From positions 1-64,000 of the forward strand of contig CAMVNO010000002.1 of NCBI GenBank assembly GCA_947168855.1: a stretch of DNA of 64,000 nucleotides. The letters are read 5' to 3'. Source of the DNA: an uncultured Clostridia bacterium. Lineage in GTDB: Bacteria; Bacillota; Clostridia; Christensenellales; CAG-138. Positions 1-64,000 of the stretch are shown here, in pieces. A program made the position numbers and the translations under genes. Positions within the stretch are counted from its first letter, which is position 1. Each line of letters starts with the position of its first letter. The notes below the pieces were generated by a model. The model searched no databases. It was not told the origin of the DNA and saw nothing but the letters and a program-made list of their open reading frames with translations.

Positions 1-119
1 GAATGACCATCGGTCGTCCGTTCCGCTGTTTTTTGCGGACGGGCAATGCCCGTCCCTACTCAGAATGACCATCGGTCGTCCGTTCCGCTGTTTTTTGCGG
101 ACGGGCAATGCCCGTCCTA
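1..119. repeat. Tandem pair of ~60-bp hairpin repeat units
   Basis: Two nearly identical units (about 1-60 and 62-119) lie in tandem. Each holds a short palindrome around GACCATCGGTC and a second stem GGACGGGCAATGCCCGTCC, separated by a T-rich stretch. A related unit in the opposite orientation lies at 3941-3988. No coding potential is apparent. The first copy may extend beyond the window edge. Confidence 0.8.
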
Positions 120-120
120 C

Positions 121-207
121 AAATGAATTGTCCATGCGGACATGAATAGCGGCAGAGCCGCATGAATTGTGCTTCGCACATGAATTGACGCCTGCGGCGT
201 CATGAAA
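121..207 (+). repeat. Truncated hairpin-array repeat (CATGAATTG family), copy A
   Basis: Four short stems (GTCC..GGAC, GCGGC..GCCGC, GTGC..GCAC, GACGCC..GGCGTC) are separated by CATGAATTG-type linkers. This matches only the left half of the full elements at 18179, 30426 and 34190; the central hairpin and the right half are missing. It ends about 16 bases before the tdh ribosome binding site, so it probably lies in or next to the tdh leader. Confidence 0.75.
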
Positions 208-238
208 GATGTATTGTATTCCAAGGAGGAATAAACGA

Positions 239-1282
239 ATGATACCGAAAATGATGGATGCGATTGTCAAACCCGTTGCGGGCGTCGGCCTCGAACTGCG
301 CCGGGTGCCCGTTCCGGAACCCGGTCCCGGAGAAGTGCTGATCAAGGTTCACAAGACGGCGATCTGCGGTACGGACGTGCATATCTATGACTGGACGCCG
401 TGGTCTGCGGAGCATGTGAAACCGCCGATGGTGATCGGTCACGAATACGTGGGCGAGATCGCCGCGCTCGGCGCGGGCGTTACCGGTCTCACCGTCGGCA
501 TGCGTGTATCCGGCGAGGGACACATCACCTGCGGTCATTGCCGCAACTGCCACACGGGAAACATCCAATGGTGCAAGAACACGAAGAGCGTCGGCGTGGA
601 TCGCGACGGCGCGTTCGCGGAATACGTCTGCATTCCGGAAAAGAATGTCATCATTATTGACCCGCAGCTGGACGAGGACGTCGTCGCCTTCTTCGACGCG
701 TTCGGCAACGCCACGCATACCGCGCTGATGTTCAACCTCGTCGGCGAGGACGTGCTGATCACCGGCGCAGGTCCGATCGGCGTGATCGCCTGCGGCATCT
801 GCAAGTATGCCGGCGCGCGCCGCGTGGTCATTACCGATATGAACGAGTACCGTCTTGATCTCGCCCGCAAGATGGGCGCAGACGCCGCGGTCAACGTTGC
901 CAAGGAAGATCTGCAGGAAGTCATGAAGCAGCAGGGTCTCGTCGAGGGGTTCGACGTCGGTCTCGAAATGTCCGGCTCGGGTGCTGCGTTCAAGCAGCTG
1001 CTTTCTGTCATGCGCAACGGCGGCAAGGTCTCGCTTCTGGGTCTCGGCAACGGTCCGATTTCGCTCGATATGAACCTCATCATCGGCAAGGGGCTGACGC
1101 TGCAGGGCATTTACGGGCGCAAGATGGACAACTGGCACCAGATGTCCTACATGGTGCAGGGCGGTCTCGATCTGCATCCGGTCATCACGCACCGCTTCCA
1201 CTACACCGAGTTTGAAAAAGGCTTCGAAGCCATGCATTCCGGCAATTCCGGCAAGGTCATCTTTGACTGGACGAAGAAATAA
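239..1282 (+). CDS. tdh: L-threonine 3-dehydrogenase
   Basis: Zinc-dependent medium-chain dehydrogenase (347 aa) that oxidises L-threonine to 2-amino-3-ketobutyrate with NAD+ in the cytoplasm. Visible are the catalytic-zinc residues Cys43 and His68-Glu69 (GHE), the four structural-zinc cysteines at about 98, 101, 104 and 112, and the Rossmann motif GAGPIG followed by an Asp-ending strand (VVITD) suited to NAD+. The start at 239 follows AAGGAGGA at 223-230; an upstream in-frame ATG at 209 lacks a ribosome site. kbl follows after 15 bases, which completes the two-step threonine-to-glycine route and separates this call from sorbitol or other polyol dehydrogenases of the same fold. Confidence 0.93.
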   Translation: MIPKMMDAIVKPVAGVGLELRRVPVPEPGPGEVLIKVHKTAICGTDVHIYDWTPWSAEHVKPPMVIGHEYVGEIAALGAGVTGLTVGMRVSGEGHITCGHCRNCHTGNIQWCKNTKSVGVDRDGAFAEYVCIPEKNVIIIDPQLDEDVVAFFDAFGNATHTALMFNLVGEDVLITGAGPIGVIACGICKYAGARRVVITDMNEYRLDLARKMGADAAVNVAKEDLQEVMKQQGLVEGFDVGLEMSGSGAAFKQLLSVMRNGGKVSLLGLGNGPISLDMNLIIGKGLTLQGIYGRKMDNWHQMSYMVQGGLDLHPVITHRFHYTEFEKGFEAMHSGNSGKVIFDWTKK

Positions 1283-1297
1283 CGGAGGAAAAAACCA

Positions 1298-2479
1298 ATG
1301 AAGAAAGCATACTCGATCTACCGCGAACAGCTTGACGCGATCCGCGAGGCGGGCACGTACAAGGAGGAGCGCATCATCACCACGCCGCAGGGAAGCCGCA
1401 TCGACACCACGAAGGCAAAGTGCGTCGTCAACATGTGCGCGAACAACTATCTCGGACTTTCCGACAATCCGGACCTGATCGCCGCGGCAAAGGCGAGCTA
1501 CGACGAGTGGGGCTTCGGTCTTTCGTCCGTCCGCTTCATCTGCGGCACGCAGGGCATCCACAAGGAGCTCGAAGGCCGCATCGCAAAGTTCACGGGTCAG
1601 GAGGACGCGATCCTGTATTCGTCCTGCTTCGACGCAAACGGCGGTCTGTTTGAGACCCTGCTCGGACCGGAAGACGCGGTCATCTCCGACGAGCTGAACC
1701 ACGCGTCCATCATCGACGGCGTGCGTCTGTGCAAGGCAAAGCGTCTCAGATACCACAACAACGACATGGAGGACCTCAAGGCGAAGCTCGAAGAGGCGAA
1801 GGACTGCCGCATCAAGCTGATCGCAACCGACGGCGTCTTTTCGATGGACGGCTACATCGCAAACCTTCGGGGCATCTGCGATCTCGCGGAGCAGTACGAC
1901 GCGCTCGTTATGGTCGACGATTCGCACGCGGTCGGCTTCATGGGCGAGCACGGCAGAGGCACTGCGGAATACTGCGGCGTGATGGGTCGAGTCGACATCA
2001 TCACCGGCACGTTCGGTAAAGCGCTCGGCGGCGCGTCCGGCGGCTACACCGCGGCACGCAAGGAGATCATCGACCTCCTCCGTCAGCGCTCCCGCCCGTA
2101 CCTGTTCTCGAACACGCTTGCGCCCGCGATCTGCGCCGCGACGATCAAGACGATCGACCTATTGGAATCGTCCACGGAACTCCGTGACCGCGTCCACGCA
2201 AACGCGAACTACTTCCGCAAGGAAATGGAAAAGCTCGGCTTTGACCTGCTGCCCGGTGAGCATCCGATCGTTCCGATCATGCTCTACGACGCGAAGGTCG
2301 CGCAGGAGTTTGCAAACCGCATGCTCGATAAGGGTGTGTACGTGACCGGCTTCTCTTACCCGGTCGTGCCGATGGGCAAGGCGCGCGTCCGCACGCAGAT
2401 CTCCGCGGGTCACACCAAGGAGGACCTCGATTTCGCCGTCAAGTGCTTCGGCGAAGTCAAGAAGGAAATGGGATTATAA
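1298..2479 (+). CDS. kbl: Glycine C-acetyltransferase (2-amino-3-ketobutyrate CoA ligase)
   Basis: PLP enzyme of the alpha-oxoamine synthase family (393 aa) that cleaves 2-amino-3-ketobutyrate with CoA into glycine and acetyl-CoA. The PLP lysine is Lys241 in [10 protein letters not shown]. The DDSHAVGF segment near 207-214 holds the cofactor-binding Asp and His, and the N-terminal CANNYLGL motif is typical of the family. Length is normal for Kbl. It has its own ribosome site (GGAGGAA) 15 bases after tdh and is surely in the same operon. Other family members (BioF, HemA, SPT) are less likely because of the tdh partner. A strong terminator follows. Confidence 0.95.
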
Positions 2480-2490
2480 ACGCTTCGCTT

Positions 2491-2527
2491 CGGTCGGTTG
2501 AAAACATTTTCAACCGACCGGTTTTTT
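2491..2527 (+). terminator. Rho-independent terminator after kbl
   Basis: A long stem CGGTCGGTTGAAAA with a CAT loop pairs back to TTTTCAACCGACCG and is followed by GTTTTTT. It ends the tdh-kbl operon. Confidence 0.92.
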
Positions 2528-2671
2528 GCGGCTTTCGTCTATAATCCTTCGGATTATGCGAGCGACGAAAGCCGAAAGGTGTCAAATCCGCCGCGCATGT
2601 CGCCGGATTTGACGGATTTTCAATGCTTGTCATCCTGAGGAATCCCGAAGGGATGACGAAGGATCTGGATC
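2528..2671. repeat. Three consecutive intergenic hairpins
   Basis: No gene is seen here. There are three inverted repeats: CGGCTTTCGTC (2529) with GACGAAAGCCG (2564), with an inner ATAATCC/GGATTAT stem; GTCAAATCCG (2581) with CGGATTTGAC (2604); and GTCATCC (2629) with GGATGAC (2651). The last has the GTCATCCTGAG...GAAGGATC form of dispersed repeats common in gut Clostridia. Confidence 0.7.
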
Positions 2672-2706
2672 AAAAAACAGTCTCCGATCGGTTCGGAGAC
2701 TGTTTT
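2672..2706 (-). terminator. Terminator of the DUF2975/XRE operon
   Basis: The inverted repeat ACAGTCTCCGA/TCGGAGACTGT is followed on the minus strand by TTTTTTG, directly after the stop codon of the regulator gene at 2717. Confidence 0.85.
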
Positions 2707-2716
2707 GCTTATCACG

Positions 2717-2938
2717 TTATTCTTCCGTTTCGTCCGGGGCGTATTCGAGGATGTCGCCGGGCTGGCAGTGCAGCGCTTCGCAGATAGCGATCAAAGTGGA
2801 GAAGCGGATCGCGCTGATGTGCCCGTTCTTCAGCTTTGAAAGATTGACGTTCGCGACGCCGACCTTTTCGGATAGCTCGTTCAAGCTCATCTTCCGGTCC
2901 GCCATGACGCGGTCAAGCCGCAGAATGATTCTTCCCAT
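2717..2938 (-). CDS. YozG-like XRE/Cro family regulator
   Basis: Small (73 aa) single-domain helix-turn-helix DNA-binding protein. Residues about 18-60 form the five-helix Cro/CI fold (SLNELSEKVGV as the first HTH helix, NVNLSKLKNG as the recognition region), and the C-terminus CQPGDILEY is typical of the YozG/HTH_26 group. These proteins are usually encoded with a DUF2975 membrane protein, as here: the gene lies 9 bases downstream of one in the same operon. It probably represses its own promoter at 3695-3723. Targets beyond this operon are unknown. Confidence 0.88.
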   Translation of the reverse strand: MGRIILRLDRVMADRKMSLNELSEKVGVANVNLSKLKNGHISAIRFSTLIAICEALHCQPGDILEYAPDETEE

Positions 2939-2947
2939 ACGCGCACC

Positions 2948-3634
2948 TCACAGCGTCTCGTCGGCTTCCTGCTGGAGCTTTGCGCCGTAGCGGAAGATCA
3001 TGCAGAGGAAGAAGACGACGAGCGCGGCAAAGATCGGCACCAGGTTCAGGTTGAAGCTGAAATTGCCGATGCCCGCAACGGCGGCGGTCGCAACGCCGGT
3101 GGCAAGGGAGCCCACCACGGCGCAGACGATCAGCGTCCATGCAAAGATGTTCATCCGCTTGATGACGGCCTCGTCAAAGGGACTAATACAGACGCGGAAG
3201 GCGTCGCAGAGCTTCAAAAACATCACGAGCGTCACGATCGCGCAGGCGGCGCCGATCAACAGGGCCGAGAAAGCCTTCAAAGTATCCCGGACGCCGAAGT
3301 TTTTGACCTTGTCGGGATCGTTCACGTGCACCGCGAGCCCGTCGTCCGTCTTTTCGATGGTCACGCCGTCGTGTTCCTCGGCGACCTTTTCATTGGCGGC
3401 CGCAAGCGCTTCGTCGATGCTTTTCCACTCGCTGCCCATCAGCGACTTGTTCACCTGCACGTTCACGTCGGAGCTGACGGACACCTGCACCGCATCCTTG
3501 GGCAGGGCGACGCAGGCGACGCCGCCGACCAGCAGCCCGAACGCGCCGATGGACAGCAGGACGATCAGGACGATCGAAACGATCTTGCCGATCAGCCCGA
3601 TCTTGTTGACTTTGGTCTGAATGTTGTTTTCCAT
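2948..3634 (-). CDS. DUF2975 domain membrane protein
   Basis: Integral membrane protein (228 aa) with about four hydrophobic segments, near residues 15-42, 120-145, 165-190 and 197-217. An extracytoplasmic-looking polar stretch at about 45-115 lies between the first and second. The arrangement and the regulator downstream fit the DUF2975/YozG pairs widespread in Bacillota. No enzymatic motif is visible and the function is unknown; a role in sensing envelope state for the partner regulator is inference only. The start is supported by GGAGGAAACAACC just upstream. Confidence 0.8.
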   Translation of the reverse strand: MENNIQTKVNKIGLIGKIVSIVLIVLLSIGAFGLLVGGVACVALPKDAVQVSVSSDVNVQVNKSLMGSEWKSIDEALAAANEKVAEEHDGVTIEKTDDGLAVHVNDPDKVKNFGVRDTLKAFSALLIGAACAIVTLVMFLKLCDAFRVCISPFDEAVIKRMNIFAWTLIVCAVVGSLATGVATAAVAGIGNFSFNLNLVPIFAALVVFFLCMIFRYGAKLQQEADETL

Positions 3635-3659
3635 GGTTGTTTCCTCCGTTTGATTTCGT

Positions 3660-3685
3660 AAATTAATTAACGATTAACGTTAACT
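3660..3685 (-). promoter_or_regulatory. Candidate operator for the XRE regulator
   Basis: An AT-rich palindromic patch in otherwise GC-rich DNA, with TTAATTAA and the perfect palindrome TTAACGTTAA (3674-3683). It lies just downstream of the -10 element of the DUF2975/XRE promoter, a position suited to autorepression. Binding by this regulator is inferred. Confidence 0.5.
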
Positions 3686-3694
3686 TCTGAACGC

Positions 3695-3723
3695 AGTATA
3701 CACCATGATTTCACGTTTGTCAA
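3695..3723 (-). promoter_or_regulatory. Promoter of the DUF2975/XRE operon
   Basis: On the minus strand, TTGACA and TATACT are separated by 17 bases, about 60 bases before the DUF2975 start. Confidence 0.85.
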
Positions 3724-3794
3724 CACATATTTTATGAAAAACATTAAAATATTTACGAAAATGAAAACAACGGATCGCGCGGAGCACGGCATAC

Positions 3795-3935
3795 ATCCAA
3801 ATACCTTCTCCTTGAGGAGAAGAGATAGTGACGTGCGACCTGACGCGCGACGGCACCGCAGCAACGGAGTGCCAGCGTAGTGTGTGCGGCGAAGCGTGAG
3901 CGGAGCCGGATGAGGTGGACTCGCAAAAAGCGTCT
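3795..3935. repeat. Dispersed intergenic repeat, CCTTCTCCTTGAGGAGAAG type
   Basis: Part of the gene-free stretch 3635-4010. It begins with ATCCAAATACCTTCTCC and ends near GGATGAGGTGG, matching the start of the larger element at 5960-6245 (ATCCAAAAGCCTTCCCC...GGATGAGGTG). It looks like an internally different or degenerate member of that family and has no open frame with coding features. Confidence 0.65.
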
Positions 3936-3940
3936 GAAGC

Positions 3941-3988
3941 GGACGACCGATGGTCGTCCCTACGGTAGGGACGTGCAATGCACGTCCG
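3941..3988 (-). repeat. Inverted copy of the window-start hairpin repeat
   Basis: Two stems, GGACGACCGATGGTCGTCC and GGACGTGCAATGCACGTCC, joined by CTACGGTAG. The first is the reverse complement of the palindrome in the repeat at 1-119. The second stem has changed on both arms (GGGC/GCCC there, GTGC/GCAC here), so pairing is kept. Confidence 0.7.
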
Positions 3989-4010
3989 TTCTCGCATATG
4001 AATTGCCCTT

Positions 4011-4805
4011 TCACCCGCTTTTCGCATTCTTCACCATGCAGTCGATCGGGGCGTTATAGAGGCATGCCATGAGGTAGCGCTCGCCGGCGGTCACGTCGCC
4101 TGCGAAGCGGTCAAGCTGGCTTTCCACGTAGTCGATATGGTCGATTGTAAGAAGACGGAGCCGTTCGCGGATCGCTGCGTTGTCGATCCGTGACCCGTTT
4201 ACCGAAAGGAACGGCAGGCTGTACATGGCTTTGATCGCCTGCTTCACGCTCTGCGCAAAGACCTGATCAAAGAAGGTGTCAAGATACAGGGGCTTTAAGA
4301 TCGCGTCAAGTCCCGTCGTGTCCTCGCGCGCGTTATGACCGACTGACGGAACGTCGCCCATTATATTTTTACGATTATTATTTATTTCCCGGGTCTCTGT
4401 GAACCGGGGGTCCGTTCCCTGTGAACCGGAGGGTGGGTTCTCACGGAACCGGGGGGTCGGTTCTGTGGCAACCGGGGTCGGATTCGGAGAGACCGGCAGA
4501 TGTTCCGTTCCGGATGGCAATCCAAGAAGGTGATATCGGTTCGTACCGCGGCGCATCTTGCCGGATCTGGATTGCTGACGGGTTGCCTCGGCATGGATCA
4601 GCCCCGATCGTTCGAGGTCCGCAAGCGTTCTTTTTACGGAAGATCTTGACATGCCTGTATGCGCCGCGATCGTCTCCATCCCCGGGAAGCAGACGCCGTT
4701 TTTGTCGCTGCAGAAGCAGAGGTAGGCGTAGACCGCGACGGCGTAGGCGGAATGACCGCCTTCAAAGATCGCCGCCGGCACATAAAAGGTCTTTCGCTTC
4801 GCCAT
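4011..4805 (-). CDS. RepA/DUF6017-like helix-turn-helix protein, orphan
   Basis: A 264-aa cytoplasmic protein. The N-terminal half carries a winged helix-turn-helix (ETIAAHTGMSRSSVKRTLAD, about 45-65) like that of replication initiators of plasmids and integrative elements. A polar Pro/Thr-rich linker follows. The C-terminal segment ending in YLMACLYNAP resembles the DUF6017 tail of Clostridial replication initiator protein A. I start at 4805 because GGAGGGC precedes that ATG; an in-frame ATG at 4877 lacks a ribosome site. No relaxase, integrase or partition gene is nearby, so it may be a remnant or a domesticated relative. The assignment rests on motif resemblance only. Confidence 0.65.
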   Translation of the reverse strand: MAKRKTFYVPAAIFEGGHSAYAVAVYAYLCFCSDKNGVCFPGMETIAAHTGMSRSSVKRTLADLERSGLIHAEATRQQSRSGKMRRGTNRYHLLGLPSGTEHLPVSPNPTPVATEPTPRFRENPPSGSQGTDPRFTETREINNNRKNIMGDVPSVGHNAREDTTGLDAILKPLYLDTFFDQVFAQSVKQAIKAMYSLPFLSVNGSRIDNAAIRERLRLLTIDHIDYVESQLDRFAGDVTAGERYLMACLYNAPIDCMVKNAKSG

Positions 4806-4888
4806 CGTTCTGCCCTCCGTTTCTTCGCTTCGAGCATAGCACGAAAACCGTGGGCAATTTTCCCGGAATTTTGACACAATCTATGGGT

Positions 4889-4917
4889 TTGACAACGGCG
4901 CGGATCGGCGGTATGAT
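4889..4917 (+). promoter_or_regulatory. Promoter of the HydE-like gene
   Basis: TTGACA-17-TATGAT, a near-consensus sigma-A promoter giving a leader of about 17 bases before the start at 4941. Another TTGACA at 4871 has no well-placed -10. Confidence 0.85.
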
Positions 4918-4940
4918 GAGGATCACAGGAGGGGAATGGT

Positions 4941-5924
4941 ATGAACATCGAAACGAAACGCGACGTTCTGGAGATTCTGAACATGCCGGAGACGGATTTT
5001 GCCCGTGACGTGCTGCCGAAAGCGCAGCGCGCGCGTGAAGCGCAGTTCGGCAATCGCATTTTTTTAAGCGGCATGATCGGCTATACGAACGTATGCAAAA
5101 ACCAATGCCTGTACTGCGGCATGCGCGCGGGCAACAGCGATCTGAAACGCTTCCGCGTCGCGCCGGAGGACGTGATCGCGCTCGGCAGAAACGCCGCGGA
5201 ACACGGATACAAGCGCATTTTCCTGATTGCGGGCGAGGATCCGAAGTACGGCTTCGACGGGCTTGTCCGGATCGTAAAGAGCCTCAAGGACGCGGGCATG
5301 TTCGTGTCGCTCGCGTGCGGCGAGTTCGACCGCGCGCAGTATGCGGAGCTCAAGGCCGCCGGCGCGGACGAGTATGTGCTGAAGTTCGAGATGTCGAACC
5401 CCGAGAGCTTCAACCGCATGAACCCGTCGACGACGTTCACCCGCCGCATGGAGGCGATCGAAACGATCCGCGGTCTCGGGCTTGCGCTCGCGTCCGGCAA
5501 CATCATCGACTGGCCGGGGCAGACCGCGGACGAGCTTGCGGACGACATTCTGCTGATGAAGCGGCTCGGGATCAGCTGGGCGCCGGTCATTCCGTTTCTG
5601 CCCGCGATGAACACGCCGCTCTTTGAGACGCATCACCGCGGCAGCCTTGAAAAGCTCTATAAGGAGATCGCGATCCTGCGGCTGATGCTGCCCGCGATCC
5701 GTATCACCGCGCAGCAGCCGGGCGCCGATCTCAGAAAAGGGCTGTCCGATCCGGAGGCGAACGACTCCGCGATCCGGGCGGGCGCGAACCTGCTCTTTTA
5801 CGATCTCTTGCCCGACCCGCTCGCCGCTGACTTCCGCGTGATCGATGAGCGGCATATCACCGGCCCGCAGCATGCAAAAGTGCTCTCCGAAACATACGGC
5901 TACGTGATCGACACCGACGCATAA
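4941..5924 (+). CDS. HydE-like radical SAM protein
   Basis: A 327-aa radical SAM enzyme. The cluster motif CKNQCLYCG (Cys at about 53, 57 and 60) is followed by GEDPKYG, YVLKFEMSNPE and DWPGQTADEL segments that align by eye with the TIM barrel of the BioB/HydE/PylB group; the text around the cysteines and the GED motif is closest to HydE, the [FeFe]-hydrogenase maturase. No HydF, HydG or hydrogenase gene is in the window, so a HydE-related enzyme of another role is possible. AGGAGGGG precedes the start. It is a single-gene unit with its own strong promoter. Confidence 0.75.
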   Translation: MNIETKRDVLEILNMPETDFARDVLPKAQRAREAQFGNRIFLSGMIGYTNVCKNQCLYCGMRAGNSDLKRFRVAPEDVIALGRNAAEHGYKRIFLIAGEDPKYGFDGLVRIVKSLKDAGMFVSLACGEFDRAQYAELKAAGADEYVLKFEMSNPESFNRMNPSTTFTRRMEAIETIRGLGLALASGNIIDWPGQTADELADDILLMKRLGISWAPVIPFLPAMNTPLFETHHRGSLEKLYKEIAILRLMLPAIRITAQQPGADLRKGLSDPEANDSAIRAGANLLFYDLLPDPLAADFRVIDERHITGPQHAKVLSETYGYVIDTDA

Positions 5925-5959
5925 CAAAAAGGAGCCGGAAGAGGGATTCTCTGAAGGGT

Positions 5960-6245
5960 GGTTTTCAAGCGCATCCAAAAGCCTTCCCCTTGAGGGGAAG
6001 GGGGACCGCTTGCGGTGGATGAGGTGTGTGTTTCGCGCAAGCAACACCTCATCAGTCAACTTCGTTGCCAGCTGAATGGTCTCACATGGTCGCAGCGCGT
6101 CGCTGTTCGCTTCCTTCTGCTCCCTGTTTGACCCGCGCTTCCGATTCGCTTCTCCCCGCATTGCGGGCGCTCATCTCCGCGCCCCCTCAAGGGGAAGCCT
6201 CTCTTTTCGGAAGAGCGCACTTACTCACCACCCTGCGGCGGCTGT
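5960..6245. repeat. MITE-like intergenic element with inverted ends
   Basis: This fills most of the gene-free stretch 5925-6347. The left end contains GGGTGGT and then AAAAGCCTTCCCCTTGAGGGG. The right end contains, in reverse complement, GGGTGGT, AAAAGA and GGCTTCCCCTTGAGGGG. The inverted ends enclose about 200 bases with further hairpins (for example GAGGTGT...ACACCTC near 6020-6050). There is no transposase or supported open frame. It is related to the shorter repeat at 3795-3935. Confidence 0.7.
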
Positions 6246-6274
6246 ACCCTCCTGCGTCGGGACGTGCGCTTATG

Positions 6275-6316
6275 TAAAAAAGAAACCTTCCGGAAAGGAA
6301 TTGTTTCCCGGAAGGA
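6275..6316 (-). terminator. Terminator of the HExxH membrane protein gene
   Basis: On the minus strand CCTTCCGGGAAA pairs with TTTCCGGAAGG (one bulge) and is followed by TTTCTTTTTT, about 30 bases after the stop at 6348. Confidence 0.75.
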
Positions 6317-6347
6317 TTGCACTAAATTTATAGCGACAAACCGGAAT

Positions 6348-7097
6348 TTAGCTGCCATATGCAGCATTAAAATCCTCTCCGCCATTCAGCATTTCTATCA
6401 GGTCCATGAAACCTTGAAAGCCATGGGTTTCCAGCCATTCGGCAACATCATGCTTCGCGTTAAGGTAACGGAAACGCCGATCTTCTTTCGTACCCGAATA
6501 AAATTCTCCCGTCGTATCCATATCTTCATGTGCGACAATGTTTTTCCCGTTATCGGTCTGTTCTGCCCACGCTTCGGGTCCGTACTGTTCACGGTAGTCG
6601 TTTTGCAAGGCTATCCCCTCATCGAACCATGTCGGGATTCTGCGAAGCGCTTTACTTGAGAGTCGTTCGCGCATCTCCGCATGCGTAAGTTCATGCGCAA
6701 GAACGTCAACGGTCAAGTATTCAGTCGAAACGGAAATATAGCACTTCTTTACAGGGAACAGAACAGTCTGCGTATCGTGGTCTCCACCGAGCTTTGCAAG
6801 CAGTTTTTCATCGTCGCATATAATGATGACCGTGTGATCCAGACACGTCAATGATCCGAAAAAACCCATAACACGTGATTTCGCCTCGTCGATTAAGCGG
6901 GTGATTTCATCTCTGTTCCCCGAATAATACCTGTTAACATAAACATTGTCCGATATCTTTTCAAAGGAAGCCCTGCGGGAAACGCTCATGCGGTATCCGG
7001 TCGGATTGAACTCAAAAAACCAGACCGCTGCAGCTCCGATCAGAAAAACGAGCGAGAAGATCACGATTAGAATGACATTTTTCTTTTTTGCTTTCAT
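6348..7097 (-). CDS. Membrane-anchored putative zinc metallopeptidase (HExxH)
   Basis: A 249-aa protein with a lysine-rich N-terminus and one membrane segment (about 7-27), so the rest is probably outside the cell. It contains HELTH at 135-139 and, about 20 residues later, WFDEG with Glu160. This is the arrangement of gluzincin (peptidase MA-like) zinc sites, with two His plus a downstream Glu as metal ligands and the HExxH Glu as general base. No exact family is recognised. The gene is visibly more AT-rich than its neighbours, which suggests relatively recent acquisition. Substrate unknown. Confidence 0.7.
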   Translation of the reverse strand: MKAKKKNVILIVIFSLVFLIGAAAVWFFEFNPTGYRMSVSRRASFEKISDNVYVNRYYSGNRDEITRLIDEAKSRVMGFFGSLTCLDHTVIIICDDEKLLAKLGGDHDTQTVLFPVKKCYISVSTEYLTVDVLAHELTHAEMRERLSSKALRRIPTWFDEGIALQNDYREQYGPEAWAEQTDNGKNIVAHEDMDTTGEFYSGTKEDRRFRYLNAKHDVAEWLETHGFQGFMDLIEMLNGGEDFNAAYGS

Positions 7098-7172
7098 CCC
7101 CGGATACCCTTCCTGTTTGCTAAACTCCGATTTGTCGCATTGATTCTATCACGGATTCCGATCAGACGCAAC

Positions 7173-7208
7173 GAAAAAGCACAGCCGACAGAAACCAACT
7201 GTGCTTTT
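7173..7208 (-). terminator. Terminator of the beta-helix-like lipoprotein gene
   Basis: The inverted repeat AAAAGCACAG/CTGTGCTTTT with a 14-base loop gives a minus-strand stem followed by TTTTTCG, about 50 bases after the stop at 7260. Confidence 0.7.
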
Positions 7209-7259
7209 GAATACCTCCTTGACAAACCTCCTCTGAAGGCTCCTTTCGTGTTTTTGGGG

Positions 7260-8873
7260 TCATGCAAGCTTTTCGCCGTTGACGTAAAGCGCATATCCGT
7301 TTGTGACGACCGAGGAAAGATCGCCGTCAAATGATGTGATGTACGTGTCCGCTGTCAGCGTCCAGGTCGAGGTCGCGTCGAGCGTGACGTGCACCGTGCC
7401 GACCTCGCTCGAAACCGTTTCGCCCCCGGCGTTTGTGATCGCGCCCGAGATCGCGCCGGTAAAGGTCGATCCGTCGGTCAAGGACAGCGTCAGCTCCGAA
7501 TCGCTGCCGACCAGGATCAGACCGGAAAGCGTCTGCGCCTTTGCGTTCAGCGTCGCGATGTTCTTTGCGCCGCTCCAGCCGTCCGCGCAGACCGACAGCA
7601 GAACGTTTGCGGGGTCCTCATTGGTGATCGCAACGGATTCGAGCTCGATCACCGCGTTCGTGTTCGTCACGTGGAAGACGTGCCCGGAGAGGGAGATGAG
7701 CCGCCCGCCGGTCATGGCAAACTGCGCCGTGCCGGTGTCCGCGTCGCCGGACATGGACTGATAGAGCATGATCGAATCGAGAAACGCCGCGTTGCCGTTG
7801 CGCTGCGTGTTGTTCGCAGTCAGCGTGCAGTCGGTAAGCCGGACGGTGTTCTTGCCCTCGATCACAACGCCCTCGGAGAGGTTCGAAATGAGCGCCGCAT
7901 CGGACACCGTGATGTCCGCGGTGGAATAGATCGCGGGGGAGCCGAGCCCGTTCGAGGTGTATGTGCCGCGGTTCACAACCACCGTGCCGCCGCCGCGGTC
8001 GGTGCGGATCGGCGCCGAGGACTGCCCGGAGGTGGTGATCGTGAGATTGTTCGCGTAGGTCGTGCCGCCGCCGGTTGTCATGATGCCGCCGGAGCCGGAG
8101 CCGGTGGTAGTGATCACGGTGTCCGTGATCGTGACGGTCGTGCCGTCGCCCGCCGCGCCGTTTCTGCCGCCGTTGCCGCCGTAGCTGAACACGCCGTTTG
8201 CGCCGGAAGCCGCGGTTTCGATCGTGCCGCCGGTGATCGTGACGGAAGCGCCGTCCTTACAGAGGATGCCGGCGTTCAGCCCGTAAAAATTGCTTGCGTC
8301 GCCGCCGTTTGAATCGCCGGTCTTTTGCACCGTCGGGTTTTCAAGCGTGACCGCTTCGTTCGTTGCGATCAGCAGCGCGTTTTCGTTCGCTGCCGCGCTT
8401 GCGTAGGTCTTGCCGGACTGCGTCTCCGCCGCGGTGATCTCATTGGCGGCGGTGTAGCTCACGTCCGCCGCGCTGCCGCCGTGCCCGTCCTGCGGAGGCT
8501 GACCGTTGCCGTGACCGCCGTGATCACCGTGCCCGTCCTGCGGAGGCTGACCGTTGCCGTGACCGCCGTGATCGCCCTGCGGAGGTTCGCCCTGCGGGGG
8601 CTGACCGTTGCCGTGACCGCCGTGATCGCCATGCGGAGGTTCGCCCTGCGGGGGCTGACCGTTGCCGTGATCGCCCTGCGGCAGTTCGGGCATACCCTCA
8701 GACGGTTCGCCGAACGTCAGTCCGCTTTCGGGGACGTCGGCAGATGCGGCGGGGTCTGCGCTTTCCGCAGCGTCCGACTCTGCCGTTTGCGCAGTGTTTC
8801 CGTTTGTGCAGGCGAGCAGCAAAAGACATCCCAAAAGAAGGGAACAGGCGGAAATGATCCATTTATGTTTCAT
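7260..8873 (-). CDS. Surface lipoprotein with His/Gly/Pro repeats and beta-helix-like body
   Basis: A 537-aa lipoprotein with signal peptide and lipobox LLLLAC (Cys22). Residues about 60-135 are low-complexity repeats of GNGQPPQGEPP and GDHGGH units, rich in His and Pro. The remainder (about 140-537) is Thr/Ser/Asn/Gly-rich with regularly spaced strands of the type VTITGGTIET, as in right-handed parallel beta-helix or adhesin-like proteins. The His-rich spacer could bind metal, but that is only inference. AAGGAG precedes the start. It appears monocistronic. No catalytic motif is seen; carbohydrate binding, adhesion or a lyase-type fold are all possible. Confidence 0.75.
   Translation of the reverse strand: MKHKWIISACSLLLGCLLLLACTNGNTAQTAESDAAESADPAASADVPESGLTFGEPSEGMPELPQGDHGNGQPPQGEPPHGDHGGHGNGQPPQGEPPQGDHGGHGNGQPPQDGHGDHGGHGNGQPPQDGHGGSAADVSYTAANEITAAETQSGKTYASAAANENALLIATNEAVTLENPTVQKTGDSNGGDASNFYGLNAGILCKDGASVTITGGTIETAASGANGVFSYGGNGGRNGAAGDGTTVTITDTVITTTGSGSGGIMTTGGGTTYANNLTITTSGQSSAPIRTDRGGGTVVVNRGTYTSNGLGSPAIYSTADITVSDAALISNLSEGVVIEGKNTVRLTDCTLTANNTQRNGNAAFLDSIMLYQSMSGDADTGTAQFAMTGGRLISLSGHVFHVTNTNAVIELESVAITNEDPANVLLSVCADGWSGAKNIATLNAKAQTLSGLILVGSDSELTLSLTDGSTFTGAISGAITNAGGETVSSEVGTVHVTLDATSTWTLTADTYITSFDGDLSSVVTNGYALYVNGEKLA
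8483..8688 (-). repeat. In-frame tandem repeats within the lipoprotein gene
   Basis: Imperfect DNA repeats built on ctgaccgttgccgtgaccgc and tgcggaggttcgccctgcgg units encode the HGNGQPPQGEPP blocks. Near-identity between units suggests recent slippage and likely length variation between strains. Confidence 0.8.
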
Positions 8874-8968
8874 GATGATTCTCCTTTCTCGTAAGGCGCT
8901 TTGACCTTTTCTGCGTATATCGTATCCCGCGAACCTTATACGAGATTAAAATCGCAAAAAATGTCCTG

Positions 8969-9003
8969 AAAAAAAGATCCTCACAAAGCAGAGGATCTTT
9001 CAA
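8969..9003 (-). terminator. Terminator of the antiporter gene
   Basis: AAAGATCCTC/GAGGATCTTT stem with an 8-base loop, followed on the minus strand by a run of T, directly after the stop at 9020. Confidence 0.85.
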
Positions 9004-9019
9004 AGCATTCAGATCAAAG

Positions 9020-10024
9020 TCACGCGCCGGAGGCGATAAACGAATATACGCAGTAGCCGATATAGCCCAAAAGCAGCAGACCGCCCTGCACGCGCGAGCC
9101 CTTTTTGCGCAGAAGCATCGGCAGAATCAGCGCGCTCATCGCGAGCAGCGCAAGCGGCAGATCGAGGTAGAGCGACTTCGCAGTAAACGCGACGTTGCCG
9201 GTGATCGTGGCGGGAAGACCGATGACGAGCAGCATATTGAACAGGTTCGCGCCGATGATGTTGCCGAGTCCCACGTCGCCGCGGCCTTTGATCGAGCTGG
9301 TGACGGTCGTGACAAGTTCCGGAAGCGAGGTGCCGAGCGCGATCATGGTGACGGCAATGACGCGGTCCGGCACGCCGATCGCCTTTGCCAGCAGCTGACC
9401 GTTTTCCACGAGCAGGTTTGCGCCGACGAACAGCGCCGCGGCGGAGACCACGAGCATCAGAAGCGCGCCCCACATGGGCATAATCTTTTCGGTCTCATCG
9501 TATTCCGCTTCGCCGTCGCTGTCCTTGAACTTGATCGAAAGGAACGCATAGACGCAGAAACCGAGGATCAGCACGATGCCGATCACGCGTCCGATCCGTC
9601 CGACATAGCCTTCGCCGATCGGCGGGGTTAAGAGCACAGATACGAACAGCAGCACGGCGGTCCCGACAAAGAACAGCATGCGCCAGCTGACGGAGTTTCT
9701 CTTAACCTCTTTTGTCGGACGGATGAGCTGACCGATGCCGGCGATCAGCGCCGTGTTACAGATGATGCTGCCGAGAGCGTTTCCCACGCTGATTTCGGGC
9801 GACTGCGCGCGTCCGACCGCCGCGGTGGTGGAGACGAGAATCTCAGGAAGCGTCGTGCCCAAGGATACGATCGTTGCGCCGACGACGATCTCGGGGATCT
9901 TCAATCGCTTTGCGATTGCGACCGCCGCGTCGACGAACTTATCGCCCGCAATGCAGATGAGCCCAAGCCCGACGAGGAACAGAACGATCGTCCAGAACAG
10001 GGAATCGGGAACCGAAAATGACAT
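9020..10024 (-). CDS. Calcium/sodium antiporter (CaCA family, YrbG-like)
   Basis: A 334-aa integral membrane exchanger with two homologous halves of about five helices. Each half carries the alpha-repeat: GATIVSLGTTLPEI with GNALGSIICN in the first, and ALGTSLPELVT with GNIIGANLFN in the second. The acidic residues in the two LPE motifs are the cation-binding glutamates. Length and motifs fit YrbG-type Na+/Ca2+ exchangers, which may also carry Mn2+. The yybP-ykoY leader directly upstream supports control by Mn2+ and a role in exporting divalent cations. Confidence 0.9.
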   Translation of the reverse strand: MSFSVPDSLFWTIVLFLVGLGLICIAGDKFVDAAVAIAKRLKIPEIVVGATIVSLGTTLPEILVSTTAAVGRAQSPEISVGNALGSIICNTALIAGIGQLIRPTKEVKRNSVSWRMLFFVGTAVLLFVSVLLTPPIGEGYVGRIGRVIGIVLILGFCVYAFLSIKFKDSDGEAEYDETEKIMPMWGALLMLVVSAAALFVGANLLVENGQLLAKAIGVPDRVIAVTMIALGTSLPELVTTVTSSIKGRGDVGLGNIIGANLFNMLLVIGLPATITGNVAFTAKSLYLDLPLALLAMSALILPMLLRKKGSRVQGGLLLLGYIGYCVYSFIASGA

Positions 10025-10044
10025 AAGAACCTTCCTTTCGCATG

Positions 10045-10089
10045 AAAAAAGAGCCTTTCATGCATGATGATAATGCATAAAAGTCTCGC
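10045..10089 (-). terminator. Riboswitch-controlled terminator in the antiporter leader
   Basis: The minus-strand stem is built on ATGCAT/ATGCAT and extends through U-A and U-G pairs and GAG/CTC to a TTTTTT run (10045-10050). It uses the same U-rich strand that closes the riboswitch P1 helix, so the two structures exclude each other, as expected of an ON switch. Confidence 0.65.
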
Positions 10090-10167
10090 ACATTCCGACC
10101 GGCAGCGGGATATCCTCCGTGCTGACGCCGCAGGCCACGCTTTCGCGTCGGCTACTCCCTTTTATGA
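10076..10167 (-). ncRNA. yybP-ykoY manganese riboswitch
   Basis: In the minus-strand leader, P1 pairs CATAAAA (10166-10160) with TTTTATG (10082-10076). The conserved AAAAGGGAGTAGC follows the 5' strand of P1, and CGAGACTTTT precedes the 3' strand. Both are hallmarks of the yybP-ykoY class, which senses Mn2+. Two helical arms lie between them. Placement in front of a CaCA cation antiporter is a known arrangement. Confidence 0.82.
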
Positions 10168-10171
10168 GGGT

Positions 10172-10200
10172 ATTATATGTTAACTTTTTTCAAACGTCAA
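10172..10200 (-). promoter_or_regulatory. Promoter of the riboswitch-antiporter unit
   Basis: Minus strand TTGACG-17-TATAAT, just upstream of the riboswitch P1. Confidence 0.88.
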
Positions 10201-10230
10201 GAACGAATTGTGGCAAATACCGCGTATGTC

Positions 10231-10239
10231 TGCTATAAT
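10231..10239 (+). promoter_or_regulatory. Extended -10 promoter of the pyrophosphatase gene
   Basis: TGCTATAAT is an extended -10 without a good -35. It is divergent from the antiporter promoter and about 40 bases before the start at 10280. Confidence 0.65.
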
Positions 10240-10279
10240 AGAGACTGGATATTTATCTATACGGAAAGGTGAAGAAGGC

Positions 10280-11905
10280 ATGGACGTACAGAATCCCATC
10301 TATGTCACGGGGCACAAGAACCCGGATACCGATTCGATCGTTTCCGCGATCGCATACGCCGCGCTGATGAACGCGCTGGGGGAACGGCGCTACACGCCTG
10401 CGCGGCTCGGGACGGTCAGCGACGAGACGGCGCACATCCTCGAGCGCTTCGGCTTTCCCGCGCCGGAACGGATCTACAACGTCCGCACGCAGGTCAGGGA
10501 CCTGAATTTCGACCGTCCGCCGGTGCTTTCCGCAGCGGTCACGGTGCGGCGCGCGTGGGAAACGATGCTGAAGGGCGAGGGCGAGGCGACGTACCTGCCG
10601 GTTGCGGGGGAGGACGGAAAGCTTCTCGGCATGGTCACCACCGGCGACATCGCGGCGTTCGATCTCGAGTCCTCGGAGAATCCGCATCTTACGGAGATCC
10701 CGCTTTTCAATCTGGTTTCGAACCTCGACGGGCAGCTTTGGGACCGCAACAGCGGCGTCACCGCGCTGTCCGGCAGGCTTACGATCGTCGTGCCGCAGAT
10801 CGGCACGGGGGAGAGCGCGTTTTCCCGCGATATGATCGTTGTGACCGGAAACGATCCGCAGATCATTTCGAACGCGCTGAAAGCAAAGGTCGCCTGCATC
10901 GTCGTGTCCGGCGCGCAGATCGACGCGGCGCTTACGGAGCAGGCGCAGGAGACGGTGCTCATCACGACGCCGTTCGACGCGTACCGCGCGGCGCGGCTGA
11001 TCATCCAGTCCGTGCCGGTCGAGCGCATCCTGCCGAAAACCGATCCGGTGGCGTTTCATATCTCGGACTATCTGGACGACGTGCGCGAGCAGACGCTGAA
11101 ATCGCGCTTTCGGAGCTATCCGATCCTCGACGAAAACGACCGCGTGATCGGAACGCTTTCGCGCTATCACCTGCTGCGCCCGAACCGCAAGCAGATCGTG
11201 CTCGTCGATCACAACGAGGTCAGCCAGTCGGTCGACGGGCTCAACGAGGCGGAGATCCTTGCGATCATCGACCATCACCGCCTTGCCGACGTGCAGACCG
11301 GCGCGCCGATCTATGTGCGCAACGAGCCGGTCGGCGCGACCTGTACGATCGTCGCGTCGATGTTCCAGGAGCGCGGCGTCATGCCGAACCGCAGCCTTGC
11401 GGGGCTGCTTGCCGCGGGCATCGTGTCCGACACGATCTTCTTCAAGTCGCCGACTGCGACCGCGCGCGACCGCGTGATGGCGGAGCGCATGGCGGCGATC
11501 GCGGGCGAATCGCTCGACGAGCTCGGACGCGACATCTTCACGCCGTCCGCCACGCGCGACACCGACGCGAGAAAGATGCTGCTTTCCGATTTCAAGCACT
11601 TTATGATCGCGGGGCACCGCCTCGGCATCGGGCAGATCAACTGCATCGATTCGGCGGAGCTTCTGAAGCGGCGCGACGAGTTCATCGCGGTCATGGAGCA
11701 GGTCAAGACGGAGCGTGAGTTCGATATCCTGCTTCTGATGCTGACGGACGTTCTGAAGGAGGGCACGGTGCTGCTTTCCGTCGGCGATCCCGACACGGTT
11801 GAGGAAGCGTTCAACGTCAAGATCAAGGACAACACGGTCTTTCTGCCGGGCGTGCTTTCGCGCAAAAAGCAGGTCGTTCCGGCGCTGTCCGTACTCTGGG
11901 GGTAA
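10280..11905 (+). CDS. Mn2+-dependent inorganic pyrophosphatase with CBS/DRTGG insert
   Basis: Family II (DHH) pyrophosphatase of 541 aa that hydrolyses PPi to phosphate. The N-terminal DHH domain has GHKNPDTDS near residues 10-18 and the signature DHH at 331-333. Between them lies an insert of about 250 aa in the place of the adenine-nucleotide-binding CBS pair and DRTGG domain of regulated CBS-PPases. The C-terminal DHHA2 domain ends with the substrate-binding SRKKQ motif. Total length fits CBS-PPases rather than the 310-aa simple enzymes. I start at 10280 after GAAGAAGG; an in-frame ATG at 10208 would overlap the promoter. It is the first gene of a co-directional run. Confidence 0.92.
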   Translation: MDVQNPIYVTGHKNPDTDSIVSAIAYAALMNALGERRYTPARLGTVSDETAHILERFGFPAPERIYNVRTQVRDLNFDRPPVLSAAVTVRRAWETMLKGEGEATYLPVAGEDGKLLGMVTTGDIAAFDLESSENPHLTEIPLFNLVSNLDGQLWDRNSGVTALSGRLTIVVPQIGTGESAFSRDMIVVTGNDPQIISNALKAKVACIVVSGAQIDAALTEQAQETVLITTPFDAYRAARLIIQSVPVERILPKTDPVAFHISDYLDDVREQTLKSRFRSYPILDENDRVIGTLSRYHLLRPNRKQIVLVDHNEVSQSVDGLNEAEILAIIDHHRLADVQTGAPIYVRNEPVGATCTIVASMFQERGVMPNRSLAGLLAAGIVSDTIFFKSPTATARDRVMAERMAAIAGESLDELGRDIFTPSATRDTDARKMLLSDFKHFMIAGHRLGIGQINCIDSAELLKRRDEFIAVMEQVKTEREFDILLLMLTDVLKEGTVLLSVGDPDTVEEAFNVKIKDNTVFLPGVLSRKKQVVPALSVLWG

Positions 11906-11910
11906 TTGGT

Positions 11911-13626
11911 ATGCAGATCCGAATCAACGGTATTCCTGTCGAGGTCTCTGCAGGAGAAAGTCTTCTGGACATCGTAAGGCGGCTCGGGCTTGATTCCGCG
12001 AGCCTGAAGACGCGTCCGATCGCCGCGGACATTGCGGGCGAGGTGTTTACCCTGAACTACGTCCCGATGCGGGAGAAGGAGCAGGGCGACAATCTCACCA
12101 CGTTCCGCATGCGAAAGGCGATCCGCAAGGGCGGCGGCGAGGTCAGGCTGATCCTCTACGGGGAGAGCCGCGGCCGCGCGATCTATGAGCGCACGATCAT
12201 CTATATCTTCTTCCTTGCCATGCGAGAGCTGTTTCCCAAGGCGCACGCAAAGGTCAATTACGCGATCGGTCCGTCGCTCGACATCTCCGTGGACATGGAG
12301 CCGCAGTTCACGCCGGACGAGCTGGAACAGGTCCGCCTGAAGATGCGCGAGATCGTCGAGGCGGACTATCCGCTGATCCGCAAGCGCCTCGACATCGACG
12401 AGGCGATCCAGCTCTTTGAGCGCGACGGACAGGAGGACAAGGTGCGGCTTCTGAAGTGGCGGCAGTTCACCTATTTCGACGTGTACGAGCACGGCGACTA
12501 CGCCGACTATTTCTACGGCGAAATGCTGCCCAGTACCGGCTACGCAAAGGTGTTCGACCTCCAGTTCCGCCCCGGCGGGCTGTTTCTGCTGCGGCCGTCG
12601 GAAGCGGACGCGGACGTTGCGACGCGCTATGTCTATATGCCGAACCTCACGAAGGTCTTCGCGCGGTCCGACGAGTGGGCGGACCTCATGCACTGCCGGT
12701 GCGTTGCCGACCTCAACGACATGGTGGAAAACGGCAGCGTGCGCGAGCTGATCCGCGTCAACGAGGCGCTGCACGAGCGCAGATTCGCGGAGATCGCCAC
12801 CGCGATCGTCAACCGCGGCGCGCGCGCCGTTCTGATCGCGGGACCCTCGAGCTCGGGCAAGACGACGAGCGCAAACCGCCTTGCGACGCAGCTCCGGGTG
12901 CTCGGCAAGACGCCGATTCTTCTTTCGCTCGACGACTACTACATCGACCGTTCGCTGATCGAGCCGGATGAGAACGGCGAGATCGACTATGAGCACATCA
13001 ACATGATCGACGTCGAGCAGTTCAACGTCGACCTCGAGCGGCTGCTCTCCGGCGAGCGCGTGGAGATCCCGCATTTCGACTTCAAGACCGGTTCGCGCGT
13101 CATGCTCGGACATTACGTGCAGCTTGCGGACGACGCGATGCTGATCATCGAGGGCCTGCACGGGCTGAACCCGCAGCTTCTGACCCCGCGCATCGACAAG
13201 AAGCTGATCTTCAGGCTCTACGTGTCGGCGCTGACGACCCTGAACCTCGACGATCACAACCGCATCCCGACGACCGACGTGCGGCTTCTCAGGCGCATGG
13301 TGCGCGATTACGAGACGCGCGGCGCGACCATCGAGCGCACGCTCGGCATGTGGGAATCCGTCAAGCGCGGCGAACAGCGCTGGATCTTCCCGTATCAGGA
13401 GAGCGCGGACGAGATCATGAACACCTCGCTCGTCTATGAGCTCTGCGTGCTGAAAAAGCACATCTATCCGCTTTTACGGGACGTCGATTCCAAGAGCCCG
13501 TGCTACGACGAGGTCAGCAACATCATTAAATTCCTGAACTACATTTCGGACGCCGCCGTGGAGGACGAGATCCCGCCCACGAGCATTCTCAGGGAGTTTG
13601 TCGGCGGCAATACGTTCTATCGCTGA
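11911..13626 (+). CDS. TGS domain plus uridine kinase-like nucleoside kinase
   Basis: A 571-aa cytoplasmic protein. Residues 1-60 look like a TGS/ubiquitin-like domain (IRINGIPVEVSAGESLLDIV). About 60-290 resembles the threonyl-tRNA synthetase second additional domain. About 305-500 is a P-loop kinase with Walker A GPSSSGKTT (from about 312) and the uridine kinase motif LSLDDYY. This architecture is known in Bacillota as a uridine kinase-like protein; the true substrate is unproven. It starts 5 bases after the pyrophosphatase stop, so the two are translationally linked. Confidence 0.85.
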   Translation: MQIRINGIPVEVSAGESLLDIVRRLGLDSASLKTRPIAADIAGEVFTLNYVPMREKEQGDNLTTFRMRKAIRKGGGEVRLILYGESRGRAIYERTIIYIFFLAMRELFPKAHAKVNYAIGPSLDISVDMEPQFTPDELEQVRLKMREIVEADYPLIRKRLDIDEAIQLFERDGQEDKVRLLKWRQFTYFDVYEHGDYADYFYGEMLPSTGYAKVFDLQFRPGGLFLLRPSEADADVATRYVYMPNLTKVFARSDEWADLMHCRCVADLNDMVENGSVRELIRVNEALHERRFAEIATAIVNRGARAVLIAGPSSSGKTTSANRLATQLRVLGKTPILLSLDDYYIDRSLIEPDENGEIDYEHINMIDVEQFNVDLERLLSGERVEIPHFDFKTGSRVMLGHYVQLADDAMLIIEGLHGLNPQLLTPRIDKKLIFRLYVSALTTLNLDDHNRIPTTDVRLLRRMVRDYETRGATIERTLGMWESVKRGEQRWIFPYQESADEIMNTSLVYELCVLKKHIYPLLRDVDSKSPCYDEVSNIIKFLNYISDAAVEDEIPPTSILREFVGGNTFYR

Positions 13627-13637
13627 GAGGAGGGCGC

Positions 13638-14753
13638 ATGCGCAATACATTCGGTAAACTGTGCGTGATCATCGCGACGCTTGTGCTGCTGTTCTCCGCC
13701 GCGTTCTTCACGGTCGCGCTGATCCTCCGCGACAACGACGCCATCGAACAGAAATACAAGGAGCTGGACGTTTCGTCGCAGGTCGGCATCGACACGCCCG
13801 ATCTTTCCCGCGCGACGACGGCGCTTCTGGACTACATGCGCGGCGACCGCGTGAACATCAAGGTCGAAGCCAAGGTCAACGGCGGGGACGTGCAGGACCT
13901 TTTCCACTATGAAAAGGAGATCGTGCATATGGCGGAGGTGCAGACGCTTTGGCTCGGGCTGGAGGCGTTCGCCAAGTTCGGCGCACCGACCGCCGCCGCG
14001 CTGCTGCTGTTCGGGTTTCTGCTCATCGAGCGCGGCAAGAAGCGCGCGATCCTGTCCTCCGGCATGTTCTGGGGCTGCGGCGTGTTCGGCGGCGTTCTGG
14101 CGTTTATGGGCGTCTGGGCGATCCTCGACTTTTCGAGCTTCTGGACCGTATTCCATTTCATCATCTTCCCGAAATCCCTGTTCCGCTATCTGTCCGCCGG
14201 CGCGACGGTGCAGGCGATGAACGAGCTGAATTGGGTGCTGCCCGCAGACAGCATCATGGTGAACATGCTGATGCCGGTCTTCCCGTCGATCGTGCTGCGC
14301 TGCGCGATCGCCGTGATCATCGAGATCGTCGTCATCGGGATCGTCGCCGTGTTCGTCCGCTTTGCATGGCGCAAGGAGGGCAAGCCCTCGCCGATTGCGG
14401 ACATCGTGGTGATCGAGCGCGACGAGACGGAACCGATTCCGATCAAGGGACCGGACCTTGTGCTGTCGCATATCCTGCAGAACGCGCCGGTCAGCAAGCG
14501 CGAGGACATTCTGCGCCGCGCGAGAAACGGCGAACCGCCGGTGGAGGAGACGCCGTCCACGCCGGTCAGGGAACATCTGGTGGACCCGATCTATCCGAAG
14601 GCGGAGGAAGCGCCCGCCGACCCGCAGGAGCCGGAGGCGCCCGCGCAGCAGGAGGACTCCGACCGGGAGCCGTCCGTAAAGGAAGAGGCGGAGCCGTCTT
14701 CTTCGGAGGAGGCGTCCGGGTCCGACGCCGCGGAGGAAACGCATGAGCTATGA
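13638..14753 (+). CDS. DUF1461 (TIGR01906) integral membrane protein
   Basis: A 371-aa membrane protein with about four membrane segments (near 8-30, 112-133, 143-165 and 222-248) and a soluble loop from 35 to 105 before the second. The layout and the ending of the first loop (HYEKEIVHM) fit the DUF1461/TIGR01906 family of unknown function. Unlike typical members of about 220 aa, this one has a roughly 115-residue acidic, Pro/Glu-rich cytoplasmic tail. AGAGGAGGG precedes the start. The last codons overlap the tsaD start by 11 bases, indicating one operon. Confidence 0.8.
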   Translation: MRNTFGKLCVIIATLVLLFSAAFFTVALILRDNDAIEQKYKELDVSSQVGIDTPDLSRATTALLDYMRGDRVNIKVEAKVNGGDVQDLFHYEKEIVHMAEVQTLWLGLEAFAKFGAPTAAALLLFGFLLIERGKKRAILSSGMFWGCGVFGGVLAFMGVWAILDFSSFWTVFHFIIFPKSLFRYLSAGATVQAMNELNWVLPADSIMVNMLMPVFPSIVLRCAIAVIIEIVVIGIVAVFVRFAWRKEGKPSPIADIVVIERDETEPIPIKGPDLVLSHILQNAPVSKREDILRRARNGEPPVEETPSTPVREHLVDPIYPKAEEAPADPQEPEAPAQQEDSDREPSVKEEAEPSSSEEASGSDAAEETHEL

Positions 14754-15795
14754 GACCATCGCCGCCCGAAAACAGGCGGCTTTGACGGAGCGCGGGCACG
14801 CGACGATCCTCGCGATCGAAACCTCCTGCGACGAGACCGCCTGCGCGATCGTCCGGGACGGACGCGAGGTGCTTTCGAACGTCGTGCACACGCAGATCCC
14901 GCTGCACAGAAAATACGGCGGCGTCGTGCCGGAGCTTGCGAGCCGCAACCACGTCGAGCGCATCGGCGCGGTCGCGGAGAAGGCGCTTTCGGACGCAAAG
15001 ATGACGCTTTCGGACGTCGACGCGATCGCGGTCACCTGCGGACCGGGGCTGGTCGGCGCGCTGCTTGTGGGCGTGAGCTACGCAAAGGGGCTTGCGCTTG
15101 CCGGCAATCTTCCGCTGATCGGCACGAATCATATCCTGGGGCACATTGCCGCCAATTACCTGACCTTTCCGGACCTTACGCCGCCGTTTACGGCGCTGAT
15201 CGCGTCGGGCGGGCACAGCCACATCGTGCGGGTGCACGACTACGACCGCTGCACGCTCTTCGGCAGAACGCGCGACGACGCGGCGGGCGAGGCGTTTGAC
15301 AAGGTCGCGCGCGTACTCGGGCTGCCGTATCCCGGCGGTCCCGAGCTTGAAAAGCTTGCGAAGCAGGGCGATCCGAAGGCGTTCCGCTTCCGCTCCGCGT
15401 TCAACGAGCGCGAGGACGGCTTCGACATGAGCTTTTCGGGGCTCAAGACCGCGGTCATCAATCTTCTGCACACCGCGGAGCAGAAGGGGGAGGACGTGAA
15501 CCGCGCCGACGTCGCGGCAAGCTTCCAGTACGAGGTCGTTTCGATCCTGTCGGACAAGGCGGTCCGCGCGGCGGAGGATACGCTGGTGCTTGCGGGCGGC
15601 GTGTCCGCAAACGCGGCGCTTCGGGATATGCTGGCACGCAAGGCAAAGAAAAAGGGCATCCGCTTCTGCTGCCCCGATTGGACCTACTGCACCGACAATG
15701 CCGCCATGATCGGCAGCGCCGGTTTCTGGCTTTTGATGAAGGGGCACAGGGACGGGCTCGACCTGAACGCGACCCCGTATCTGTCCGTTGTGTAA
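14743..15795 (+). CDS. tsaD: tRNA N6-adenosine threonylcarbamoyltransferase
   Basis: Kae1/TsaD ASKHA-fold protein (350 aa) that transfers threonylcarbamoyl to A37 of ANN-decoding tRNAs, working with TsaB and TsaE. Visible motifs: AIETSCDETACAIV at about 23-36, the metal-binding HILGH at 130-134, ASGGHSH near 156, GRTRDDAAGEAFDKVAR near 175-190, and CTDNAAMIG near the C-terminus. Length is normal. tsaB and tsaE are not in the window. It overlaps the upstream membrane protein gene. Confidence 0.96.
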   Translation: MSYETIAARKQAALTERGHATILAIETSCDETACAIVRDGREVLSNVVHTQIPLHRKYGGVVPELASRNHVERIGAVAEKALSDAKMTLSDVDAIAVTCGPGLVGALLVGVSYAKGLALAGNLPLIGTNHILGHIAANYLTFPDLTPPFTALIASGGHSHIVRVHDYDRCTLFGRTRDDAAGEAFDKVARVLGLPYPGGPELEKLAKQGDPKAFRFRSAFNEREDGFDMSFSGLKTAVINLLHTAEQKGEDVNRADVAASFQYEVVSILSDKAVRAAEDTLVLAGGVSANAALRDMLARKAKKKGIRFCCPDWTYCTDNAAMIGSAGFWLLMKGHRDGLDLNATPYLSVV

Positions 15796-15805
15796 AAAGG
15801 AGCTT

Positions 15806-17209
15806 ATGAAAGCATTCGCAAGATCGAAGGACATCAACATGCTCGAAGGACCGCTTTTAGGCAAGGTCTTTCTGTTTGCGCTGCCGCTGATGGCAACCAA
15901 CCTTCTGCAGATGCTCTACAACGCCGCCGATATGATCGTTGCCGGCATGTCCGGCGTGGAGGGCGCGATCGGCTCGATCGGAACGACCGGCGCCATGATC
16001 AATTTCATTCTGAATATCTTCTCGGGCTTTGCGATCGGCACGAACGTCGTCGTTGCGCGAAACATCGGCAGAGGCGACAAGGAAGCGACGGAGCAGTCGG
16101 TACATACCTCGCTCGTCATGGCGGCGCTGTTCGGCGCGATCTGCGCGGTCGTCGGACTGTTCGTGAGCCGTCCGGTTCTGAAGCTTTTGGGCGACGAGGG
16201 GCATGTTCTGGAGCTTGCCTCGCTCTATACGCGCATCTATTTTGCCGGTGCGCCGTTCCTGGCGGTCTCGAACTACATGATCGCGATCCTGCGCGCCAAG
16301 GGCGACACGCGCACGCCGCTCTATATTCTGACCGCCACAGGGCTTTTGAACGTCGGCATGAATCTCTTCTTCGTGCTCGTTATGAAGATGTCGGTCGACG
16401 GCGTCGCCTATGCCACGGTCATTGCGAACGCCGCAAACGTCGTGATCCTGGGCATCGTTCTGATGCGCGATTCCGGCTGGTGCCGGCTCGAGCTCAAAAA
16501 GCTTCGCATCACCGGCACGGCGATGAAGGAGATCATCCGCGACGGTCTGCCCGCGGGCGTGCAGGGCATGCTGTTTTCGCTTTCGAACATGCTGATCCAG
16601 TCGACCATCATCGGCATCAACAACACGACCTGCCCCGGCGGGTCGGCGGTCATCGACGGCAACGCGGCGGCGACCAATCTCGAAGGCTTTGCGTACGTCG
16701 CCACGAACTCGGTCTATCAGGCGGCGGTCACGTTCACCAGTCAGCACCACGGCGCAAAGAAGTATAAGCGTATCGGCACGGTCATGCGCTGCTGCTATTT
16801 TGTCACCGCGCTCGTCGCAATCACTGCCGCCGCAATCCTTCTGGTCTTCCGGCATCCGCTGCTTTCGCTGTATATCCAGGACGGCAACGAGATTGCGTTG
16901 GAAACCGCATATACGCGCTTTTATATCAACATTGCGCCGTATGTCACGCTGGCGTTTATGGAGGTCGGATCGGGCGTGCTGCGCGGTCTCGGCAAGTCCA
17001 CGCTGTCCACGGTCATTTCGCTGCTCGGCTCGTGCGTGTTCCGGCTTTTGTGGATCTATCTGATCTTCCCGCTGTGCCCGCAGCTTTGGATGGTGTATCT
17101 CTCCTATCCGATCTCGTGGTCGCTGACGGCGCTGACGCATTTCACGGTCTCGATGATCGTGCGGCGCCGCTGCATGCGCATGTATCCGGAGCCGGAGAAC
17201 GTTTTATAA
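15806..17209 (+). CDS. MATE family multidrug/cation antiporter
   Basis: A 467-aa, 12-helix transporter of the MATE superfamily (DinF-like branch) that exports organic cations or drugs in exchange for Na+ or H+. The N-terminal signature GPLLGKVFLFALPLMATNLL and the internal duplication (second half from about 240, IIRDGLPAGVQGMLFS) are clear. I prefer ATG 15806 after AAAAAGGAG over the in-frame TTG at 15788 inside tsaD. It lies 10 bases after tsaD, probably in the same operon. Substrate cannot be told from sequence. Confidence 0.9.
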   Translation: MKAFARSKDINMLEGPLLGKVFLFALPLMATNLLQMLYNAADMIVAGMSGVEGAIGSIGTTGAMINFILNIFSGFAIGTNVVVARNIGRGDKEATEQSVHTSLVMAALFGAICAVVGLFVSRPVLKLLGDEGHVLELASLYTRIYFAGAPFLAVSNYMIAILRAKGDTRTPLYILTATGLLNVGMNLFFVLVMKMSVDGVAYATVIANAANVVILGIVLMRDSGWCRLELKKLRITGTAMKEIIRDGLPAGVQGMLFSLSNMLIQSTIIGINNTTCPGGSAVIDGNAAATNLEGFAYVATNSVYQAAVTFTSQHHGAKKYKRIGTVMRCCYFVTALVAITAAAILLVFRHPLLSLYIQDGNEIALETAYTRFYINIAPYVTLAFMEVGSGVLRGLGKSTLSTVISLLGSCVFRLLWIYLIFPLCPQLWMVYLSYPISWSLTALTHFTVSMIVRRRCMRMYPEPENVL

Positions 17210-17230
17210 CAGGAATCGAAGGAATCAAAA

Positions 17231-18169
17231 ATGAAGACGAAAACACAATCGAGGCGAAGCATTCGCCGGATCGCAATTCTGATGGGCGGCATGCTGCTGC
17301 TTGCCTGCGGCAAAACGCCGGCGGCGCCGGCTGCGGAGGCGACGCCCGCTCCCGCGGCGGAAACGGAAAGCCCCGTTGAGGACGTGATCGCAGCAGAGAC
17401 GGCAGCGCCGGTTACGCTGCCCCCGACGCCGACCCCGACGCCGGAGCCCACGCCGGCGCCGACGCCCGAGCCCACGCCGACCCCGGAGCCCACGCCGGAG
17501 CTGATCACGAACGAACGGCTGGATTCCGGCGAGTTCGACAGCTTCTATGACGACGCGCTGTTCGTCGGCGATTCGCTGACGCTGGTTTTTTCGCACCGCG
17601 TGCGCGACGTGCGCAACTCGGTCGACCCGAACTATCTCGGCAAGGCGAGGTTTATGGGCGTTACCAGCATGAGCGCAAAGCGCGCCAGCGAGAACCACAC
17701 AAACGGCACCGTCTATTTCTCCTATCGCGGCAGAAGGGTCACGCTGCCGAACGGGATCGCCGAGGCGGCGCCCAAGAAGGTCTTTATGATGTTCGGGCTC
17801 AACGACCTCGCCGTGCGCGACTGGGATGAGGTGCTCGGGTATTTTGCAAAGATCATCGACGGCATCCGCGCCAAGAATCCCGACGTTGAGCTGATCGTGC
17901 AGGGCGTTCTGCCGGTGCGTCCGGCGTTCTACGACAAGGAGCCCAAGTGGTGCGATTTCAACATCGGGCTCGAACAGCTCTGCGTTGAAAAGGGCGTGGA
18001 ATTCATCTCGTTCGCCGAAGAGCTGATGGACGAAAACGGCTATCTGCGCGCGGATTTTGCCGAAGGCAAGGCGCATCTGAACATCAAGGGCGAGGACGTC
18101 TGGGTGCGGTTTCTGCGCCGCTACGCCGCGCAGCGCATGCTCGGCAGCGTCGTCTTCGAGACCCCGTAA
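17231..18169 (+). CDS. SGNH/GDSL-type hydrolase lipoprotein
   Basis: A 312-aa lipoprotein with lipobox LLLAC (Cys26). A Pro/Thr/Glu spacer (about 60-90, TPTPEP repeats) reaches through the cell wall. The C-terminal domain from about 100 is an SGNH esterase: block I VGDSLT (Ser115), block III FGLND, and a C-terminal AHLNIKG that supplies the His. Likely substrates are acyl groups on wall polymers or polysaccharides, by family analogy. The Asp that usually stands three residues before the His (DxxH) is not present; the local text is EGKAH. It follows the MATE gene by 21 bases. Confidence 0.78.
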   Translation: MKTKTQSRRSIRRIAILMGGMLLLACGKTPAAPAAEATPAPAAETESPVEDVIAAETAAPVTLPPTPTPTPEPTPAPTPEPTPTPEPTPELITNERLDSGEFDSFYDDALFVGDSLTLVFSHRVRDVRNSVDPNYLGKARFMGVTSMSAKRASENHTNGTVYFSYRGRRVTLPNGIAEAAPKKVFMMFGLNDLAVRDWDEVLGYFAKIIDGIRAKNPDVELIVQGVLPVRPAFYDKEPKWCDFNIGLEQLCVEKGVEFISFAEELMDENGYLRADFAEGKAHLNIKGEDVWVRFLRRYAAQRMLGSVVFETP

Positions 18170-18178
18170 ACAGCGAAC

Positions 18179-18453
18179 AAAAGGGGATGTTCAGATATAT
18201 CTGAACATCCCCTATGAATTGCAGCACGGCTGCATGAATTGCCTGTCGGCATGAATCGGCTTCGCCGTGAATTGACAACTTTGTTGTCATTGATGAAGGT
18301 TTTCCGTTCGGAAAACCAACCTTCATGACGGCTTTGCCGTCAATTCATGCGCCGGAAGGCGCAATTCATGTCCGAAGGACGATTCACGGAGCAAAGCGAG
18401 AATTCAAAAGAGGGTGTTCAGAAACAATAAGCTGTTTCTGAACACCCTCTTTT
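18179..18453 (-). repeat. Hairpin-array repeat, full copy B (inverted)
   Basis: This fills the gap between the convergent SGNH and htpG genes. Bracketing stems lie at 18179-18213 (GGGGATGTTCAG/CTGAACATCCCC) and 18408-18453 (AGAGGGTGTTCAGAAACA and its complement). Between them are about ten mini-stems joined by CATGAATTG or CAATTCATG linkers around the central GGTTTTCCG/CGGAAAACC hairpin (about 18298-18315). Read on the minus strand, its order of stems matches the copies at 30426 and 34190. Confidence 0.85.
18408..18453 (-). terminator. Terminator-like stem downstream of htpG
   Basis: An 18-bp stem AGAGGGTGTTCAGAAACA/TGTTTCTGAACACCCTCT flanked by AAAA and TTTT. It is usable in both directions and is the first structure after the htpG stop. 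Confidence 0.8.
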
Positions 18454-18463
18454 CGTATATCGG

Positions 18464-20326
18464 TTACATCAGCTTGCAGACGCTGTCCGCGAACGCGGCG
18501 GGGTCGTCGAGCGGCAGTCCCGCCACGAGCTTTGCCTGCGCAAGCAGCAGCTCGGCGTACTCTTTGAGCGTCTCGTCGTCGAGCCCCTCGAGCTTCGCGT
18601 AAACCGGATGGTCCGGGTTCAGCTCAAGGCGGAACGTCATCGGAAGATCCGCGCCGTTCGGCATCTGGCGCAGGACCTTGTACATCTCCACGCTCATGCC
18701 CTCGTCGCCGGTGAGGCATGCCGCGGCGTTTTTCAGCCGGTCGGTCAGCTTCACGTCCGATACCTTGTCGCCGAGCGCGTTCTTGATCCGCTCTAAAAGC
18801 GGCTTCGCTTCCTCGGCGCGCTGCTCGAGCGCCTTCTTTTCGTCCTCGGTATTGAGGTCGAGATCGGGATCGGAGACCGATTTGAACGGCTTGTCCTGAT
18901 ACGATTCGAGCACGCGCAGCGCAAACTCGTCGACGTCGTCGACAAGGCAGAGGATGTCGTAGCCCATGTCCGCCACGCGCTCCGCCTGCGGGAGCTTCTT
19001 GACCTTAGAAAGCGTATCGCCCGCGGCGTAGTAGATGTGCTTCTGCGCTTCCGGCATCGCGTCGACGTATTCCTTGAGCGTGACGTATTTGTCCTCTTTG
19101 CGCGAGAAGAACAGCAGCGTGTCCTTGAGGAAATCCTTATTCATGCCGAACTTGTCGTACACGCCGAACTTCAGCGTTCTGCCGAACGCCTTGAAGAATG
19201 CTTCGTAGTTCTCGCGCTCCTCGCGCTGCATGCGAAGAAGCTCGGAAAGGATCTTCTTTTTGAGGTTGTTTGCGATGGCACTCAGCTGCCGGTCGTGCTG
19301 CAGCATCTCACGCGAGATGTTGAGCGACAGGTCGGGGGAGTCGACCAGACCCTGCACGAAGCCGAAATACTCCGGCAGCAGCTCTTCGCACTGCTCCATG
19401 ATCATAACGCCGTTCGCGTAGAGCTTGAGCCCGCGCTTATACTCCTTCGTGTTGAAATCGAACGGCGGACGCTTCGGAATGTACAGAAGCGCCGTATAGG
19501 AGAGCATGCCCTCGGTGTTGATGTGAAGCGTGGAAGCCGGCTCCTCGAAATCATGGAACGCGTCGCGGTAGAACTGCGCGTATTCCTCCTTCGTGATCTC
19601 GCTCTTGTTCTTGCGCCACAGCGGCACGCGGCTGTTCAGCGTCTGATCCTCGACGATCGTTTCGTATTCGTCGCTGCCTTCCTTCTTGCGCGAGCGCTCC
19701 ACCTGCATTCTGATCGGGTAGCGGATGTAATCGCTGTACTTTTTCACGAGCGATTCGAGCCGGTAGGGTTCGAGAAACTCGCCGAAAGCTTCCTCCTCGC
19801 CGTCGTCCTTCAGCGTCAGCACGATCTTCGTGCCGATCGGCTCGTAGGTCGCGGGCTTGACGGTGTAGCCGTCCTCGCCCTCGGACTCCCAGACTGCGGG
19901 CTCTTCGCCTTCCTTATGCGAATACACCGTGACCTTCTTCGCCACCATGAACGCCGCGTAGAAGCCGACGCCGAACTTGCCGATGATGTCCACGTCCTCG
20001 GCGTCCGCATGCTCCTCCTTGAACGCCTGCGTGCCGCTCTTTGCGATCGTGCCGAGGTTTTGTTCCAGCTCGGCGGCGCTCATGCCGCAGCCGTTGTCCG
20101 TGATCGTCAGTGTCCGCGCAGCCTTGTTCGGCTCGAGCCGGATCTCGAACTGATCCTTATCCACGCCGGTTTCGCCGCGCTGCATGGCGGCGTAGTAGCG
20201 CTTGTCGATCGCGTCGGACGCATTGCTGATCAGCTCGCGGAGAAAGATCTCGCGGTGCGTATAGATGGAATGAATCATCAGATCCAATAGCTTTTTCGAT
20301 TCCGTTTTGAATTGTTTCTTGCTCAT
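18464..20326 (-). CDS. htpG: Molecular chaperone HtpG (Hsp90)
   Basis: Cytoplasmic Hsp90 homologue of 620 aa, a normal length. The GHKL ATPase domain shows LRELISNASDAIDK, DNGCGM and GKFGVGFYAAFMV near the N-terminus. The middle domain has the GVVDS-like segment VQGLVDSPDLSLNISRE, and the C-terminal dimerisation region is complete. I start at 20326 (MSKKQFKTE); the in-frame ATG at 20401 lies upstream of the promoter -10. A CIRCE operator between promoter and start points to HrcA control. It is monocistronic. Confidence 0.95.
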   Translation of the reverse strand: MSKKQFKTESKKLLDLMIHSIYTHREIFLRELISNASDAIDKRYYAAMQRGETGVDKDQFEIRLEPNKAARTLTITDNGCGMSAAELEQNLGTIAKSGTQAFKEEHADAEDVDIIGKFGVGFYAAFMVAKKVTVYSHKEGEEPAVWESEGEDGYTVKPATYEPIGTKIVLTLKDDGEEEAFGEFLEPYRLESLVKKYSDYIRYPIRMQVERSRKKEGSDEYETIVEDQTLNSRVPLWRKNKSEITKEEYAQFYRDAFHDFEEPASTLHINTEGMLSYTALLYIPKRPPFDFNTKEYKRGLKLYANGVMIMEQCEELLPEYFGFVQGLVDSPDLSLNISREMLQHDRQLSAIANNLKKKILSELLRMQREERENYEAFFKAFGRTLKFGVYDKFGMNKDFLKDTLLFFSRKEDKYVTLKEYVDAMPEAQKHIYYAAGDTLSKVKKLPQAERVADMGYDILCLVDDVDEFALRVLESYQDKPFKSVSDPDLDLNTEDEKKALEQRAEEAKPLLERIKNALGDKVSDVKLTDRLKNAAACLTGDEGMSVEMYKVLRQMPNGADLPMTFRLELNPDHPVYAKLEGLDDETLKEYAELLLAQAKLVAGLPLDDPAAFADSVCKLM

Positions 20327-20349
20327 AGTCTCGCCTCGAAAACTTGTTT

Positions 20350-20376
20350 TTAGCACTCTCGCCTTTTGAGTGCCAA
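20350..20376 (-). promoter_or_regulatory. CIRCE operator (HrcA site) of htpG
   Basis: TTAGCACTC-N9-GAGTGCCAA matches the CIRCE consensus TTAGCACTC-N9-GAGTGCTAA with one mismatch. It lies immediately after the -10 element, at the expected transcription start, where HrcA binding would block the polymerase. Confidence 0.92.
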
Positions 20377-20380
20377 GCAT

Positions 20381-20409
20381 ATGATAGCGCCGCGCATACA
20401 AAAAAGCAA
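20381..20409 (-). promoter_or_regulatory. htpG promoter
   Basis: Minus strand TTGCTT-17-TATCAT, directly upstream of CIRCE. Confidence 0.8.
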
Positions 20410-20481
20410 GCCCTTCGGGGAAGAGTTTGCTTTGGTTTCACAATTCGTCGGAGCATGCTCCGCCTTGCGCCTGCGCGGTCC

Positions 20482-22239
20482 TCAGAAAGTCAGCGTCAGA
20501 TTGTTCCAGCCCAGGGAATTCAGATAGTTGGCGTCCTTTGCGGTCTTCATCACCATGCGGATGCCGACGTGCGCGGTCGGATCGTCCGATTCATGCAGCT
20601 TCAGATAATGGATCGGGTCAAAATTCACGCAGTCGTCGCGGATGCGAAGCACGCGATCGCCATCCTCGAGCACCAGACGAACGTTGACGTGGTGCTTTTT
20701 CCGATCCGCGCGGAAGCCGTATGTTACGATGTTGACCGTCATCTCCTCCAGGCACAGTCCGATCAGCATGCTTTCGCGCGGAGAAAGCCCGCGCGACCGG
20801 CAAAACGCAACGGCGTCCTCCGAAGCGGCGATCGCATCCTGCTCGCTTCGGATCGACCGTTCAAAGCAGTTTTCCTCTGACGTGCCGAACGCCGGCTTCA
20901 GCATGCTGTACGCGTCGGCAGACAGCGTGATACGTCCGCGGTAACACCAGACGATGATCGAGAACGCGGCAAGAGCGAACAATTCCCCGCAAAGAAAGCC
21001 GAGCCAGATGCCGGTGATATCAAGGAACCGGCTCAGCACAAACGCGAACAGCGCGGGGAATACAAAATTCTGCAAAACGGAGATCAGCTCCGCAAAGCCG
21101 ATGCGATTGACGCCCTGATAATAGTTCTTGAACGCAGAGTTCAGAGACGACGGGACGAGCGACAGAACGAAAAGACGAAGCCCCGACGCGGCGATCTGAA
21201 CTGCTTCCGTGCTGTCGCCCAAAAACAGCGTGACGAGCGGAACGGCAACGAGCAGCGCGATCACCGTGACGGCAAGGTCAAGCAGGATCGCATAGAACGT
21301 CATCAGCCGCACCAGCTCACGTATGGATTTTCGGTCGCGATCGGTATAGAAGACGGAAGCAAGCATCATGGCAACGGAGCCGATGCCGGTGCCGAAGCAA
21401 TAGCAGATATTTCCGATCGTGGAGATGACCGAGTATGCGGCGACGGCAACCGTTCCGTTTGCGGTTGCTTCCAGCAAACGGTTGAGCAGCAGCACCAGCA
21501 GCACGGTGCTGATCTGGTTGATGACCGTCGGGACGCCGTAGGAGAGAAGCTCTTTGAAAACACGCGGGCGCATCAGACGGAAGCGGAACCGGAACAAACA
21601 ATCCTTCCGGAAGAAAGCCAGCAAGCCGATCGCAAGCGCGATGTAATAACTCAGCGTGGAGGCAAGCCCCATTCCGAAGGTGCCGCCGTGAAACACGAAT
21701 ACGTTCAGAAGATCAAAAATGATGTCCGAAACGGTCATGGCAGCGACCGCCGTGATCAGCCGCATCCGCTTGCCGGACAGCTGCAGAAACGGGACCATGA
21801 CCTGCGCGCAGAGAAACGCCGGCGCGCCGAGGATAAAGCCTTTGATGTAATCCGTCGTCAGCCCGGCGACGGGGTTGTCCGGCGAAGGCGCGCCTGCGCC
21901 CAAAAGACGCGTGATCGGTTTCAGAAGGGAGAAGACCAGTATCAGTCCGACCGCCGAGATCGCAACGGTCAGGAACATTGCCGCAGTGTAACACGCGTCG
22001 GTGCCTTCGCGGTCGCCGTTGCCGATCGTTTTGCCGCAGACGATCTGCACGCCTGCGGAGATCATGCTGCCGAGCGCGGCGAACACCAGAAGCAGGGGCG
22101 TTGCGAACCCGTATGCGCTCATGGAATCCACGCCGAGAAATCTGCCGATCATAATGCTGTCGATCAGCATGCACAGCATTACGGTCATTGTCGAAACGAT
22201 CTGTGTGACAAGCATTTCACGAAACAATTTTTTAATCAT
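20482..22239 (-). CDS. MATE transporter fused to an RsbW-like HATPase domain
   Basis: A 585-aa protein. Residues 1 to about 440 form a 12-helix MATE exporter (MIGRFLGVDSMSAYGFATPL; second half from about 225). After a linker, residues about 465-585 form a HATPase_c_2/anti-sigma-type ATP-binding domain: N-box GLCLEEMTVNIVTYGF (about 494-509), G1-like IRDDCVNFDP (about 533-542, Cys where Gly is usual), and a short G2-like HVGIRMV (about 563). Such domains in RsbW/SpoIIAB bind ATP and phosphorylate or sequester partners. A regulatory or signalling role for the soluble part is inferred. No partner STAS protein is encoded nearby. It has its own promoter. Confidence 0.85.
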   Translation of the reverse strand: MIKKLFREMLVTQIVSTMTVMLCMLIDSIMIGRFLGVDSMSAYGFATPLLLVFAALGSMISAGVQIVCGKTIGNGDREGTDACYTAAMFLTVAISAVGLILVFSLLKPITRLLGAGAPSPDNPVAGLTTDYIKGFILGAPAFLCAQVMVPFLQLSGKRMRLITAVAAMTVSDIIFDLLNVFVFHGGTFGMGLASTLSYYIALAIGLLAFFRKDCLFRFRFRLMRPRVFKELLSYGVPTVINQISTVLLVLLLNRLLEATANGTVAVAAYSVISTIGNICYCFGTGIGSVAMMLASVFYTDRDRKSIRELVRLMTFYAILLDLAVTVIALLVAVPLVTLFLGDSTEAVQIAASGLRLFVLSLVPSSLNSAFKNYYQGVNRIGFAELISVLQNFVFPALFAFVLSRFLDITGIWLGFLCGELFALAAFSIIVWCYRGRITLSADAYSMLKPAFGTSEENCFERSIRSEQDAIAASEDAVAFCRSRGLSPRESMLIGLCLEEMTVNIVTYGFRADRKKHHVNVRLVLEDGDRVLRIRDDCVNFDPIHYLKLHESDDPTAHVGIRMVMKTAKDANYLNSLGWNNLTLTF

Positions 22240-22285
22240 GACCCGTTATCCCCGCTGACAGGACTTTGTAATAATCATGCCTTAC

Positions 22286-22314
22286 ATTATATCACAAAGC
22301 CGCGCGGGAATCAA
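22286..22314 (-). promoter_or_regulatory. Promoter of the MATE-HATPase gene
   Basis: Minus strand TTGATT-17-TATAAT with an extended TGA in front of the -10, about 45 bases before the start. Confidence 0.7.
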
Positions 22315-22380
22315 CGCCGTTCGATCGTTCCTTTTTAGATTTGTTTCGTGTGGAATTGCGGACGCGTCGAACTGACGGCG

Positions 22381-22857
22381 TTACCCGTTGATCAGGTACG
22401 CCGCAAGGTTCAGATATCCGGCAAAGCAGAGCCAGAGAAGGTAGGGGATCTGAATCAGTCCCGCCCACTTGCGCACGCGGTAAAACGCGACGGTCATCCA
22501 GATCGCAAGCCCGAGCATCGCGAGGAGCACGAAGAACGCCGCGAGCCGAAGCTTCAGCGCAAAGAACAGCGGCGACCAGAGAAAATTCAGCACGAGCTGC
22601 GCGTAAAACGGGATCAGCGCGTCCTTTTTGCCCCACGGCTTCGCGTTCCACACGAGCCCCGCGCCGAACCCCATCAAAAGATAGAGGATCGTCCACGCGG
22701 TGATGAACACCCAGGGCGGCGGCTGCAGCGCGGGCTGGGGCAGAAGGGCGTTTTCGCGCATGCCGTTCATGGAGATCAGAGAGGACAAGCCGCCGACCGC
22801 GACCGGCAGCAGCGTCCACAGCAGATAGGAAAGGTCGATTTTTTGCTTCTTGTTCAT
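22381..22857 (-). CDS. tspO: TspO/MBR family membrane protein
   Basis: A 158-aa five-helix tryptophan-rich sensory protein. Diagnostic text includes QPPPWVF between helices 1 and 2, WTILYLLMGFGAGL in helix 2, NFLWSPLFFAL in helix 3 and the Trp/Tyr-rich IPYLLWLCFAGYLN at the end. TspO proteins bind porphyrins or cholesterol-like ligands; the bacterial role is unsettled. I choose the ATG at 22857 because residue 1 then directly precedes the helix-1 region. It has no ribosome site, and TATACT stands six bases upstream, so it may be translated without a leader. An ATG at 22890 lies inside a hairpin. Confidence 0.9.
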   Translation of the reverse strand: MNKKQKIDLSYLLWTLLPVAVGGLSSLISMNGMRENALLPQPALQPPPWVFITAWTILYLLMGFGAGLVWNAKPWGKKDALIPFYAQLVLNFLWSPLFFALKLRLAAFFVLLAMLGLAIWMTVAFYRVRKWAGLIQIPYLLWLCFAGYLNLAAYLING

Positions 22858-22863
22858 GGAAAC

Positions 22864-22890
22864 AGTATATGCGCCGAAGGATCGGCGCAT
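22864..22890 (-). promoter_or_regulatory. Hairpin and -10-like element at the tspO start
   Basis: The perfect inverted repeat TATGCGCCGA/TCGGCGCATA with a 4-base loop abuts, and on its 3' side overlaps, the minus-strand TATACT (22864-22869). Six bases separate that -10 from the ATG. No convincing -35 is seen. The stem could instead be a weak terminator of the upstream oxidoreductase gene. Confidence 0.4.
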
Positions 22891-22921
22891 ACCGTGTTTT
22901 TGAAATTGTGTGATTGTGTGT

Positions 22922-23482
22922 TCAGAACGCGCGGTCGATCTCCGCTTCGGTTCTTTTTAGGATCGCTTCGGCGTCCGCGCCGGGCAGGTCGATGCCCTCC
23001 GCGCAGAACAGCGTGGCGTCTTCGACGCCGTAAAACTCCCTGCCGAGCGCCTGCACGTAGCCGAAGCCGTACGCGTGGCTGCGGACCGGACCGCCCGCCG
23101 TCGCGACATAATAGAGCTTCTTTGCGCGGCAGAGCGTGACCGGCACGTCGTCGTTCGGATACCAAAAGGTCAGCCCGACGACGTTGATCTGCTCAAAGTA
23201 CTGCTTGAGCGCCGCCGGGAAGCTGAGGTCCCAATGCGGCGCGGCGACGACGATCGTGTCCGCGCGCAGAAACTGTTTGGCAAGGTCGAACATCGGATCG
23301 GAATAGTCGTTCGCCGCGAAACACGCGTCGCGCTTTAGGAGAAACGCCTCGTCGGCGTTCGGGAAGCCGAGCTCCTCCAAAAGGACCGTTTCGACCGGAC
23401 CCGAAAGGTGCGAAAGCACGCGCCCGGCAAGCCGCCTTGTGCGCGATTCCTTCCTGACGCATGCGTCGATGAACAGGATCAT
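22922..23482 (-). CDS. Flavodoxin-fold NAD(P)H-dependent oxidoreductase
   Basis: A 186-aa protein of the Flavodoxin_2 fold (AzoR/quinone reductase group): the N-terminal strand MILFIDACVR, a phosphate-loop-like RKESRTRRLA, and the isoalloxazine-side motif VAAPHWDLSFPAALKQYFEQI near 79-98, with ATAGG near 127-131. It should bind FMN and reduce quinones, azo or nitro compounds at NAD(P)H expense; the substrate is unknown. It lies 15 bases downstream of the C-S lyase gene in the same direction, so the two are probably co-transcribed. Confidence 0.82.
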   Translation of the reverse strand: MILFIDACVRKESRTRRLAGRVLSHLSGPVETVLLEELGFPNADEAFLLKRDACFAANDYSDPMFDLAKQFLRADTIVVAAPHWDLSFPAALKQYFEQINVVGLTFWYPNDDVPVTLCRAKKLYYVATAGGPVRSHAYGFGYVQALGREFYGVEDATLFCAEGIDLPGADAEAILKRTEAEIDRAF

Positions 23483-23497
23483 GGCCGCCTCCCCGCG

Positions 23498-24700
23498 TTA
23501 CACGTCGATGAACACGCGGTCCTTCAGCCGCTCCATCGCTTCCTCGACAAGCGAAGTCGGCAGGGCGACGTTTAGCCGGATGCAGTCCGGATCGCCGAAG
23601 TCCGCGCCGTTCTGCCAGATCACGCCGGCGCGCACGCCGCGCTTCAAAAGCTCGTCCATCGAAACGTGATGCGCCTCGCACCATCCGCGGCAGTTCAGAA
23701 ACAGCATGTACGTGCCCTCGGGCAGGAACATCGAAACGCCGGGGAAATGGTTCTCCATGTAATACTTGACGTAGCAGAGGTTTCCGTACAGCACGGCGCG
23801 AAGCTCGTCCAGCCACCGCGCGCCCTCGGGACTGTACGCGCCCAGCAGCGCGTGCAGCGACAGCACGTTGCAGGAGTTGTAGAACGTCGCCTTGCCGCAG
23901 TCCGTAACGGTTTTATTGAGCGCTTCGTTATAGATGATGTGATACGAGCCGATCAGCCCCGCCAGACTGAACGTCTTGGACGGCGCATAGAACGCGATCG
24001 TGCGGTCTCTGGCGTCCGCGCTGACGCTCTGCGTCGGGATGTGCCGATGATCGCCGAAGGTGAGATCCGCCCAGATCTCGTCGGAAATGACGGTGCAGCC
24101 GCACGCGCGGTATACGTCCATGGCGCGTTCGATCTCGTCGCGCGTCCACACCCTGCCGCAGGGATTGTGCGGCGAGCAGAAGATGACGAGACGGATCCCG
24201 TTTTCCCGGATCTTTTGCTCCATATCGGCGAAGTCCATGCGCCAAACGCCCTGCTCGTCGCGCCGAAGCGGGCTTGTGACGACCCGGCGGCGGAGGTCCT
24301 CCAGCACGTGCAGAAAGCCGATATACGTCGGGCTGTGCACGAGGATCGGATCGCCCTCCTGCGTCAGCGAGCGGATCGCGGCGGAAACGCCGCCGAGCAC
24401 GCCGTTTTCGTAGCCGATGTGTTCCTTTGTAAGTCCCTCGACGCCGTGACGCGTCCGCTGCCAGTCGATGATCGCCTGATAGTAACTGTCCGGCAGCAGA
24501 AAATAGCCGTAATTCGGATGCGAAAGCCGTTTCTGTACGGCTTCCACAATGCTCGGCGCGGTCGGAAAGCTCATATCCGCAACCCACATCGGAATGGGCC
24601 GCAGTCCGTCCTCGACCGTGACGTCGCGATAGGGGACGATGTCGACCGCAAGCGCGTCGCGGCCGCGCCGGTCGAGAATCGTGGTGAAATCAAACTCCAT
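23498..24700 (-). CDS. MalY/PatB family PLP-dependent C-S lyase
   Basis: A 400-aa fold-type I PLP enzyme. The N-terminus PIPMWVADMSFPTAP is diagnostic for the MalY/PatB cystathionine beta-lyase group. FCSPHNPCGRVW holds the PLP-contacting Asn, VISDEIWADL the ring-stacking Asp, and SKTFSLAG the Schiff-base lysine. Expected reaction: release of pyruvate, ammonia and a thiol from cystathionine or cysteine conjugates. The start at 24700 follows AGGAGG; the upstream in-frame codon at 24721 lacks a site. Confidence 0.9.
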   Translation of the reverse strand: MEFDFTTILDRRGRDALAVDIVPYRDVTVEDGLRPIPMWVADMSFPTAPSIVEAVQKRLSHPNYGYFLLPDSYYQAIIDWQRTRHGVEGLTKEHIGYENGVLGGVSAAIRSLTQEGDPILVHSPTYIGFLHVLEDLRRRVVTSPLRRDEQGVWRMDFADMEQKIRENGIRLVIFCSPHNPCGRVWTRDEIERAMDVYRACGCTVISDEIWADLTFGDHRHIPTQSVSADARDRTIAFYAPSKTFSLAGLIGSYHIIYNEALNKTVTDCGKATFYNSCNVLSLHALLGAYSPEGARWLDELRAVLYGNLCYVKYYMENHFPGVSMFLPEGTYMLFLNCRGWCEAHHVSMDELLKRGVRAGVIWQNGADFGDPDCIRLNVALPTSLVEEAMERLKDRVFIDV

Positions 24701-24757
24701 AATAACCTCCTGAGCAGGCAAAGCGGCGGGGGAATCCTCCCTCGCCGCCGAATGCCG

Positions 24758-25675
24758 TTATACCGTTTTTTGTGAAATGCCCTTGATGGAATACACGGTC
24801 CAGTCGTGATCCGAGAAGCTCAGCACCGAATCGCAGTACGGACACTTGATGCTTTCGTTGACCGACAGCGGCGCGCCGCAGTTCGGGCAATGCCGATCGG
24901 TAACGCCCTCGTGATACGCCTCGGTCATCTTGCCGATCGGACGCGACAGCGCGTATTCGTAGGTCATAAACTTCTCCTGCGTCTTGCTTCCGAGAACCAC
25001 CTTGCCGGTTTCGTCGTCGACGGTGTAATCCGTGATGCGCGCGTAGATCTCGGCAATGATCACGTCCTCATTCTTGTCCTGATAGCAGCCTCGGAGATCG
25101 ACGGACAGCACCGCCACGCGTTCGACGCGATTGGTGCGGTGCATCGCCTTCAGCTGCTTCATCTGACGGTCAAACTGCTGCCAGAGCGCGTCCGCAAAGT
25201 ACGGGCGGATCGGTTCGACGTCGCGGTTGGTGCAGCAGTCCTGCATCTTGATGTACAGGTTCTGGAGCCATTCCTTGAGGTCCTCGGGCGAGAAGTTCGG
25301 ATCGCGCTCCATGAGCGTCGAGATCGGCGCAAGCTTGGACGCGGCGGTGCGGGTTGCGCCGGGCGTTGTCGACCGCTTCGTCTGATTTTTGCTCCTGCTT
25401 ACCGAAAGGACGATGATGACGATCACCACGATCGCTACGATGAGGAGAGGCGGAAAACCGCCCGAGCTCCCGCGGGAGGTGTAGCCGGAGGAACTGCTGC
25501 CCCAGTCGGAACTGTCCCAGTCGGAACCGCCCCAGTCGGAGCCGCCGCCGTAATCGCCGCCGCCGTAATCGCCGCCGCCGGAAAAGTCTCCGAGATCGGC
25601 GCTGCCGATGCGCGGCACGAGCACGAACGCCGCGATGAGCAGCACGGTCAGAAGAACCAACAGTCTTTTTTTCAT
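24758..25675 (-). CDS. Tim44-like domain protein with C-terminal zinc ribbon
   Basis: A 305-aa protein with an N-terminal signal-like segment, a Gly/Ser/Asp/Trp/Tyr-rich region (about 28-70), a membrane helix (about 75-95) and a soluble C-terminal domain that resembles the Tim44-like/MBA1 fold (SPEDLKEWLQNLYIKMQDC). It ends with a zinc ribbon CPNCG...CPYC (about 268-285). The orientation is probably out-in with the ribbon in the cytoplasm, but this is uncertain. The role is unknown. It is divergent from another zinc-ribbon membrane protein at 25889. Confidence 0.78.
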   Translation of the reverse strand: MKKRLLVLLTVLLIAAFVLVPRIGSADLGDFSGGGDYGGGDYGGGSDWGGSDWDSSDWGSSSSGYTSRGSSGGFPPLLIVAIVVIVIIVLSVSRSKNQTKRSTTPGATRTAASKLAPISTLMERDPNFSPEDLKEWLQNLYIKMQDCCTNRDVEPIRPYFADALWQQFDRQMKQLKAMHRTNRVERVAVLSVDLRGCYQDKNEDVIIAEIYARITDYTVDDETGKVVLGSKTQEKFMTYEYALSRPIGKMTEAYHEGVTDRHCPNCGAPLSVNESIKCPYCDSVLSFSDHDWTVYSIKGISQKTV

Positions 25676-25717
25676 ACCAAAGCTCCTTTTTCGGCGGCGC
25701 AGACCGCCTTTTTTTAC

Positions 25718-25745
25718 AGTATATCACGTTTTTTCGAGAGTGCAA
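25718..25745 (-). promoter_or_regulatory. Promoter of the Tim44-like gene
   Basis: Minus strand TTGCAC-16-TATACT, about 43 bases before the start at 25675. Confidence 0.75.
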
Positions 25746-25761
25746 CACAAATTCCGCGGAC

Positions 25762-25784
25762 CCGGGATGTCACAGAGTTGTTAA
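25762..25784 (-). promoter_or_regulatory. Two-unit 11-bp repeat (Pho-box-like)
   Basis: Minus strand TAACAACTCTG followed by TGACATCCCGG, in 11-bp register, about 17 bases upstream of the Tim44-like gene's -35. It shares ACAACTCTG and TGACATC with the four-unit array at 36673-36716, so the same regulator may bind both. Confidence 0.45.
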
Positions 25785-25811
25785 AAAATCGGAAACACCG
25801 CGCCGTGTCCG

Positions 25812-25840
25812 TTGACCGGCAGGGGCAGGCGTGATACGAT
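25812..25840 (+). promoter_or_regulatory. Promoter of the zinc-ribbon protein gene
   Basis: TTGACC-17-TACGAT, about 48 bases before the start at 25889. Confidence 0.7.
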
Positions 25841-25888
25841 ACCGGTATCAGAAGAACGCGCGTATGCGCGAAATGAACGAGGATGCCT

Positions 25889-26653
25889 ATGAAATGTAAA
25901 AACTGCGGAGCGACGCTGGACGAAGGCGCGCTGTACTGCCGCAAATGCGGAACCGCCGTGCCGCAAAAGCCGGAATCAAAGCCGAAGCGCGCAGCCGGCG
26001 GAAAGCGCGCAAAGACCGGATGGCTCAATCTCGTCTCTGCGCTGATCGACGGGATCAGGGCGTGGTGCGTCGACACGTTTGCAGCGGTCAAGGGCTGGTT
26101 CCAAAACCTCGGCAGGTCCGCATTCTTCCGGAACCGCAGGCTGCTGATGCTGACCGGCATCGGCGCCGCCCTGCTGATCGTGCTGATCATTGTGATCGCG
26201 TCCGCCGCGTCGTGCAAAAAAACGAAGACATACAAGTCGCCCGACGAGGTGACCGCCGCCGTGCTCGAAGCGCTTGAAACGGGCGACGGGGACAAGCTGT
26301 ATGAAATGACGGAGCTGTCCGTCAAGGTCCTCGGCGAGCACACGGAGATCTTTGGCGAGGGCAATACGCCGGAAGAGGTCATGCGCGGCTATTACGAACG
26401 GCTTGCGGGCGAGCTGTATACGGCGCTCACGGAACAGCACGGAAAGGGCTTCCGGCTGAGCGGCACGTTTGAAACGACGATCATCACCGACGCGGCGATT
26501 TTTGAAACGAACCGCGCGCTCGGGCTCGAGGCGGCGCAGTACGCCGAGATCTCCGGTCCGCTTTCGGTCGACGAGGAGATCGCCCGGAATATCCGCATCG
26601 TCGCCGTCGAGCTGAACGGCGCGTGGAAGCCGGTGGTCGTGTATCTGTACTGA
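25889..26653 (+). CDS. Zinc-ribbon membrane protein of unknown function
   Basis: A 254-aa protein. The N-terminal zinc ribbon MKCKNCG...YCRKCG (four Cys within 20 residues) is followed by a basic linker, one membrane helix (about 88-108), and a C-terminal domain of about 135 residues outside the membrane. The C-terminal part (SPDEVTAAVLEALETGDGDKL) resembles the NTF2-like or DUF4878-type domains often found in such proteins, but I cannot assign it firmly. The start at 25889 has GAGG at a good distance; an ATG two codons upstream is equally in frame. It is monocistronic, with a terminator after it. Confidence 0.7.
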   Translation: MKCKNCGATLDEGALYCRKCGTAVPQKPESKPKRAAGGKRAKTGWLNLVSALIDGIRAWCVDTFAAVKGWFQNLGRSAFFRNRRLLMLTGIGAALLIVLIIVIASAASCKKTKTYKSPDEVTAAVLEALETGDGDKLYEMTELSVKVLGEHTEIFGEGNTPEEVMRGYYERLAGELYTALTEQHGKGFRLSGTFETTIITDAAIFETNRALGLEAAQYAEISGPLSVDEEIARNIRIVAVELNGAWKPVVVYLY

Positions 26654-26669
26654 TTTGACAATCCGAACG

Positions 26670-26696
26670 AAAAAGCCCGAAGCCGGGCTTTTTTTC
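26670..26696 (+). terminator. Terminator after the zinc-ribbon gene
   Basis: AAAGCCCG-AAGC-CGGGCTTT stem with a TTTTTTT tail; the -35 of the next gene begins directly after it. Confidence 0.9.
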
Positions 26697-26725
26697 TTGC
26701 CTGCGGGAGCGGTTTCCTGTATAAT
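26697..26725 (+). promoter_or_regulatory. Promoter of the secreted nuclease gene
   Basis: TTGCCT-17-TATAAT. The -35 abuts the U-tract of the preceding terminator, so the two units are packed without spare sequence. Confidence 0.75.
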
Positions 26726-26772
26726 AAAATATCATGGATTGGTATGCGCCGACTGCGCGGAAAGGATCATCT

Positions 26773-29556
26773 ATGCGGTTTGGGAAACGCTTCTCTGCAC
26801 TTGCTCTCGCACTCCTGCTGATGCTGGCTCTCGTTCCGGCGGCGGAGGCAAAGACCGGCACGCTGGTCAAAAACTCCGGCACACGCCACGAGGTCTGCAC
26901 CGCGCTTTCAAGCCAGGCGCAGGCGTACTATACCGGCAATTACACCTACGACGCCGTGAGCGCGCTTGTGGGCTCCGGCTCCGATCCGATGAGCAGCGCG
27001 ATGTTCAGCCGGCTCAGTACGCTGATGCGTACGACCATGACAAACTCCGTCAGCTACAACTCGCTGACAAACTACTGGCCGAAGACCGACGCGAACAACG
27101 GCTCCAGTAATCCCGTCCTGTTCTATTCGGACGAGATCTCCGGAAACTTCAACCGCGAGCACGTCTGGCCGAAATCGCGCGGCAGCTTCAAAGAGACCAA
27201 TGCCGGCAGCGACCTGCACCATCTTCGCCCGACGAACGCGGACATCAACTCGACCCGCGGCAACCTGACGATGGGCAATGTCAAGGGCGTCTACAGCACC
27301 TACAAGACAAAGGCGCTGAACGGCGGGACGGTCCTGTGGTACAACACGGACGCCGACGTTGTTGAGGTGCGGGACAACATCAAGGGCGACGTCGCGCGCA
27401 TCCTGCTCTACGTCTGGTGCCGCTGGCAGGAGCCGAACCTCTATGAAAACGATCCGAACCCGACGATCGGCTCCGGAGACGACGCGAACGACGGCCTCAA
27501 GGTCATCGAATCGCGCGAGACGCTGCTGCAGTGGATGCAGCTCGACCCGGTCGACACGTGGGAGATGTCCCGGAACGATCAATGCGAGAACGTGCAGGGC
27601 AACCGCAACGTCTTTATCGACTACCCGGAATACGCATGGCTGCTCTTCGGACTGACCCCGCCTTCGGACTATCAGACGCCGAGCGGCGAGGCGATGAATA
27701 CCTCGTCCTATACGGTCACCGCCGTCGCGAACAATGCCGCGTGGGGCAGCGTTTCGCTTTCGAACCGCACGATCACCGCGACGCCGAACACCGGCTATTA
27801 TGCGGAGAGCGCAACCGTTTCGCCTGCGGGCGCGGCGACGCTCACGCAAAACGGGAACACCTTTACGGTGAGCAATCTCACCGCGGACTGCACCGTTACG
27901 GTCAACTTTGCGGCAAAGACCGCTTGTACCGTCTCATTTGCCGCAAACGGCGGCACGGGCACGATGGCGTCGCAGCAGGTCTATGCGGGCGAGGACCTCA
28001 CGCTGCCCGCCTGCGGATTCACCGCGCCGGGCGGACAGCGGTTTGCGGGCTGGAAGTGGTCGCTTGACAACGCGGTCTATCAGCCGAACGCAACCGTCAC
28101 GGTCAATGCGGACTGCACCTTTACCGCGCAGTGGCAGGCGCTTTCCTCCGACGCGGAATACGTGCTCGTGGAGACCGCGCCCGCAGACTGGTCGGGCGAA
28201 TACCTGATCGTCTATAACGCGGGACCGTACGCCATGGACGGCTCGCTGTCGTCGCTCGACGCGACGAGCAACTATAAGACCGTCACCCTGTCCGATAAGA
28301 CGATCACGGTCGCCGCGGACGAGAACGATTTCTATTTCACGGTCGAACCGAACGGAAGCGGCTATGCGATCAAGGCGGCGAGCGGCAAGTATATCGGCTG
28401 GGCAAGCAACAGCGGAAACGGTCTGACGAGCAGCGATACCGCGCTTCCGATCACGCTGTCGCTGAACGGGACCGACGCGAACATCGTCGGCTCCGCGGGC
28501 GCGTATCTCCGGTTCAATACACAGTCCGGACAGACGCGCTTCCGCTTCTTCAAGTCAGCCACCTATTCCTCCCAGAAGGCGGTCTCGCTCTATAAGCGTG
28601 TGGAGGTCACGCCGCCCGCGCCGGAGGAACCGGCGTTCATGACGCAGTCGCTGCTGCTCGAAGGCAAGATCGGCGTACGGTTCTACGTGCGTCTGCCGGA
28701 AGCGCTGCGCAATGGGAGCACGAACGTCCACTTCACGATCAGCGGCATGGACGGCGAGGCGTGCGCGGCAACTGAAGCGTTCACGTCCGATCTGCCGACA
28801 AACGCCAAGGGCTACTACGGCTTCACGTTCTATGTGGGCACGATCCAGATGGCGGATACGATCACGGCGACGCTGAACTACACGGTGGACGGCGAAGCGC
28901 AGACGCTTGTTAAGACCTATTCCGTCAAGGAATACTTCGAGGCGTTCGATGAGAATTATGAAGACAATCCGACCCCGTACGACGAAGTAGAAGGACTTGT
29001 GGATCTGATCAAGGCGACGGCAGACCTCGGTCATTATGTCCAGGCATATCTGGATGCAGTGCATTCCGACTGGAGCGTTGCGAACGGCGATCATGCGGCG
29101 ATGGATAAGGTCTACGCGACAGACATCGATGCGTACCTTGATGAAGCGACGACAGCGGTTGCGAGCCATGCGCTTAACGTAACAGGCGGATGCTCTGACA
29201 TCAAGAGTCTGAACTACGCTCTGCTTATGGACAGCGATACGACGATCCGTGTCACGATCGTTCCGCAGTCCGGCTTCACGGGCACGATCACGGCGACGGT
29301 GGACGGCGAAGCAGCCGAGGTCAAGACACTCGGCGCGAAGTACGCGGTCGAGATCGAGAACGTGCACGCGCATGAGCTGAGCAAGCAGTATACGATCGCG
29401 ATCACGACGGGGAACGGCACGCTCACGATGACCGGCTCCGGTCTGAGCTATGTGAAGATGATGCTGACAGCGTATGCGGGCAACGATGTGGCGATCAACG
29501 CGGCGATCGCAATCTATCGCTACTCGAAGTTCGCGGACGTCGTGCACGGCAATTAA
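26773..29556 (+). CDS. Large secreted endonuclease I with multiple accessory domains
   Basis: A 927-aa exported protein (signal peptide 1 to about 27, ALVPAAEA). About 40-300 is an EndA/NucM endonuclease I domain of the beta-beta-alpha-metal fold: FNREHVWPKS (catalytic His130), then DLHHLRPTNADIN and RGNL. Next come a beta-rich repeat (about 315-385), a Listeria-type InlB B-repeat (SFAANGGTGTMASQ, with FAGW and FTAQW), a beta-trefoil-like region (about 465-615), and a C-terminal module of about 300 aa ending without an LPXTG anchor. Extracellular DNA or RNA degradation for nutrients is the likely role. The start at 26773 follows AAAGGA. Confidence 0.87.
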   Translation: MRFGKRFSALALALLLMLALVPAAEAKTGTLVKNSGTRHEVCTALSSQAQAYYTGNYTYDAVSALVGSGSDPMSSAMFSRLSTLMRTTMTNSVSYNSLTNYWPKTDANNGSSNPVLFYSDEISGNFNREHVWPKSRGSFKETNAGSDLHHLRPTNADINSTRGNLTMGNVKGVYSTYKTKALNGGTVLWYNTDADVVEVRDNIKGDVARILLYVWCRWQEPNLYENDPNPTIGSGDDANDGLKVIESRETLLQWMQLDPVDTWEMSRNDQCENVQGNRNVFIDYPEYAWLLFGLTPPSDYQTPSGEAMNTSSYTVTAVANNAAWGSVSLSNRTITATPNTGYYAESATVSPAGAATLTQNGNTFTVSNLTADCTVTVNFAAKTACTVSFAANGGTGTMASQQVYAGEDLTLPACGFTAPGGQRFAGWKWSLDNAVYQPNATVTVNADCTFTAQWQALSSDAEYVLVETAPADWSGEYLIVYNAGPYAMDGSLSSLDATSNYKTVTLSDKTITVAADENDFYFTVEPNGSGYAIKAASGKYIGWASNSGNGLTSSDTALPITLSLNGTDANIVGSAGAYLRFNTQSGQTRFRFFKSATYSSQKAVSLYKRVEVTPPAPEEPAFMTQSLLLEGKIGVRFYVRLPEALRNGSTNVHFTISGMDGEACAATEAFTSDLPTNAKGYYGFTFYVGTIQMADTITATLNYTVDGEAQTLVKTYSVKEYFEAFDENYEDNPTPYDEVEGLVDLIKATADLGHYVQAYLDAVHSDWSVANGDHAAMDKVYATDIDAYLDEATTAVASHALNVTGGCSDIKSLNYALLMDSDTTIRVTIVPQSGFTGTITATVDGEAAEVKTLGAKYAVEIENVHAHELSKQYTIAITTGNGTLTMTGSGLSYVKMMLTAYAGNDVAINAAIAIYRYSKFADVVHGN

Positions 29557-29665
29557 ACGAACGCCGACAAGACCGACGGCGGCAGCCGCTGAACCCGGCG
29601 CCGCGATCTCCGCGCTGCCGCAGCTCAGGGACGACATGCCCGGACTTTCCGGAACCCCCCCGCTC

Positions 29666-29694
29666 TTGCATTTTCCGGCGGAGGATGATATACT
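29666..29694 (+). promoter_or_regulatory. Aquaporin promoter
   Basis: TTGCAT-17-TATACT, about 45 bases before the start at 29739. No terminator is visible after the nuclease gene, so read-through is possible. Confidence 0.75.
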
Positions 29695-29738
29695 ATCTAC
29701 AGTATCGGCGCAAGCCGAAAAATAGGAGGAGGAATCTT

Positions 29739-30410
29739 ATGAAGAGTCTGAAAAAGTACATTGCCGAATTCATCGGCACATTCGTGCTCGTTCTGGTCGC
29801 CTGCGGCGTCGCGGTCGTATCCAAGTGCGAAGGCAATGCCGGCGTTCTGCTGACCGCGCTTGCGTTCGGCGGCGTCATCGTCGCGATGGCGTATTCGATC
29901 GGCAACATCTCCGGCTGCCACATCAACCCGGCGGTTTCCGTTGCGGTGCTGATCAACGGCGGTATGTCGTTCAAGGATTTCATCGGCTATGTGGTCGCGC
30001 AGTTTGCGGGCGCAACGGCTGGCGCTGCGGTGCTCGGCGCGCTGCTTCCGACGGGCTTTGCCGCGCTCGGCGCAAACAACGTCAATCCCGGCATCTGGCA
30101 GTCGCTTGTGATCGAGATCGTGCTGACCTGCATCTTCGTGCTGGCGGTGCTCGGCGCAACGAGCAAGATCGAGAACGGCAAGGTCGCGGGTCTCGTGATC
30201 GGCGGCTCCCTTGCGCTCGTTCATTTCCTCGGCATCTTCCTGACCGGCACCAGCGTCAACCCGGCGCGTTCCTTCGGTCCGGCTCTGCTGCAGGGCGGCG
30301 AAGCGCTTGCCTGCTACTGGGTATTCCTCGTCGGTCCGATGGTCGGCGGCGTGCTTGCGGCGCTTCTCTGGAAGTTCCTGAACGGCTGCTGCAAGAAGGA
30401 AGCGAAATAA
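29739..30410 (+). CDS. aqpZ: Aquaporin (AqpZ-like MIP channel)
   Basis: A 223-aa six-helix channel of the major intrinsic protein family. Both half-helix signatures are present: SGCHINPAVS near 57-66 and GTSVNPARSFGPAL near 173-186. A His in helix 5 (LVHFLGIFLTG) with the Arg after the second NPA matches the narrow water-selective filter of AqpZ rather than GlpF, which lacks that His. Length is typical. The start follows AGGAGGAGG, 54 bases inside the longest open frame. It is monocistronic. Confidence 0.92.
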   Translation: MKSLKKYIAEFIGTFVLVLVACGVAVVSKCEGNAGVLLTALAFGGVIVAMAYSIGNISGCHINPAVSVAVLINGGMSFKDFIGYVVAQFAGATAGAAVLGALLPTGFAALGANNVNPGIWQSLVIEIVLTCIFVLAVLGATSKIENGKVAGLVIGGSLALVHFLGIFLTGTSVNPARSFGPALLQGGEALACYWVFLVGPMVGGVLAALLWKFLNGCCKKEAK

Positions 30411-30425
30411 GGTCTGATCAAAACA

Positions 30426-30470
30426 AAGGGGCTGTCCCAAAACGCCATGTCGTTTTTGGACAGCCCCTTT
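30426..30470 (+). terminator. Terminator after the aquaporin gene / left bracket of repeat C
   Basis: AAAGGGGCTGTCC and GGACAGCCCCTTT form the outer stem and AAAACG/CGTTTT the inner one. It serves as the aquaporin terminator and also as the left bracketing stem of the hairpin array. Confidence 0.85.
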
Positions 30471-30674
30471 ATGAATTCTCGCTTCGCTCCGTGAATCGTC
30501 CGAAGGACATGAATTGCGCCGAAACTGCGCATGAATCGACGGCAAAGCCGTCATGAAGGTTGGTTTTCCGAACGGAAAACCTTCATAAATGACATCATGG
30601 ATGTCAATTCATGCCGAAGGCAATTCATGCACAAAGTGCAATTCATGGCGCAGCCGATTCATGCCGAAGGCAAC

Positions 30675-30702
30675 AAACCGGGGCTTTTACAGCCCCGGTT
30701 TT
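30675..30702 (-). terminator. Terminator of the ETEAPA-repeat lipoprotein gene
   Basis: AACCGGGGCT-TTTAC-AGCCCCGGTT; on the minus strand it is followed by TGTTG. It lies 10 bases after the stop at 30712. Confidence 0.75.
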
Positions 30703-30711
30703 GTCGTTCGA

Positions 30712-32061
30712 TCATTGCACGGCAAACGTCATGCTCGTGAGGATCGCTTCGGTCTCGGTGCCTTCGGAAAGATCCACGCCCGTCAGCTTGATGCTGACCC
30801 AGACGCCCTCGGCGATCTCGCCGTAGTATTCGATCCAATTCATGCCGACGTTCTTATAGCTGCGTCCCTGCATCCCGATCCCGCCGATCGTGCGAGGCTC
30901 GAGCTCCGTCAGGTTTTCGAAGCTGTCCTTATAGAAGTCGATCTTCTCAAGCGATTCCTTACACTCGATCTTGAAATAAGACTGGCTGTAATCCGCCTTT
31001 TCGGCTTTCGGCGCGCAGTAGATGCAGGATTTCTGCGGGTGCCAGTTCTTCGTCGGGATCTGCGCCGTTACAAGGACGGTCGGACCGGAGAAGCCGACCT
31101 TCGTTTCCAGCGTGACCGATTCGGTCGGGTTCGTGCCCGCGGGCGTGCTGCTTGCGATCTTCGGGAAGCCGGAGATATCCGCTGCGCCGTATTCGTCGCT
31201 CGACATGCCGCTGATCACGAACGCGTTGCACGCGTAGGTGCCGTCGCCCTGATCCTTGAAGGTGACCGTGACGATGGTTTTGTCGCCGTCCGACCAGGTA
31301 GCGGACTGATACTTGCCGTCGTTGTTCTGCTGGTCGTGTCCCGCTTTGCCCACGGCCGCGCCGATCTCGTCGAACGTCAGCGCATAACAGAAAGCTGAGG
31401 GCATTTCGCTCATCCAGCGATACAGCCCCCCGAGCGTTGCGCGGTCCACAATGCCGTCGCTTGTGCCGTACGGCGCGCCGGGGATGACGGCTCCGGTGCT
31501 CTGCGCGGGCGCTTCGGTCTCCGCGGGCGCTTCGGTCTCGGCGGGCGCTTCGGTCTCGGCGGGCGCTTCGGTTTCTTGCGGCGCCTCTGCGGATGTGCCG
31601 GGCGTATGATTGAGCTGCATGGTGATCAGAACTTCGCCGTAATGGAACAGGATCGTTTCGCCGTCCAACCGCTCCATGGAATAGATCGGATAATCGGATA
31701 CGGTGACATCGCCGGTATCGGTCCAGCCGATGGGCAGCTCCTGTCCTATCAGGATCAGCATGCCGGAATGATCCGCGTTCAGGGTCATGCTTGTGTCGGA
31801 GAGACCTGCTGTTACGAGCATCTCGTCTTCAAGGGTCACGTCCTCGGCCTGAAACCGACAGATCCCGTATGTTCCGGCGGTAAACGTCGGCGCCGGCTCC
31901 TCGGTGGGCACGGCGGACGCTTCCGCGGGGGGGTCGGGGGTCGCTTCCGTTACGGGAGCAGGCTGTTCCGGCGTTGTTTCGGTCCCTTTCTGCGCGCCGC
32001 CGCACGCAAACGTGCAGACGGTCAGAAGAAGCGCCAGAATCAGAATGAAAAAGCGTTTCAT
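30712..32061 (-). CDS. Lipoprotein with ETEAPA repeats, function unknown
   Basis: A 449-aa lipoprotein with signal peptide and a lipobox-like CTFAC (Cys20). A Pro/Thr/Glu-rich spacer is followed by a domain of about 100 aa (60-155), four to five ETEAPA repeats (about 160-190), and a C-terminal domain of about 250 aa with Trp/Tyr-rich strands. The repeats probably act as a flexible wall-spanning stalk. I recognise no family. AAGGAG precedes the start. It is divergent from the fRMsr gene, with overlapping promoter space. Confidence 0.7.
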   Translation of the reverse strand: MKRFFILILALLLTVCTFACGGAQKGTETTPEQPAPVTEATPDPPAEASAVPTEEPAPTFTAGTYGICRFQAEDVTLEDEMLVTAGLSDTSMTLNADHSGMLILIGQELPIGWTDTGDVTVSDYPIYSMERLDGETILFHYGEVLITMQLNHTPGTSAEAPQETEAPAETEAPAETEAPAETEAPAQSTGAVIPGAPYGTSDGIVDRATLGGLYRWMSEMPSAFCYALTFDEIGAAVGKAGHDQQNNDGKYQSATWSDGDKTIVTVTFKDQGDGTYACNAFVISGMSSDEYGAADISGFPKIASSTPAGTNPTESVTLETKVGFSGPTVLVTAQIPTKNWHPQKSCIYCAPKAEKADYSQSYFKIECKESLEKIDFYKDSFENLTELEPRTIGGIGMQGRSYKNVGMNWIEYYGEIAEGVWVSIKLTGVDLSEGTETEAILTSMTFAVQ

Positions 32062-32111
32062 ATTCTTATTTCTCCTTTGCTGTTCATACGGGCAGTTCGC
32101 CCTTAACCGGC

Positions 32112-32139
32112 ATTATATCATACTGTGTCCGATTTGCAA
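32112..32139 (-). promoter_or_regulatory. Promoter of the ETEAPA lipoprotein gene
   Basis: Minus strand TTGCAA-16-TATAAT with extended TGA; back-to-back with the fRMsr promoter 14 bases away. Confidence 0.75.
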
Positions 32140-32153
32140 GCGCCGTATGCGGT

Positions 32154-32182
32154 TTGACATCCCGCCTCCGGCATGATACAAT
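32154..32182 (+). promoter_or_regulatory. Promoter of the fRMsr gene
   Basis: TTGACA-17-TACAAT, about 28 bases before the start at 32211. Confidence 0.85.
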
Positions 32183-32210
32183 GACCGCATCCCGAAAACA
32201 GGAGGAGCTT

Positions 32211-32657
32211 ATGACCGATTATGAAGCTTTGATTGCGCAGGCGGAGGCGCTGATCACCGGCGTCCCGCACCGGATCGCGAACCTTGCGAACATCTCCGCG
32301 CTGATCTTCGACACGCTCGAGGACCTGAACTGGGCGGGGTTCTATCTTCTGGAGGGCGAAACGCTCGTGCTCGGACCGTTTCAGGGCAAGCCCGCCTGCA
32401 TCGAGATCCCGGTTGCGCGCGGGGTCTGCGGCGCCGCCGTGCGCGAGGACAGCTCGCAGCTGGTTCCGGACGTGCACGCGTTTTCGGGGCACATCGCCTG
32501 CGATTCCGCGTCGCGCTCGGAGCTCGTCGTGCCGCTGAGAAAGAACGGCGCCGTGTTCGGCGTGCTCGATCTCGACAGCCCCTCGCCCGCGCGCTTTACC
32601 GAAGCGGACCGCGAGGGCATGGAACGGCTCGCCCGCGTGCTCGAACAGAATCTGTAG
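32211..32657 (+). CDS. Free methionine-(R)-sulfoxide reductase (GAF domain)
   Basis: A 148-aa single GAF domain of the fRMsr/YebR family, which reduces free Met-R-sulfoxide using thioredoxin. Family text is clear: NWAGFYLL near 41, GPFQGKPAC, ARGVCGAA, and DVHAFSGHIACD with SRSELVVPL, then GVLDLDSP. The three Cys correspond to the catalytic and resolving cysteines of the family. AGGAGGAG precedes the start. It is a stand-alone gene with its own promoter and a bidirectional terminator. Role: oxidative damage repair. Confidence 0.92.
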   Translation: MTDYEALIAQAEALITGVPHRIANLANISALIFDTLEDLNWAGFYLLEGETLVLGPFQGKPACIEIPVARGVCGAAVREDSSQLVPDVHAFSGHIACDSASRSELVVPLRKNGAVFGVLDLDSPSPARFTEADREGMERLARVLEQNL

Positions 32658-32663
32658 CCTCAT

Positions 32664-32693
32664 AAAAAACAGGCGCTTCGGCGCCTGTTTTTT
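32664..32693. terminator. Bidirectional terminator between fRMsr and the M15 lipoprotein
   Basis: AAAAAACAGGCG-CTTCGG-CGCCTGTTTTTT serves both convergent genes. Confidence 0.93.
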
Positions 32694-32705
32694 GTGTGCT
32701 TCGGG

Positions 32706-34145
32706 TTATGCTTCGGGGGTCGGTTCGGGCGTCGCTTCGGGCGTGTCGCTCGCTTCGGGCGTCGCCTGTTCGTCCTCGATGTAGGAGAAGACCTTGCGCA
32801 TGGCGTACGGACCCTCTTCAAAGAGCGTCGGCGAAAGCTCGGTCAGGGAAAAATGCATGCCGTCGCAGGTGTGCGGGTAGTAGAGCCCCCAGGAGAAGCC
32901 CGCGCGGAAGAACGCGAGCTCATAGAGCAGGTAGTTCATCAGCGGCTCCGGCACGTTCTTTCTGCCGCTCTTCGCGCTGCCGGTGTAGGTGAAATCGTAG
33001 ACGCGCCTTCCCTGATATTCGATGATGCCGTTGTAGGTCAGGTTGTCCGTGACCTCGCGGTAGATCTTGTCGCGGTTTGCGAGAATGTTGCGGTGGCTCG
33101 GCGTATACGCGTTGATGTCCACCGCGGTGCCGAAGGAGTGGTGGCTCACAAAATCCCCGGAGTTGACGAACCGTCGTACGGTCGTTCCGTTCATCTCCAC
33201 AAGATCCGCAAGACGCACCGCGCCGGTGTCCAGCCTGCCGCCGTGGATGCGGATATAGGTATTCTCCATATAGCGTCCCGCCTGCTCAAAGTACGGCACG
33301 GCGTCAACGTGGCAGCCCCATTTTTTGCCGTTGATCACGGTGGCTCTGGCGTCATATTTTTTCAGCCAGTCGCCGTCGACCGAGATCCGCTTTTCCCCGG
33401 ACTTGAAGGAGTAGCGGAACATGAATTTTTCCGGCGAGCCGAAAAACGCCAGCGCGGTCGTGTAGTTGCCGCGGAGGTTGTTGGGGAGAAGCTGAACCTT
33501 TTTGTCGGACGTGACCGTAAAGTTCGCGCGGACGAGATCGGCGCTGTGCCCCGCGGCGTCTTCCGCAAAGATCTCCAGCGTGAAGCTGCCCGCGGACAGC
33601 TTTTCAAAGCGCAGGTTTTCGGAGACGCAGCCGACGTCCTTTGAGAAGGTGAGGTCCAGAAGCCGGCATTCCGTGACGTTTTTGCTTTCTTCAAAGGTCT
33701 GCTCCGATTCGAGCACGACCTTGCCGCCGCTGTTTTTGACGCACGCATAGACGCGCGTAAGCGGCGCGATCGAGCGCACCGTGCCGTCGATGCGGAACGG
33801 ATGTCCCTTCATGATCGGACCGTTCGGGTCCGGCATGGGCATGTCCGCCGATTCGATGAAGGTGATCGGCTCCGGCTCGGGCGTCGGCGTGGGGGTCGGT
33901 TCCGGCGTGGGGGTCGGTTCCTGCGTCGGCGAGGGGGTGGGCGGAAGCGTCGGAAGCGGGACTTCCGTAACAACGGGCGTTGCGACGGCCTCCGCGACGA
34001 TCTCCGTTTCCTCAACGGGCGCGGGCGTTTCGACCGGCGCTGCGGTTTCTTCGGACGCCGGCGTCCCGGCAGGCCGATTGCACGCAAGCATCGCGCCTGC
34101 GAGCAGGATGATCAGAATGGATTTGAAAATCGGATGCTGTTTCAT
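32706..34145 (-). CDS. M15 (VanY/D,D-carboxypeptidase-like) lipoprotein
   Basis: A 479-aa lipoprotein with lipobox MLAC (Cys22). A long TPTPEP spacer (about 60-95) crosses the wall. The region about 95-240 is beta-rich, and the C-terminal half is a peptidase M15 domain with the zinc motif SHHSFGTAVD (334-343, SxHxxGxAxD) and the final His in CDGMHF. It should trim D-amino-acid-containing peptidoglycan peptides at the surface. A second Pro/Thr/Glu tail ends the protein. The start at 34145 gives an intact signal peptide. It lies 7 bases after a perfect -10, so the mRNA may be leaderless. Confidence 0.85.
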   Translation of the reverse strand: MKQHPIFKSILIILLAGAMLACNRPAGTPASEETAAPVETPAPVEETEIVAEAVATPVVTEVPLPTLPPTPSPTQEPTPTPEPTPTPTPEPEPITFIESADMPMPDPNGPIMKGHPFRIDGTVRSIAPLTRVYACVKNSGGKVVLESEQTFEESKNVTECRLLDLTFSKDVGCVSENLRFEKLSAGSFTLEIFAEDAAGHSADLVRANFTVTSDKKVQLLPNNLRGNYTTALAFFGSPEKFMFRYSFKSGEKRISVDGDWLKKYDARATVINGKKWGCHVDAVPYFEQAGRYMENTYIRIHGGRLDTGAVRLADLVEMNGTTVRRFVNSGDFVSHHSFGTAVDINAYTPSHRNILANRDKIYREVTDNLTYNGIIEYQGRRVYDFTYTGSAKSGRKNVPEPLMNYLLYELAFFRAGFSWGLYYPHTCDGMHFSLTELSPTLFEEGPYAMRKVFSYIEDEQATPEASDTPEATPEPTPEA

Positions 34146-34152
34146 ACCCTTT

Positions 34153-34181
34153 ATTATAACACGGCGAAAAACGCCCTGCAA
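34153..34181 (-). promoter_or_regulatory. Promoter abutting the M15 lipoprotein start codon
   Basis: Minus strand TTGCAG-17-TATAAT. Only seven bases (AAAGGGT) separate the -10 from the ATG, so transcription should start at or next to the A of the start codon. Confidence 0.8.
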
Positions 34182-34189
34182 GCATGAAA

Positions 34190-34235
34190 AAAAGAGGGTG
34201 TTAAGAAACAACTTTTTGTTTCTTAACACCCTTTT
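34190..34235. terminator. Left bracketing stem of repeat D
   Basis: AAGAGGGTGTTAAGAAACAA pairs with TTTCTTAACACCCTTTT. It lies upstream of the M15 gene promoter, so it ends no gene on the plus strand and belongs to the repeat. Confidence 0.75.
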
Positions 34236-34431
34236 CATGAATTCTCGCTTCGCTCCGTGAATTGTCCTTTGGACATGAATTGCGCCTGAGCGGCGCATGA
34301 ATTGACGGCACAGCCGTCATGAAGGTCGGTTTTCCGAACGGAAAACCTTCCTAAATGGCAATGAAATTGCCAATTCATGCCGATAGGCAATTCATGGCAC
34401 AGCCGATTCATGCAGCTGTGCTGCAATTCAT

Positions 34432-34474
34432 AGGGGATGTTAAGAAATGCAGAACACTTTCTTAACATCCCCTT
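34432..34474 (-). terminator. Terminator of pepF / right bracket of repeat D
   Basis: AGGGGATGTTAAGAAA/TTTCTTAACATCCCCT with a short loop, 12 bases after the pepF stop. The minus-strand tail reads TATGAATTG, without a good U-run, so termination strength is uncertain. Confidence 0.6.
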
Positions 34475-34485
34475 TGCTGCGGGGT

Positions 34486-36267
34486 TTACAGTTCTTCGAG
34501 CAGGGCTTTGAGCTCGCGGACGGAATCGCCGAAGACCTTCAGCGCGTCCTTCACCGGCTGCGGGCTGGTAAGATCGACGCCGGCGAGCTTCAGCTCGTTC
34601 AACGGATAGTCGCTGCCGCCGGTGGTGAGGAACCTGAGGTAGCCCTCGGCGTCGCCGGTCTCAAAGATGTGCGACGCGATCGCGACGGCGGAGGAGAAGC
34701 CCGTTGCGTACTGGAAGACGTAGAACGCGGTGTAGAAATGCGGGATGAACGCCCACTCATAGGCGATGTTCTCCGGCACCTCGGCGCCCTCGTAGTAGAG
34801 CTCGACGAGCGAACGGTAGATCGACGTCAGCTTTTCGGCGGTCAGCGGTTCGCCGTTCTGGTACGCCTCGTGCGCCTTGCGCTCGAACTCGGCGAACAGC
34901 GTCTGACGGAACAGCGTCGTGCGGAAGCCTTCGAGGAAGTGGTTCAGCACGTACGCGCGGCGCGCCTTGTCGGTTTCGGTCGCGAGGAGGTACTTGGTCA
35001 GCAGCACCTCGTTGACGGTGGAGGCGACCTCCGCGACGAAGATGCAGTAGTCGTGGTTCATGTAGTCTTGCGTGCTGTCGGACTTATAGGAGTGCATGGC
35101 GTGACCGAGCTCGTGCGCGGTGGTATACGCGTCGTCGAGCGCGTCGGTGTAGTTCAAGAGCACGTAGGGGTGCACGCCGAACACGCCGCAGGAGAACGCG
35201 CCGCTGCGCTTGCCCTTGTTCTCATAAACGTCCATCCAGTTTTCGGTGTACGCCTTGTCCAGAAGCTTCTGGTATTCTTCGCCGAGCGGCTTCGTCGCCG
35301 CCTTGACGAGCTTCTTCGCTTCCTCGAACGGCACCTTGAATTCGACGTCCTTGACCATCGGGCAGTAGAGATCGTACATGTCGATCTTCTCGAGCCCGAG
35401 CGCTTCCTTACGCAGTTCCAGATATTCGCGCATGGTCGGCAGGCTCTCGTGGACCGCCTCGATCAGGCTGTCGTACACGGAGACCGGAATGTTGTTGCGG
35501 AACAGCGCCGCTTCGCACGCGCTCGGGTAATTGCGCACGTTCGCGTTGAACTGATCCAGCTTGACGTTGCCGCCGTACAGCGCGGCGAACGTGTTGATGT
35601 ATTTCTTATACGTGCCGAACATGGCGTTGAACGCCTCTTCGCGGACGGCGCGGACCGGGCTTTCGCGATACACGCCGAAATTGCCCGCGGTCAGCTGCAC
35701 CTCGTTGCCCTCGGCGTCGTGGATCTTCGGCAGCTCCATGTCGACGTTCGTGAGCATTTCATAGGCATCGCTCGGCGTCTGCGCGGCGTCGCCGAGCATC
35801 GCCAGCATGCGCTCGCGCTGCGCGTCGAGCGTGTGCGCGCGGGAACGGGTGAGGTTCTCGATCGTGAAGCGGTAGGGCTTCATTTCGTCCGGCGCAAGGA
35901 ATTCGGCGAGCTTCTCCTCGGGGATCGCAAGGATCTCCGGCTCAAAGAACGCCAGCATCGTCGAAAACTGCACGTACGCGTTCGTCGCCTTGCCGTCCAT
36001 CTCCTGATGCTTCGTTTCGGAGCCGTCGGCGCAGCGGTGGAGGTTCGCGTAGATGTATGCCTTTTCCAGGCGCTGCGCGATCCCGTTGACCGTATCGACG
36101 CCTGCCTTGAAGCTCTCGCGGGAATTGCCGAGGGTGCCCTCGATCGCCGCGATCTTCGGAAGATCCGCAACGATCGCGTTCAGCTCCGCTTCCCACGCCT
36201 CGTCGCTTGCGTACATGTGTGTAAAATCCCACTGGAATTTCGGGTCCATGTCTTTTCTTGCCTGCAT
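34486..36267 (-). CDS. pepF: Oligoendopeptidase F (M3 family)
   Basis: A 593-aa cytoplasmic zinc metallopeptidase of family M3 that degrades oligopeptides of about 7-17 residues. The zinc motif HELGHAMHS is at 385-393 with the third ligand in the following FVAEVAST segment. The N-terminal PepF domain and the C-terminal VFQYATGFSSA region are complete, so length is normal. The start at 36267 follows AAAGGAG; an in-frame ATG at 36327 lies upstream of the promoter. It is monocistronic. Confidence 0.95.
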   Translation of the reverse strand: MQARKDMDPKFQWDFTHMYASDEAWEAELNAIVADLPKIAAIEGTLGNSRESFKAGVDTVNGIAQRLEKAYIYANLHRCADGSETKHQEMDGKATNAYVQFSTMLAFFEPEILAIPEEKLAEFLAPDEMKPYRFTIENLTRSRAHTLDAQRERMLAMLGDAAQTPSDAYEMLTNVDMELPKIHDAEGNEVQLTAGNFGVYRESPVRAVREEAFNAMFGTYKKYINTFAALYGGNVKLDQFNANVRNYPSACEAALFRNNIPVSVYDSLIEAVHESLPTMREYLELRKEALGLEKIDMYDLYCPMVKDVEFKVPFEEAKKLVKAATKPLGEEYQKLLDKAYTENWMDVYENKGKRSGAFSCGVFGVHPYVLLNYTDALDDAYTTAHELGHAMHSYKSDSTQDYMNHDYCIFVAEVASTVNEVLLTKYLLATETDKARRAYVLNHFLEGFRTTLFRQTLFAEFERKAHEAYQNGEPLTAEKLTSIYRSLVELYYEGAEVPENIAYEWAFIPHFYTAFYVFQYATGFSSAVAIASHIFETGDAEGYLRFLTTGGSDYPLNELKLAGVDLTSPQPVKDALKVFGDSVRELKALLEEL

Positions 36268-36297
36268 GTTTCGTTCTCCTTTGTTTGATCTTCTACC

Positions 36298-36326
36298 AGT
36301 ATACCGCTTCCGGTCGGCTTTGTCCA
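36298..36326 (-). promoter_or_regulatory. pepF promoter
   Basis: Minus strand TGGACA-17-TATACT, about 30 bases before the start at 36267. Confidence 0.75.
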
Positions 36327-36330
36327 CCTG

Positions 36331-36573
36331 TCAGGGCGTTTTTTTCAGCGTGTATACCGTCGCTTTTCCGCGGCGGATACACACGATCGGCAGCCCGTAC
36401 TGCCGCAGAAGCCGCAGGTCGTCCGACACGCTCTTGCGCTCGGCGGGAATGCCGCGTTCCGAAAGTTTCCAAAGAAGCTCGCGCATCGTGATCGTCTGAC
36501 CGTCTGCAAGGTCTTGCTCCAGAATGTCCTTTACATACAGGATCTTCAGCTTGCCGTCTGTTCTCTTTGCCAT
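36331..36573 (-). CDS. Stand-alone winged-helix protein like the N-terminus of WYL regulators
   Basis: An 80-aa protein whose whole sequence matches by eye the N-terminal winged helix-turn-helix of Clostridial WYL-domain regulators: KLKILYVKDIL, then TITMRELLWKLSERGI and ERKSVSDDLRLLRQYGL, then a beta-wing. The WYL ligand-binding part (usually about 250 aa more) is absent; the frame stops at 36331 and the pepF promoter follows at once. It could be a 3'-truncated regulator or a genuine small DNA-binding protein. AAAGGAGG gives it a strong ribosome site, so it is probably expressed. Confidence 0.75.
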   Translation of the reverse strand: MAKRTDGKLKILYVKDILEQDLADGQTITMRELLWKLSERGIPAERKSVSDDLRLLRQYGLPIVCIRRGKATVYTLKKTP

Positions 36574-36672
36574 GTCGGTTCCTCCTTTCCGGCTTTGCGG
36601 GATCAGTCTGACATATGATCTGTCCCATAAAACGGAAACGACGGCGGCGCGATCCGACGGCTTCTGCGCATT

Positions 36673-36716
36673 TTACAACTCTGTTACAACTCTATGACAT
36701 CTTTGTGACGTTTTGG
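36673..36716 (+). promoter_or_regulatory. Four 11-bp direct repeats (Pho-box-like) upstream of the NAGPA lipoprotein
   Basis: Units in 11-bp register: TTACAACTCTG, TTACAACTCTA, TGACATCTTTG, TGACGTTTTGG. Repeats of TTnACA with 11-bp spacing are the known form of PhoP boxes in Bacillota. A -10-like TATCAT lies at about 36733, and the gene starts at 36769. The regulator is inferred. Confidence 0.55.
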
Positions 36717-36768
36717 ACGAATTTGCGTCGTATCATGGAGACGGACAAAACGGAAAGGGGCATGTTTT

Positions 36769-37749
36769 ATGAAACGTACGGCGATCCTCCTTGCCGCGCT
36801 GCTGCTGACGGCGTGCGCGGCGCCCTCTGCGGACAAGCCTGCCGCGGCGCAGGCGATCTCATGCCCCGACAGTCCGATCCCGACGGAGACGTTCAAGGCG
36901 GAATCCGCTTCGACGGAGGAAACGGTGACGCTCGGCCGTTCCGCCTGCACGCCGGCGCCGGAGCTGATGCCCGTTCCCGCCGAGGCGCGGTTCCGGGACA
37001 AATTTGCGGATACGCCCGCGTACGGCGAGCGCAGCTACAAGAGCAGGTCCGTCGACGTCACGGTCAAGACCTATTCGGTCAGGGACACCTATGCGAAGAT
37101 CGTCGGCTACCACGTCGCGGATATCTATGTCAAGGACGCGACGCAGATCCGCGCCGCTGCGGCGGGCGGCGATTTCGGCATGCGCTACGAAAGCCCGGTC
37201 AGGGAGATCGCAAAGAACGTCGGCGCGCTGATCGCAATCGACGGGGACACCTACGCGCGCGCGAAAAACAGCTTTGTGATCCGCAACGGCGTACTCTATC
37301 GCGACACGCCGATCGAGGATACCGACGTCTGCGTACTGTACCGCGACGGGCGTATGGAGACGAAGAAATGGGGTACGTTCACGGCGAAGGAGATCATCGA
37401 CGCCGATCCGTGGCAGGTGTGGGGATTCGGTCCCGCACTGCTCGACGAAAACGGACACGCCGTGGAGATCGAGCATGCGCTGTCCGGTCATAACCCGCGC
37501 GCCGCGATCGGCTATTATGAGCCGGGGCACTACTGCTTTGTGATCGTCGACGGGCGGGATCACGACTGGTCCGAGGGGATGCGGCTTACCGCGCTGAGCC
37601 GTCTGATGGAGGACCTCGGCTGCAAGGCCGCCTACAATCTGGACGGCGGCGATTCCGCGCAGATGTACTGGAACGGCGAGATCATCAGCAAGAGCCGCAA
37701 CGAGAGCCGCGTCATCAGCGACATCATCTATATCCTGCCGGAGGAATGA
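36769..37749 (+). CDS. Lipoprotein with phosphodiester glycosidase (NAGPA/DUF2233) domain
   Basis: A 326-aa lipoprotein with lipobox LLTAC (Cys16). After a linker, residues about 100-326 form a NAGPA-type domain: the conserved NLDGGDSAQMYWNG near 290-303, GFGPALLDENG near 224-234, and HNPRAAIGYYEPGHYCFVIVDGR. This family cleaves sugar-phosphodiester linkages (uncovering enzyme in animals; wall teichoic acid or exopolysaccharide phosphodiesters are proposed bacterial targets). GAAAGGGGC precedes the start. The upstream 11-bp repeats suggest induction under phosphate limitation, which would fit phosphate recovery. Confidence 0.85.
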   Translation: MKRTAILLAALLLTACAAPSADKPAAAQAISCPDSPIPTETFKAESASTEETVTLGRSACTPAPELMPVPAEARFRDKFADTPAYGERSYKSRSVDVTVKTYSVRDTYAKIVGYHVADIYVKDATQIRAAAAGGDFGMRYESPVREIAKNVGALIAIDGDTYARAKNSFVIRNGVLYRDTPIEDTDVCVLYRDGRMETKKWGTFTAKEIIDADPWQVWGFGPALLDENGHAVEIEHALSGHNPRAAIGYYEPGHYCFVIVDGRDHDWSEGMRLTALSRLMEDLGCKAAYNLDGGDSAQMYWNGEIISKSRNESRVISDIIYILPEE

Positions 37750-37790
37750 CGTTTCGCGCAATCCGATCCTCTCCCCGACGAATGATGCGC

Positions 37791-37832
37791 GAAAAAAAGG
37801 AACCGCCCCGAAAAGGGCGGTTCCGGTTTTTG
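37791..37832. terminator. Bidirectional terminator between NAGPA and amylase genes
   Basis: GGAACCGCCC-CGAAAA-GGGCGGTTCC, with AAAAAAA on one side and GGTTTTT on the other; it serves both convergent genes. Confidence 0.92.
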
Positions 37833-37837
37833 GGAGT

Positions 37838-39460
37838 TTATCCGAGAACGGCGCTGGTCTGCGCGCCGAGCGTCAGGACGGTGCCGGACAGCGAGGCGTC
37901 CTCGATGCCGATGAACGCGCGCAGCTCGGTGAAATTGCCGAATTGCGAGACGTCGATCGTCTGCGGCGAGCCGCTCGGGTTGTGCAGCACGAGAACGGTC
38001 TTGCCCTCATAGGTCGAGGTGAAGCCGCCGACCTTAGTGCCGTCGACCGACACGGCGTGATATTCGCCCCGCGCGATCGCCGGGTTCGCCTTGCGGATCA
38101 TGATCAGCTTTTTATAATAGGTATAGAGCGAGTTTTCGTTTGCGATCTGCAGGTTTGCGCCCTCTTCGATCTGGCTCGAGTCCGGATAGGTCGTGCCGGT
38201 CGGATTCCTGACGGTGTCGCCGTCGCCCCAGCACATGGCGAGGCGGCGGTTCGCGTCGGTGTTGGCGCTGCCGCGCGAGCCGCGCATGCCGAGCTCTTCG
38301 CCGTAGTAGAGGAACGGCGATCCCGGACCGAGGATCAGGATGTTCGCCGCCATCTGCGCATAGCCGCTTGTCGTCGGCAGGTAGCCCGACGAGCGGTCCG
38401 TGTCATGGTTTGCGATGAACGGCACGAACATCGCGTCCGGATTCGTGCCCGCAACGGAGGCAAGGTAGCTTTCCACGTATTTGGCATACTTGCCCGCGTC
38501 GCCCTTCTTGGCGGCGGTTGCGATCATGCCTTCCGCCTGCGCAACCGTAAAGTTGAAGCAGTTGGTGGCGGGGTAGTAGCGATCCGTAATGCCGTCGCCG
38601 TCCCAGACCTCCGCGACGGTGTACATGCCGGGATATTCGGCGCGCAGCGTGTTGAGGTATTCCACCCAGAACGCGACGCTCGAATCGTGGTCGCCGAAAT
38701 ACGCGTATTTCGCCGCGTCGAAGCGGAAGCCGTCGATGCCGCGATCCAGATAATACCGCGCGAGCTTCAGCATTTCCTCACGCACAGCGGGGTTGTCGAA
38801 ATTCAGCTCCGGCATACCGCCGTCAAAGTTGCACTCATAGAAGATGTCCGTTCCGGACAGCGCGGAGAACGTGCGGCCCCCGGGCGCGTTCTCTCCTTTT
38901 GTATAGTAGCAGTACCAGTCGTAATACGGGTTTGTCTTGTCCTCCTCGCGGTGCGCGACGGTGAACTGGCTGAACCAGTTGTTCGACCTTGCCGTGTGGT
39001 TGATCGGCAGGTCGAGGATCAGCTTGACGCCGCGCGCATGGCAGATCGCGATCAGATCGTCCAGATCCTCCTGCGTGCCGAAGCTCTTGTCGATCGCGTA
39101 ATAGTCCGCAACGTCATATTTATGATAGGAAGGCGAAGAGAAGATCGGCGTCAGCCAGATGCCCTCGATGCCGAGGGACTTTCCGGAGTCCGGATCGCCG
39201 TCGTTCAGGTAATCCATGCGGTTGATGATGCCGCGAAGATCGCCGACGCCGTCGCCGTTCGAGTCGGAGAACGAGCCGACGAAGATCTCATAGAACACGC
39301 GCGCGTTGTCCGTCGCGGGGGAGGATCCCAAAAGCAGCGGATCGGTGATCGCATACTCCTTCGTCGCGTCGGCGTTTTCCGTTTTGCCGCCGCAGCCGAA
39401 GGAGAGAAGCAGCGCAAACACCAGCAGCAGGGCGCACATGGTTTTCAGGAACGGTTTCAT
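37838..39460 (-). CDS. Alpha-amylase family (GH13) lipoprotein
   Basis: A 540-aa surface lipoprotein with lipobox SFGC (Cys23). The GH13 regions are intact: DLPINHTA (about 150-157), GIDGFRFDAAKY with nucleophile Asp248, AEVWDG with acid/base Glu284, and FIANHDTD with Asp353. A C-terminal beta-domain (about 465-540) closes the fold. It acts on alpha-1,4-glucans or malto-oligosaccharides outside the cell. No neighbouring alpha-glucan transporter is obvious; the importer at 42781-48964 looks linked to galactan instead. It has its own strong promoter. Confidence 0.93.
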   Translation of the reverse strand: MKPFLKTMCALLLVFALLLSFGCGGKTENADATKEYAITDPLLLGSSPATDNARVFYEIFVGSFSDSNGDGVGDLRGIINRMDYLNDGDPDSGKSLGIEGIWLTPIFSSPSYHKYDVADYYAIDKSFGTQEDLDDLIAICHARGVKLILDLPINHTARSNNWFSQFTVAHREEDKTNPYYDWYCYYTKGENAPGGRTFSALSGTDIFYECNFDGGMPELNFDNPAVREEMLKLARYYLDRGIDGFRFDAAKYAYFGDHDSSVAFWVEYLNTLRAEYPGMYTVAEVWDGDGITDRYYPATNCFNFTVAQAEGMIATAAKKGDAGKYAKYVESYLASVAGTNPDAMFVPFIANHDTDRSSGYLPTTSGYAQMAANILILGPGSPFLYYGEELGMRGSRGSANTDANRRLAMCWGDGDTVRNPTGTTYPDSSQIEEGANLQIANENSLYTYYKKLIMIRKANPAIARGEYHAVSVDGTKVGGFTSTYEGKTVLVLHNPSGSPQTIDVSQFGNFTELRAFIGIEDASLSGTVLTLGAQTSAVLG

Positions 39461-39495
39461 AAAGCGACATCTCCCTTTTTCTCATATTCGTGATT

Positions 39496-39524
39496 ATAGT
39501 ATATTTTTTTGATGCGTTTGTCAA
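39496..39524 (-). promoter_or_regulatory. Promoter of the GH13 gene
   Basis: Minus strand TTGACA-17-TACTAT (an overlapping TATACT at 15 bases is also possible), about 35 bases before the start. Confidence 0.75.
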
Positions 39525-39552
39525 GAATACGCTTTTCTTACCCGGATAAACG

Positions 39553-39561
39553 TGCTATACT
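39553..39561 (+). promoter_or_regulatory. Extended -10 abutting the start of the 39568 gene
   Basis: TGCTATACT ends six bases before the ATG. There is no good -35. It would produce a leaderless or near-leaderless mRNA. Confidence 0.6.
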
Positions 39562-39567
39562 GGGGGC

Positions 39568-40062
39568 ATGGAAAAACGAGTCGAACTGTATCATGCAGAC
39601 GCGCTTCCCGATAAGCGCGCAAGAAAAAAGAAGCTGCTCGGCGTCATGCTCTGCATCGGCGGGATCGGGCTTCTTACCTGTATTCTGTTCTGCGCGTTCG
39701 CCACGCGGCAGAACAGACATGTCATGCTGCTGCTTACGATCGGCACGTCGGTCCTGACGGGATGGATCGTCATCACATTCCTGCACGGATCATACGGCAA
39801 TGCCGGCGCCGACGTCCGTCATTGCGAGCTGATGCTCAGCGAGCCGCGGATCGAACAGCGCGGCAGCTTTCGGAAGACCGACGAGGTGCGGCTCGTCCGA
39901 AACGGCATGCACGTGCGAAAGGTCCTGCTCACGGAGGGCGATCGCGAGAGGATCCTTTCGGTCAGCGAAATGAAGGCGAAGGAGCTGCCGGACAGCTTTA
40001 CCGGCACGGCGGAGACGGTGTACGACTACATTGTGGCATACGAGGCGGACGGCGATGATTAA
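39568..40062 (+). CDS. Small two-helix membrane protein, function unknown
   Basis: A 164-aa protein with a basic N-terminus, two adjacent membrane segments (about 22-45 and 50-72) separated by a short turn, and a C-terminal cytoplasmic domain of about 90 aa. I recognise no family. There is no ribosome site, because the -10 stands six bases before the ATG. It overlaps the next gene by 8 bases, so the two are translationally coupled and probably act together. Both precede the GH53 galactanase gene in one operon. Confidence 0.65.
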   Translation: MEKRVELYHADALPDKRARKKKLLGVMLCIGGIGLLTCILFCAFATRQNRHVMLLLTIGTSVLTGWIVITFLHGSYGNAGADVRHCELMLSEPRIEQRGSFRKTDEVRLVRNGMHVRKVLLTEGDRERILSVSEMKAKELPDSFTGTAETVYDYIVAYEADGDD

Positions 40063-40594
40063 GCGGATTTTGCGGAACTGGTACCGATATGTGCTGTGGA
40101 CGCTGCTGTCCGCCGTCTTCTGGGCATGGATCTTCACGCTGCTGTTCTCCGCGCCGGTGAAACAGAAGGTCGTGCTGTATGCGGATCTGCCGTATCTCGA
40201 CCGCAATGCGCTCTCGATCGAGCTGGAGCGGGACAAGCCGGAGGGGATCCGGATCGTGGACACGGCGACGTTCGACGATAAGATGTTCAACCAGATCGAG
40301 GTGCTCGACGGCGATCTGTATCTGATCCCGGACTCCGAGGCGGAGGAATACCTCGCGTCGTTCGCGCCGATCGACCGGGCGGATTTCCCGGACGCGACGT
40401 TCTTTGAATCGGACGGCGAGGCGTACGGGATCCTGGTCTATGACGAGGCAACGGGGCTGAACGTCGGCGGGGCGTATCTCTTTTATAAACCGCAGGAGCG
40501 CTGCTGGCTGTTTTTCAACAAGGATTCCATGCACATCGGCGCACACGACGACGCGGCGATCACGATCGCACGGCATTTTCTCAATCTGCAATAA
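40055..40594 (+). CDS. Single-pass membrane protein, function unknown
   Basis: A 179-aa protein with one membrane helix (about 13-33) and a C-terminal domain of about 145 aa with alternating acidic strands and turns (VLDGDLYLIPDSEAEEYLASF) and a hydrophobic C-terminal half. I recognise no family. Its start overlaps the stop of the 39568 gene (ATGATTAA). It is followed after 15 bases by the GH53 lipoprotein gene, so it may help export, anchor or sense products of that enzyme; this is context inference only. Confidence 0.65.
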   Translation: MIKRILRNWYRYVLWTLLSAVFWAWIFTLLFSAPVKQKVVLYADLPYLDRNALSIELERDKPEGIRIVDTATFDDKMFNQIEVLDGDLYLIPDSEAEEYLASFAPIDRADFPDATFFESDGEAYGILVYDEATGLNVGGAYLFYKPQERCWLFFNKDSMHIGAHDDAAITIARHFLNLQ

Positions 40595-40609
40595 CACCGG
40601 AGGGACGAC

Positions 40610-42583
40610 ATGAAAAAGAGGTGGACGGTAATGCTGCTGGCTGCTTGGATGCTTTTGGGCTGTGCGGGAACAAGGATCGAGGTTGAAAACGTCATCCCGA
40701 CCGAAAAGATCGGGGGCAGCTCGCTGTATGTGAAGAAGGTGGAGAACCTTCCGGACGATTTCATTCTGGGCATGGACGCGTCCTCGGTCATCGCCGAGGA
40801 GCAGAGCGGAGTAAAGTATTATAATTTCGCGGGCGAGGAGCAGGACGTCTTCAAAACGCTCGCGGAGAACGGGATCACACACATCCGCGTGCGCGTCTGG
40901 AACCATCCGTACGATGCGGACGGACACGGCTACGGCGGCGGCAACAACGACGTCGAAAAGGCGATCGGGATCGGCGAGCGCGCAACGAAATACGGCATGA
41001 AGCTGATCGTCGATTTCCACTATTCCGATTTCTGGGCGGATCCCGGCAAGCAGATGGTCCCGCTGGCATGGAAGGACATGAACGTCCGGGAGAAGGCGGA
41101 CGCGCTCTATGCGTTCACGCGGGACGCGCTGAAGGAAATGAAAAAAGCGGGCGTCGCCGTCGGCATGGTCCAGCTCGGCAACGAAACGAACGGCGCGCTG
41201 TGCGGCGAGAAGAATTTCGAAAACATCGCAAAGCTGATGCAGGCGGGCGGCAAGGCGGTCCGCGAGGTTTATCCGGACGCGCTGGTCGCCGTGCATCTGG
41301 CGAATCCCGAACGCGTCGGCGCGTATGACGGCTTTGCAAAGAAGCTCGGGACGTTCGAGGTCGACTACGACGTGTTCGCTTCTTCCTATTATCCGTATTG
41401 GCACGGCACGCTCGAGAACCTTGCGAACGTGCTGAACGGGATCGCGGAGACCTACGGCAAAAAGGTCATGGTCATGGAGACCTCCTATGCCTATACCGGC
41501 GTCGATACGGACTTCTCCGGCAATACGATCTCGGACGAGACCTCGAATATCGTCAAGGATTATCCGTTCACGGTGCAGGGACAGGCAAACCATGTCCGCA
41601 ATGTCATCGACACCGTCGCGCATGTGAAGAACGGCATCGGCGTGGTCTACTGGGAGGGCGCATGGATCACGGTCGGCACGGAATCGTGGGAGGCGAACCA
41701 TGAAAAATGGGAGACCTTCGGCTCCGGCTGGGCGTCGAGCTACGGCGGCAGCTACGATCCGGACGACGCGGGCAGATACTACGGCGGCTGCGCGGTCGAC
41801 AACCAGGCGATGTTCGATCCGGAGGGGCGTCCTCTGGAATCGCTGCGGGTTTGGAACCTCGTGCGATACGGCAACGAGGTCGAGCCGAAAGCGGACGCGA
41901 TCCGCGACACGGTGCTGAGCTTTGACCTCAAGGGCACGATCGAGCTGCCGGAAACGGTCGACGCCATCCTGACGAGCAATGAAACGCGTCAGGTCCCGGT
42001 CGTGTGGAATGTGACCGAAGCCGATCTGCAGAAGATGTACGCGGGCGGCGTCAAAACCTATGATATCGCCGGAACGGCGGAGGGACTGCCGGCGCATGCC
42101 TATGTGTCCATGGTCAACTTCAACTATCTCAAAAACTACGGCTTTGAGGACGGCGCGCAGGATCCCTGGAAGACCGAGGACCGCGGCGGCGCGGATCAGC
42201 TCTATGTCGAGGAAAAGATCACAGACTCGTTGAACGGCGCGTACCATATGCATTTCTGGAGCGCAAAGAAGGATTCGGTCGATTTCTCGTTGTTTCAGGA
42301 GGTAACGGACCTGCCGGAGGGCGTCTATCAGTTCACGATCTCGATCATGGGCGGCGATGCGGGCGACACGGAGATCTTCTGCTACGCGCTCGTCGACGGC
42401 GTCGAGGTCGGACGCGCCCCGATGCGGATCACCTCCTACGGAAACTGGGACACGCAGACCGTCAAAGACATCAGGGTTGCCGCCGGACAGACCGTTACGG
42501 TCGGCATTTCCGTGAAGTGTTCCGGCGCCGGAAACGGGGCGTGGGGCAAGATCGACGACGCGCTGCTGAACAGCCAAAACTAA
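40610..42583 (+). CDS. ganB: Arabinogalactan endo-beta-1,4-galactanase lipoprotein (GH53)
   Basis: A 657-aa surface lipoprotein with lipobox LLGC (Cys18). Residues about 50-415 are a GH53 TIM barrel: FILGMDASSV at its start, VRVWNHPY, the acid/base Glu192 in QLGNETNGAL and the nucleophile Glu290 in VMETSYAYT. An Ig-like domain (about 430-505) and a C-terminal carbohydrate-binding-module-like beta-sandwich (about 505-657, NYGFEDG) follow. It cuts beta-1,4-galactan side chains of pectin into oligosaccharides. GGAGG precedes the start. It is the defining enzyme of the locus. Confidence 0.93.
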   Translation: MKKRWTVMLLAAWMLLGCAGTRIEVENVIPTEKIGGSSLYVKKVENLPDDFILGMDASSVIAEEQSGVKYYNFAGEEQDVFKTLAENGITHIRVRVWNHPYDADGHGYGGGNNDVEKAIGIGERATKYGMKLIVDFHYSDFWADPGKQMVPLAWKDMNVREKADALYAFTRDALKEMKKAGVAVGMVQLGNETNGALCGEKNFENIAKLMQAGGKAVREVYPDALVAVHLANPERVGAYDGFAKKLGTFEVDYDVFASSYYPYWHGTLENLANVLNGIAETYGKKVMVMETSYAYTGVDTDFSGNTISDETSNIVKDYPFTVQGQANHVRNVIDTVAHVKNGIGVVYWEGAWITVGTESWEANHEKWETFGSGWASSYGGSYDPDDAGRYYGGCAVDNQAMFDPEGRPLESLRVWNLVRYGNEVEPKADAIRDTVLSFDLKGTIELPETVDAILTSNETRQVPVVWNVTEADLQKMYAGGVKTYDIAGTAEGLPAHAYVSMVNFNYLKNYGFEDGAQDPWKTEDRGGADQLYVEEKITDSLNGAYHMHFWSAKKDSVDFSLFQEVTDLPEGVYQFTISIMGGDAGDTEIFCYALVDGVEVGRAPMRITSYGNWDTQTVKDIRVAAGQTVTVGISVKCSGAGNGAWGKIDDALLNSQN

Positions 42584-42636
42584 AAAAATGTATGGACAAC
42601 AGACACATATTTTGGAGAATAATATATAAAAACCGG

Positions 42637-42665
42637 TTGACAACGAGCACAAATTTGAGTATATT
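42637..42665 (+). promoter_or_regulatory. Promoter of the sugar ABC importer operon
   Basis: TTGACA-17-TATATT in an AT-rich patch. It gives a leader of about 110 bases that holds a CGGATGAATG/CATTCCGG hairpin before the ribosome site. Confidence 0.85.
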
Positions 42666-42780
42666 ATAGGTACATCATGGGATTGTGGGGCACTGTCCGA
42701 ACAGGGCTTCTCAGTCTCGGATGAATGTCTTTTCATTCCGGTATTCGGCATCGAATATCAAATTGAATAGGAGGGAAATT

Positions 42781-44925
42781 ATGAAAAGAACATTGGCTAT
42801 TATGCTCGCACTCGTGATGGTAGTCGGTCTTTGCGCCTGCAAAGCGGGCGGCGGCGACCAGCCTGCAACCACGAGCACGGAGCTTGCCGGCACGTATGAC
42901 ATCACCGTCTGGGTCGGCGAGAACGCGGTCGATCTGACCAAGAAGCAGATCGAAGACTTCAACAACACGAACACCGACGGCATCAAGTTCAATGCGACGG
43001 TCAACGCGGTTTCCGAAGCTGATTCCGCAAGCCAGATGCTGAACGACGTTGATGCGGGTGCAGACCTGTACTGCTTCGCGCAGGACCAGTTCGCACGTCT
43101 TGTTACGGGCGGCGCTCTGAACAAGCTCGGCGATAAGGCTGCGGCAACGGTCAAAGAAGCAAACGATCCCAGCGTCGTTGCGGCGGCGACCTCCGGCGAC
43201 ACGCTGTATGCGTATCCGCTGACCTCGGATAACGGCTACTTCATGTACTATGATAAGTCCGTCATCCCGGAGGAGGACGTTGATTCTCTCGAAAAGCTGA
43301 TCGCAGACTGCGAAGCAAACAACAAGTACTTTGCTTTTGAAGTGCAGTCCTCCGCATGGTACATTGCGTCCTGGTTCTTCGCGACCGGCTGCAAGTCCGA
43401 GTGGACGACTGACGACGACGGCAACTTCGTCTCCGTTCTTGACACGTTCAACAGCCCCGAGGGTCTGATCGCTGTCAAGGGCATGAAGAAGCTCGTTGAC
43501 TCCAAGTTCCATCTGAGCTCCCACTCCCCGGACGAGTTCGCGTCCGGCGCGGCAATCGTTGTCGACGGTATGTGGGACTATGACGTTGTGAAGGGTTACC
43601 TCGGCGACAACATGGGCGTCACGGACCTGCCTTCCTTCGAAGTGGACGGCAAGGAATACCACCTCGGTTCCTTTAGCGGCTGCAAGCTGATGGGCGTCAA
43701 GCCGCAGAGCGATCCGGTCCGTGCGGCAGTCCTCCATAAGCTCGCGCAGTTCCTCACCGACGAGACCCGTCAGATGGAGCGCTTTGAAGCGATCGCTTTC
43801 GGTCCGTCCAACCTGAACGCGCAGAAATCCCCCGCGGTCCAGGCGAACCCGGGTCTTGCGGCGCTGCTCAAGCAGAACGAATTTGCGAAGCCGCAGGGTC
43901 AGATCCACGGCTCCTGGTGGGATATCGCAAAGGTTATCGGCGATGACGTCAAGGCGGCTGAAGATGAAGAAGGCCTCAAGCAGGCTCTGCAGAACTACTA
44001 CGACAAGATCGCTGCTCTGTTCACCATGACTGAGGAAGAGAAGAGCGCGTGGGGCGTCATCGGCGCGATCTGCGGCACCAACTGGGATACCGACTTCCCG
44101 ATGACCGAGACCGAAGCGGGCGTCTTCGTATCCGATGTGCTTGAACTCCATGCGGGCGATGAATTCAAAGTCCGTCAGGGCGCAAGCTGGGATGTCAACT
44201 ACGGCGAGAACTGCGAAGCGAACGGCGCAAACATCAAGGTTGCGGCAGACGGCAAATACACCGTGAAGCTCGACCTCAACAACCTGACCCTCGAGCTGCT
44301 CGACGAGAGCGGCGCGGCGGTTGAAGCAGCACCCGAACCCGAACCCGATCCCAATGCAACTGACACCTGGGCGGTGATCGGCCAGATCGGCGACACCAAC
44401 TGGGATACCGATTTCCCGATGTTCTTCAACAAGGAGAACAACCACTGGTATGCGGTCGTCAATATGAAGGACGGCGCAGAGTTCAAACTCCGTGCAAACG
44501 GCGATTGGAAGCTGAACTACGGTCTCGATGAGAACGGTGGGCCTACGATGGACGGTCAGACCAACTTCAAGGCAGAATCCGGCGACGGCGCATACGTCAT
44601 CGATTTCATAGCCAATGAAGAAGGCATTGAGATCGGCTACGGCAAGAGCTCCTGGGGTGTTATCGGCAGCTTTGAAGGCAGCGGCTGGAATACCGACATT
44701 GAGATGACCGAGACAGAGCCGGGCGTGTATGTGTCCGCACCTATTGCGCTCAAGGCGGGCGATGAGTTCAAAGTCCGTGCGGACGGCACCTGGGACGTCA
44801 ACTTCGGCATCACTGAAGAAGAACTCGTGATGGGCGGCAAGAACGTTCCGGTTGAGGCAGAAGGCAACTACATTGTCACGCTCGACTTCAACAACATGAC
44901 GCTGACCTTTGCGCCGGCAGAATAA
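42781..44925 (+). CDS. Sugar ABC transporter substrate-binding lipoprotein with three SusE/F-like modules
   Basis: A 714-aa lipoprotein with lipobox GLCAC (Cys20). Residues about 40-415 are a MalE-type extracellular solute-binding domain. The C-terminal 300 residues hold three copies of a module of about 95-105 aa beginning at Trp424, Trp530 and Trp625 (pattern WxVIG...WxTDxxM...DEFKxR...WDVNxG), like the starch-binding SusE/SusF domains of Bacteroidota. This gives one polypeptide with a capture site and extra glycan-binding modules. AGGAGGG precedes the start. Codon use is more biased than in neighbouring genes, fitting high expression. It is first in the importer operon. Confidence 0.87.
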   Translation: MKRTLAIMLALVMVVGLCACKAGGGDQPATTSTELAGTYDITVWVGENAVDLTKKQIEDFNNTNTDGIKFNATVNAVSEADSASQMLNDVDAGADLYCFAQDQFARLVTGGALNKLGDKAAATVKEANDPSVVAAATSGDTLYAYPLTSDNGYFMYYDKSVIPEEDVDSLEKLIADCEANNKYFAFEVQSSAWYIASWFFATGCKSEWTTDDDGNFVSVLDTFNSPEGLIAVKGMKKLVDSKFHLSSHSPDEFASGAAIVVDGMWDYDVVKGYLGDNMGVTDLPSFEVDGKEYHLGSFSGCKLMGVKPQSDPVRAAVLHKLAQFLTDETRQMERFEAIAFGPSNLNAQKSPAVQANPGLAALLKQNEFAKPQGQIHGSWWDIAKVIGDDVKAAEDEEGLKQALQNYYDKIAALFTMTEEEKSAWGVIGAICGTNWDTDFPMTETEAGVFVSDVLELHAGDEFKVRQGASWDVNYGENCEANGANIKVAADGKYTVKLDLNNLTLELLDESGAAVEAAPEPEPDPNATDTWAVIGQIGDTNWDTDFPMFFNKENNHWYAVVNMKDGAEFKLRANGDWKLNYGLDENGGPTMDGQTNFKAESGDGAYVIDFIANEEGIEIGYGKSSWGVIGSFEGSGWNTDIEMTETEPGVYVSAPIALKAGDEFKVRADGTWDVNFGITEEELVMGGKNVPVEAEGNYIVTLDFNNMTLTFAPAE

Positions 44926-44989
44926 TAATAAAGAGATTCGACACGATCCGAAAGTGTAAGGCTTTACCGGATCCGAATCGAACGGATTC

Positions 44990-45027
44990 CGGTTGGAGCC
45001 GCAAATGCGGCTCCAACCGTTCTTTTT
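44990..45027 (+). terminator. Intra-operon terminator-like stem between binding protein and permease
   Basis: A 13-bp perfect stem CGGTTGGAGCCGC-AAAT-GCGGCTCCAACCG followed by TTCTTTTT. No promoter is obvious before the permease gene, so it probably terminates partially or protects the 3' end, raising binding-protein levels over the permeases. Confidence 0.85.
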
Positions 45028-45109
45028 CGGGAACGAGTTAACGAACCGACCGACCGCAGGGCATGCGAACGGCGGTTTCTCCTCTCGGTTATGATAAGGA
45101 GGGTAGTAA

Positions 45110-46876
45110 ATGTATAAGAAAAAGATCGTCCCCGGGGTCGTGAAAACCGTGCTCGGCGCGATCATCGCGGGGATCTCGTGGCTTGTAGCTTCGGTTTTGA
45201 TTCCGAAGATCAAGAAGTCGATCGTTTCGCCTTATCAATACGGCGAGGACGGCTTCTGGATCTGGGTGGTACTCACGGCAATCTTCGTGATCATCGGCGC
45301 GGTCCTGCTGTTTATGGGCATTCGCGAGATGATTCAGACCTCGCAGTATAACAAGAAGGTCGTACAGAGCGGCAACTACATTAAAAAGACGCATGAGAAG
45401 AACGGCGCTGCCGTGTTCTTCTCGAACCTCGGCAAAAAGATCGCAAAGTTTTTCGCCGGCATCGGCAAGGGCATTGCGGACATTGTCAAGACGTTTATCC
45501 ACGGCGACTGGAAGACCAAAGTCTCCTATGTCGTCATGGGCTTCGGCAATATCACAAGAGGTCAGATTCTGCGCGGAATCCTGTTCCTCCTCTTTGAGAT
45601 CGTATTCATCGTATACATGGTCCTCCCGCGCGGCGGCGCCTACTGGCTGTCCATGCTGCCCTCGCTCGGCAAGGTCGCTCCGAACCCGCACGGCGCCTAC
45701 AATGAGGTGCTGGATCAGTGGGTAGCGACCGCCGGCGATCAGTCGTTCAAGATCATGCTGTACGGCGTTCTGACGATCTTCTTCTGCATCGCGTTCCTTT
45801 ACACCTGGTACGTCAACATCAAGCAGAACAAGATCGCGGAAGAGATTTTGAAGAGCGGCAAACCGCTGAAGAGCGGCAAGGATGACCTGAAGTCGCTGGT
45901 CGACGATCAGTTCCATAAGACGCTTCTGGCGCTGCCGACCGTCGGCATCCTGATCTTTACGGTCATGCCAATCGTCTTTATGATCCTGGTCGCGTTCACC
46001 AACTACTCCTCGATCAACGACGGTATGACCAACGGACTGTTCCATTGGGTCGGCTTCGAGAATTTCAAGACCATGTTCTCCTGGGACGTCGGCGGCGTCA
46101 ACTACTCCGCGACGTTCGGTGAGATCCTGCTGTGGACGCTGATCTGGGCGGTGTTCGCGACGTTCACGAACTACTTCCTCGGCATCCTCGTCGCAATGGC
46201 GATCAACAAGAAGGGCATCCACCTCAAGAAGGTCTGGAGAACGATCCTCATTATGACGATCGCGATCCCGCAGTTCATCTCCCTGCTGTACATCTCCAAG
46301 ATGTTCAGCCTGAACGGTCTTATCAACGGCTTCCTGATCGACCTCGGCATCATCGAGCCGGCGCAGGCGATCGACTTCCTCGGCGGCAACAACCCGGTGC
46401 TTGCGCGTGTCATGGTCATCATCATCAATATCTGGATCGGCATCCCGTACCTGATGCTGATCGCAACCGGTATCCTGATGAACATCCCGGCGGACCTCTA
46501 CGAATCCGCAAAGATCGACGGCGCGAGCGGCTGGAAGCAGTTCAGTAAGATCACGCTTCCGTACATGCTGTTCATCACCGGTCCGTACCTCCTTACGAGC
46601 TTCACGGGCAACATGAACAACTTTAACGTCATCTACCTGTTGACGGGCGGCGGTCCGACGAATCCGGCGGCGTCCGGCGCGGCGGGCAGCGTCGGCTATA
46701 CGGACCTTCTGATCACCTGGCTGTTCAAGATCACCCAGAACGGTTCGTCGGCAGACGGCTCGCAGTATTATCTCGCTTCCGTCATCGGTATTCTCGTCTT
46801 TATTGTGGTCGGCGTCATTTCGCTCGTCGTGTACAGCGTCTTGCCCTCGGTCAAGAATGAGGAGGATTTCCAATAA
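45110..46876 (+). CDS. Sugar ABC transporter permease, MalF type
   Basis: A 588-aa integral membrane protein. The C-terminal half is a MalF-like permease (about 275-588) with the EAA loop ESAKIDGASGWKQFSKITLP that docks on the ATPase. The N-terminal half is an extension of about 270 aa with further membrane segments (about 10-30, 48-70, 160-185 and 220-240), longer than in most homologues. AAGGAGGG precedes the start. The stop overlaps the MalG start by one base (TAATG), so translation is coupled. Confidence 0.92.
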   Translation: MYKKKIVPGVVKTVLGAIIAGISWLVASVLIPKIKKSIVSPYQYGEDGFWIWVVLTAIFVIIGAVLLFMGIREMIQTSQYNKKVVQSGNYIKKTHEKNGAAVFFSNLGKKIAKFFAGIGKGIADIVKTFIHGDWKTKVSYVVMGFGNITRGQILRGILFLLFEIVFIVYMVLPRGGAYWLSMLPSLGKVAPNPHGAYNEVLDQWVATAGDQSFKIMLYGVLTIFFCIAFLYTWYVNIKQNKIAEEILKSGKPLKSGKDDLKSLVDDQFHKTLLALPTVGILIFTVMPIVFMILVAFTNYSSINDGMTNGLFHWVGFENFKTMFSWDVGGVNYSATFGEILLWTLIWAVFATFTNYFLGILVAMAINKKGIHLKKVWRTILIMTIAIPQFISLLYISKMFSLNGLINGFLIDLGIIEPAQAIDFLGGNNPVLARVMVIIINIWIGIPYLMLIATGILMNIPADLYESAKIDGASGWKQFSKITLPYMLFITGPYLLTSFTGNMNNFNVIYLLTGGGPTNPAASGAAGSVGYTDLLITWLFKITQNGSSADGSQYYLASVIGILVFIVVGVISLVVYSVLPSVKNEEDFQ

Positions 46877-47793
46877 TGAAAACGCAAGAAAACACCGCCT
46901 CTATGAAGAGACATATGGGCTTGAAGGCTGCCTCGCGCATCAGCAACACCATCATCCACATCATTCTGGTCGTCATCAGCGTGATCTGGCTGATCCCGTT
47001 CATCTGTATCGTGATCCAGTCCTTCCGCGTACAGCCTACCGGCATGACGCGCTATCTGTTCGCAAACCCGGATGCCGAAATGAACGAAGGTCTTGCGATC
47101 AAGTTCGGCTTCGACAACTACGTCAATCTGTGGAAATCCGATTTCCCGAAATGGTATCTGAACACCTTCATCATCGCGCTTGTCGTCGCGGTGGTACAGA
47201 CGGTCATCGTGCTGTGCATGTCCTACACGCTTTCGCGCTTCCGCTTTAAGCTCAGAAAGCCGATGATGCAGTTCATGCTGATCCTCGGCATGTTCCCGGG
47301 CATGCTCGCCATGATCATTCTGTATCAGGTCTTGAAGGACATCGGTCTTACCGGCACCAACGCAATCCCCGGACTGATCCTCGTGTATTGCGCATCGAGC
47401 GGCATGGGCTACTACGTATCCAAGGGCTTCTTCGATACGATCCCGAAATCGCTGGACGAAGCGGCGCGCGTCGACGGCGCGACCAGAGCGCAGGTCCTCT
47501 TCAAGATCATCCTGCCGCTTGCGAAGCCGATCGTCATCTACACCGTTCTGACGGCGTTTATGGGCCCCTGGGGCGACTTCGTATTTGCGAAGTATGTCAG
47601 CGGCATTACGCCGAGCGCATACAACGTAGCAGTCGGTTTGCAGTCCTGGTTGGCAACGACCACGATGACGAGCAACTACTACACCATGTTCTGCGCAGGC
47701 GGCGTGGTCGTTGCAATCCCGGTCGTGATCCTGTTCATGTGCCTGCAGAGATACTATGTGGAAGGCGTCACGGGCGGCGCGGTCAAGGGTTAA
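46876..47793 (+). CDS. Sugar ABC transporter permease, MalG type
   Basis: A 305-aa six-helix permease of the CUT1 sugar transporters. The EAA loop DEAARVDGATRAQVLFKIIL and the C-terminal GGVVVAIPVVILFMCLQRYYVEG are typical of MalG. It pairs with the MalF-type subunit encoded immediately upstream to form the membrane channel for the oligosaccharide captured by the 42781 lipoprotein. Confidence 0.94.
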   Translation: MKTQENTASMKRHMGLKAASRISNTIIHIILVVISVIWLIPFICIVIQSFRVQPTGMTRYLFANPDAEMNEGLAIKFGFDNYVNLWKSDFPKWYLNTFIIALVVAVVQTVIVLCMSYTLSRFRFKLRKPMMQFMLILGMFPGMLAMIILYQVLKDIGLTGTNAIPGLILVYCASSGMGYYVSKGFFDTIPKSLDEAARVDGATRAQVLFKIILPLAKPIVIYTVLTAFMGPWGDFVFAKYVSGITPSAYNVAVGLQSWLATTTMTSNYYTMFCAGGVVVAIPVVILFMCLQRYYVEGVTGGAVKG

Positions 47794-47830
47794 GCCCGAA
47801 CTCTAACGAGAAGAAAAGGAGTACACCGAT

Positions 47831-48964
<1,134 letters not shown>

Positions 48965-48979
48965 TAACCGGCGTCACAC

Positions 48980-49009
48980 AAAAGCGGGCGGATTTCCGCC
49001 CGCTTTTTT
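48980..49009 (+). terminator. Terminator of the importer operon
   Basis: AAAGCGGGCGGA-TT-TCCGCCCGCTTTTTT. Confidence 0.93.
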
Positions 49010-49021
49010 CGTTGTTTCGCC

Positions 49022-49050
49022 TTGTTTCGCACGGCGATCCATGATACAAT
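49022..49050 (+). promoter_or_regulatory. Promoter of the GH2-GH36 pair
   Basis: TTGTTT-17-TACAAT, about 30 bases before the GH2 start and directly after the importer terminator. Confidence 0.7.
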
Positions 49051-49081
49051 AAAATATCATACAAACGGAGGTTCTGCGCAG

Positions 49082-51466
49082 ATGAAAAAGCTCAGCAACG
49101 GTTGGGAATTCACGCCGATGTGGACGAACGGCTTCCGCCTCGGCGAAGGCGAGGGAGAGCCGGTCCGGCTCCCGCACAACCCGCGTCCGATCCCGCAGCA
49201 CTACGCCGGTCCCGAGGATTATGAGGGCGTGTACGGCTACCGCAAGATTCTTCCGCTCGATGAAACGATGCGTTCTAAGCGCCTGTTTCTGCAGTTCGAC
49301 GGTGCGGCGCATATCGCAACGGTGTTTATGAACGGCAGGGAGCTTTTGACGCACCGTACGGGCTATACCGCGTTCCGCGTGGAGATCACCGACGCAGTCC
49401 GGCTTGACGGCACGGATCTTCTGGCCGTGCGGCTCGATTCGACCGAGAACCCGGAGATCCCGCCGTTCGGCTACGTCATCGACTATCTGACCTACGGCGG
49501 GCTGTACCGCGACGTATGGCTGGACGTGCGGAACCCGGTCTGCATTGCGAACGTGTTCGCGCAGACGCCCAATCTGCACACGCTGAAGGTGCAGACCACC
49601 GTTTCCGGCACGGCGACCATGCTCCGCCATCGCGTGCTGAACGCCGCGGGCGCGTGCGTTGCGCAGAATGCCGATGCGAATTCCGATTCGGTGGTGAAGG
49701 CGCCGGAGGACCTTTTCGTGTGGACGACGACCGTGCACGCGCCGGACGCGCTTCCGTGGACCACGGAGAAACCGAACCTCTACACGCTCGAAACAACGCT
49801 GTTCGATGAAGATATGCAGCCGCTGGACGTTGTGACGACGCGCTTCGGATTCCGCACCGCGGCGTTCAAAAAGGATGGCTTCTATCTGAACGGAAAGCGG
49901 ACGTTCTTACGCGGGCTCGACCGCCATCAGGCGTATCCGTACATGGGCTACGCGGCGCCGGAAAGCCTGCAGCGCGAGGACGCGCGCATCCTCAAAGAGG
50001 AGCTCTGCGTGAATAGCGTGCGCACCTCGCACTATCCGCAAAGCCAATATTTCATCGACGCCTGCGACGAGCTGGGACTTCTGGTGTTCACCGAGATCCC
50101 CGGCTGGCAGCACATCGGCGACGAGGCGTGGCAGAAGCAGGCGATCGACAACGTGCGCGAAATGGTTCTCCAGTATCGCAACCATCCGTCGATCGTGCTG
50201 TGGGGCGTGCGCATCAACGAGAGCCGCGACAACGACGCGTTCTATGAAAAGACCAACGCGCTTGCGCATTTTCTCGATCCGTCCAGACAGACCTCCGGCG
50301 TGCGGTATCTCGTGAAAAGCAGCCTTTTGGAGGACGTTTACGCCTACAACGACTTCAAGCCGTTCGAGTTTTCGGACCCGATCCGCAAAAAGGACAGTAT
50401 CACGCCCGATCCCGAAAAGGGCTACCTCATTTCCGAGCATTCGGGACACATGTTCCCGACGAAGCCGTATGATCCGTGGAGCAAGCGGCAGATGCACGCG
50501 CTGCGCCACGCGCGTACGCTCGACGCCGCAGCCGCGTCCGGCGAGCACGCGGGCTGCTTCGGCTGGTGCATGTTCGATTATCCGACGCACAAGGATTTCG
50601 GCTCGGGCGATCGCGTGTGCTATCACGGCGTGATGGACGCGTTCCGCAATCCGAAGCTCGCCGCGGCGGCCTACGCGAGCCAGGGCGACGAAACGCCGGT
50701 GCTTGCGCTCGGCTCGCCGATGTGCATCGGCGACTATCCCGCGGGCGAGATCGGCGAGATCTGGGCGTTCACGAACGCCGAACGCGTGGCGCTGTACAAG
50801 AATGACAAGCTGGTGAAGATCTTTTCGCCGGAGCCGTGGAAGGGTCTTCGGCATCCGCCGGTGAAGATCGACGATCTTATCGGGCAGCTTTTGATCAGCG
50901 AGGAGGGCATCACCGGCAAGAAGGAGGAGCTGCTGCACCGCGAGCTTTTGGCAGCGGGCAGGTACGGGCTCGAAAAGATGCCGCTTGCGGATAAGCTTCG
51001 CATGCTGTACTGCATGAAGCGCTATCATCTCACGTGGGCGGACGGCGAGGAGCTGTACGGCAAGTACGTCGGCAACTGGGGCGGCACGGCGACCGAATGG
51101 CGCTTCGACGCGCTGGACGGCGAAAGGGTGACCGCGTCGGTCCTGTGTAAGCCGAGCAAAAAGCTGCACCTCGAGGTCAAGGTCAGCGGCACCGAGCTCA
51201 AAGAGAACGGGGGATACGACGCCGCGGCGATCCGCGTGCGCGTGCTGGACGGCAGCGGCAACCTTGCGCCGTACGCGCAGCTGCCGATCCGTTTTGCGGT
51301 CTCGGGCGATCTTGGTTTGATCGGTCCCGATGCCGCGACTGCCGAGGGCGGCATGACCGGAACGTACGTGAAAACCGTCGGACACGGCGGCGAAGGCGTT
51401 TTAACGATATCCTCGGAGCAGACCGCTCCGGTTTCGATCCACTTTACCATTACGGAGGGAGAATAA
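49082..51466 (+). CDS. Glycoside hydrolase family 2 (beta-galactosidase-like)
   Basis: A 794-aa cytoplasmic enzyme (no signal peptide). The N-terminal jelly-roll (LFLQFDGAAHIATVFMNG), an Ig-like domain, and the GH2 TIM barrel (FYLNGKRTFLRGLDRHQ...VRTSHYPQ) are followed by C-terminal beta-domains. The acid/base is Glu380 in WGVRINES and the nucleophile is probably Glu452 in SEHSGH. Beta-galactosidase is favoured by the galactanase and importer next to it, but beta-glucuronidase or another GH2 specificity cannot be excluded. The start follows GGAGG, and the next gene begins 4 bases after its stop. Confidence 0.85.
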   Translation: MKKLSNGWEFTPMWTNGFRLGEGEGEPVRLPHNPRPIPQHYAGPEDYEGVYGYRKILPLDETMRSKRLFLQFDGAAHIATVFMNGRELLTHRTGYTAFRVEITDAVRLDGTDLLAVRLDSTENPEIPPFGYVIDYLTYGGLYRDVWLDVRNPVCIANVFAQTPNLHTLKVQTTVSGTATMLRHRVLNAAGACVAQNADANSDSVVKAPEDLFVWTTTVHAPDALPWTTEKPNLYTLETTLFDEDMQPLDVVTTRFGFRTAAFKKDGFYLNGKRTFLRGLDRHQAYPYMGYAAPESLQREDARILKEELCVNSVRTSHYPQSQYFIDACDELGLLVFTEIPGWQHIGDEAWQKQAIDNVREMVLQYRNHPSIVLWGVRINESRDNDAFYEKTNALAHFLDPSRQTSGVRYLVKSSLLEDVYAYNDFKPFEFSDPIRKKDSITPDPEKGYLISEHSGHMFPTKPYDPWSKRQMHALRHARTLDAAAASGEHAGCFGWCMFDYPTHKDFGSGDRVCYHGVMDAFRNPKLAAAAYASQGDETPVLALGSPMCIGDYPAGEIGEIWAFTNAERVALYKNDKLVKIFSPEPWKGLRHPPVKIDDLIGQLLISEEGITGKKEELLHRELLAAGRYGLEKMPLADKLRMLYCMKRYHLTWADGEELYGKYVGNWGGTATEWRFDALDGERVTASVLCKPSKKLHLEVKVSGTELKENGGYDAAAIRVRVLDGSGNLAPYAQLPIRFAVSGDLGLIGPDAATAEGGMTGTYVKTVGHGGEGVLTISSEQTAPVSIHFTITEGE

Positions 51467-51470
51467 CAGC

Positions 51471-53054
51471 ATGGAACGGGTTTTGAACTACAGGGTTGAG
51501 ACGGAAAACGGCGCGCCGGTCACCGGCAGCGTAAACGCGGACGGCGTCGTGCATGTGATCGTGCCGCTGAAGGATGCGAAGATCCAAAAAGTGACGGCGA
51601 CGGTCGCGCTGCCCACAGCCGAAACGACGCACATCTTCATGAACGGCTATCAGAACTGGACATACAGCCCGGAATACGACATTCACGGTCGTACGCGGGG
51701 CTTAAAGCACCTGCCGTGCTTTTTGCGCGGGGCGTTTCAGATCAACCGCTACGGCGACTACCATTTCGTGAAGTATCCGTACAAAAAGGGCATTACGCAC
51801 GGCGAATCGTGGTGCTATCTCCGCGACGGCAAGCAGTTTCTGCTGTTCGGCTCGCTTGATGAGATCCCGGGCTATACGCTGTTCACGTACAACGCGAACA
51901 AGGGCGTGCTGACGCTCGAGCGCGACTGCAAAGGCATGAAGGCGGACGGCGAATTCCACGCGTTCGACCTCTATGTCGCCGAAGGCACCGAACAGGAGGT
52001 CTTCGACGGCTGGTTTGCGGCCATGGGCGTACGCCCGCTGACCGACAAGAAGATGTTCGGCTATTCGAGCTGGTACAACCGCTATCAGGACATCAACGAC
52101 GCGACGATCACCGACGATCTCGTCGGCGCAAAGGCGCTGCTTCGTGAGGGCGATCTTTTCCAGATCGACGACGGCTGGGAGACGGCGGTCGGCGACTGGC
52201 TTGTGCCGGACGCGAAGAAGTTCCCGAACGGTTTGAAAAACGCCGCGGACGTGATCCACGATGCGGGCTTCCGCGCGGGGCTGTGGCTTGCGCCGTTTGT
52301 CTGCCAGAAGGGCTCGAGGCTCATGGAGGAGCATCCGGACTGGCTGCTTCTGCACGACGGCAAGCCGTGGTCGGACGGCTCGAACTGGGGAGGCTTCTAT
52401 TCGCTCGATATCGACAATCCCGAGGTCGTCGCGTATGTCGGAAAGGTCCTTGATCGCGTGCTGAACGAGTGGGGCTTCGACCTCGTCAAGCTCGACTTTC
52501 TCTACGGCGCGGCGCCGTTCGGCACCGAGACCGAATCGAGAGCGGCGCGCATGTGCCGGGCGATGAACATCCTGCGCAAAGCCTGCCGCGGCAAGCAGAT
52601 CCTGGGCTGCGGCGTGCCGCTTTGGCCGGCGTTCGGCATCGTCGAATACTGCCGCGTGGGCTGCGACGTCGGGCTCGACTGGAACGACACCAAGCTCATG
52701 CAGATCACGCACCGCGAGCGCGTCTCCACCAAGCAGTCCATCGAGGACACGACCTTCCGCCGTCAGCTCACCAAGCGCGCGTTCATGGGCGACCCGGACG
52801 TCTTCTTCCTGCGCGAGGGCAACTGCAAGCTCACGCCGGAGGAGAAGGAAAAGCTCTACACGGTCAATGCGCTCCTCGGCGGTATGCTGCTGACCTCCGA
52901 CGCGCTGAACCAGTACACCGACGAAAAGAAAGCGCAGTTTGCGCATGTCCGCGATCTCATGGAACGCGCGACCGACGTCACCGTCGATGCGGACAACGGG
53001 CTTGTACTCAGATGGACGTTTGAGGGCAAGCAGAACGAGCTTCGCATCCTGTAA
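51471..53054 (+). CDS. Alpha-galactosidase-like enzyme (GH36, clan GH-D)
   Basis: A 527-aa cytoplasmic enzyme. After an N-terminal beta-domain, the TIM barrel shows FGYSSWYNRYQDI, LFQIDDGWE, LWLAPFV and the nucleophile motif LVKLDFLYG (Asp342). The likely acid/base is Asp399 in GCDVGLDW. It is shorter than classical GH36 enzymes of about 720 aa, closer to the compact members of clan GH-D. It should release alpha-linked galactose from raffinose-type or galactan-derived oligosaccharides. Translationally coupled to the GH2 gene. Confidence 0.86.
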   Translation: MERVLNYRVETENGAPVTGSVNADGVVHVIVPLKDAKIQKVTATVALPTAETTHIFMNGYQNWTYSPEYDIHGRTRGLKHLPCFLRGAFQINRYGDYHFVKYPYKKGITHGESWCYLRDGKQFLLFGSLDEIPGYTLFTYNANKGVLTLERDCKGMKADGEFHAFDLYVAEGTEQEVFDGWFAAMGVRPLTDKKMFGYSSWYNRYQDINDATITDDLVGAKALLREGDLFQIDDGWETAVGDWLVPDAKKFPNGLKNAADVIHDAGFRAGLWLAPFVCQKGSRLMEEHPDWLLLHDGKPWSDGSNWGGFYSLDIDNPEVVAYVGKVLDRVLNEWGFDLVKLDFLYGAAPFGTETESRAARMCRAMNILRKACRGKQILGCGVPLWPAFGIVEYCRVGCDVGLDWNDTKLMQITHRERVSTKQSIEDTTFRRQLTKRAFMGDPDVFFLREGNCKLTPEEKEKLYTVNALLGGMLLTSDALNQYTDEKKAQFAHVRDLMERATDVTVDADNGLVLRWTFEGKQNELRIL

Positions 53055-53062
53055 AGCATCAC

Positions 53063-53105
53063 AAAAAACAGCGCCCTGCTTTTGCGGGGCGCTGAACCTT
53101 TTTGG
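53063..53105. terminator. Bidirectional terminator between GH36 and the phosphorylase
   Basis: CAGCGCCCTGC-TTTT-GCGGGGCGCTG, with AAAAAA on one side and CCTTTTT on the other. Confidence 0.9.
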
Positions 53106-53110
53106 AGCTT

Positions 53111-53848
53111 TTATTCTGCGTAGGTGGTCATGCGGCGGATGAGATCGAAGCAGAGGGTGAAGATATCCTCGCGGTTCTCGTCCATGACGTGCTCGATCAC
53201 GACGTCGTTGACCACGCCGGTCATGCCGGTGCTGTAGTTGGTGATCATGCCGAGCGCGGCGTATTCGATGCCGAGATCGCGGCACAGCGGCGCTTCGGGC
53301 ACGATGCTCTGACCCACGACCTGCGCGCCGAGCATACGGAGCGCGCGCGCTTCCGCGGCGGTCTCAAAGCGCGGACCCTCGAGGCAGGCATAGACGGCTC
53401 TGCCGGAGTACGGGAAGCCGTGCTGGCGGATGAGCTCTTCGAGCACGTTGTTCAGGGACTCACTGAACACGTTCTCCATGCCGGTGTGCAGCGCGGGACG
53501 ATGCTCGCGCTCGAACGAGGAGGGACGCCCCTTGGTGAAATCCATGAAATCGTTGATGAGGCAGTATTCGCCGAGCCGCATGGAATAGTCGCAGGCGCCG
53601 ACCGAGGTCACGCCGATCGCGTGGGTGACGCCGATCTGATGCAGCGCGTAGACGTTTGCGCGATAGTTGATGTCGCCCGGATCGTGCGCGTAGAGAATGC
53701 CGTGACGGCTCAGGAAGATGACTTCGTTGCCCTCTTTGAGCTTGCCCTTGAACACGACGACGTCGCCGTAAGGCGTGGAAACTGCCTGCTCCTTGTAACG
53801 GATCGGGAGCGTTTCGATATTGGTTCCGCCGATGATCGCGATTTTCAT
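53111..53848 (-). CDS. MTAP/PNP family purine nucleoside phosphorylase
   Basis: A 245-aa phosphorylase of the trimeric PNP/MTAP family. Family motifs: IIGGTNIE at the N-terminus, SRHG with HDPGDINYRANVYAL near 48-70, the ribose/base loop ACLEGPRFETAAEARALR near 155-172, and MITNYSTGM near 200. It cleaves purine nucleosides or methylthioadenosine with phosphate. Which one is unclear because the base-pocket residues differ from classical MTAP. It has its own promoter and appears monocistronic. Confidence 0.87.
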   Translation of the reverse strand: MKIAIIGGTNIETLPIRYKEQAVSTPYGDVVVFKGKLKEGNEVIFLSRHGILYAHDPGDINYRANVYALHQIGVTHAIGVTSVGACDYSMRLGEYCLINDFMDFTKGRPSSFEREHRPALHTGMENVFSESLNNVLEELIRQHGFPYSGRAVYACLEGPRFETAAEARALRMLGAQVVGQSIVPEAPLCRDLGIEYAALGMITNYSTGMTGVVNDVVIEHVMDENREDIFTLCFDLIRRMTTYAE

Positions 53849-53883
53849 TTCGATCAGATCCTCCGTATCAAATTTGCGTCTCT

Positions 53884-53912
53884 ATCATAGCACAGCGCCC
53901 GCCGAATTACAA
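53884..53912 (-). promoter_or_regulatory. Phosphorylase promoter with overlapping inverted repeat
   Basis: Minus strand TTGTAA-17-TATGAT with extended TGC. The inverted repeat GCGCCCGC/GCGGGCGC (about 53895-53920) brackets the -35, which could form an operator. Confidence 0.65.
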
Positions 53913-53986
53913 GCGGGCGCGGCAATTTATTCGACATTTTCCGACAGAGAAGCGGCGCGGGACCGACCGCCTCGCCGTTGTCTGAT

Positions 53987-55378
53987 TCAATTCACGCGCA
54001 GTACGATCGCTGATTCCGCATAGGACACCGCATGCAGCGCCGGCGTCAGCGTCACCCTCTGCATGGTCGCGATCCGGTCGAACGGAATGCTGCCGGAAAG
54101 ATCGATGAACATCGTATAGCTTCCGTCGCCGTTGTCCCTGAGCCCGCCGCCGCAGTCGATCGCAAGATCGTCGTCGATCCTGACGTACAACAGGAGATTT
54201 CTGACAAACACGTTCTTTTGTTCTTCGCTCCAGTCGTCCGGCGTCGTGACGAGGATCTGAATGTCGTGCATGCCGAGGATATCGACCGTTCCGGGATTGA
54301 TGACCTCCAGCCTGACGCCGTCCAGATGCACCGTGCAGCTTCGGACGCCGCGCGCGGGATCCAAGTCAAACAGCCAATCGTTGATTTCCGCATCGCCGGA
54401 GAGTTCGACCGTACCGTTTTCGATTGCAGCGCCGCGCGTCTTCATATCCCTGTACGCCCGCATATTGACCTGGACGGTACCGAGATCGACGTCAAGTTTG
54501 CATTCGGGGTCCACGCTGAAAAGCGCAGCCCAATAGCGGACGTGCAGCGTGAGATAACCGTTTTCGTCGATATAATCATCGAGCGTTTTGCCGTTGTCCG
54601 GGAAAAAACGGTATTCGTCCGGATTGCCGATATTCACATCGGCAACGGCACGCACGCCGTTCGCTTTGCAATGCACCAAGCTTTCTTCCCGCCATGCCGC
54701 CGCGGTTTTTTCATCATACGATCGGTGAAGATCATACCGCTCGTTGAATGACCGGATAAAGGCGTCGTCGACCGGACGGGCAACCGCTTCGATCCATGCG
54801 GGCAGCTCTTTTCCGTCTTCCAGCGTCAAAGTCAGTTGGTTTTCCGGCTCCGTCCCGTCCTCTGCCGCCAAAAGCGTCGGCAGCAGCGCGTCGGCGGGAA
54901 GCGAAGGACACCATGCATTCTCAAACAGGGGATAGCCGGACAGTCCTTCAAAGTCGATCCGAAGATAGATATCCCTTCCGTCAAAGAACGTTTCGCCGAG
55001 TGTTGCGGAGAAGCGTTCCCCGATCTCGCGCCAGTACGGCTCGTCGGCGGCATGGTTCACTTTGATTTCGGTGCGATTCTGCGACGCATCGACGATCATG
55101 CCGTCGATCTCCGGCACGGATTCGCGGTCCTTCGGATCGGTCCCGATGTAATCTCTCGGACTGCTCGGCGTAAACCACCCGAGCACCTCGGCACGGGCGG
55201 AGGGAATCGCCATCGTCACGCCGAAGACGATCAAAAGCGCGGCAAACGTGATCGCAGCGGGTTTCAGAATGCGCAGCGCGGGCTTCCGCTCCGGCGCGGC
55301 GCAGGCGTATCGCTTGACCGTGTCGTCATTTACGATCTGTTCCCTGATAATGGTTTTATATGTTTCCTGTTCGTTCAT
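53987..55378 (-). CDS. Membrane anti-sigma factor-like protein paired with the ECF sigma
   Basis: A 463-aa protein with a cytoplasmic N-terminus of about 37 residues (MNEQETYKTIIREQI...AAPERKP), one membrane helix (about 41-62), and a large extracellular beta-rich domain of about 400 residues. The layout and its position one base after the ECF sigma gene fit anti-sigma factors of Bacillota such as DUF4179-type proteins. The extracellular part presumably senses an envelope signal. The longer frame starting at 55729 is not used, as it runs antiparallel in frame through the sigma gene; ATG 55378 follows AAAGGAG. Confidence 0.78.
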   Translation of the reverse strand: MNEQETYKTIIREQIVNDDTVKRYACAAPERKPALRILKPAAITFAALLIVFGVTMAIPSARAEVLGWFTPSSPRDYIGTDPKDRESVPEIDGMIVDASQNRTEIKVNHAADEPYWREIGERFSATLGETFFDGRDIYLRIDFEGLSGYPLFENAWCPSLPADALLPTLLAAEDGTEPENQLTLTLEDGKELPAWIEAVARPVDDAFIRSFNERYDLHRSYDEKTAAAWREESLVHCKANGVRAVADVNIGNPDEYRFFPDNGKTLDDYIDENGYLTLHVRYWAALFSVDPECKLDVDLGTVQVNMRAYRDMKTRGAAIENGTVELSGDAEINDWLFDLDPARGVRSCTVHLDGVRLEVINPGTVDILGMHDIQILVTTPDDWSEEQKNVFVRNLLLYVRIDDDLAIDCGGGLRDNGDGSYTMFIDLSGSIPFDRIATMQRVTLTPALHAVSYAESAIVLRVN

Positions 55379-55379
55379 G

Positions 55380-55913
55380 TCAATCTCCTTTCCGTTCCCG
55401 CTCGGGAACCTCCTCACCCTGCGCCGACAGCAGCGCCCGAAGCCGCGCTCTGGTCCGCGACAGGCGCTTTCGCACGGCGTCCTCGGAAAGTCCGAGCAGC
55501 TTTGCGATCTCGTCGGTCGGGACCGAAAGCCCGTAGTACAGCGTGAACGCCTGATACGACAGAAGCGGCTCCGTGCGGATGAGATCCCAGATCTCCCGCT
55601 CGCGCTCGCGATCGAGCACGATGTCCTCGGGCTCCGGTCCCTCGGCGGGCATCTGCTCCGGGATCGGCGCTTCGGTCTCCTGCACGAGCGCCTTGTGCCG
55701 ATAGAATCTCGCAAGCTCCTTCTTCGCAATGCCGAACACGTACTTTTCCGGCGCGCGGACGCCGATCCCCGTCATCTTGCGATAGAGCTTCCGATAGATC
55801 TCCTGCATGAGATCCTCCACGTCGGCGGCGGACCGGACGCGAGGGATCAGCCATCGTAAGAGCGCGTCGCGCGTGGCGTCATAGACGCGGTTGAATGCTT
55901 CGTATTGTTCCAT
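55380..55913 (-). CDS. ECF-type RNA polymerase sigma factor
   Basis: A 177-aa sigma-70 family protein with region 2 (about 5-75: DVEDLMQEIYRKLYRKM, YVFGIAKKELARFYRH) and region 4 (about 110-165: YQAFTLYYGLSVPTDEIAKL, with the HTH LGLSEDAVRKRLSRTRARLR), without region 3, as in ECF sigma factors. AAGAGG precedes the start. The downstream membrane protein probably holds it inactive until a surface signal arrives. Its target promoters are unknown. Confidence 0.92.
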   Translation of the reverse strand: MEQYEAFNRVYDATRDALLRWLIPRVRSAADVEDLMQEIYRKLYRKMTGIGVRAPEKYVFGIAKKELARFYRHKALVQETEAPIPEQMPAEGPEPEDIVLDREREREIWDLIRTEPLLSYQAFTLYYGLSVPTDEIAKLLGLSEDAVRKRLSRTRARLRALLSAQGEEVPERERKGD

Positions 55914-55981
55914 AGATACCTCTTAAAACCGGTTTCACCCTATAAGAGCCCCGAAGATCGGAAAATCGGACATGGGTTTTC

Positions 55982-56014
55982 AAAAAAAGAACGCCTCCGG
56001 GCGGGGAGGCGGAA
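55982..56014 (-). terminator. Terminator of the HAD phosphatase gene
   Basis: CGCCTCC/GGAGGCG stem, followed on the minus strand by TTCTTTTTTTG. Confidence 0.85.
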
Positions 56015-56021
56015 ACGGACG

Positions 56022-56672
56022 CTATCTGCAGAATAATGGGATTGCCTCGTTAAGCGAGCGAAAGACAGCGTTCGGCGTGAAATCCAGATGCGGCACGGGG
56101 TCGACGAGGTCCGGCACGCAGACCGAGAAGAATCCGCCGGCATGCGCCGCCTGTAAGCCGTTCACCGAATCCTCGAACACGGCGGTGGTTTCGGGCCTGC
56201 CGCCCAAAGCCCCGCACGCAAGCAGAAAGATCTCGGGGTCCGGCTTGCCGCGCGAGACCTGATCGCCGAACGCGAACGCGTCGAAGTATTTGAGCGTATC
56301 CGTGCGGCGAAGATATTCTAAAGCAATATGCCGGCTTGTGCCGGTGGCAAGCGCGATTCCGATCCCATTCGCTTTCAGCGTGTCGAGCAGTTCAAAGAGT
56401 CCCGGTTTCACGGGGACGCCGTGCGCTTCGATCTCCTTTGTCATCCATTCGGTGACGAGCACAGTACATTCCTCGGGCGTGATCGCCGTGCCGAACAGTT
56501 CCGGGAACAGCGCAACAAAGCCCGCGTGGTTGCAGCCGAGCGTTCTGAGCACGTTTTCATACGGAAACGCAACGCCGGTTTCGGGTCCGACGTACTCTTC
56601 AAGCGCGCGGACATAGAGCCGTTCGGTATCGAACATCAGCCCGTCCATATCAAAGATCACATTTTCGATCAT
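56022..56672 (-). CDS. HAD-family phosphatase, beta-phosphoglucomutase-like
   Basis: A 216-aa haloacid dehalogenase superfamily protein, subfamily IA with a helical cap. Motif I FDMDGLMFDTE (nucleophile Asp9 and acid Asp11), motif II LATGTSR, motif III Lys in SRGKPDPEIF, and motif IV VFEDSVNGLQAA are all present. It could be a sugar-phosphate phosphatase or beta-phosphoglucomutase; sequence alone does not decide. The start at 56672 follows GGAGGCG; the longer frame from 56723 lacks a site. Confidence 0.88.
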   Translation of the reverse strand: MIENVIFDMDGLMFDTERLYVRALEEYVGPETGVAFPYENVLRTLGCNHAGFVALFPELFGTAITPEECTVLVTEWMTKEIEAHGVPVKPGLFELLDTLKANGIGIALATGTSRHIALEYLRRTDTLKYFDAFAFGDQVSRGKPDPEIFLLACGALGGRPETTAVFEDSVNGLQAAHAGGFFSVCVPDLVDPVPHLDFTPNAVFRSLNEAIPLFCR

Positions 56673-56733
56673 AATCGCCTCCGGATTTTCCCTTATTATA
56701 CCGAAAACAGACGCGTTTTGCAACGTCTGCCGT

Positions 56734-56763
56734 TTGACAAGGGCATGCGGGGCATACTATAAT
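56734..56763 (+). promoter_or_regulatory. Nitroreductase promoter
   Basis: TTGACA-18-TATAAT (TACTAT at 17), about 30 bases before the start. Confidence 0.8.
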
Positions 56764-56792
56764 GGAATCAGAAACACAGGGAGGACAGATCC

Positions 56793-57458
56793 ATGACGAT
56801 CCGTGAAGCGATCGACGCGCGGCATTCCGTGCGTCAGTATTTGAAGCGCCCGATCGACGGCGCGGTGCTGAATGCGCTGCAGAACGAAATTGCGGCATGC
56901 AATGCGGAAAGCGGGCTCAATATCCGCCTTGTGCAGAACGATCCGGACGCGGTCAAGGGGCTGTGGGCAAGCTACGGCGCGTTCGAGAACGCGGACAATT
57001 ATCTGATGCTCGCGGGACCCGATACGGACGACCTTTACCGCCTTGCGGGTTACTGGGGCGAACGGCTCGTGCTCTTTTCCGAAACGCTCGGGCTTTCTAC
57101 CTGCTGGATCGCAGGCTCGTATAAGAAGGGACGCGTCAAAAAGACGCTGAACGACGGCGAAGCGCTTGCCGCGATCATCTCGATCGGCTATGCCGCCAAA
57201 CCGGGCAAGCCGCACAGGAGCAAGACCTTCAAGCAGGTGACGGACGTTGAGGGCGACGCGCCGGACTGGTTCCGAGCGGGCGTCGAGGCGGCGCTTCTGG
57301 CGCCGACCGCGATCAATCAGCAGCGGTTCCGCTTTACGTTCCGGGACGGAAAAGCGACGGTCAGACCGCTTTCGGGACCGTATACGCTGATCGATCTCGG
57401 TATCGTGCAGTACCATTTTGAGATCGGCGCACAAAAGCCGATCGACATCGAACAATAA
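56793..57458 (+). CDS. Nitroreductase family protein
   Basis: A 221-aa FMN-dependent flavoprotein. The N-terminal IDARHSVRQY motif supplies the Arg and Ser that bind the FMN phosphate. A middle segment (GLSTCWIAGSYKKG) and the late APTAINQQRFRF motif (about 170-181) complete the pocket. It resembles the Clostridial TM-nitroreductase group. Substrate unknown. AGGGAGG precedes the start. The MATE gene follows after 18 bases, so reduction and export of toxic compounds may be co-expressed. Confidence 0.9.
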   Translation: MTIREAIDARHSVRQYLKRPIDGAVLNALQNEIAACNAESGLNIRLVQNDPDAVKGLWASYGAFENADNYLMLAGPDTDDLYRLAGYWGERLVLFSETLGLSTCWIAGSYKKGRVKKTLNDGEALAAIISIGYAAKPGKPHRSKTFKQVTDVEGDAPDWFRAGVEAALLAPTAINQQRFRFTFRDGKATVRPLSGPYTLIDLGIVQYHFEIGAQKPIDIEQ

Positions 57459-57476
57459 GAGGATCGGGAGAGGGGC

Positions 57477-58838
57477 ATGCGGGTAAACAGCGAACAACAG
57501 CGGAACCAGATGCTGACCGAGCCGATCGGTCCGCTGCTGTTCAAAAAAGCGGCGCCGACGGTGCTGATCCAGCTCATCACCGTCATCTACAACACTGCGG
57601 ACACGTACTTTGTCGCAAAGATCGACACGGCGGCGTCGGCGGCTGTGGGCGTCGTATTCTCGCTGATGGCGATCATCCAGGCGACCGGCGGCAGCATCGG
57701 CATGGGCGCGACAAGCCTCATCAGCCCCATGCTCGGGCAGAAGCGCGTCGACGACGCAAGCACGGTCGGCACGTCCGCGGCGCTGATGAGCGTGATCGCG
57801 GGCGCCCTGATCGGCGCGCTCGGACTCGTCTTTCTGCGTCCGCTGGTAACTCTGATCGGCGCGCGCGACGAGGTCGTGCCGTACGCCGTGGACTATGCGC
57901 GCTTTATCCTGATCGCCGCGCCGTTCATGACCTCGGCGTTCGTGCTGAACAACATTCTGCGTTCCGAGGGACAGGCGACCTATTCGATGCTCGCGATGAT
58001 CACGGGCGGCGTGCTCAACCTGTTCATCGACCCGCTGCTGATCTTTACGTGCGGCATGGGCATCGCAGGAGCTGCGCTCGCGACGATGCTCAGCCAGATG
58101 ACGAGCTTTATCATCATGGCGATCATCTTCTTCCGCGATCGCAGCATCGTCCGTCTGCGTCCGAAGTACATCGGGAAAAAACCATCGGTCTATCTGCATA
58201 TCGTGCGCATGGGTGTGCCGACGCTGTTCCGGCAGGGCATGGCAAGCCTGTCGTCGGCGCTTCTGAATATCCAGGCGGCGCCGTTCGGCGCGGCGGCGGT
58301 TGCGGCGATCTCGATCGCGAACAAGCTCTATATGTTCGTGCGGCACATCGTGATCGGCGTCGGACAGGGCTTTCAGCCGATCGCCGGCTACTGCTTCGGC
58401 GCGAAGCGCTATTCCCGCGTAAAGAAGGTCTTTTGGTACGCGACGGTCTCCATGACGGTCATCGGTCTTGCGATCGCGGCGGCGGTGTTCTTCTTCCGCG
58501 AGCCGATCATGCGATGGTTTCGCGACGATCCGGAGGTCGTGCGCGTCGGAAGCCTGATGCTGCGATTCCTGTGCGTCACGATCCCGCTGATGGGCTTTTC
58601 CACCTACGTCAACCAGCTCTATCAATCGCTCGGCTTCGCGGTCGGCGCAACGATCCTTGCCTCCTGCCGGCAGGGCATCTTCTTCGTGCCGCTCGTGTTC
58701 CTGCTGCCTGCTCTTTTCGGCATCACCGGCATCGAGGCGGTGCAGGCGGGCGCGGATCTTCTGACCTTCCTCGTTTCGATCCCGTTTCTCATCTTCTTTT
58801 TCAAAAAACACCTCTCCGCCCCGGACGAGGCAGAATAA
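57477..58838 (+). CDS. MATE family efflux transporter (MepA-like)
   Basis: A 453-aa, 12-helix MATE exporter. The N-terminal MLTEPIGPLLFKKAAPTVLIQL, the ADTYFVAKI motif and GFQPIAGYCFGAKRYSRVKK in the second half are typical of the MepA-like group in Bacillota. It exports drugs or cationic metabolites using an ion gradient. It is operonic with the nitroreductase. It is the third MATE protein of the window, and the sequence differs clearly from the other two. Confidence 0.9.
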   Translation: MRVNSEQQRNQMLTEPIGPLLFKKAAPTVLIQLITVIYNTADTYFVAKIDTAASAAVGVVFSLMAIIQATGGSIGMGATSLISPMLGQKRVDDASTVGTSAALMSVIAGALIGALGLVFLRPLVTLIGARDEVVPYAVDYARFILIAAPFMTSAFVLNNILRSEGQATYSMLAMITGGVLNLFIDPLLIFTCGMGIAGAALATMLSQMTSFIIMAIIFFRDRSIVRLRPKYIGKKPSVYLHIVRMGVPTLFRQGMASLSSALLNIQAAPFGAAAVAAISIANKLYMFVRHIVIGVGQGFQPIAGYCFGAKRYSRVKKVFWYATVSMTVIGLAIAAAVFFFREPIMRWFRDDPEVVRVGSLMLRFLCVTIPLMGFSTYVNQLYQSLGFAVGATILASCRQGIFFVPLVFLLPALFGITGIEAVQAGADLLTFLVSIPFLIFFFKKHLSAPDEAE

Positions 58839-58839
58839 A

Positions 58840-58866
58840 AAAAGGCGGCCGGTCGGCCGCCTTTTC
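58840..58866. terminator. Bidirectional terminator after the MATE gene
   Basis: AAAAGGCGGCC-GGTC-GGCCGCCTTTT serves the convergent MATE and XRE genes. Confidence 0.92.
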
Positions 58867-58874
58867 GTTTGCTC

Positions 58875-59672
58875 TTATTGATAGATCTCCATGATCCTGC
58901 CGCTGTTCCAGTAGTCCTCCATGATCTCCGTGATCTTCCGATAGATCGGGAAGCGCTTGAAGCAGTCGAACAGCTCTTTCGCCTGCCGGTCGATCGCGGC
59001 GGTCTCGTCCGCGGTCTTCGCTTCCAGACGGCGCATCCACAGCATGCACGTGAGCTTGTCGATACAGAGGTCCTCGGCGCATTCGACGTTTTTGATGCGG
59101 TCCGCGCCGGACTTGATCGCCGCGGCGATCTCGTAATACATGAAATGCAAGCCGGGGATCTTTTCAAGGTACAGCTCCGCCATCGCCTGCTCGCCCATCT
59201 TGTGATACGTTTCCGCCATCACGCGGTATACGTCGATGCGGTTCGAGTCGTCCTTTGTGCAGCCGAGGATCCGCTCGCCGATCTCGATGATCTCCGCGCT
59301 GCGGCTTCCGTCCGCGTTCTGCTCCTGCATGTCCTCCAGAATGCAGGTCAGGATCAGGTCGTTGTTCGGGTACTTTTCGAGCGCTTTCCGAAGATACGCT
59401 TCGGATCTTGCGGGATCCTTGCCGCCGCGTCCGCTTTCGATCAGGATTTGTTCGATCGCCGCGTCGAGCTTGCTCTGGTCGAAATCCAGCAGGTTATCGA
59501 GCGACGTGCCGAAGTAGATCGCAAGCTTCGGGAGCATGTCGACGTCGGGGCTACTGGCCCCCGTTTCCCATTTGCTCACCGCCTGGGAGGAGATGTGCAG
59601 GTATTCCGCAAGCTCCTCCTGCGTGATTTTCTTTTCTTTCCGTAATTCTCTGATTTTTGCTCCGATATTCAT
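58875..59672 (-). CDS. XRE-family regulator with helical-repeat C-terminal domain
   Basis: A 265-aa protein. Residues 5-60 are a Cro/CI-type helix-turn-helix (ITQEELAEYLHISSQAVSKWETG). Residues about 68-265 are all-helical with TPR-like spacing (EAYLRKALEKYPNNDLILTCILEDM, ETYHKMGEQAMAELYLEKI) and several Cys. Such regulators often sense peptides or protein partners through the repeat domain. The start follows AAGGAG. The target is unknown; no obviously regulated operon adjoins it. Confidence 0.87.
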   Translation of the reverse strand: MNIGAKIRELRKEKKITQEELAEYLHISSQAVSKWETGASSPDVDMLPKLAIYFGTSLDNLLDFDQSKLDAAIEQILIESGRGGKDPARSEAYLRKALEKYPNNDLILTCILEDMQEQNADGSRSAEIIEIGERILGCTKDDSNRIDVYRVMAETYHKMGEQAMAELYLEKIPGLHFMYYEIAAAIKSGADRIKNVECAEDLCIDKLTCMLWMRRLEAKTADETAAIDRQAKELFDCFKRFPIYRKITEIMEDYWNSGRIMEIYQ

Positions 59673-59713
59673 ACTCGTTTCTCCTTTTGTGTTCCTGTAA
59701 CCGGTTCGATATG

Positions 59714-59742
59714 ATCATACCGGATCACCGCGAAAAAGTCCA
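59714..59742 (-). promoter_or_regulatory. Promoter of the XRE-TPR-like gene
   Basis: Minus strand TGGACT-17-TATGAT, about 40 bases before the start. Confidence 0.5.
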
Positions 59743-59793
59743 TATGAACTTATTCGGAGAATATACAACCACTGGTTGGATTGCTGCGCAAAC

Positions 59794-59820
59794 GAACGGC
59801 GGTCAAACGACCGCCGTTTT
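59794..59820 (-). terminator. Stem after the aminotransferase gene
   Basis: ACGGCGGTC-AAAC-GACCGCCGT followed on the minus strand by TCGTTTG. The U-run is weak. Confidence 0.6.
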
Positions 59821-59829
59821 GATGCTGTC

Positions 59830-61026
59830 TTATTTATGCGTTTCGTTGTATGCCTTGATGCCGAGCGCCAGAAGGTCCATCGCGCGTTCGAGCTTATCCT
59901 GCTTCAAAACGTACGCAATGCGGATCTCATTTTTGCCCTTGCCGGGGGTGGCGTAGAAGCCTTCGCCGGGGGCGAACATGACCGTGTCGCCGTTGTCGTC
60001 GAAATCGGTCAGAAGCCACTTCTGGAACGTGTCGGCATTGTCCACGGGCAGCGCCGCCATCATGTAGAACGCGCCTTCCGGATCCTTGACCACAACGCCG
60101 GGGATCTCTAAAAGCTTCTTAAAGCAGGTGTCGCGGCGGAGCTTGTACTCCTTGCGGACCGCCTCGAAGTATTCGGGACCGACGTCATAGAGCGCGGCGG
60201 ACGCGATCTGATCGAGCGTTGCGACGGACAGACGCGCCTGGCAGAATTTCAGCAGGTTCTGCTGCAGCTCCTTGTTGCGGGTGATGATCGCGCCGATGCG
60301 CGCGCCGCAGGCGGAGAAGCGCTTGGAAACGGAGTCGATGACGACCGCGTTTTCTGCAAGCTCCGGGAACTGGCCGATCGTGGCGAGCTTTTCGCCGCCG
60401 TAGACGAACTCGCGGTAGACCTCGTCGCCGATCACGAACAGGTCGTGCGCCTTTGCAAAGTCCGCAATGGTCTGAAGCTCTTCGGGCGTCAGCACCACGC
60501 CGGTCGGGTTGCCGGGGTTGGTGAACATGATCGCGCGGGTGTTCTCGTTGTACGCGGCTTCGAGCTTGTCGCGGAACGCGTAGCGATAGCCGCCCTCGGG
60601 CGAGGTGGTGATCGGACGGATGCGGCCGCCTGCCGACTTCACGAACGTGTTGTAGTTCGGATAGAACGGCTCGGGGATGATGACCTCGCTGCCGGGATCG
60701 AGGATAGAAAGCATCAGCATCTGCAGCGCTTCGCTGCCGCCGGTGGTGATCAGAATATCGCTCTCCTCATAGTGGATGCCGAGCTTTTCATAATACTTCT
60801 GCACCGCCTTGATGAGCACGGGCATGCCGGGGGACGCCGCATACTCAAGGACCGGGTTATTGAAGTTTCTGAGCGCCTCGTAGTAGGCGGGCGGGGTCTC
60901 GATGTCGGGCTGACCGATGTTGAGGTGATAGATCTTCTTGCCCTTGTTCACGGCTTCCACTGCGTAGGGATGGAACTTACGCATCGGGGAAAGGTTGCAT
61001 TCCAGCGCTTTCTGCGAGATTTTCAT
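59830..61026 (-). CDS. Class I/II PLP-dependent aminotransferase
   Basis: A 398-aa fold-type I aminotransferase related to aspartate/aromatic aminotransferases. The N-terminal HLNIGQPDIETP, the PLP-contacting NPGNPTG, GDEVYREFVY (ring-stacking Asp and Tyr) and the lysine in SVSKRFSACGARIG are present; the C-terminal NEIRIAYV holds the substrate carboxylate Arg. Donor and acceptor cannot be fixed. I start at 61026 (MKISQKALE) because GGAGG stands at the right distance; ATG 61032 lies too close to it. Confidence 0.9.
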   Translation of the reverse strand: MKISQKALECNLSPMRKFHPYAVEAVNKGKKIYHLNIGQPDIETPPAYYEALRNFNNPVLEYAASPGMPVLIKAVQKYYEKLGIHYEESDILITTGGSEALQMLMLSILDPGSEVIIPEPFYPNYNTFVKSAGGRIRPITTSPEGGYRYAFRDKLEAAYNENTRAIMFTNPGNPTGVVLTPEELQTIADFAKAHDLFVIGDEVYREFVYGGEKLATIGQFPELAENAVVIDSVSKRFSACGARIGAIITRNKELQQNLLKFCQARLSVATLDQIASAALYDVGPEYFEAVRKEYKLRRDTCFKKLLEIPGVVVKDPEGAFYMMAALPVDNADTFQKWLLTDFDDNGDTVMFAPGEGFYATPGKGKNEIRIAYVLKQDKLERAMDLLALGIKAYNETHK

Positions 61027-61079
61027 GAGCATGCCTCCGGGATTATTGAATGGATTATGCGTGCACCGCATACATCGAA

Positions 61080-61108
61080 ATAGTATCACGCCCGCTGCGT
61101 TTTTTCAA
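61080..61108 (-). promoter_or_regulatory. Aminotransferase promoter
   Basis: Minus strand TTGAAA-17-TACTAT, about 54 bases before the start. Confidence 0.75.
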
Positions 61109-61121
61109 GATGCAGCGGGCG
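61089..61121 (-). promoter_or_regulatory. Perfect 10-bp inverted repeat around the aminotransferase -35
   Basis: CGCCCGCTGC (61089-61098) and GCAGCGGGCG (61112-61121) flank the TTTTTTCAA that contains the -35. No gene reads into it from either side, so it is not needed as a terminator; an operator is more likely. Confidence 0.55.
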
Positions 61122-61175
61122 TTTCGGGATATTATATTCTTGCGCCGCATTCGCCCGCGAGACGGCGTGCACCGA

Positions 61176-61204
61176 TTGACGCTGATCGGACGCAATGCTA
61201 TAAT
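61176..61204 (+). promoter_or_regulatory. Promoter of the histidine phosphatase gene
   Basis: TTGACG-17-TATAAT with extended TGC, about 60 bases before the start at 61266. Confidence 0.85.
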
Positions 61205-61265
61205 GAATCAAACGCAAAACGCGGAGATTCGTTTTCGCGATATGAATGGAAAGAGGGGGACATCG

Positions 61266-62639
61266 ATGAAACAAAAAACGCTGAAGATCCTGCTTGCAGT
61301 CGTTTCCGTTCTGCTGGTCTGCGTACTGCTTGTGCAGGTGCTGTATGCGTCCGGTGTGTTCAAAGCCAAAGCGCAGCCTGCGGAAGCAGCAGAGCCCGCT
61401 TTTTTGGACGATCTGCTCGGCATGCCGCTGCACCGCGAGGGGTATACGCTCGAACAGGTGGTGATCCTGAGCCGTCACAACATTCGTTCGCCGATGAGCG
61501 GCAAGGGGTCCGTGCTGGACACGCTGACGCCGCACGAGTGGTTCTCCTGGTCGTCGAATCCGAGCCAGCTTTCGATCCGCGGCGGCGTTCTGGAAACGGA
61601 AATGGGACAGTATTTCCGTAAATGGCTGGAGTCCGAGGGACTGTTCCCGGAGAATTATCAGCCGGAGGACGGCGCGGTCCGCATCTATGCGAACTCGAAG
61701 CAGCGCACGCTTGCGACCGCGAAGTTCTTCAGCGCCGGGCTGTTCCCTGCCGCAGATACGGAGATCGAGCATCACGGCGAATTCGACACGATGGATCCCG
61801 TTTTCACACCGCAGCTGACGTTCGTGACCGATCAGTACCGCGAGGATATGATCAAAGAGATCAACGAGCGCTTTGCAGACGACATTGCGGGTCTTGCCGA
61901 CAATTACCGGCTCATCGAGGACGTCATCGACATCCGGGAATCCGAGGATTGGAAGGACGGAAAAACGACGGGCTTTCTGACGGACGATTCCGAATTTGTG
62001 CTGAACGAGAACGCGGAACCGGGCGTGAAGGGCTCCCTGAAAACCGCCTGCTCCGTCAGCGACGCGCTCGTGCTGCAGTACTATGAGGCGGACGACGAAC
62101 ACGCCGCGTTCGGCAAGTCGCTGACGCAGGAGCAGTGGAAGGAGATCTCCGCGGCGAAGGATCTGTACGGCGACGTGCTGTTTACCGCGCCGGATATCGC
62201 GGCAAACGTCGCGCATCCGCTTTTGCAGGAGATCTATCGCGAGCTGATGACGCCGGGCAGAAAGTTCACCTTCCTGTGCGGTCACGATTCCAACGTCGGC
62301 AGCGTGCTCGCGGCGCTGGGCGTTGCGGAGTACGATCTGCCGGAAGCGATCGAGAGCAAGACGCCGATCGGCTGCAAGCTGGTGTTCTGCCGCTGGAGCG
62401 ACGCGGCGGGCAAGAGCTATATCACGGTCGACCTCGTCTATCAGTCGGTCGGTCAGCTGCGCGGCATGCCGCTTCTGGACCTTGCGCACCCGCCGGTGGT
62501 GTTTCCTCTCGCCTTTATGGGGCTTCTCTATGACGCGGACGGGCTCTGCCCCGCGGAGAAGATGGAGGAGCGTCTGAAGAGCGCGATCGACCGCTACGAC
62601 GAGCTGCTGAAACAATACGGGCTCTCGGAAGCCGCGTAA
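61266..62639 (+). CDS. Membrane-anchored histidine-type phosphatase (phytase/acid phosphatase-like)
   Basis: A 457-aa protein with an N-terminal membrane or signal helix (about 7-27) and a histidine phosphatase domain of branch 2: the catalytic motif RHNIRSP (Arg70-His71), with the partner HD motif in CGHDSNV near 339-345. It should hydrolyse phosphate monoesters such as phytate or sugar phosphates outside the cell. The usual Gly of RHGxRxP is Asn here. The start at 61266 follows AGAGGGGG; the frame extends upstream through the promoter. A terminator follows. Confidence 0.88.
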   Translation: MKQKTLKILLAVVSVLLVCVLLVQVLYASGVFKAKAQPAEAAEPAFLDDLLGMPLHREGYTLEQVVILSRHNIRSPMSGKGSVLDTLTPHEWFSWSSNPSQLSIRGGVLETEMGQYFRKWLESEGLFPENYQPEDGAVRIYANSKQRTLATAKFFSAGLFPAADTEIEHHGEFDTMDPVFTPQLTFVTDQYREDMIKEINERFADDIAGLADNYRLIEDVIDIRESEDWKDGKTTGFLTDDSEFVLNENAEPGVKGSLKTACSVSDALVLQYYEADDEHAAFGKSLTQEQWKEISAAKDLYGDVLFTAPDIAANVAHPLLQEIYRELMTPGRKFTFLCGHDSNVGSVLAALGVAEYDLPEAIESKTPIGCKLVFCRWSDAAGKSYITVDLVYQSVGQLRGMPLLDLAHPPVVFPLAFMGLLYDADGLCPAEKMEERLKSAIDRYDELLKQYGLSEAA

Positions 62640-62652
62640 GGAAACTGCATTG

Positions 62653-62680
62653 AAAAAGCCCCGGAAAACGGGGCTTTTTT
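62653..62680. terminator. Bidirectional terminator after the histidine phosphatase gene
   Basis: AAAAAGCCCCG-GAAAA-CGGGGCTTTTTT serves both convergent genes. Confidence 0.93.
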
Positions 62681-62694
62681 CATAGTCTATGGAA

Positions 62695-63819
62695 TCAGTC
62701 GAGCTCCTTCAAATACGCCCTGCGGCGCTTGTGCTGGACCGCGTTGAAGCGCTTCCAGAGGTTGCGGATCTGCATGTTGTCCTCTAAGTTGAGGTTTGTC
62801 TCCGCGTACTCGGTCGTGCCGTTACTGAGCATGTCGCACAGCGCGGCGGCGATGACCGCCGGGATGCCGGTGTTGACGTATTCCGGCGCGACCGCGATGA
62901 GTCCCAGGTCGATGACCTTCGGTTTTTTGATCGCCTTCAGAAGACGCACGAGCGCGGCGGGGGTGAGATGTCCCCGGCTCTTCTGCACCGCCTTTGCGAT
63001 CGACGGGAAGCTGACGCCGAAGCACACGACCTTGTCGTTCTCGTTCAGGATGCATACGACGTGTTCAAGGTCGATGATGAGCCGGAAATTGTCGATCATC
63101 ATTCTCTTCATGCCGGGCGTGAACGGCACGGTGCCGTACAGTCCCTCGTACGCGACGTCCAGAAGATCGAACAGCCCGTCCTGATAGCGGTTGATGAAGT
63201 CGTTGACGTTCTTCGCCTCGCCGATGCGCAGGTTGTATTTTTTGAGGACCTGCTCCGAGAGCTTTTTGAGCTTCGCGGCGGTCTCCGGCGCGGGCGCGTA
63301 AAGCTTCGATTCGACCCAGTCGACCTCTTTTTGGTAGCCGCAGCCCTCGATCAGTTTGCCGTAGTATTCGGCGTTGTACTGCTCCTCAAAGGTGGAGAGC
63401 TGATCGAACCCCTCGACGAGCAGACCTTCGCGCTCGAGATCGGAAAAGCCCAGCGGTCCGCAGACGGCGTTCATGCCGTGCGCTTTCGCGAACTGCTCGA
63501 CGGCGTCGAACAGCGTCTTTGCGATCTCGGGATCGTCGATCGCGTCGAAGCGGTCGAAGCGCACGCGTTTTTCGCGGTTCTTCTCGTTCGACGCGTTCTG
63601 GATGATCGCCATGATGCGCCCGACGATCCTGCCGTCGCGGTACGCGAGCCAGCAGCCGGTCTCGCAGGTGTCGTTGTAGATGAAGCTCTTGGAAAAGATC
63701 TTTTTTTCGTCGCCGTAGAGCGGGGGAACGAAGTATGGATTGTCCCGGTACAGATCGAGCGGAAAATTCAGAAACGCTCTCTGCTCCGCTTTGGTTTTGA
63801 CTTCTCGAACGGTGACCAT
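62695..63819 (-). CDS. GNAT-like acyltransferase family protein
   Basis: A 374-aa cytoplasmic protein. The N-terminal PLDLYRDNPYFVPPLYGDEKKIF and GRIVGRIMAII segments are typical of a conserved family annotated as N-acetyltransferase-like in Clostridia and Bacteroidota. The C-terminal half (VIDLGLIAVAPEYVNTGIPAVIAAAL) looks like the acyl-CoA-binding part of a GNAT fold. Substrate unknown. GGAGG precedes the start, 12 bases after the DegV-like gene, so the two are probably in one operon. Confidence 0.78.
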   Translation of the reverse strand: MVTVREVKTKAEQRAFLNFPLDLYRDNPYFVPPLYGDEKKIFSKSFIYNDTCETGCWLAYRDGRIVGRIMAIIQNASNEKNREKRVRFDRFDAIDDPEIAKTLFDAVEQFAKAHGMNAVCGPLGFSDLEREGLLVEGFDQLSTFEEQYNAEYYGKLIEGCGYQKEVDWVESKLYAPAPETAAKLKKLSEQVLKKYNLRIGEAKNVNDFINRYQDGLFDLLDVAYEGLYGTVPFTPGMKRMMIDNFRLIIDLEHVVCILNENDKVVCFGVSFPSIAKAVQKSRGHLTPAALVRLLKAIKKPKVIDLGLIAVAPEYVNTGIPAVIAAALCDMLSNGTTEYAETNLNLEDNMQIRNLWKRFNAVQHKRRRAYLKELD

Positions 63820-63831
63820 AGTACCTCCGGC

Positions 63832-64000
63832 TCAGACGCGGCGCTTGGCGTGGAAGCTCACGCCGACGCCGTTCGGTCCGCAATGGGACCCCGCGGTCGG
63901 GTTCGTGGTGACGATCTCAATGCTGAGATCGTCGCCGAAGCGCGCATGCAGCATGTCGGCAAGCTCCGCCGCGAGTTCCGGCGCGTCGGTGTGACCGATG
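63832..64000 (-). CDS. DegV family protein, C-terminal end (cut by window edge)
   Basis: Only the last 55-56 codons are inside the window. They read GHTDAPELAAELADML near the edge and end with NPTAGSHCGPNGVGVSFHA, which is the typical C-terminus of Clostridial DegV fatty-acid-binding proteins. DegV (FakB-type) proteins hold a fatty acid for phosphorylation by FakA. The start is beyond position 64000. Confidence 0.8.
   Translation of the reverse strand, partial: IGHTDAPELAAELADMLHARFGDDLSIEIVTTNPTAGSHCGPNGVGVSFHAKRRV

What the first reader, a model, noticed from the sequence alone, without database searches (positions are those of the whole stretch)
30426..30702. Hairpin-array repeat family whose stems change but stay paired between copies
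Copies at 18179-18453 (inverted), 30426-30702 and 34190-34474 share order and linkers. At one equivalent stem right of the centre the three copies read GACATC/GATGTC, GGCAAT/ATTGCC and GACAAC/GTTGTC: both arms changed together. The linkers (CATGAATTG left of centre, CAATTCATG right) and the central GGTTTTCCG/CGGAAAACC stem stay constant. Compensatory change suggests selection on folding as RNA or cruciform DNA, rather than a plain sequence repeat. I know of no described family with this linker-switch design, but I cannot search.
Basis: seen in the sequence. Interest (0 to 1): 0.8.

Follow-up and report, generated by a model that had tools for sequence, protein, structure and literature searches.

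The report
Mobile hairpin arrays replacing gene terminators
A family of short repeated DNA elements, built from many small hairpins joined by a fixed five-letter spacer, has spread in gut bacteria by settling where genes end; the hairpins change sequence while staying paired, and one strand seems to be the one that matters.

Summary
The three window copies belong to a repeat family with 18 centres of the window's type A in this 2.42-Mb genome (some copies truncated) and 8 copies of a type B whose cores are 100% identical. On 22 aligned copies the stems covary far beyond shuffles (14 of 51 pairs; 54 cells against 14.8). But the two "linkers" are one motif read on two strands: the unit is a tag TGAAT plus a hairpin TG..CA, in inverted arrays. 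Part of the paired change is exchange of whole hairpin modules, seen directly in A/B hybrid copies. The elements move or are copied: in related genomes the same places hold a plain terminator-like hairpin, replaced to the base at the clearest site. Complete copies carry terminator-like hairpins at both ends. Loops are strongly polar: on the ATTCA strand they read c(GNA)g or c(GNNA)g (121 to 8 distinct hairpins), recalled as very stable single-stranded DNA loops. The tag pair recurs in 28 of 391 genomes of the class, with other stems, and other tags follow the same loop rule. It works like a REP/BIME-type non-autonomous repeat, but no cognate transposase is shown. RNA function is neither shown nor excluded.

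The parts
30425..30470 (.). Left cap of copy 2: terminator-like hairpin GGGGCTGTCC..GGACAGCCCC with A-tract and T-tract
30479..30553 (+). Left half of copy 2: CGCTTCGC hairpin, then hairpins TCC/GGA, CGC../..GCG, ACGGC/GCCGT joined by TGAAT
   Evidence: sequence; alignment and counts
30562..30581 (.). Central stem GGTTTTCCG-AA-CGGAAAACC
   Evidence: 16 places in own genome at up to 3 mismatches; two more
30590..30672 (+). Right half of copy 2: hairpins GACATC/GATGTC, GCC/GGC, CAC/GTG, GGC/GCC, GCC/GGC joined by ATTCA (same module, opposite orientation)
30675..30702 (.). Right cap of copy 2: hairpin AAACCGGGGC..GCCCCGGTTT
34190..34474 (+). Copy 3: caps at 34190-34235 and 34429-34474, central stem 34328-34347
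18179..18453 (-). Copy 1, inverted: caps at about 18182-18213 and 18408-18453, central stem 18298-18317
141..211 (+). Uncapped TGAAT array just upstream of the gene that starts between 209 and about 241
   Evidence: L192

Best explanation
These are non-autonomous, mobile palindromic elements of the REP/BIME sort, built from a module: tag TGAAT + hairpin TG..CA whose loop is closed by C-G. Modules stand in two inverted half-arrays around a central stem, capped at both ends by terminator-like hairpins. SHOWN by comparison: the elements are absent from corresponding sites in related species, where short terminator-like hairpins stand instead, at the clearest site with identical flanks up to the base of that hairpin; type B spread very recently; modules and caps are exchanged between elements and lost as exact units; stems vary while pairing is kept; loops have a fixed polarity. 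INFERRED: insertion is tolerated because the element brings terminators of its own; what keeps the stems paired reads hairpin shape plus tag in one single strand (the ATTCA strand, c(GNA)g and c(GNNA)g loops), most likely as single-stranded DNA during replication or transposition; a Y1/HUH transposase of the RAYT type acting in trans is a candidate mover, unproven.
For: Copy number: 16 type-A centres and 2 more; 8 type-B copies. Recent spread: 8 own B cores identical over 184 nt; 10 copies in congener G021, 5 of them identical, 90.8% mean identity between the two genomes. Empty sites (hairpins judged by eye): at 18179, 7 of 7 relatives printed lack the array and hold a short GC-rich hairpin (5 with both neighbouring genes, 2 with another left neighbour); at 30426, 6 of 6; at B1, G012 matches the own flanks to the base around a 20-nt hairpin in place of about 270 nt; at B2, G010 and G003 hold GGTCTGTTGAAA..TTTCAACAGACC in the place of the element. 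Context: 12 of 17 assignable A copies between convergent genes, 5 tandem, 0 divergent against 9 of 45 gene pairs in the window (p = 9e-6). Covariation. Unit and tag: 473 of 750 TGAAT..TGAAT spacers have a perfect stem of 4 or more, 0 of 20 with the reversed tag. Polarity: TN(N)C 121 to GN(N)A 8 on the TGAAT strand among 290 distinct perfect hairpins, p = 5e-27; other tags CGATAT 16:0, GTGATAT 8:0, GTGAAGT 6:1. Module exchange and loss: hybrids L215 and L418-L422; hairpin 2 cleanly missing in L005, L006, L015. A RAYT-like gene in the own genome (NF047646, 71.9 bits; PDB TnpArep 4er8, E = 4e-4).
Against: The RAYT gene scores below the curated cut-offs (71.9 against 80; Pfam 21.1 against 23), is flanked by a different, GTAG-like repeat, and only 1 of 16 RAYT loci in the genus has a TGAAT array within the fetched flanks; co-occurrence in the genus is weak (9 both, 3 array only, 3 RAYT only, 8 neither; one-sided p = 0.03, not corrected for kinship). 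No target duplication or fixed target word was seen by eye. Site 34190 has no clean empty site in four of six relatives. Of the 8 B copies only 2 are convergent, 5 are tandem. Some copies lack a cap (L014, L015, L030). Single-mismatch stems point two ways: inner pairs favour wobble on the ATTCA strand (26:12, p = 0.03), the outermost pair favours wobble on the TGAAT strand (33:11, p = 0.001). The third base of GNNA loops is a purine in 55 of 97, so that test singles out neither RNA (GNRA) nor DNA. 99 of 171 three-base loops and 45 of 102 four-base loops fall in neither class. Modules are related by descent, so counts are not independent.
Confidence: 0.6

Rival explanations
1. RNA element: the arrays are transcribed and selected as RNA (3'-end protection, bidirectional termination, or 5'-leader structure), and the covariation is ordinary RNA covariation.
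For: Strong fold (z -9.2), covariation, position at gene 3' ends; uncapped arrays stand just upstream of ribosome-binding sites with the TGAAT strand as sense strand in seven own-genome cases (L192, L225-L230). PMC3733652 argues this way for REPs (first part of its discussion read).
Against: Capped arrays lie between two terminator-like hairpins and so may be little transcribed (inference); loop polarity puts the GN(N)A loops on the strand that is antisense in the seven 5'-leader cases; no Rfam match.
Confidence: 0.25
2. Neutral upkeep: pairing is restored by template switching within hairpins and by gene conversion between copies; no selection on folding.
For: Module and cap exchange among A and B copies; loops TTT/AAA and TTC/GAA at one homologous hairpin look like inversions; cells changed on both sides (54) exceed cells changed on one side (19, summed); stem GC follows locus GC (Spearman 0.53 over 84 loci, several from one genome).
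Against: Free inversion would erase loop polarity, which is 121:8 and recurs with other tags; the tag stays fixed in 22 genera of the class while stems differ.
Confidence: 0.25
3. Ordinary MITE moved by a DDE transposase through terminal inverted repeats GGGGCTGTTC/GGGGATGTTA.
For: The outer ends of type B share GGGG(C/A)TGTT(C/A)A in inverted orientation.
Against: Each end is itself a full hairpin; caps are swapped (L002, L215, L418-L422); no target duplication seen in the flanks. A transposase with these ends was not searched for.
Confidence: 0.12

Closest known systems
REP / BIME elements with GTAG or CGTC tags (Di Nocera et al. 2013, PMC3733652, passages and first part of discussion; Nunvar et al. 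2010, PMC2817692, abstract and outline)
   Same: Short intergenic palindromes with an unpaired tag at one end, families with alternative complementary stem residues, frequent between convergent and tandem genes, species-specific, thought to be non-autonomous
   Different: Tag TGAAT, tandem arrays of many different hairpins with one 5-nt spacer, fixed loop polarity, terminator-like caps standing where relatives have a terminator-like hairpin, Clostridia; no proven cognate transposase
MITEs and composite repeats such as BOX, RUP, SPRITE, ERIC (review PMC10969869, passages only)
   Same: Non-autonomous intergenic repeats with stable secondary structure; SPRITE is terminator-like; BOX is modular (the last recalled)
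   Different: No target duplication seen; ends are hairpins; many different stems under one tag
Mitochondrial double-hairpin elements and GC clusters (PMC4478555 and others, search listing only)
   Same: Mobile hairpin elements in which structure outlasts sequence (recalled)
   Different: Organelle DNA; no tag-and-array design known to me
Ultrastable DNA minihairpins d(GCGAAGC), d(cGNAg), d(cGNNAg) (recalled; GCGAAGC also in the search listing)
   Same: Most classifiable loops on the ATTCA strand have these forms; an outer hairpin carries GCGAAGC in 19 of 22 aligned copies
   Different: Known as oligonucleotide properties, not as a genomic repeat family

Membership tests
REP/BIME (RAYT-linked palindromes) | Unpaired tetranucleotide tag GTAG or CGTC at one end of the palindrome | tested here: not met
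   Tag is TGAAT; in the linker tally ATTCA/TGAAT leads with 170 of 407, though most loci were fetched by that tag
REP/BIME (RAYT-linked palindromes) | Many intergenic palindromic copies with complementary stem variants | tested here: met
   96 tag-pair matches in own genome, 0 for the reversed control; 290 distinct hairpins, 99 stems over the loci scanned
REP/BIME (RAYT-linked palindromes) | rayt gene flanked by the cognate repeats | tested here: not met
   Own RAYT is flanked by a GTAG-like repeat; 1 of 16 RAYT loci has a TGAAT array nearby, on one side
MITE | Terminal inverted repeats | tested here: inconclusive
   GGGG(C/A)TGTT ends, but each is a complete hairpin and exchangeable
MITE | Target-site duplication | tested here: not met
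   None seen by eye in flanks of 8 B copies or at sites B1 and B2
MITE | Parent insertion sequence with the same ends | not tested
Structured RNA family | Match to a described family | tested here: not met
   0 Rfam matches in the window at gathering scores
Structured RNA family | Covariation beyond controls | tested here: met
   (four of five measures)
Structured RNA family | Transcription | not testable with these tools
   no expression data
   2 caps of the window copies recognised (18213-18182, 34232-34195), the others read by eye; the region's total was not above shuffles by much (24 against 18.6, sd 4.5)

The most novel reading that the evidence does not exclude
A class-wide superfamily of tagged hairpin arrays in Clostridia (tags TGAAT, CGATAT, GTGATAT, GTGAAGT) that a cellular or mobile factor reads by shape in one single strand of DNA: fixed tag, fixed loop grammar c(GN(N)A)g, free stem sequence. 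It moves by taking the place of terminators, carrying its own.
Probability: 0.35. Interest if true: 0.82.

Novelty: new variant of a known kind. Interest (0 to 1): 0.62.

Why it matters
It is a natural case in which shape is kept and sequence is free in a DNA repeat, so it can separate selection on folding from templated repair and module exchange. It also shows mobile elements standing in for transcription terminators at gene ends, and gives a clear search rule (tag + c(GN(N)A)g hairpin) for finding the protein that reads it. It warns that covariation in repeat families need not mean RNA.

Tried and rejected
Rfam: no match. Viral contigs: 30 stretches with the tag pair; L337 and L344 hold several matches, not followed up. 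RAYT as mover: gene found, but its own repeats are GTAG-like and the array link is weak, so it stays a candidate. Simple longest-ORF context was unreliable in this GC-rich genome and was replaced by codon scoring, which is itself a heuristic. Array-to-start-codon test: 33 of 191 arrays have a start with ribosome-binding site downstream on the TGAAT side and 17 on the other; several on both sides are false hits inside elements, so only the seven inspected own-genome cases (of 12 uncapped own-genome arrays looked at) are used. Two more B sites gave no syntenic empty site: L217 has a multi-copy gene on its left, and the L214 flanks lie on different contigs in relatives. A covariance model was not built. 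Literature: nine searches, judged from their listings plus the papers named, showed no description of this family in the held library, which lacks most subscription papers.

Rows dropped before counts: alignment A1 leaves out L014 and L030 (truncated), L018, L021 and L024 (relative G006; the first two hold a nested insertion) and seven of the eight identical B cores; it includes three near-identical rows from G021 (L019, L022, L025). Empty-site rows not used: L285, L302, L312, L313 (a gene or contig end in the gap, or flank not orthologous); L305 (G006, B1) was printed but its right side maps elsewhere. Viral loci were left out and of the linker tallies, not.

Full report
WHAT IS THERE. The three copies and the stems are as described. 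Reading both strands shows one module: the tag TGAAT followed by a hairpin that starts TG and ends CA. Left of the centre the module is on the + strand; right of it the same module is on the other strand and reads ATTCA. The window also holds an uncapped array at 141-211.

HOW MANY. In the own genome (2.42 Mb, 16 contigs) the type-A centre has 16 places at up to 3 mismatches and two further ones; L014, L015 and L030 are truncated copies. Tag pairs match 96 times and the reversed control 0 times. A second type, B, has a different centre and 8 copies. Internally deleted capped copies exist: L222 (A-like, centre lost) and C9:48449 (B-like, both caps but only part of the modules). One cap-like hairpin stands alone (C5:10494; no tag within 150 nt). 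Twelve uncapped arrays were also looked at.

COVARIATION. On 22 aligned copies with the structure built, 96.7% of 1064 cells pair; 14 of 51 pairs change on both sides, 54 cells, against 8.1 pairs and 14.8 cells in shuffles (0 of 500 as high), and 1-4 cells when partners are slid. Further standard pair types did not clearly exceed shuffles (26 against 23.5, 66 of 500 as high). Single-pair cases include C-G to U-A in helix 2, A-U to G-C and C-G to U-A in helix 6, and A-U to G-C in helix 10. But part of the signal is module traffic: the GGC and GCC hairpins stand in opposite order in one group of copies, and hairpin 2 (L005, L006, L015) or hairpins 5 and 6 (L008, L011) are cleanly missing in others.

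RECENT SPREAD AND EXCHANGE. The 8 own B cores are identical over 184 nt while their flanks differ; 10 copies in congener G021 are 95.7-100% alike, and the two genomes differ by about 9%. In G021 four copies (L419-L422) join an A-type left cap to a B core and four (L418-L421) have an A-type right end; in the own genome L215 is a B copy with an A-type right cap. Whole modules and caps are thus exchanged.

EMPTY SITES (hairpins judged by eye). At 18179 all 7 relatives printed lack the array and carry a short GC-rich hairpin, for example AAAAAAAGCCCCGGAACGATCCGGGGCTTTTTT in G004 and G013; in G009 and G015 the left neighbour is another gene. At 30426, 6 of 6 lack it and carry a hairpin. At 34190 all 6 lack the array, but four have 218-1118 bases of other sequence there. 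At B1, G012 reads cagaacataaaa-CCCGGTGCAAAGGCATCGGG-atcaacgattcag where the own genome has the same flanks around the element; G013, G010 and G004 also have a hairpin there but lack about 120 further bases on the right, G003 has 255 bases of other sequence, and G021 has what looks like a decayed array. At B2, G010 and G003 hold GGTCTGTTGAAA..TTTCAACAGACC in place of the element, with own and G010 flanks agreeing to within a few bases, and none of the 10 relatives printed has an array in the gap. So the element takes the place of a terminator-like hairpin. That it arrived, rather than was lost elsewhere, is inferred from the identity of the B copies.

CONTEXT. By codon-scored gene of 17 assignable A copies are convergent, 5 tandem and 0 divergent; in the window 9 of 45 gene pairs are convergent, two of them the pairs that hold copies 1 and 2 (p = 9e-6). 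B copies: 2 convergent, 5 tandem, 1 unassigned. Seven own-genome uncapped arrays (L192, L225-L230) stand before a ribosome-binding site with the tag on the sense strand.

POLARITY. Among 290 distinct perfect hairpins from the loci then held, viral ones left out, loops on the tag strand are TNC 65, TNNC 56, GNA 7, GNNA 1, others 161; the closing pair is C-G in 273 of 280 TN(N)C cases. Read on the other strand these are c(GNA)g and c(GNNA)g. I recall these as very stable DNA tri- and tetraloops; no paper on that was read here. An outer hairpin with GCGAAGC on the other strand is present in 19 of 22 aligned copies. Wobble evidence is mixed (see evidence against). In a tally of all neighbouring hairpins 3-7 nt apart, ATTCA/TGAAT is the linker in 170 of 407 and in 0 of 213 over five block shuffles; since most loci were fetched by that tag its lead is expected, but the tally also brought up other tags, and these keep the loop rule: CGATAT 16:0, GTGATAT 8:0, GTGAAGT 6:1 (small numbers, no shuffled control for these).

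DISTRIBUTION. Among 81 relatives 12 have the pattern, all in the own genus. Among 391 genomes of the class, 28 genomes (own included) in 22 of 223 genera have it, with other stems, AT-rich in some; one control hit was seen. Stem GC follows locus GC (Spearman 0.53, 84 loci, not independent). Arrays in three other class members printed keep the inverted design with other centres (L407-L409).

MECHANISM. The steps shown are spread, standing in for terminator-like hairpins, module exchange and loss, kept pairing, and polarity. The mover is not shown. One RAYT-like gene exists but sits among GTAG-like repeats; co-occurrence is weak, and G019, counted as array-free, does have BLAST-detectable relatives of the element. 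Template switching between terminators through their A and T tracts would also explain replacement without duplication.

COMPARISON. REP families have tags, complementary stem variants, and convergent and tandem placement (PMC3733652: passages and the first part of its discussion), and are tied to RAYTs (PMC2817692: abstract and outline). This family works like them but fails the tag and rayt-flanking tests, so it is not filed as a member. A survey of stem-loop families in 40 genomes names two Clostridium species in the passages seen (PMC2267715).

Noticed in passing
L232:1285-1827 (own genome C4): A RAYT-like gene whose open frame itself holds an in-frame GTAG-type palindrome (peptide GRAMPVPT), with copies of a related repeat on both sides in the same orientation (right copy GTAG, left copy GCAG).
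   Followed up: partly
L226, L078, L081, L088, L108, L134, L258: A second kind of array with tag CGATAT and the same loop grammar, directly joined to a TGAAT array in L226.
   Followed up: partly
L018 and L021 (G006): TGAAT arrays interrupted by another palindromic repeat (..GGGCGACGCGCGATGG..), a nested insertion.
   Followed up: no
L192, L225-L230: Uncapped TGAAT arrays whose last tag (CATGAA) leads into a ribosome-binding site, tag on the sense strand in these seven.
   Followed up: partly
L279, L282: In relatives G021 and G012 the terminator-like hairpin at the 18179 site contains CGGAAAACC, like an arm of the element's central stem; the centre may derive from a terminator.
   Followed up: no
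L248 (own genome C9:48449) and L249 (C5:10494): A type-B derivative that has kept both caps but lost its centre and several modules, and a cap-like hairpin standing alone.
   Followed up: partly
L337 and L344 (viral contigs): Two contigs called viral hold five tag-pair matches each; possibly host DNA misbinned.
   Followed up: no
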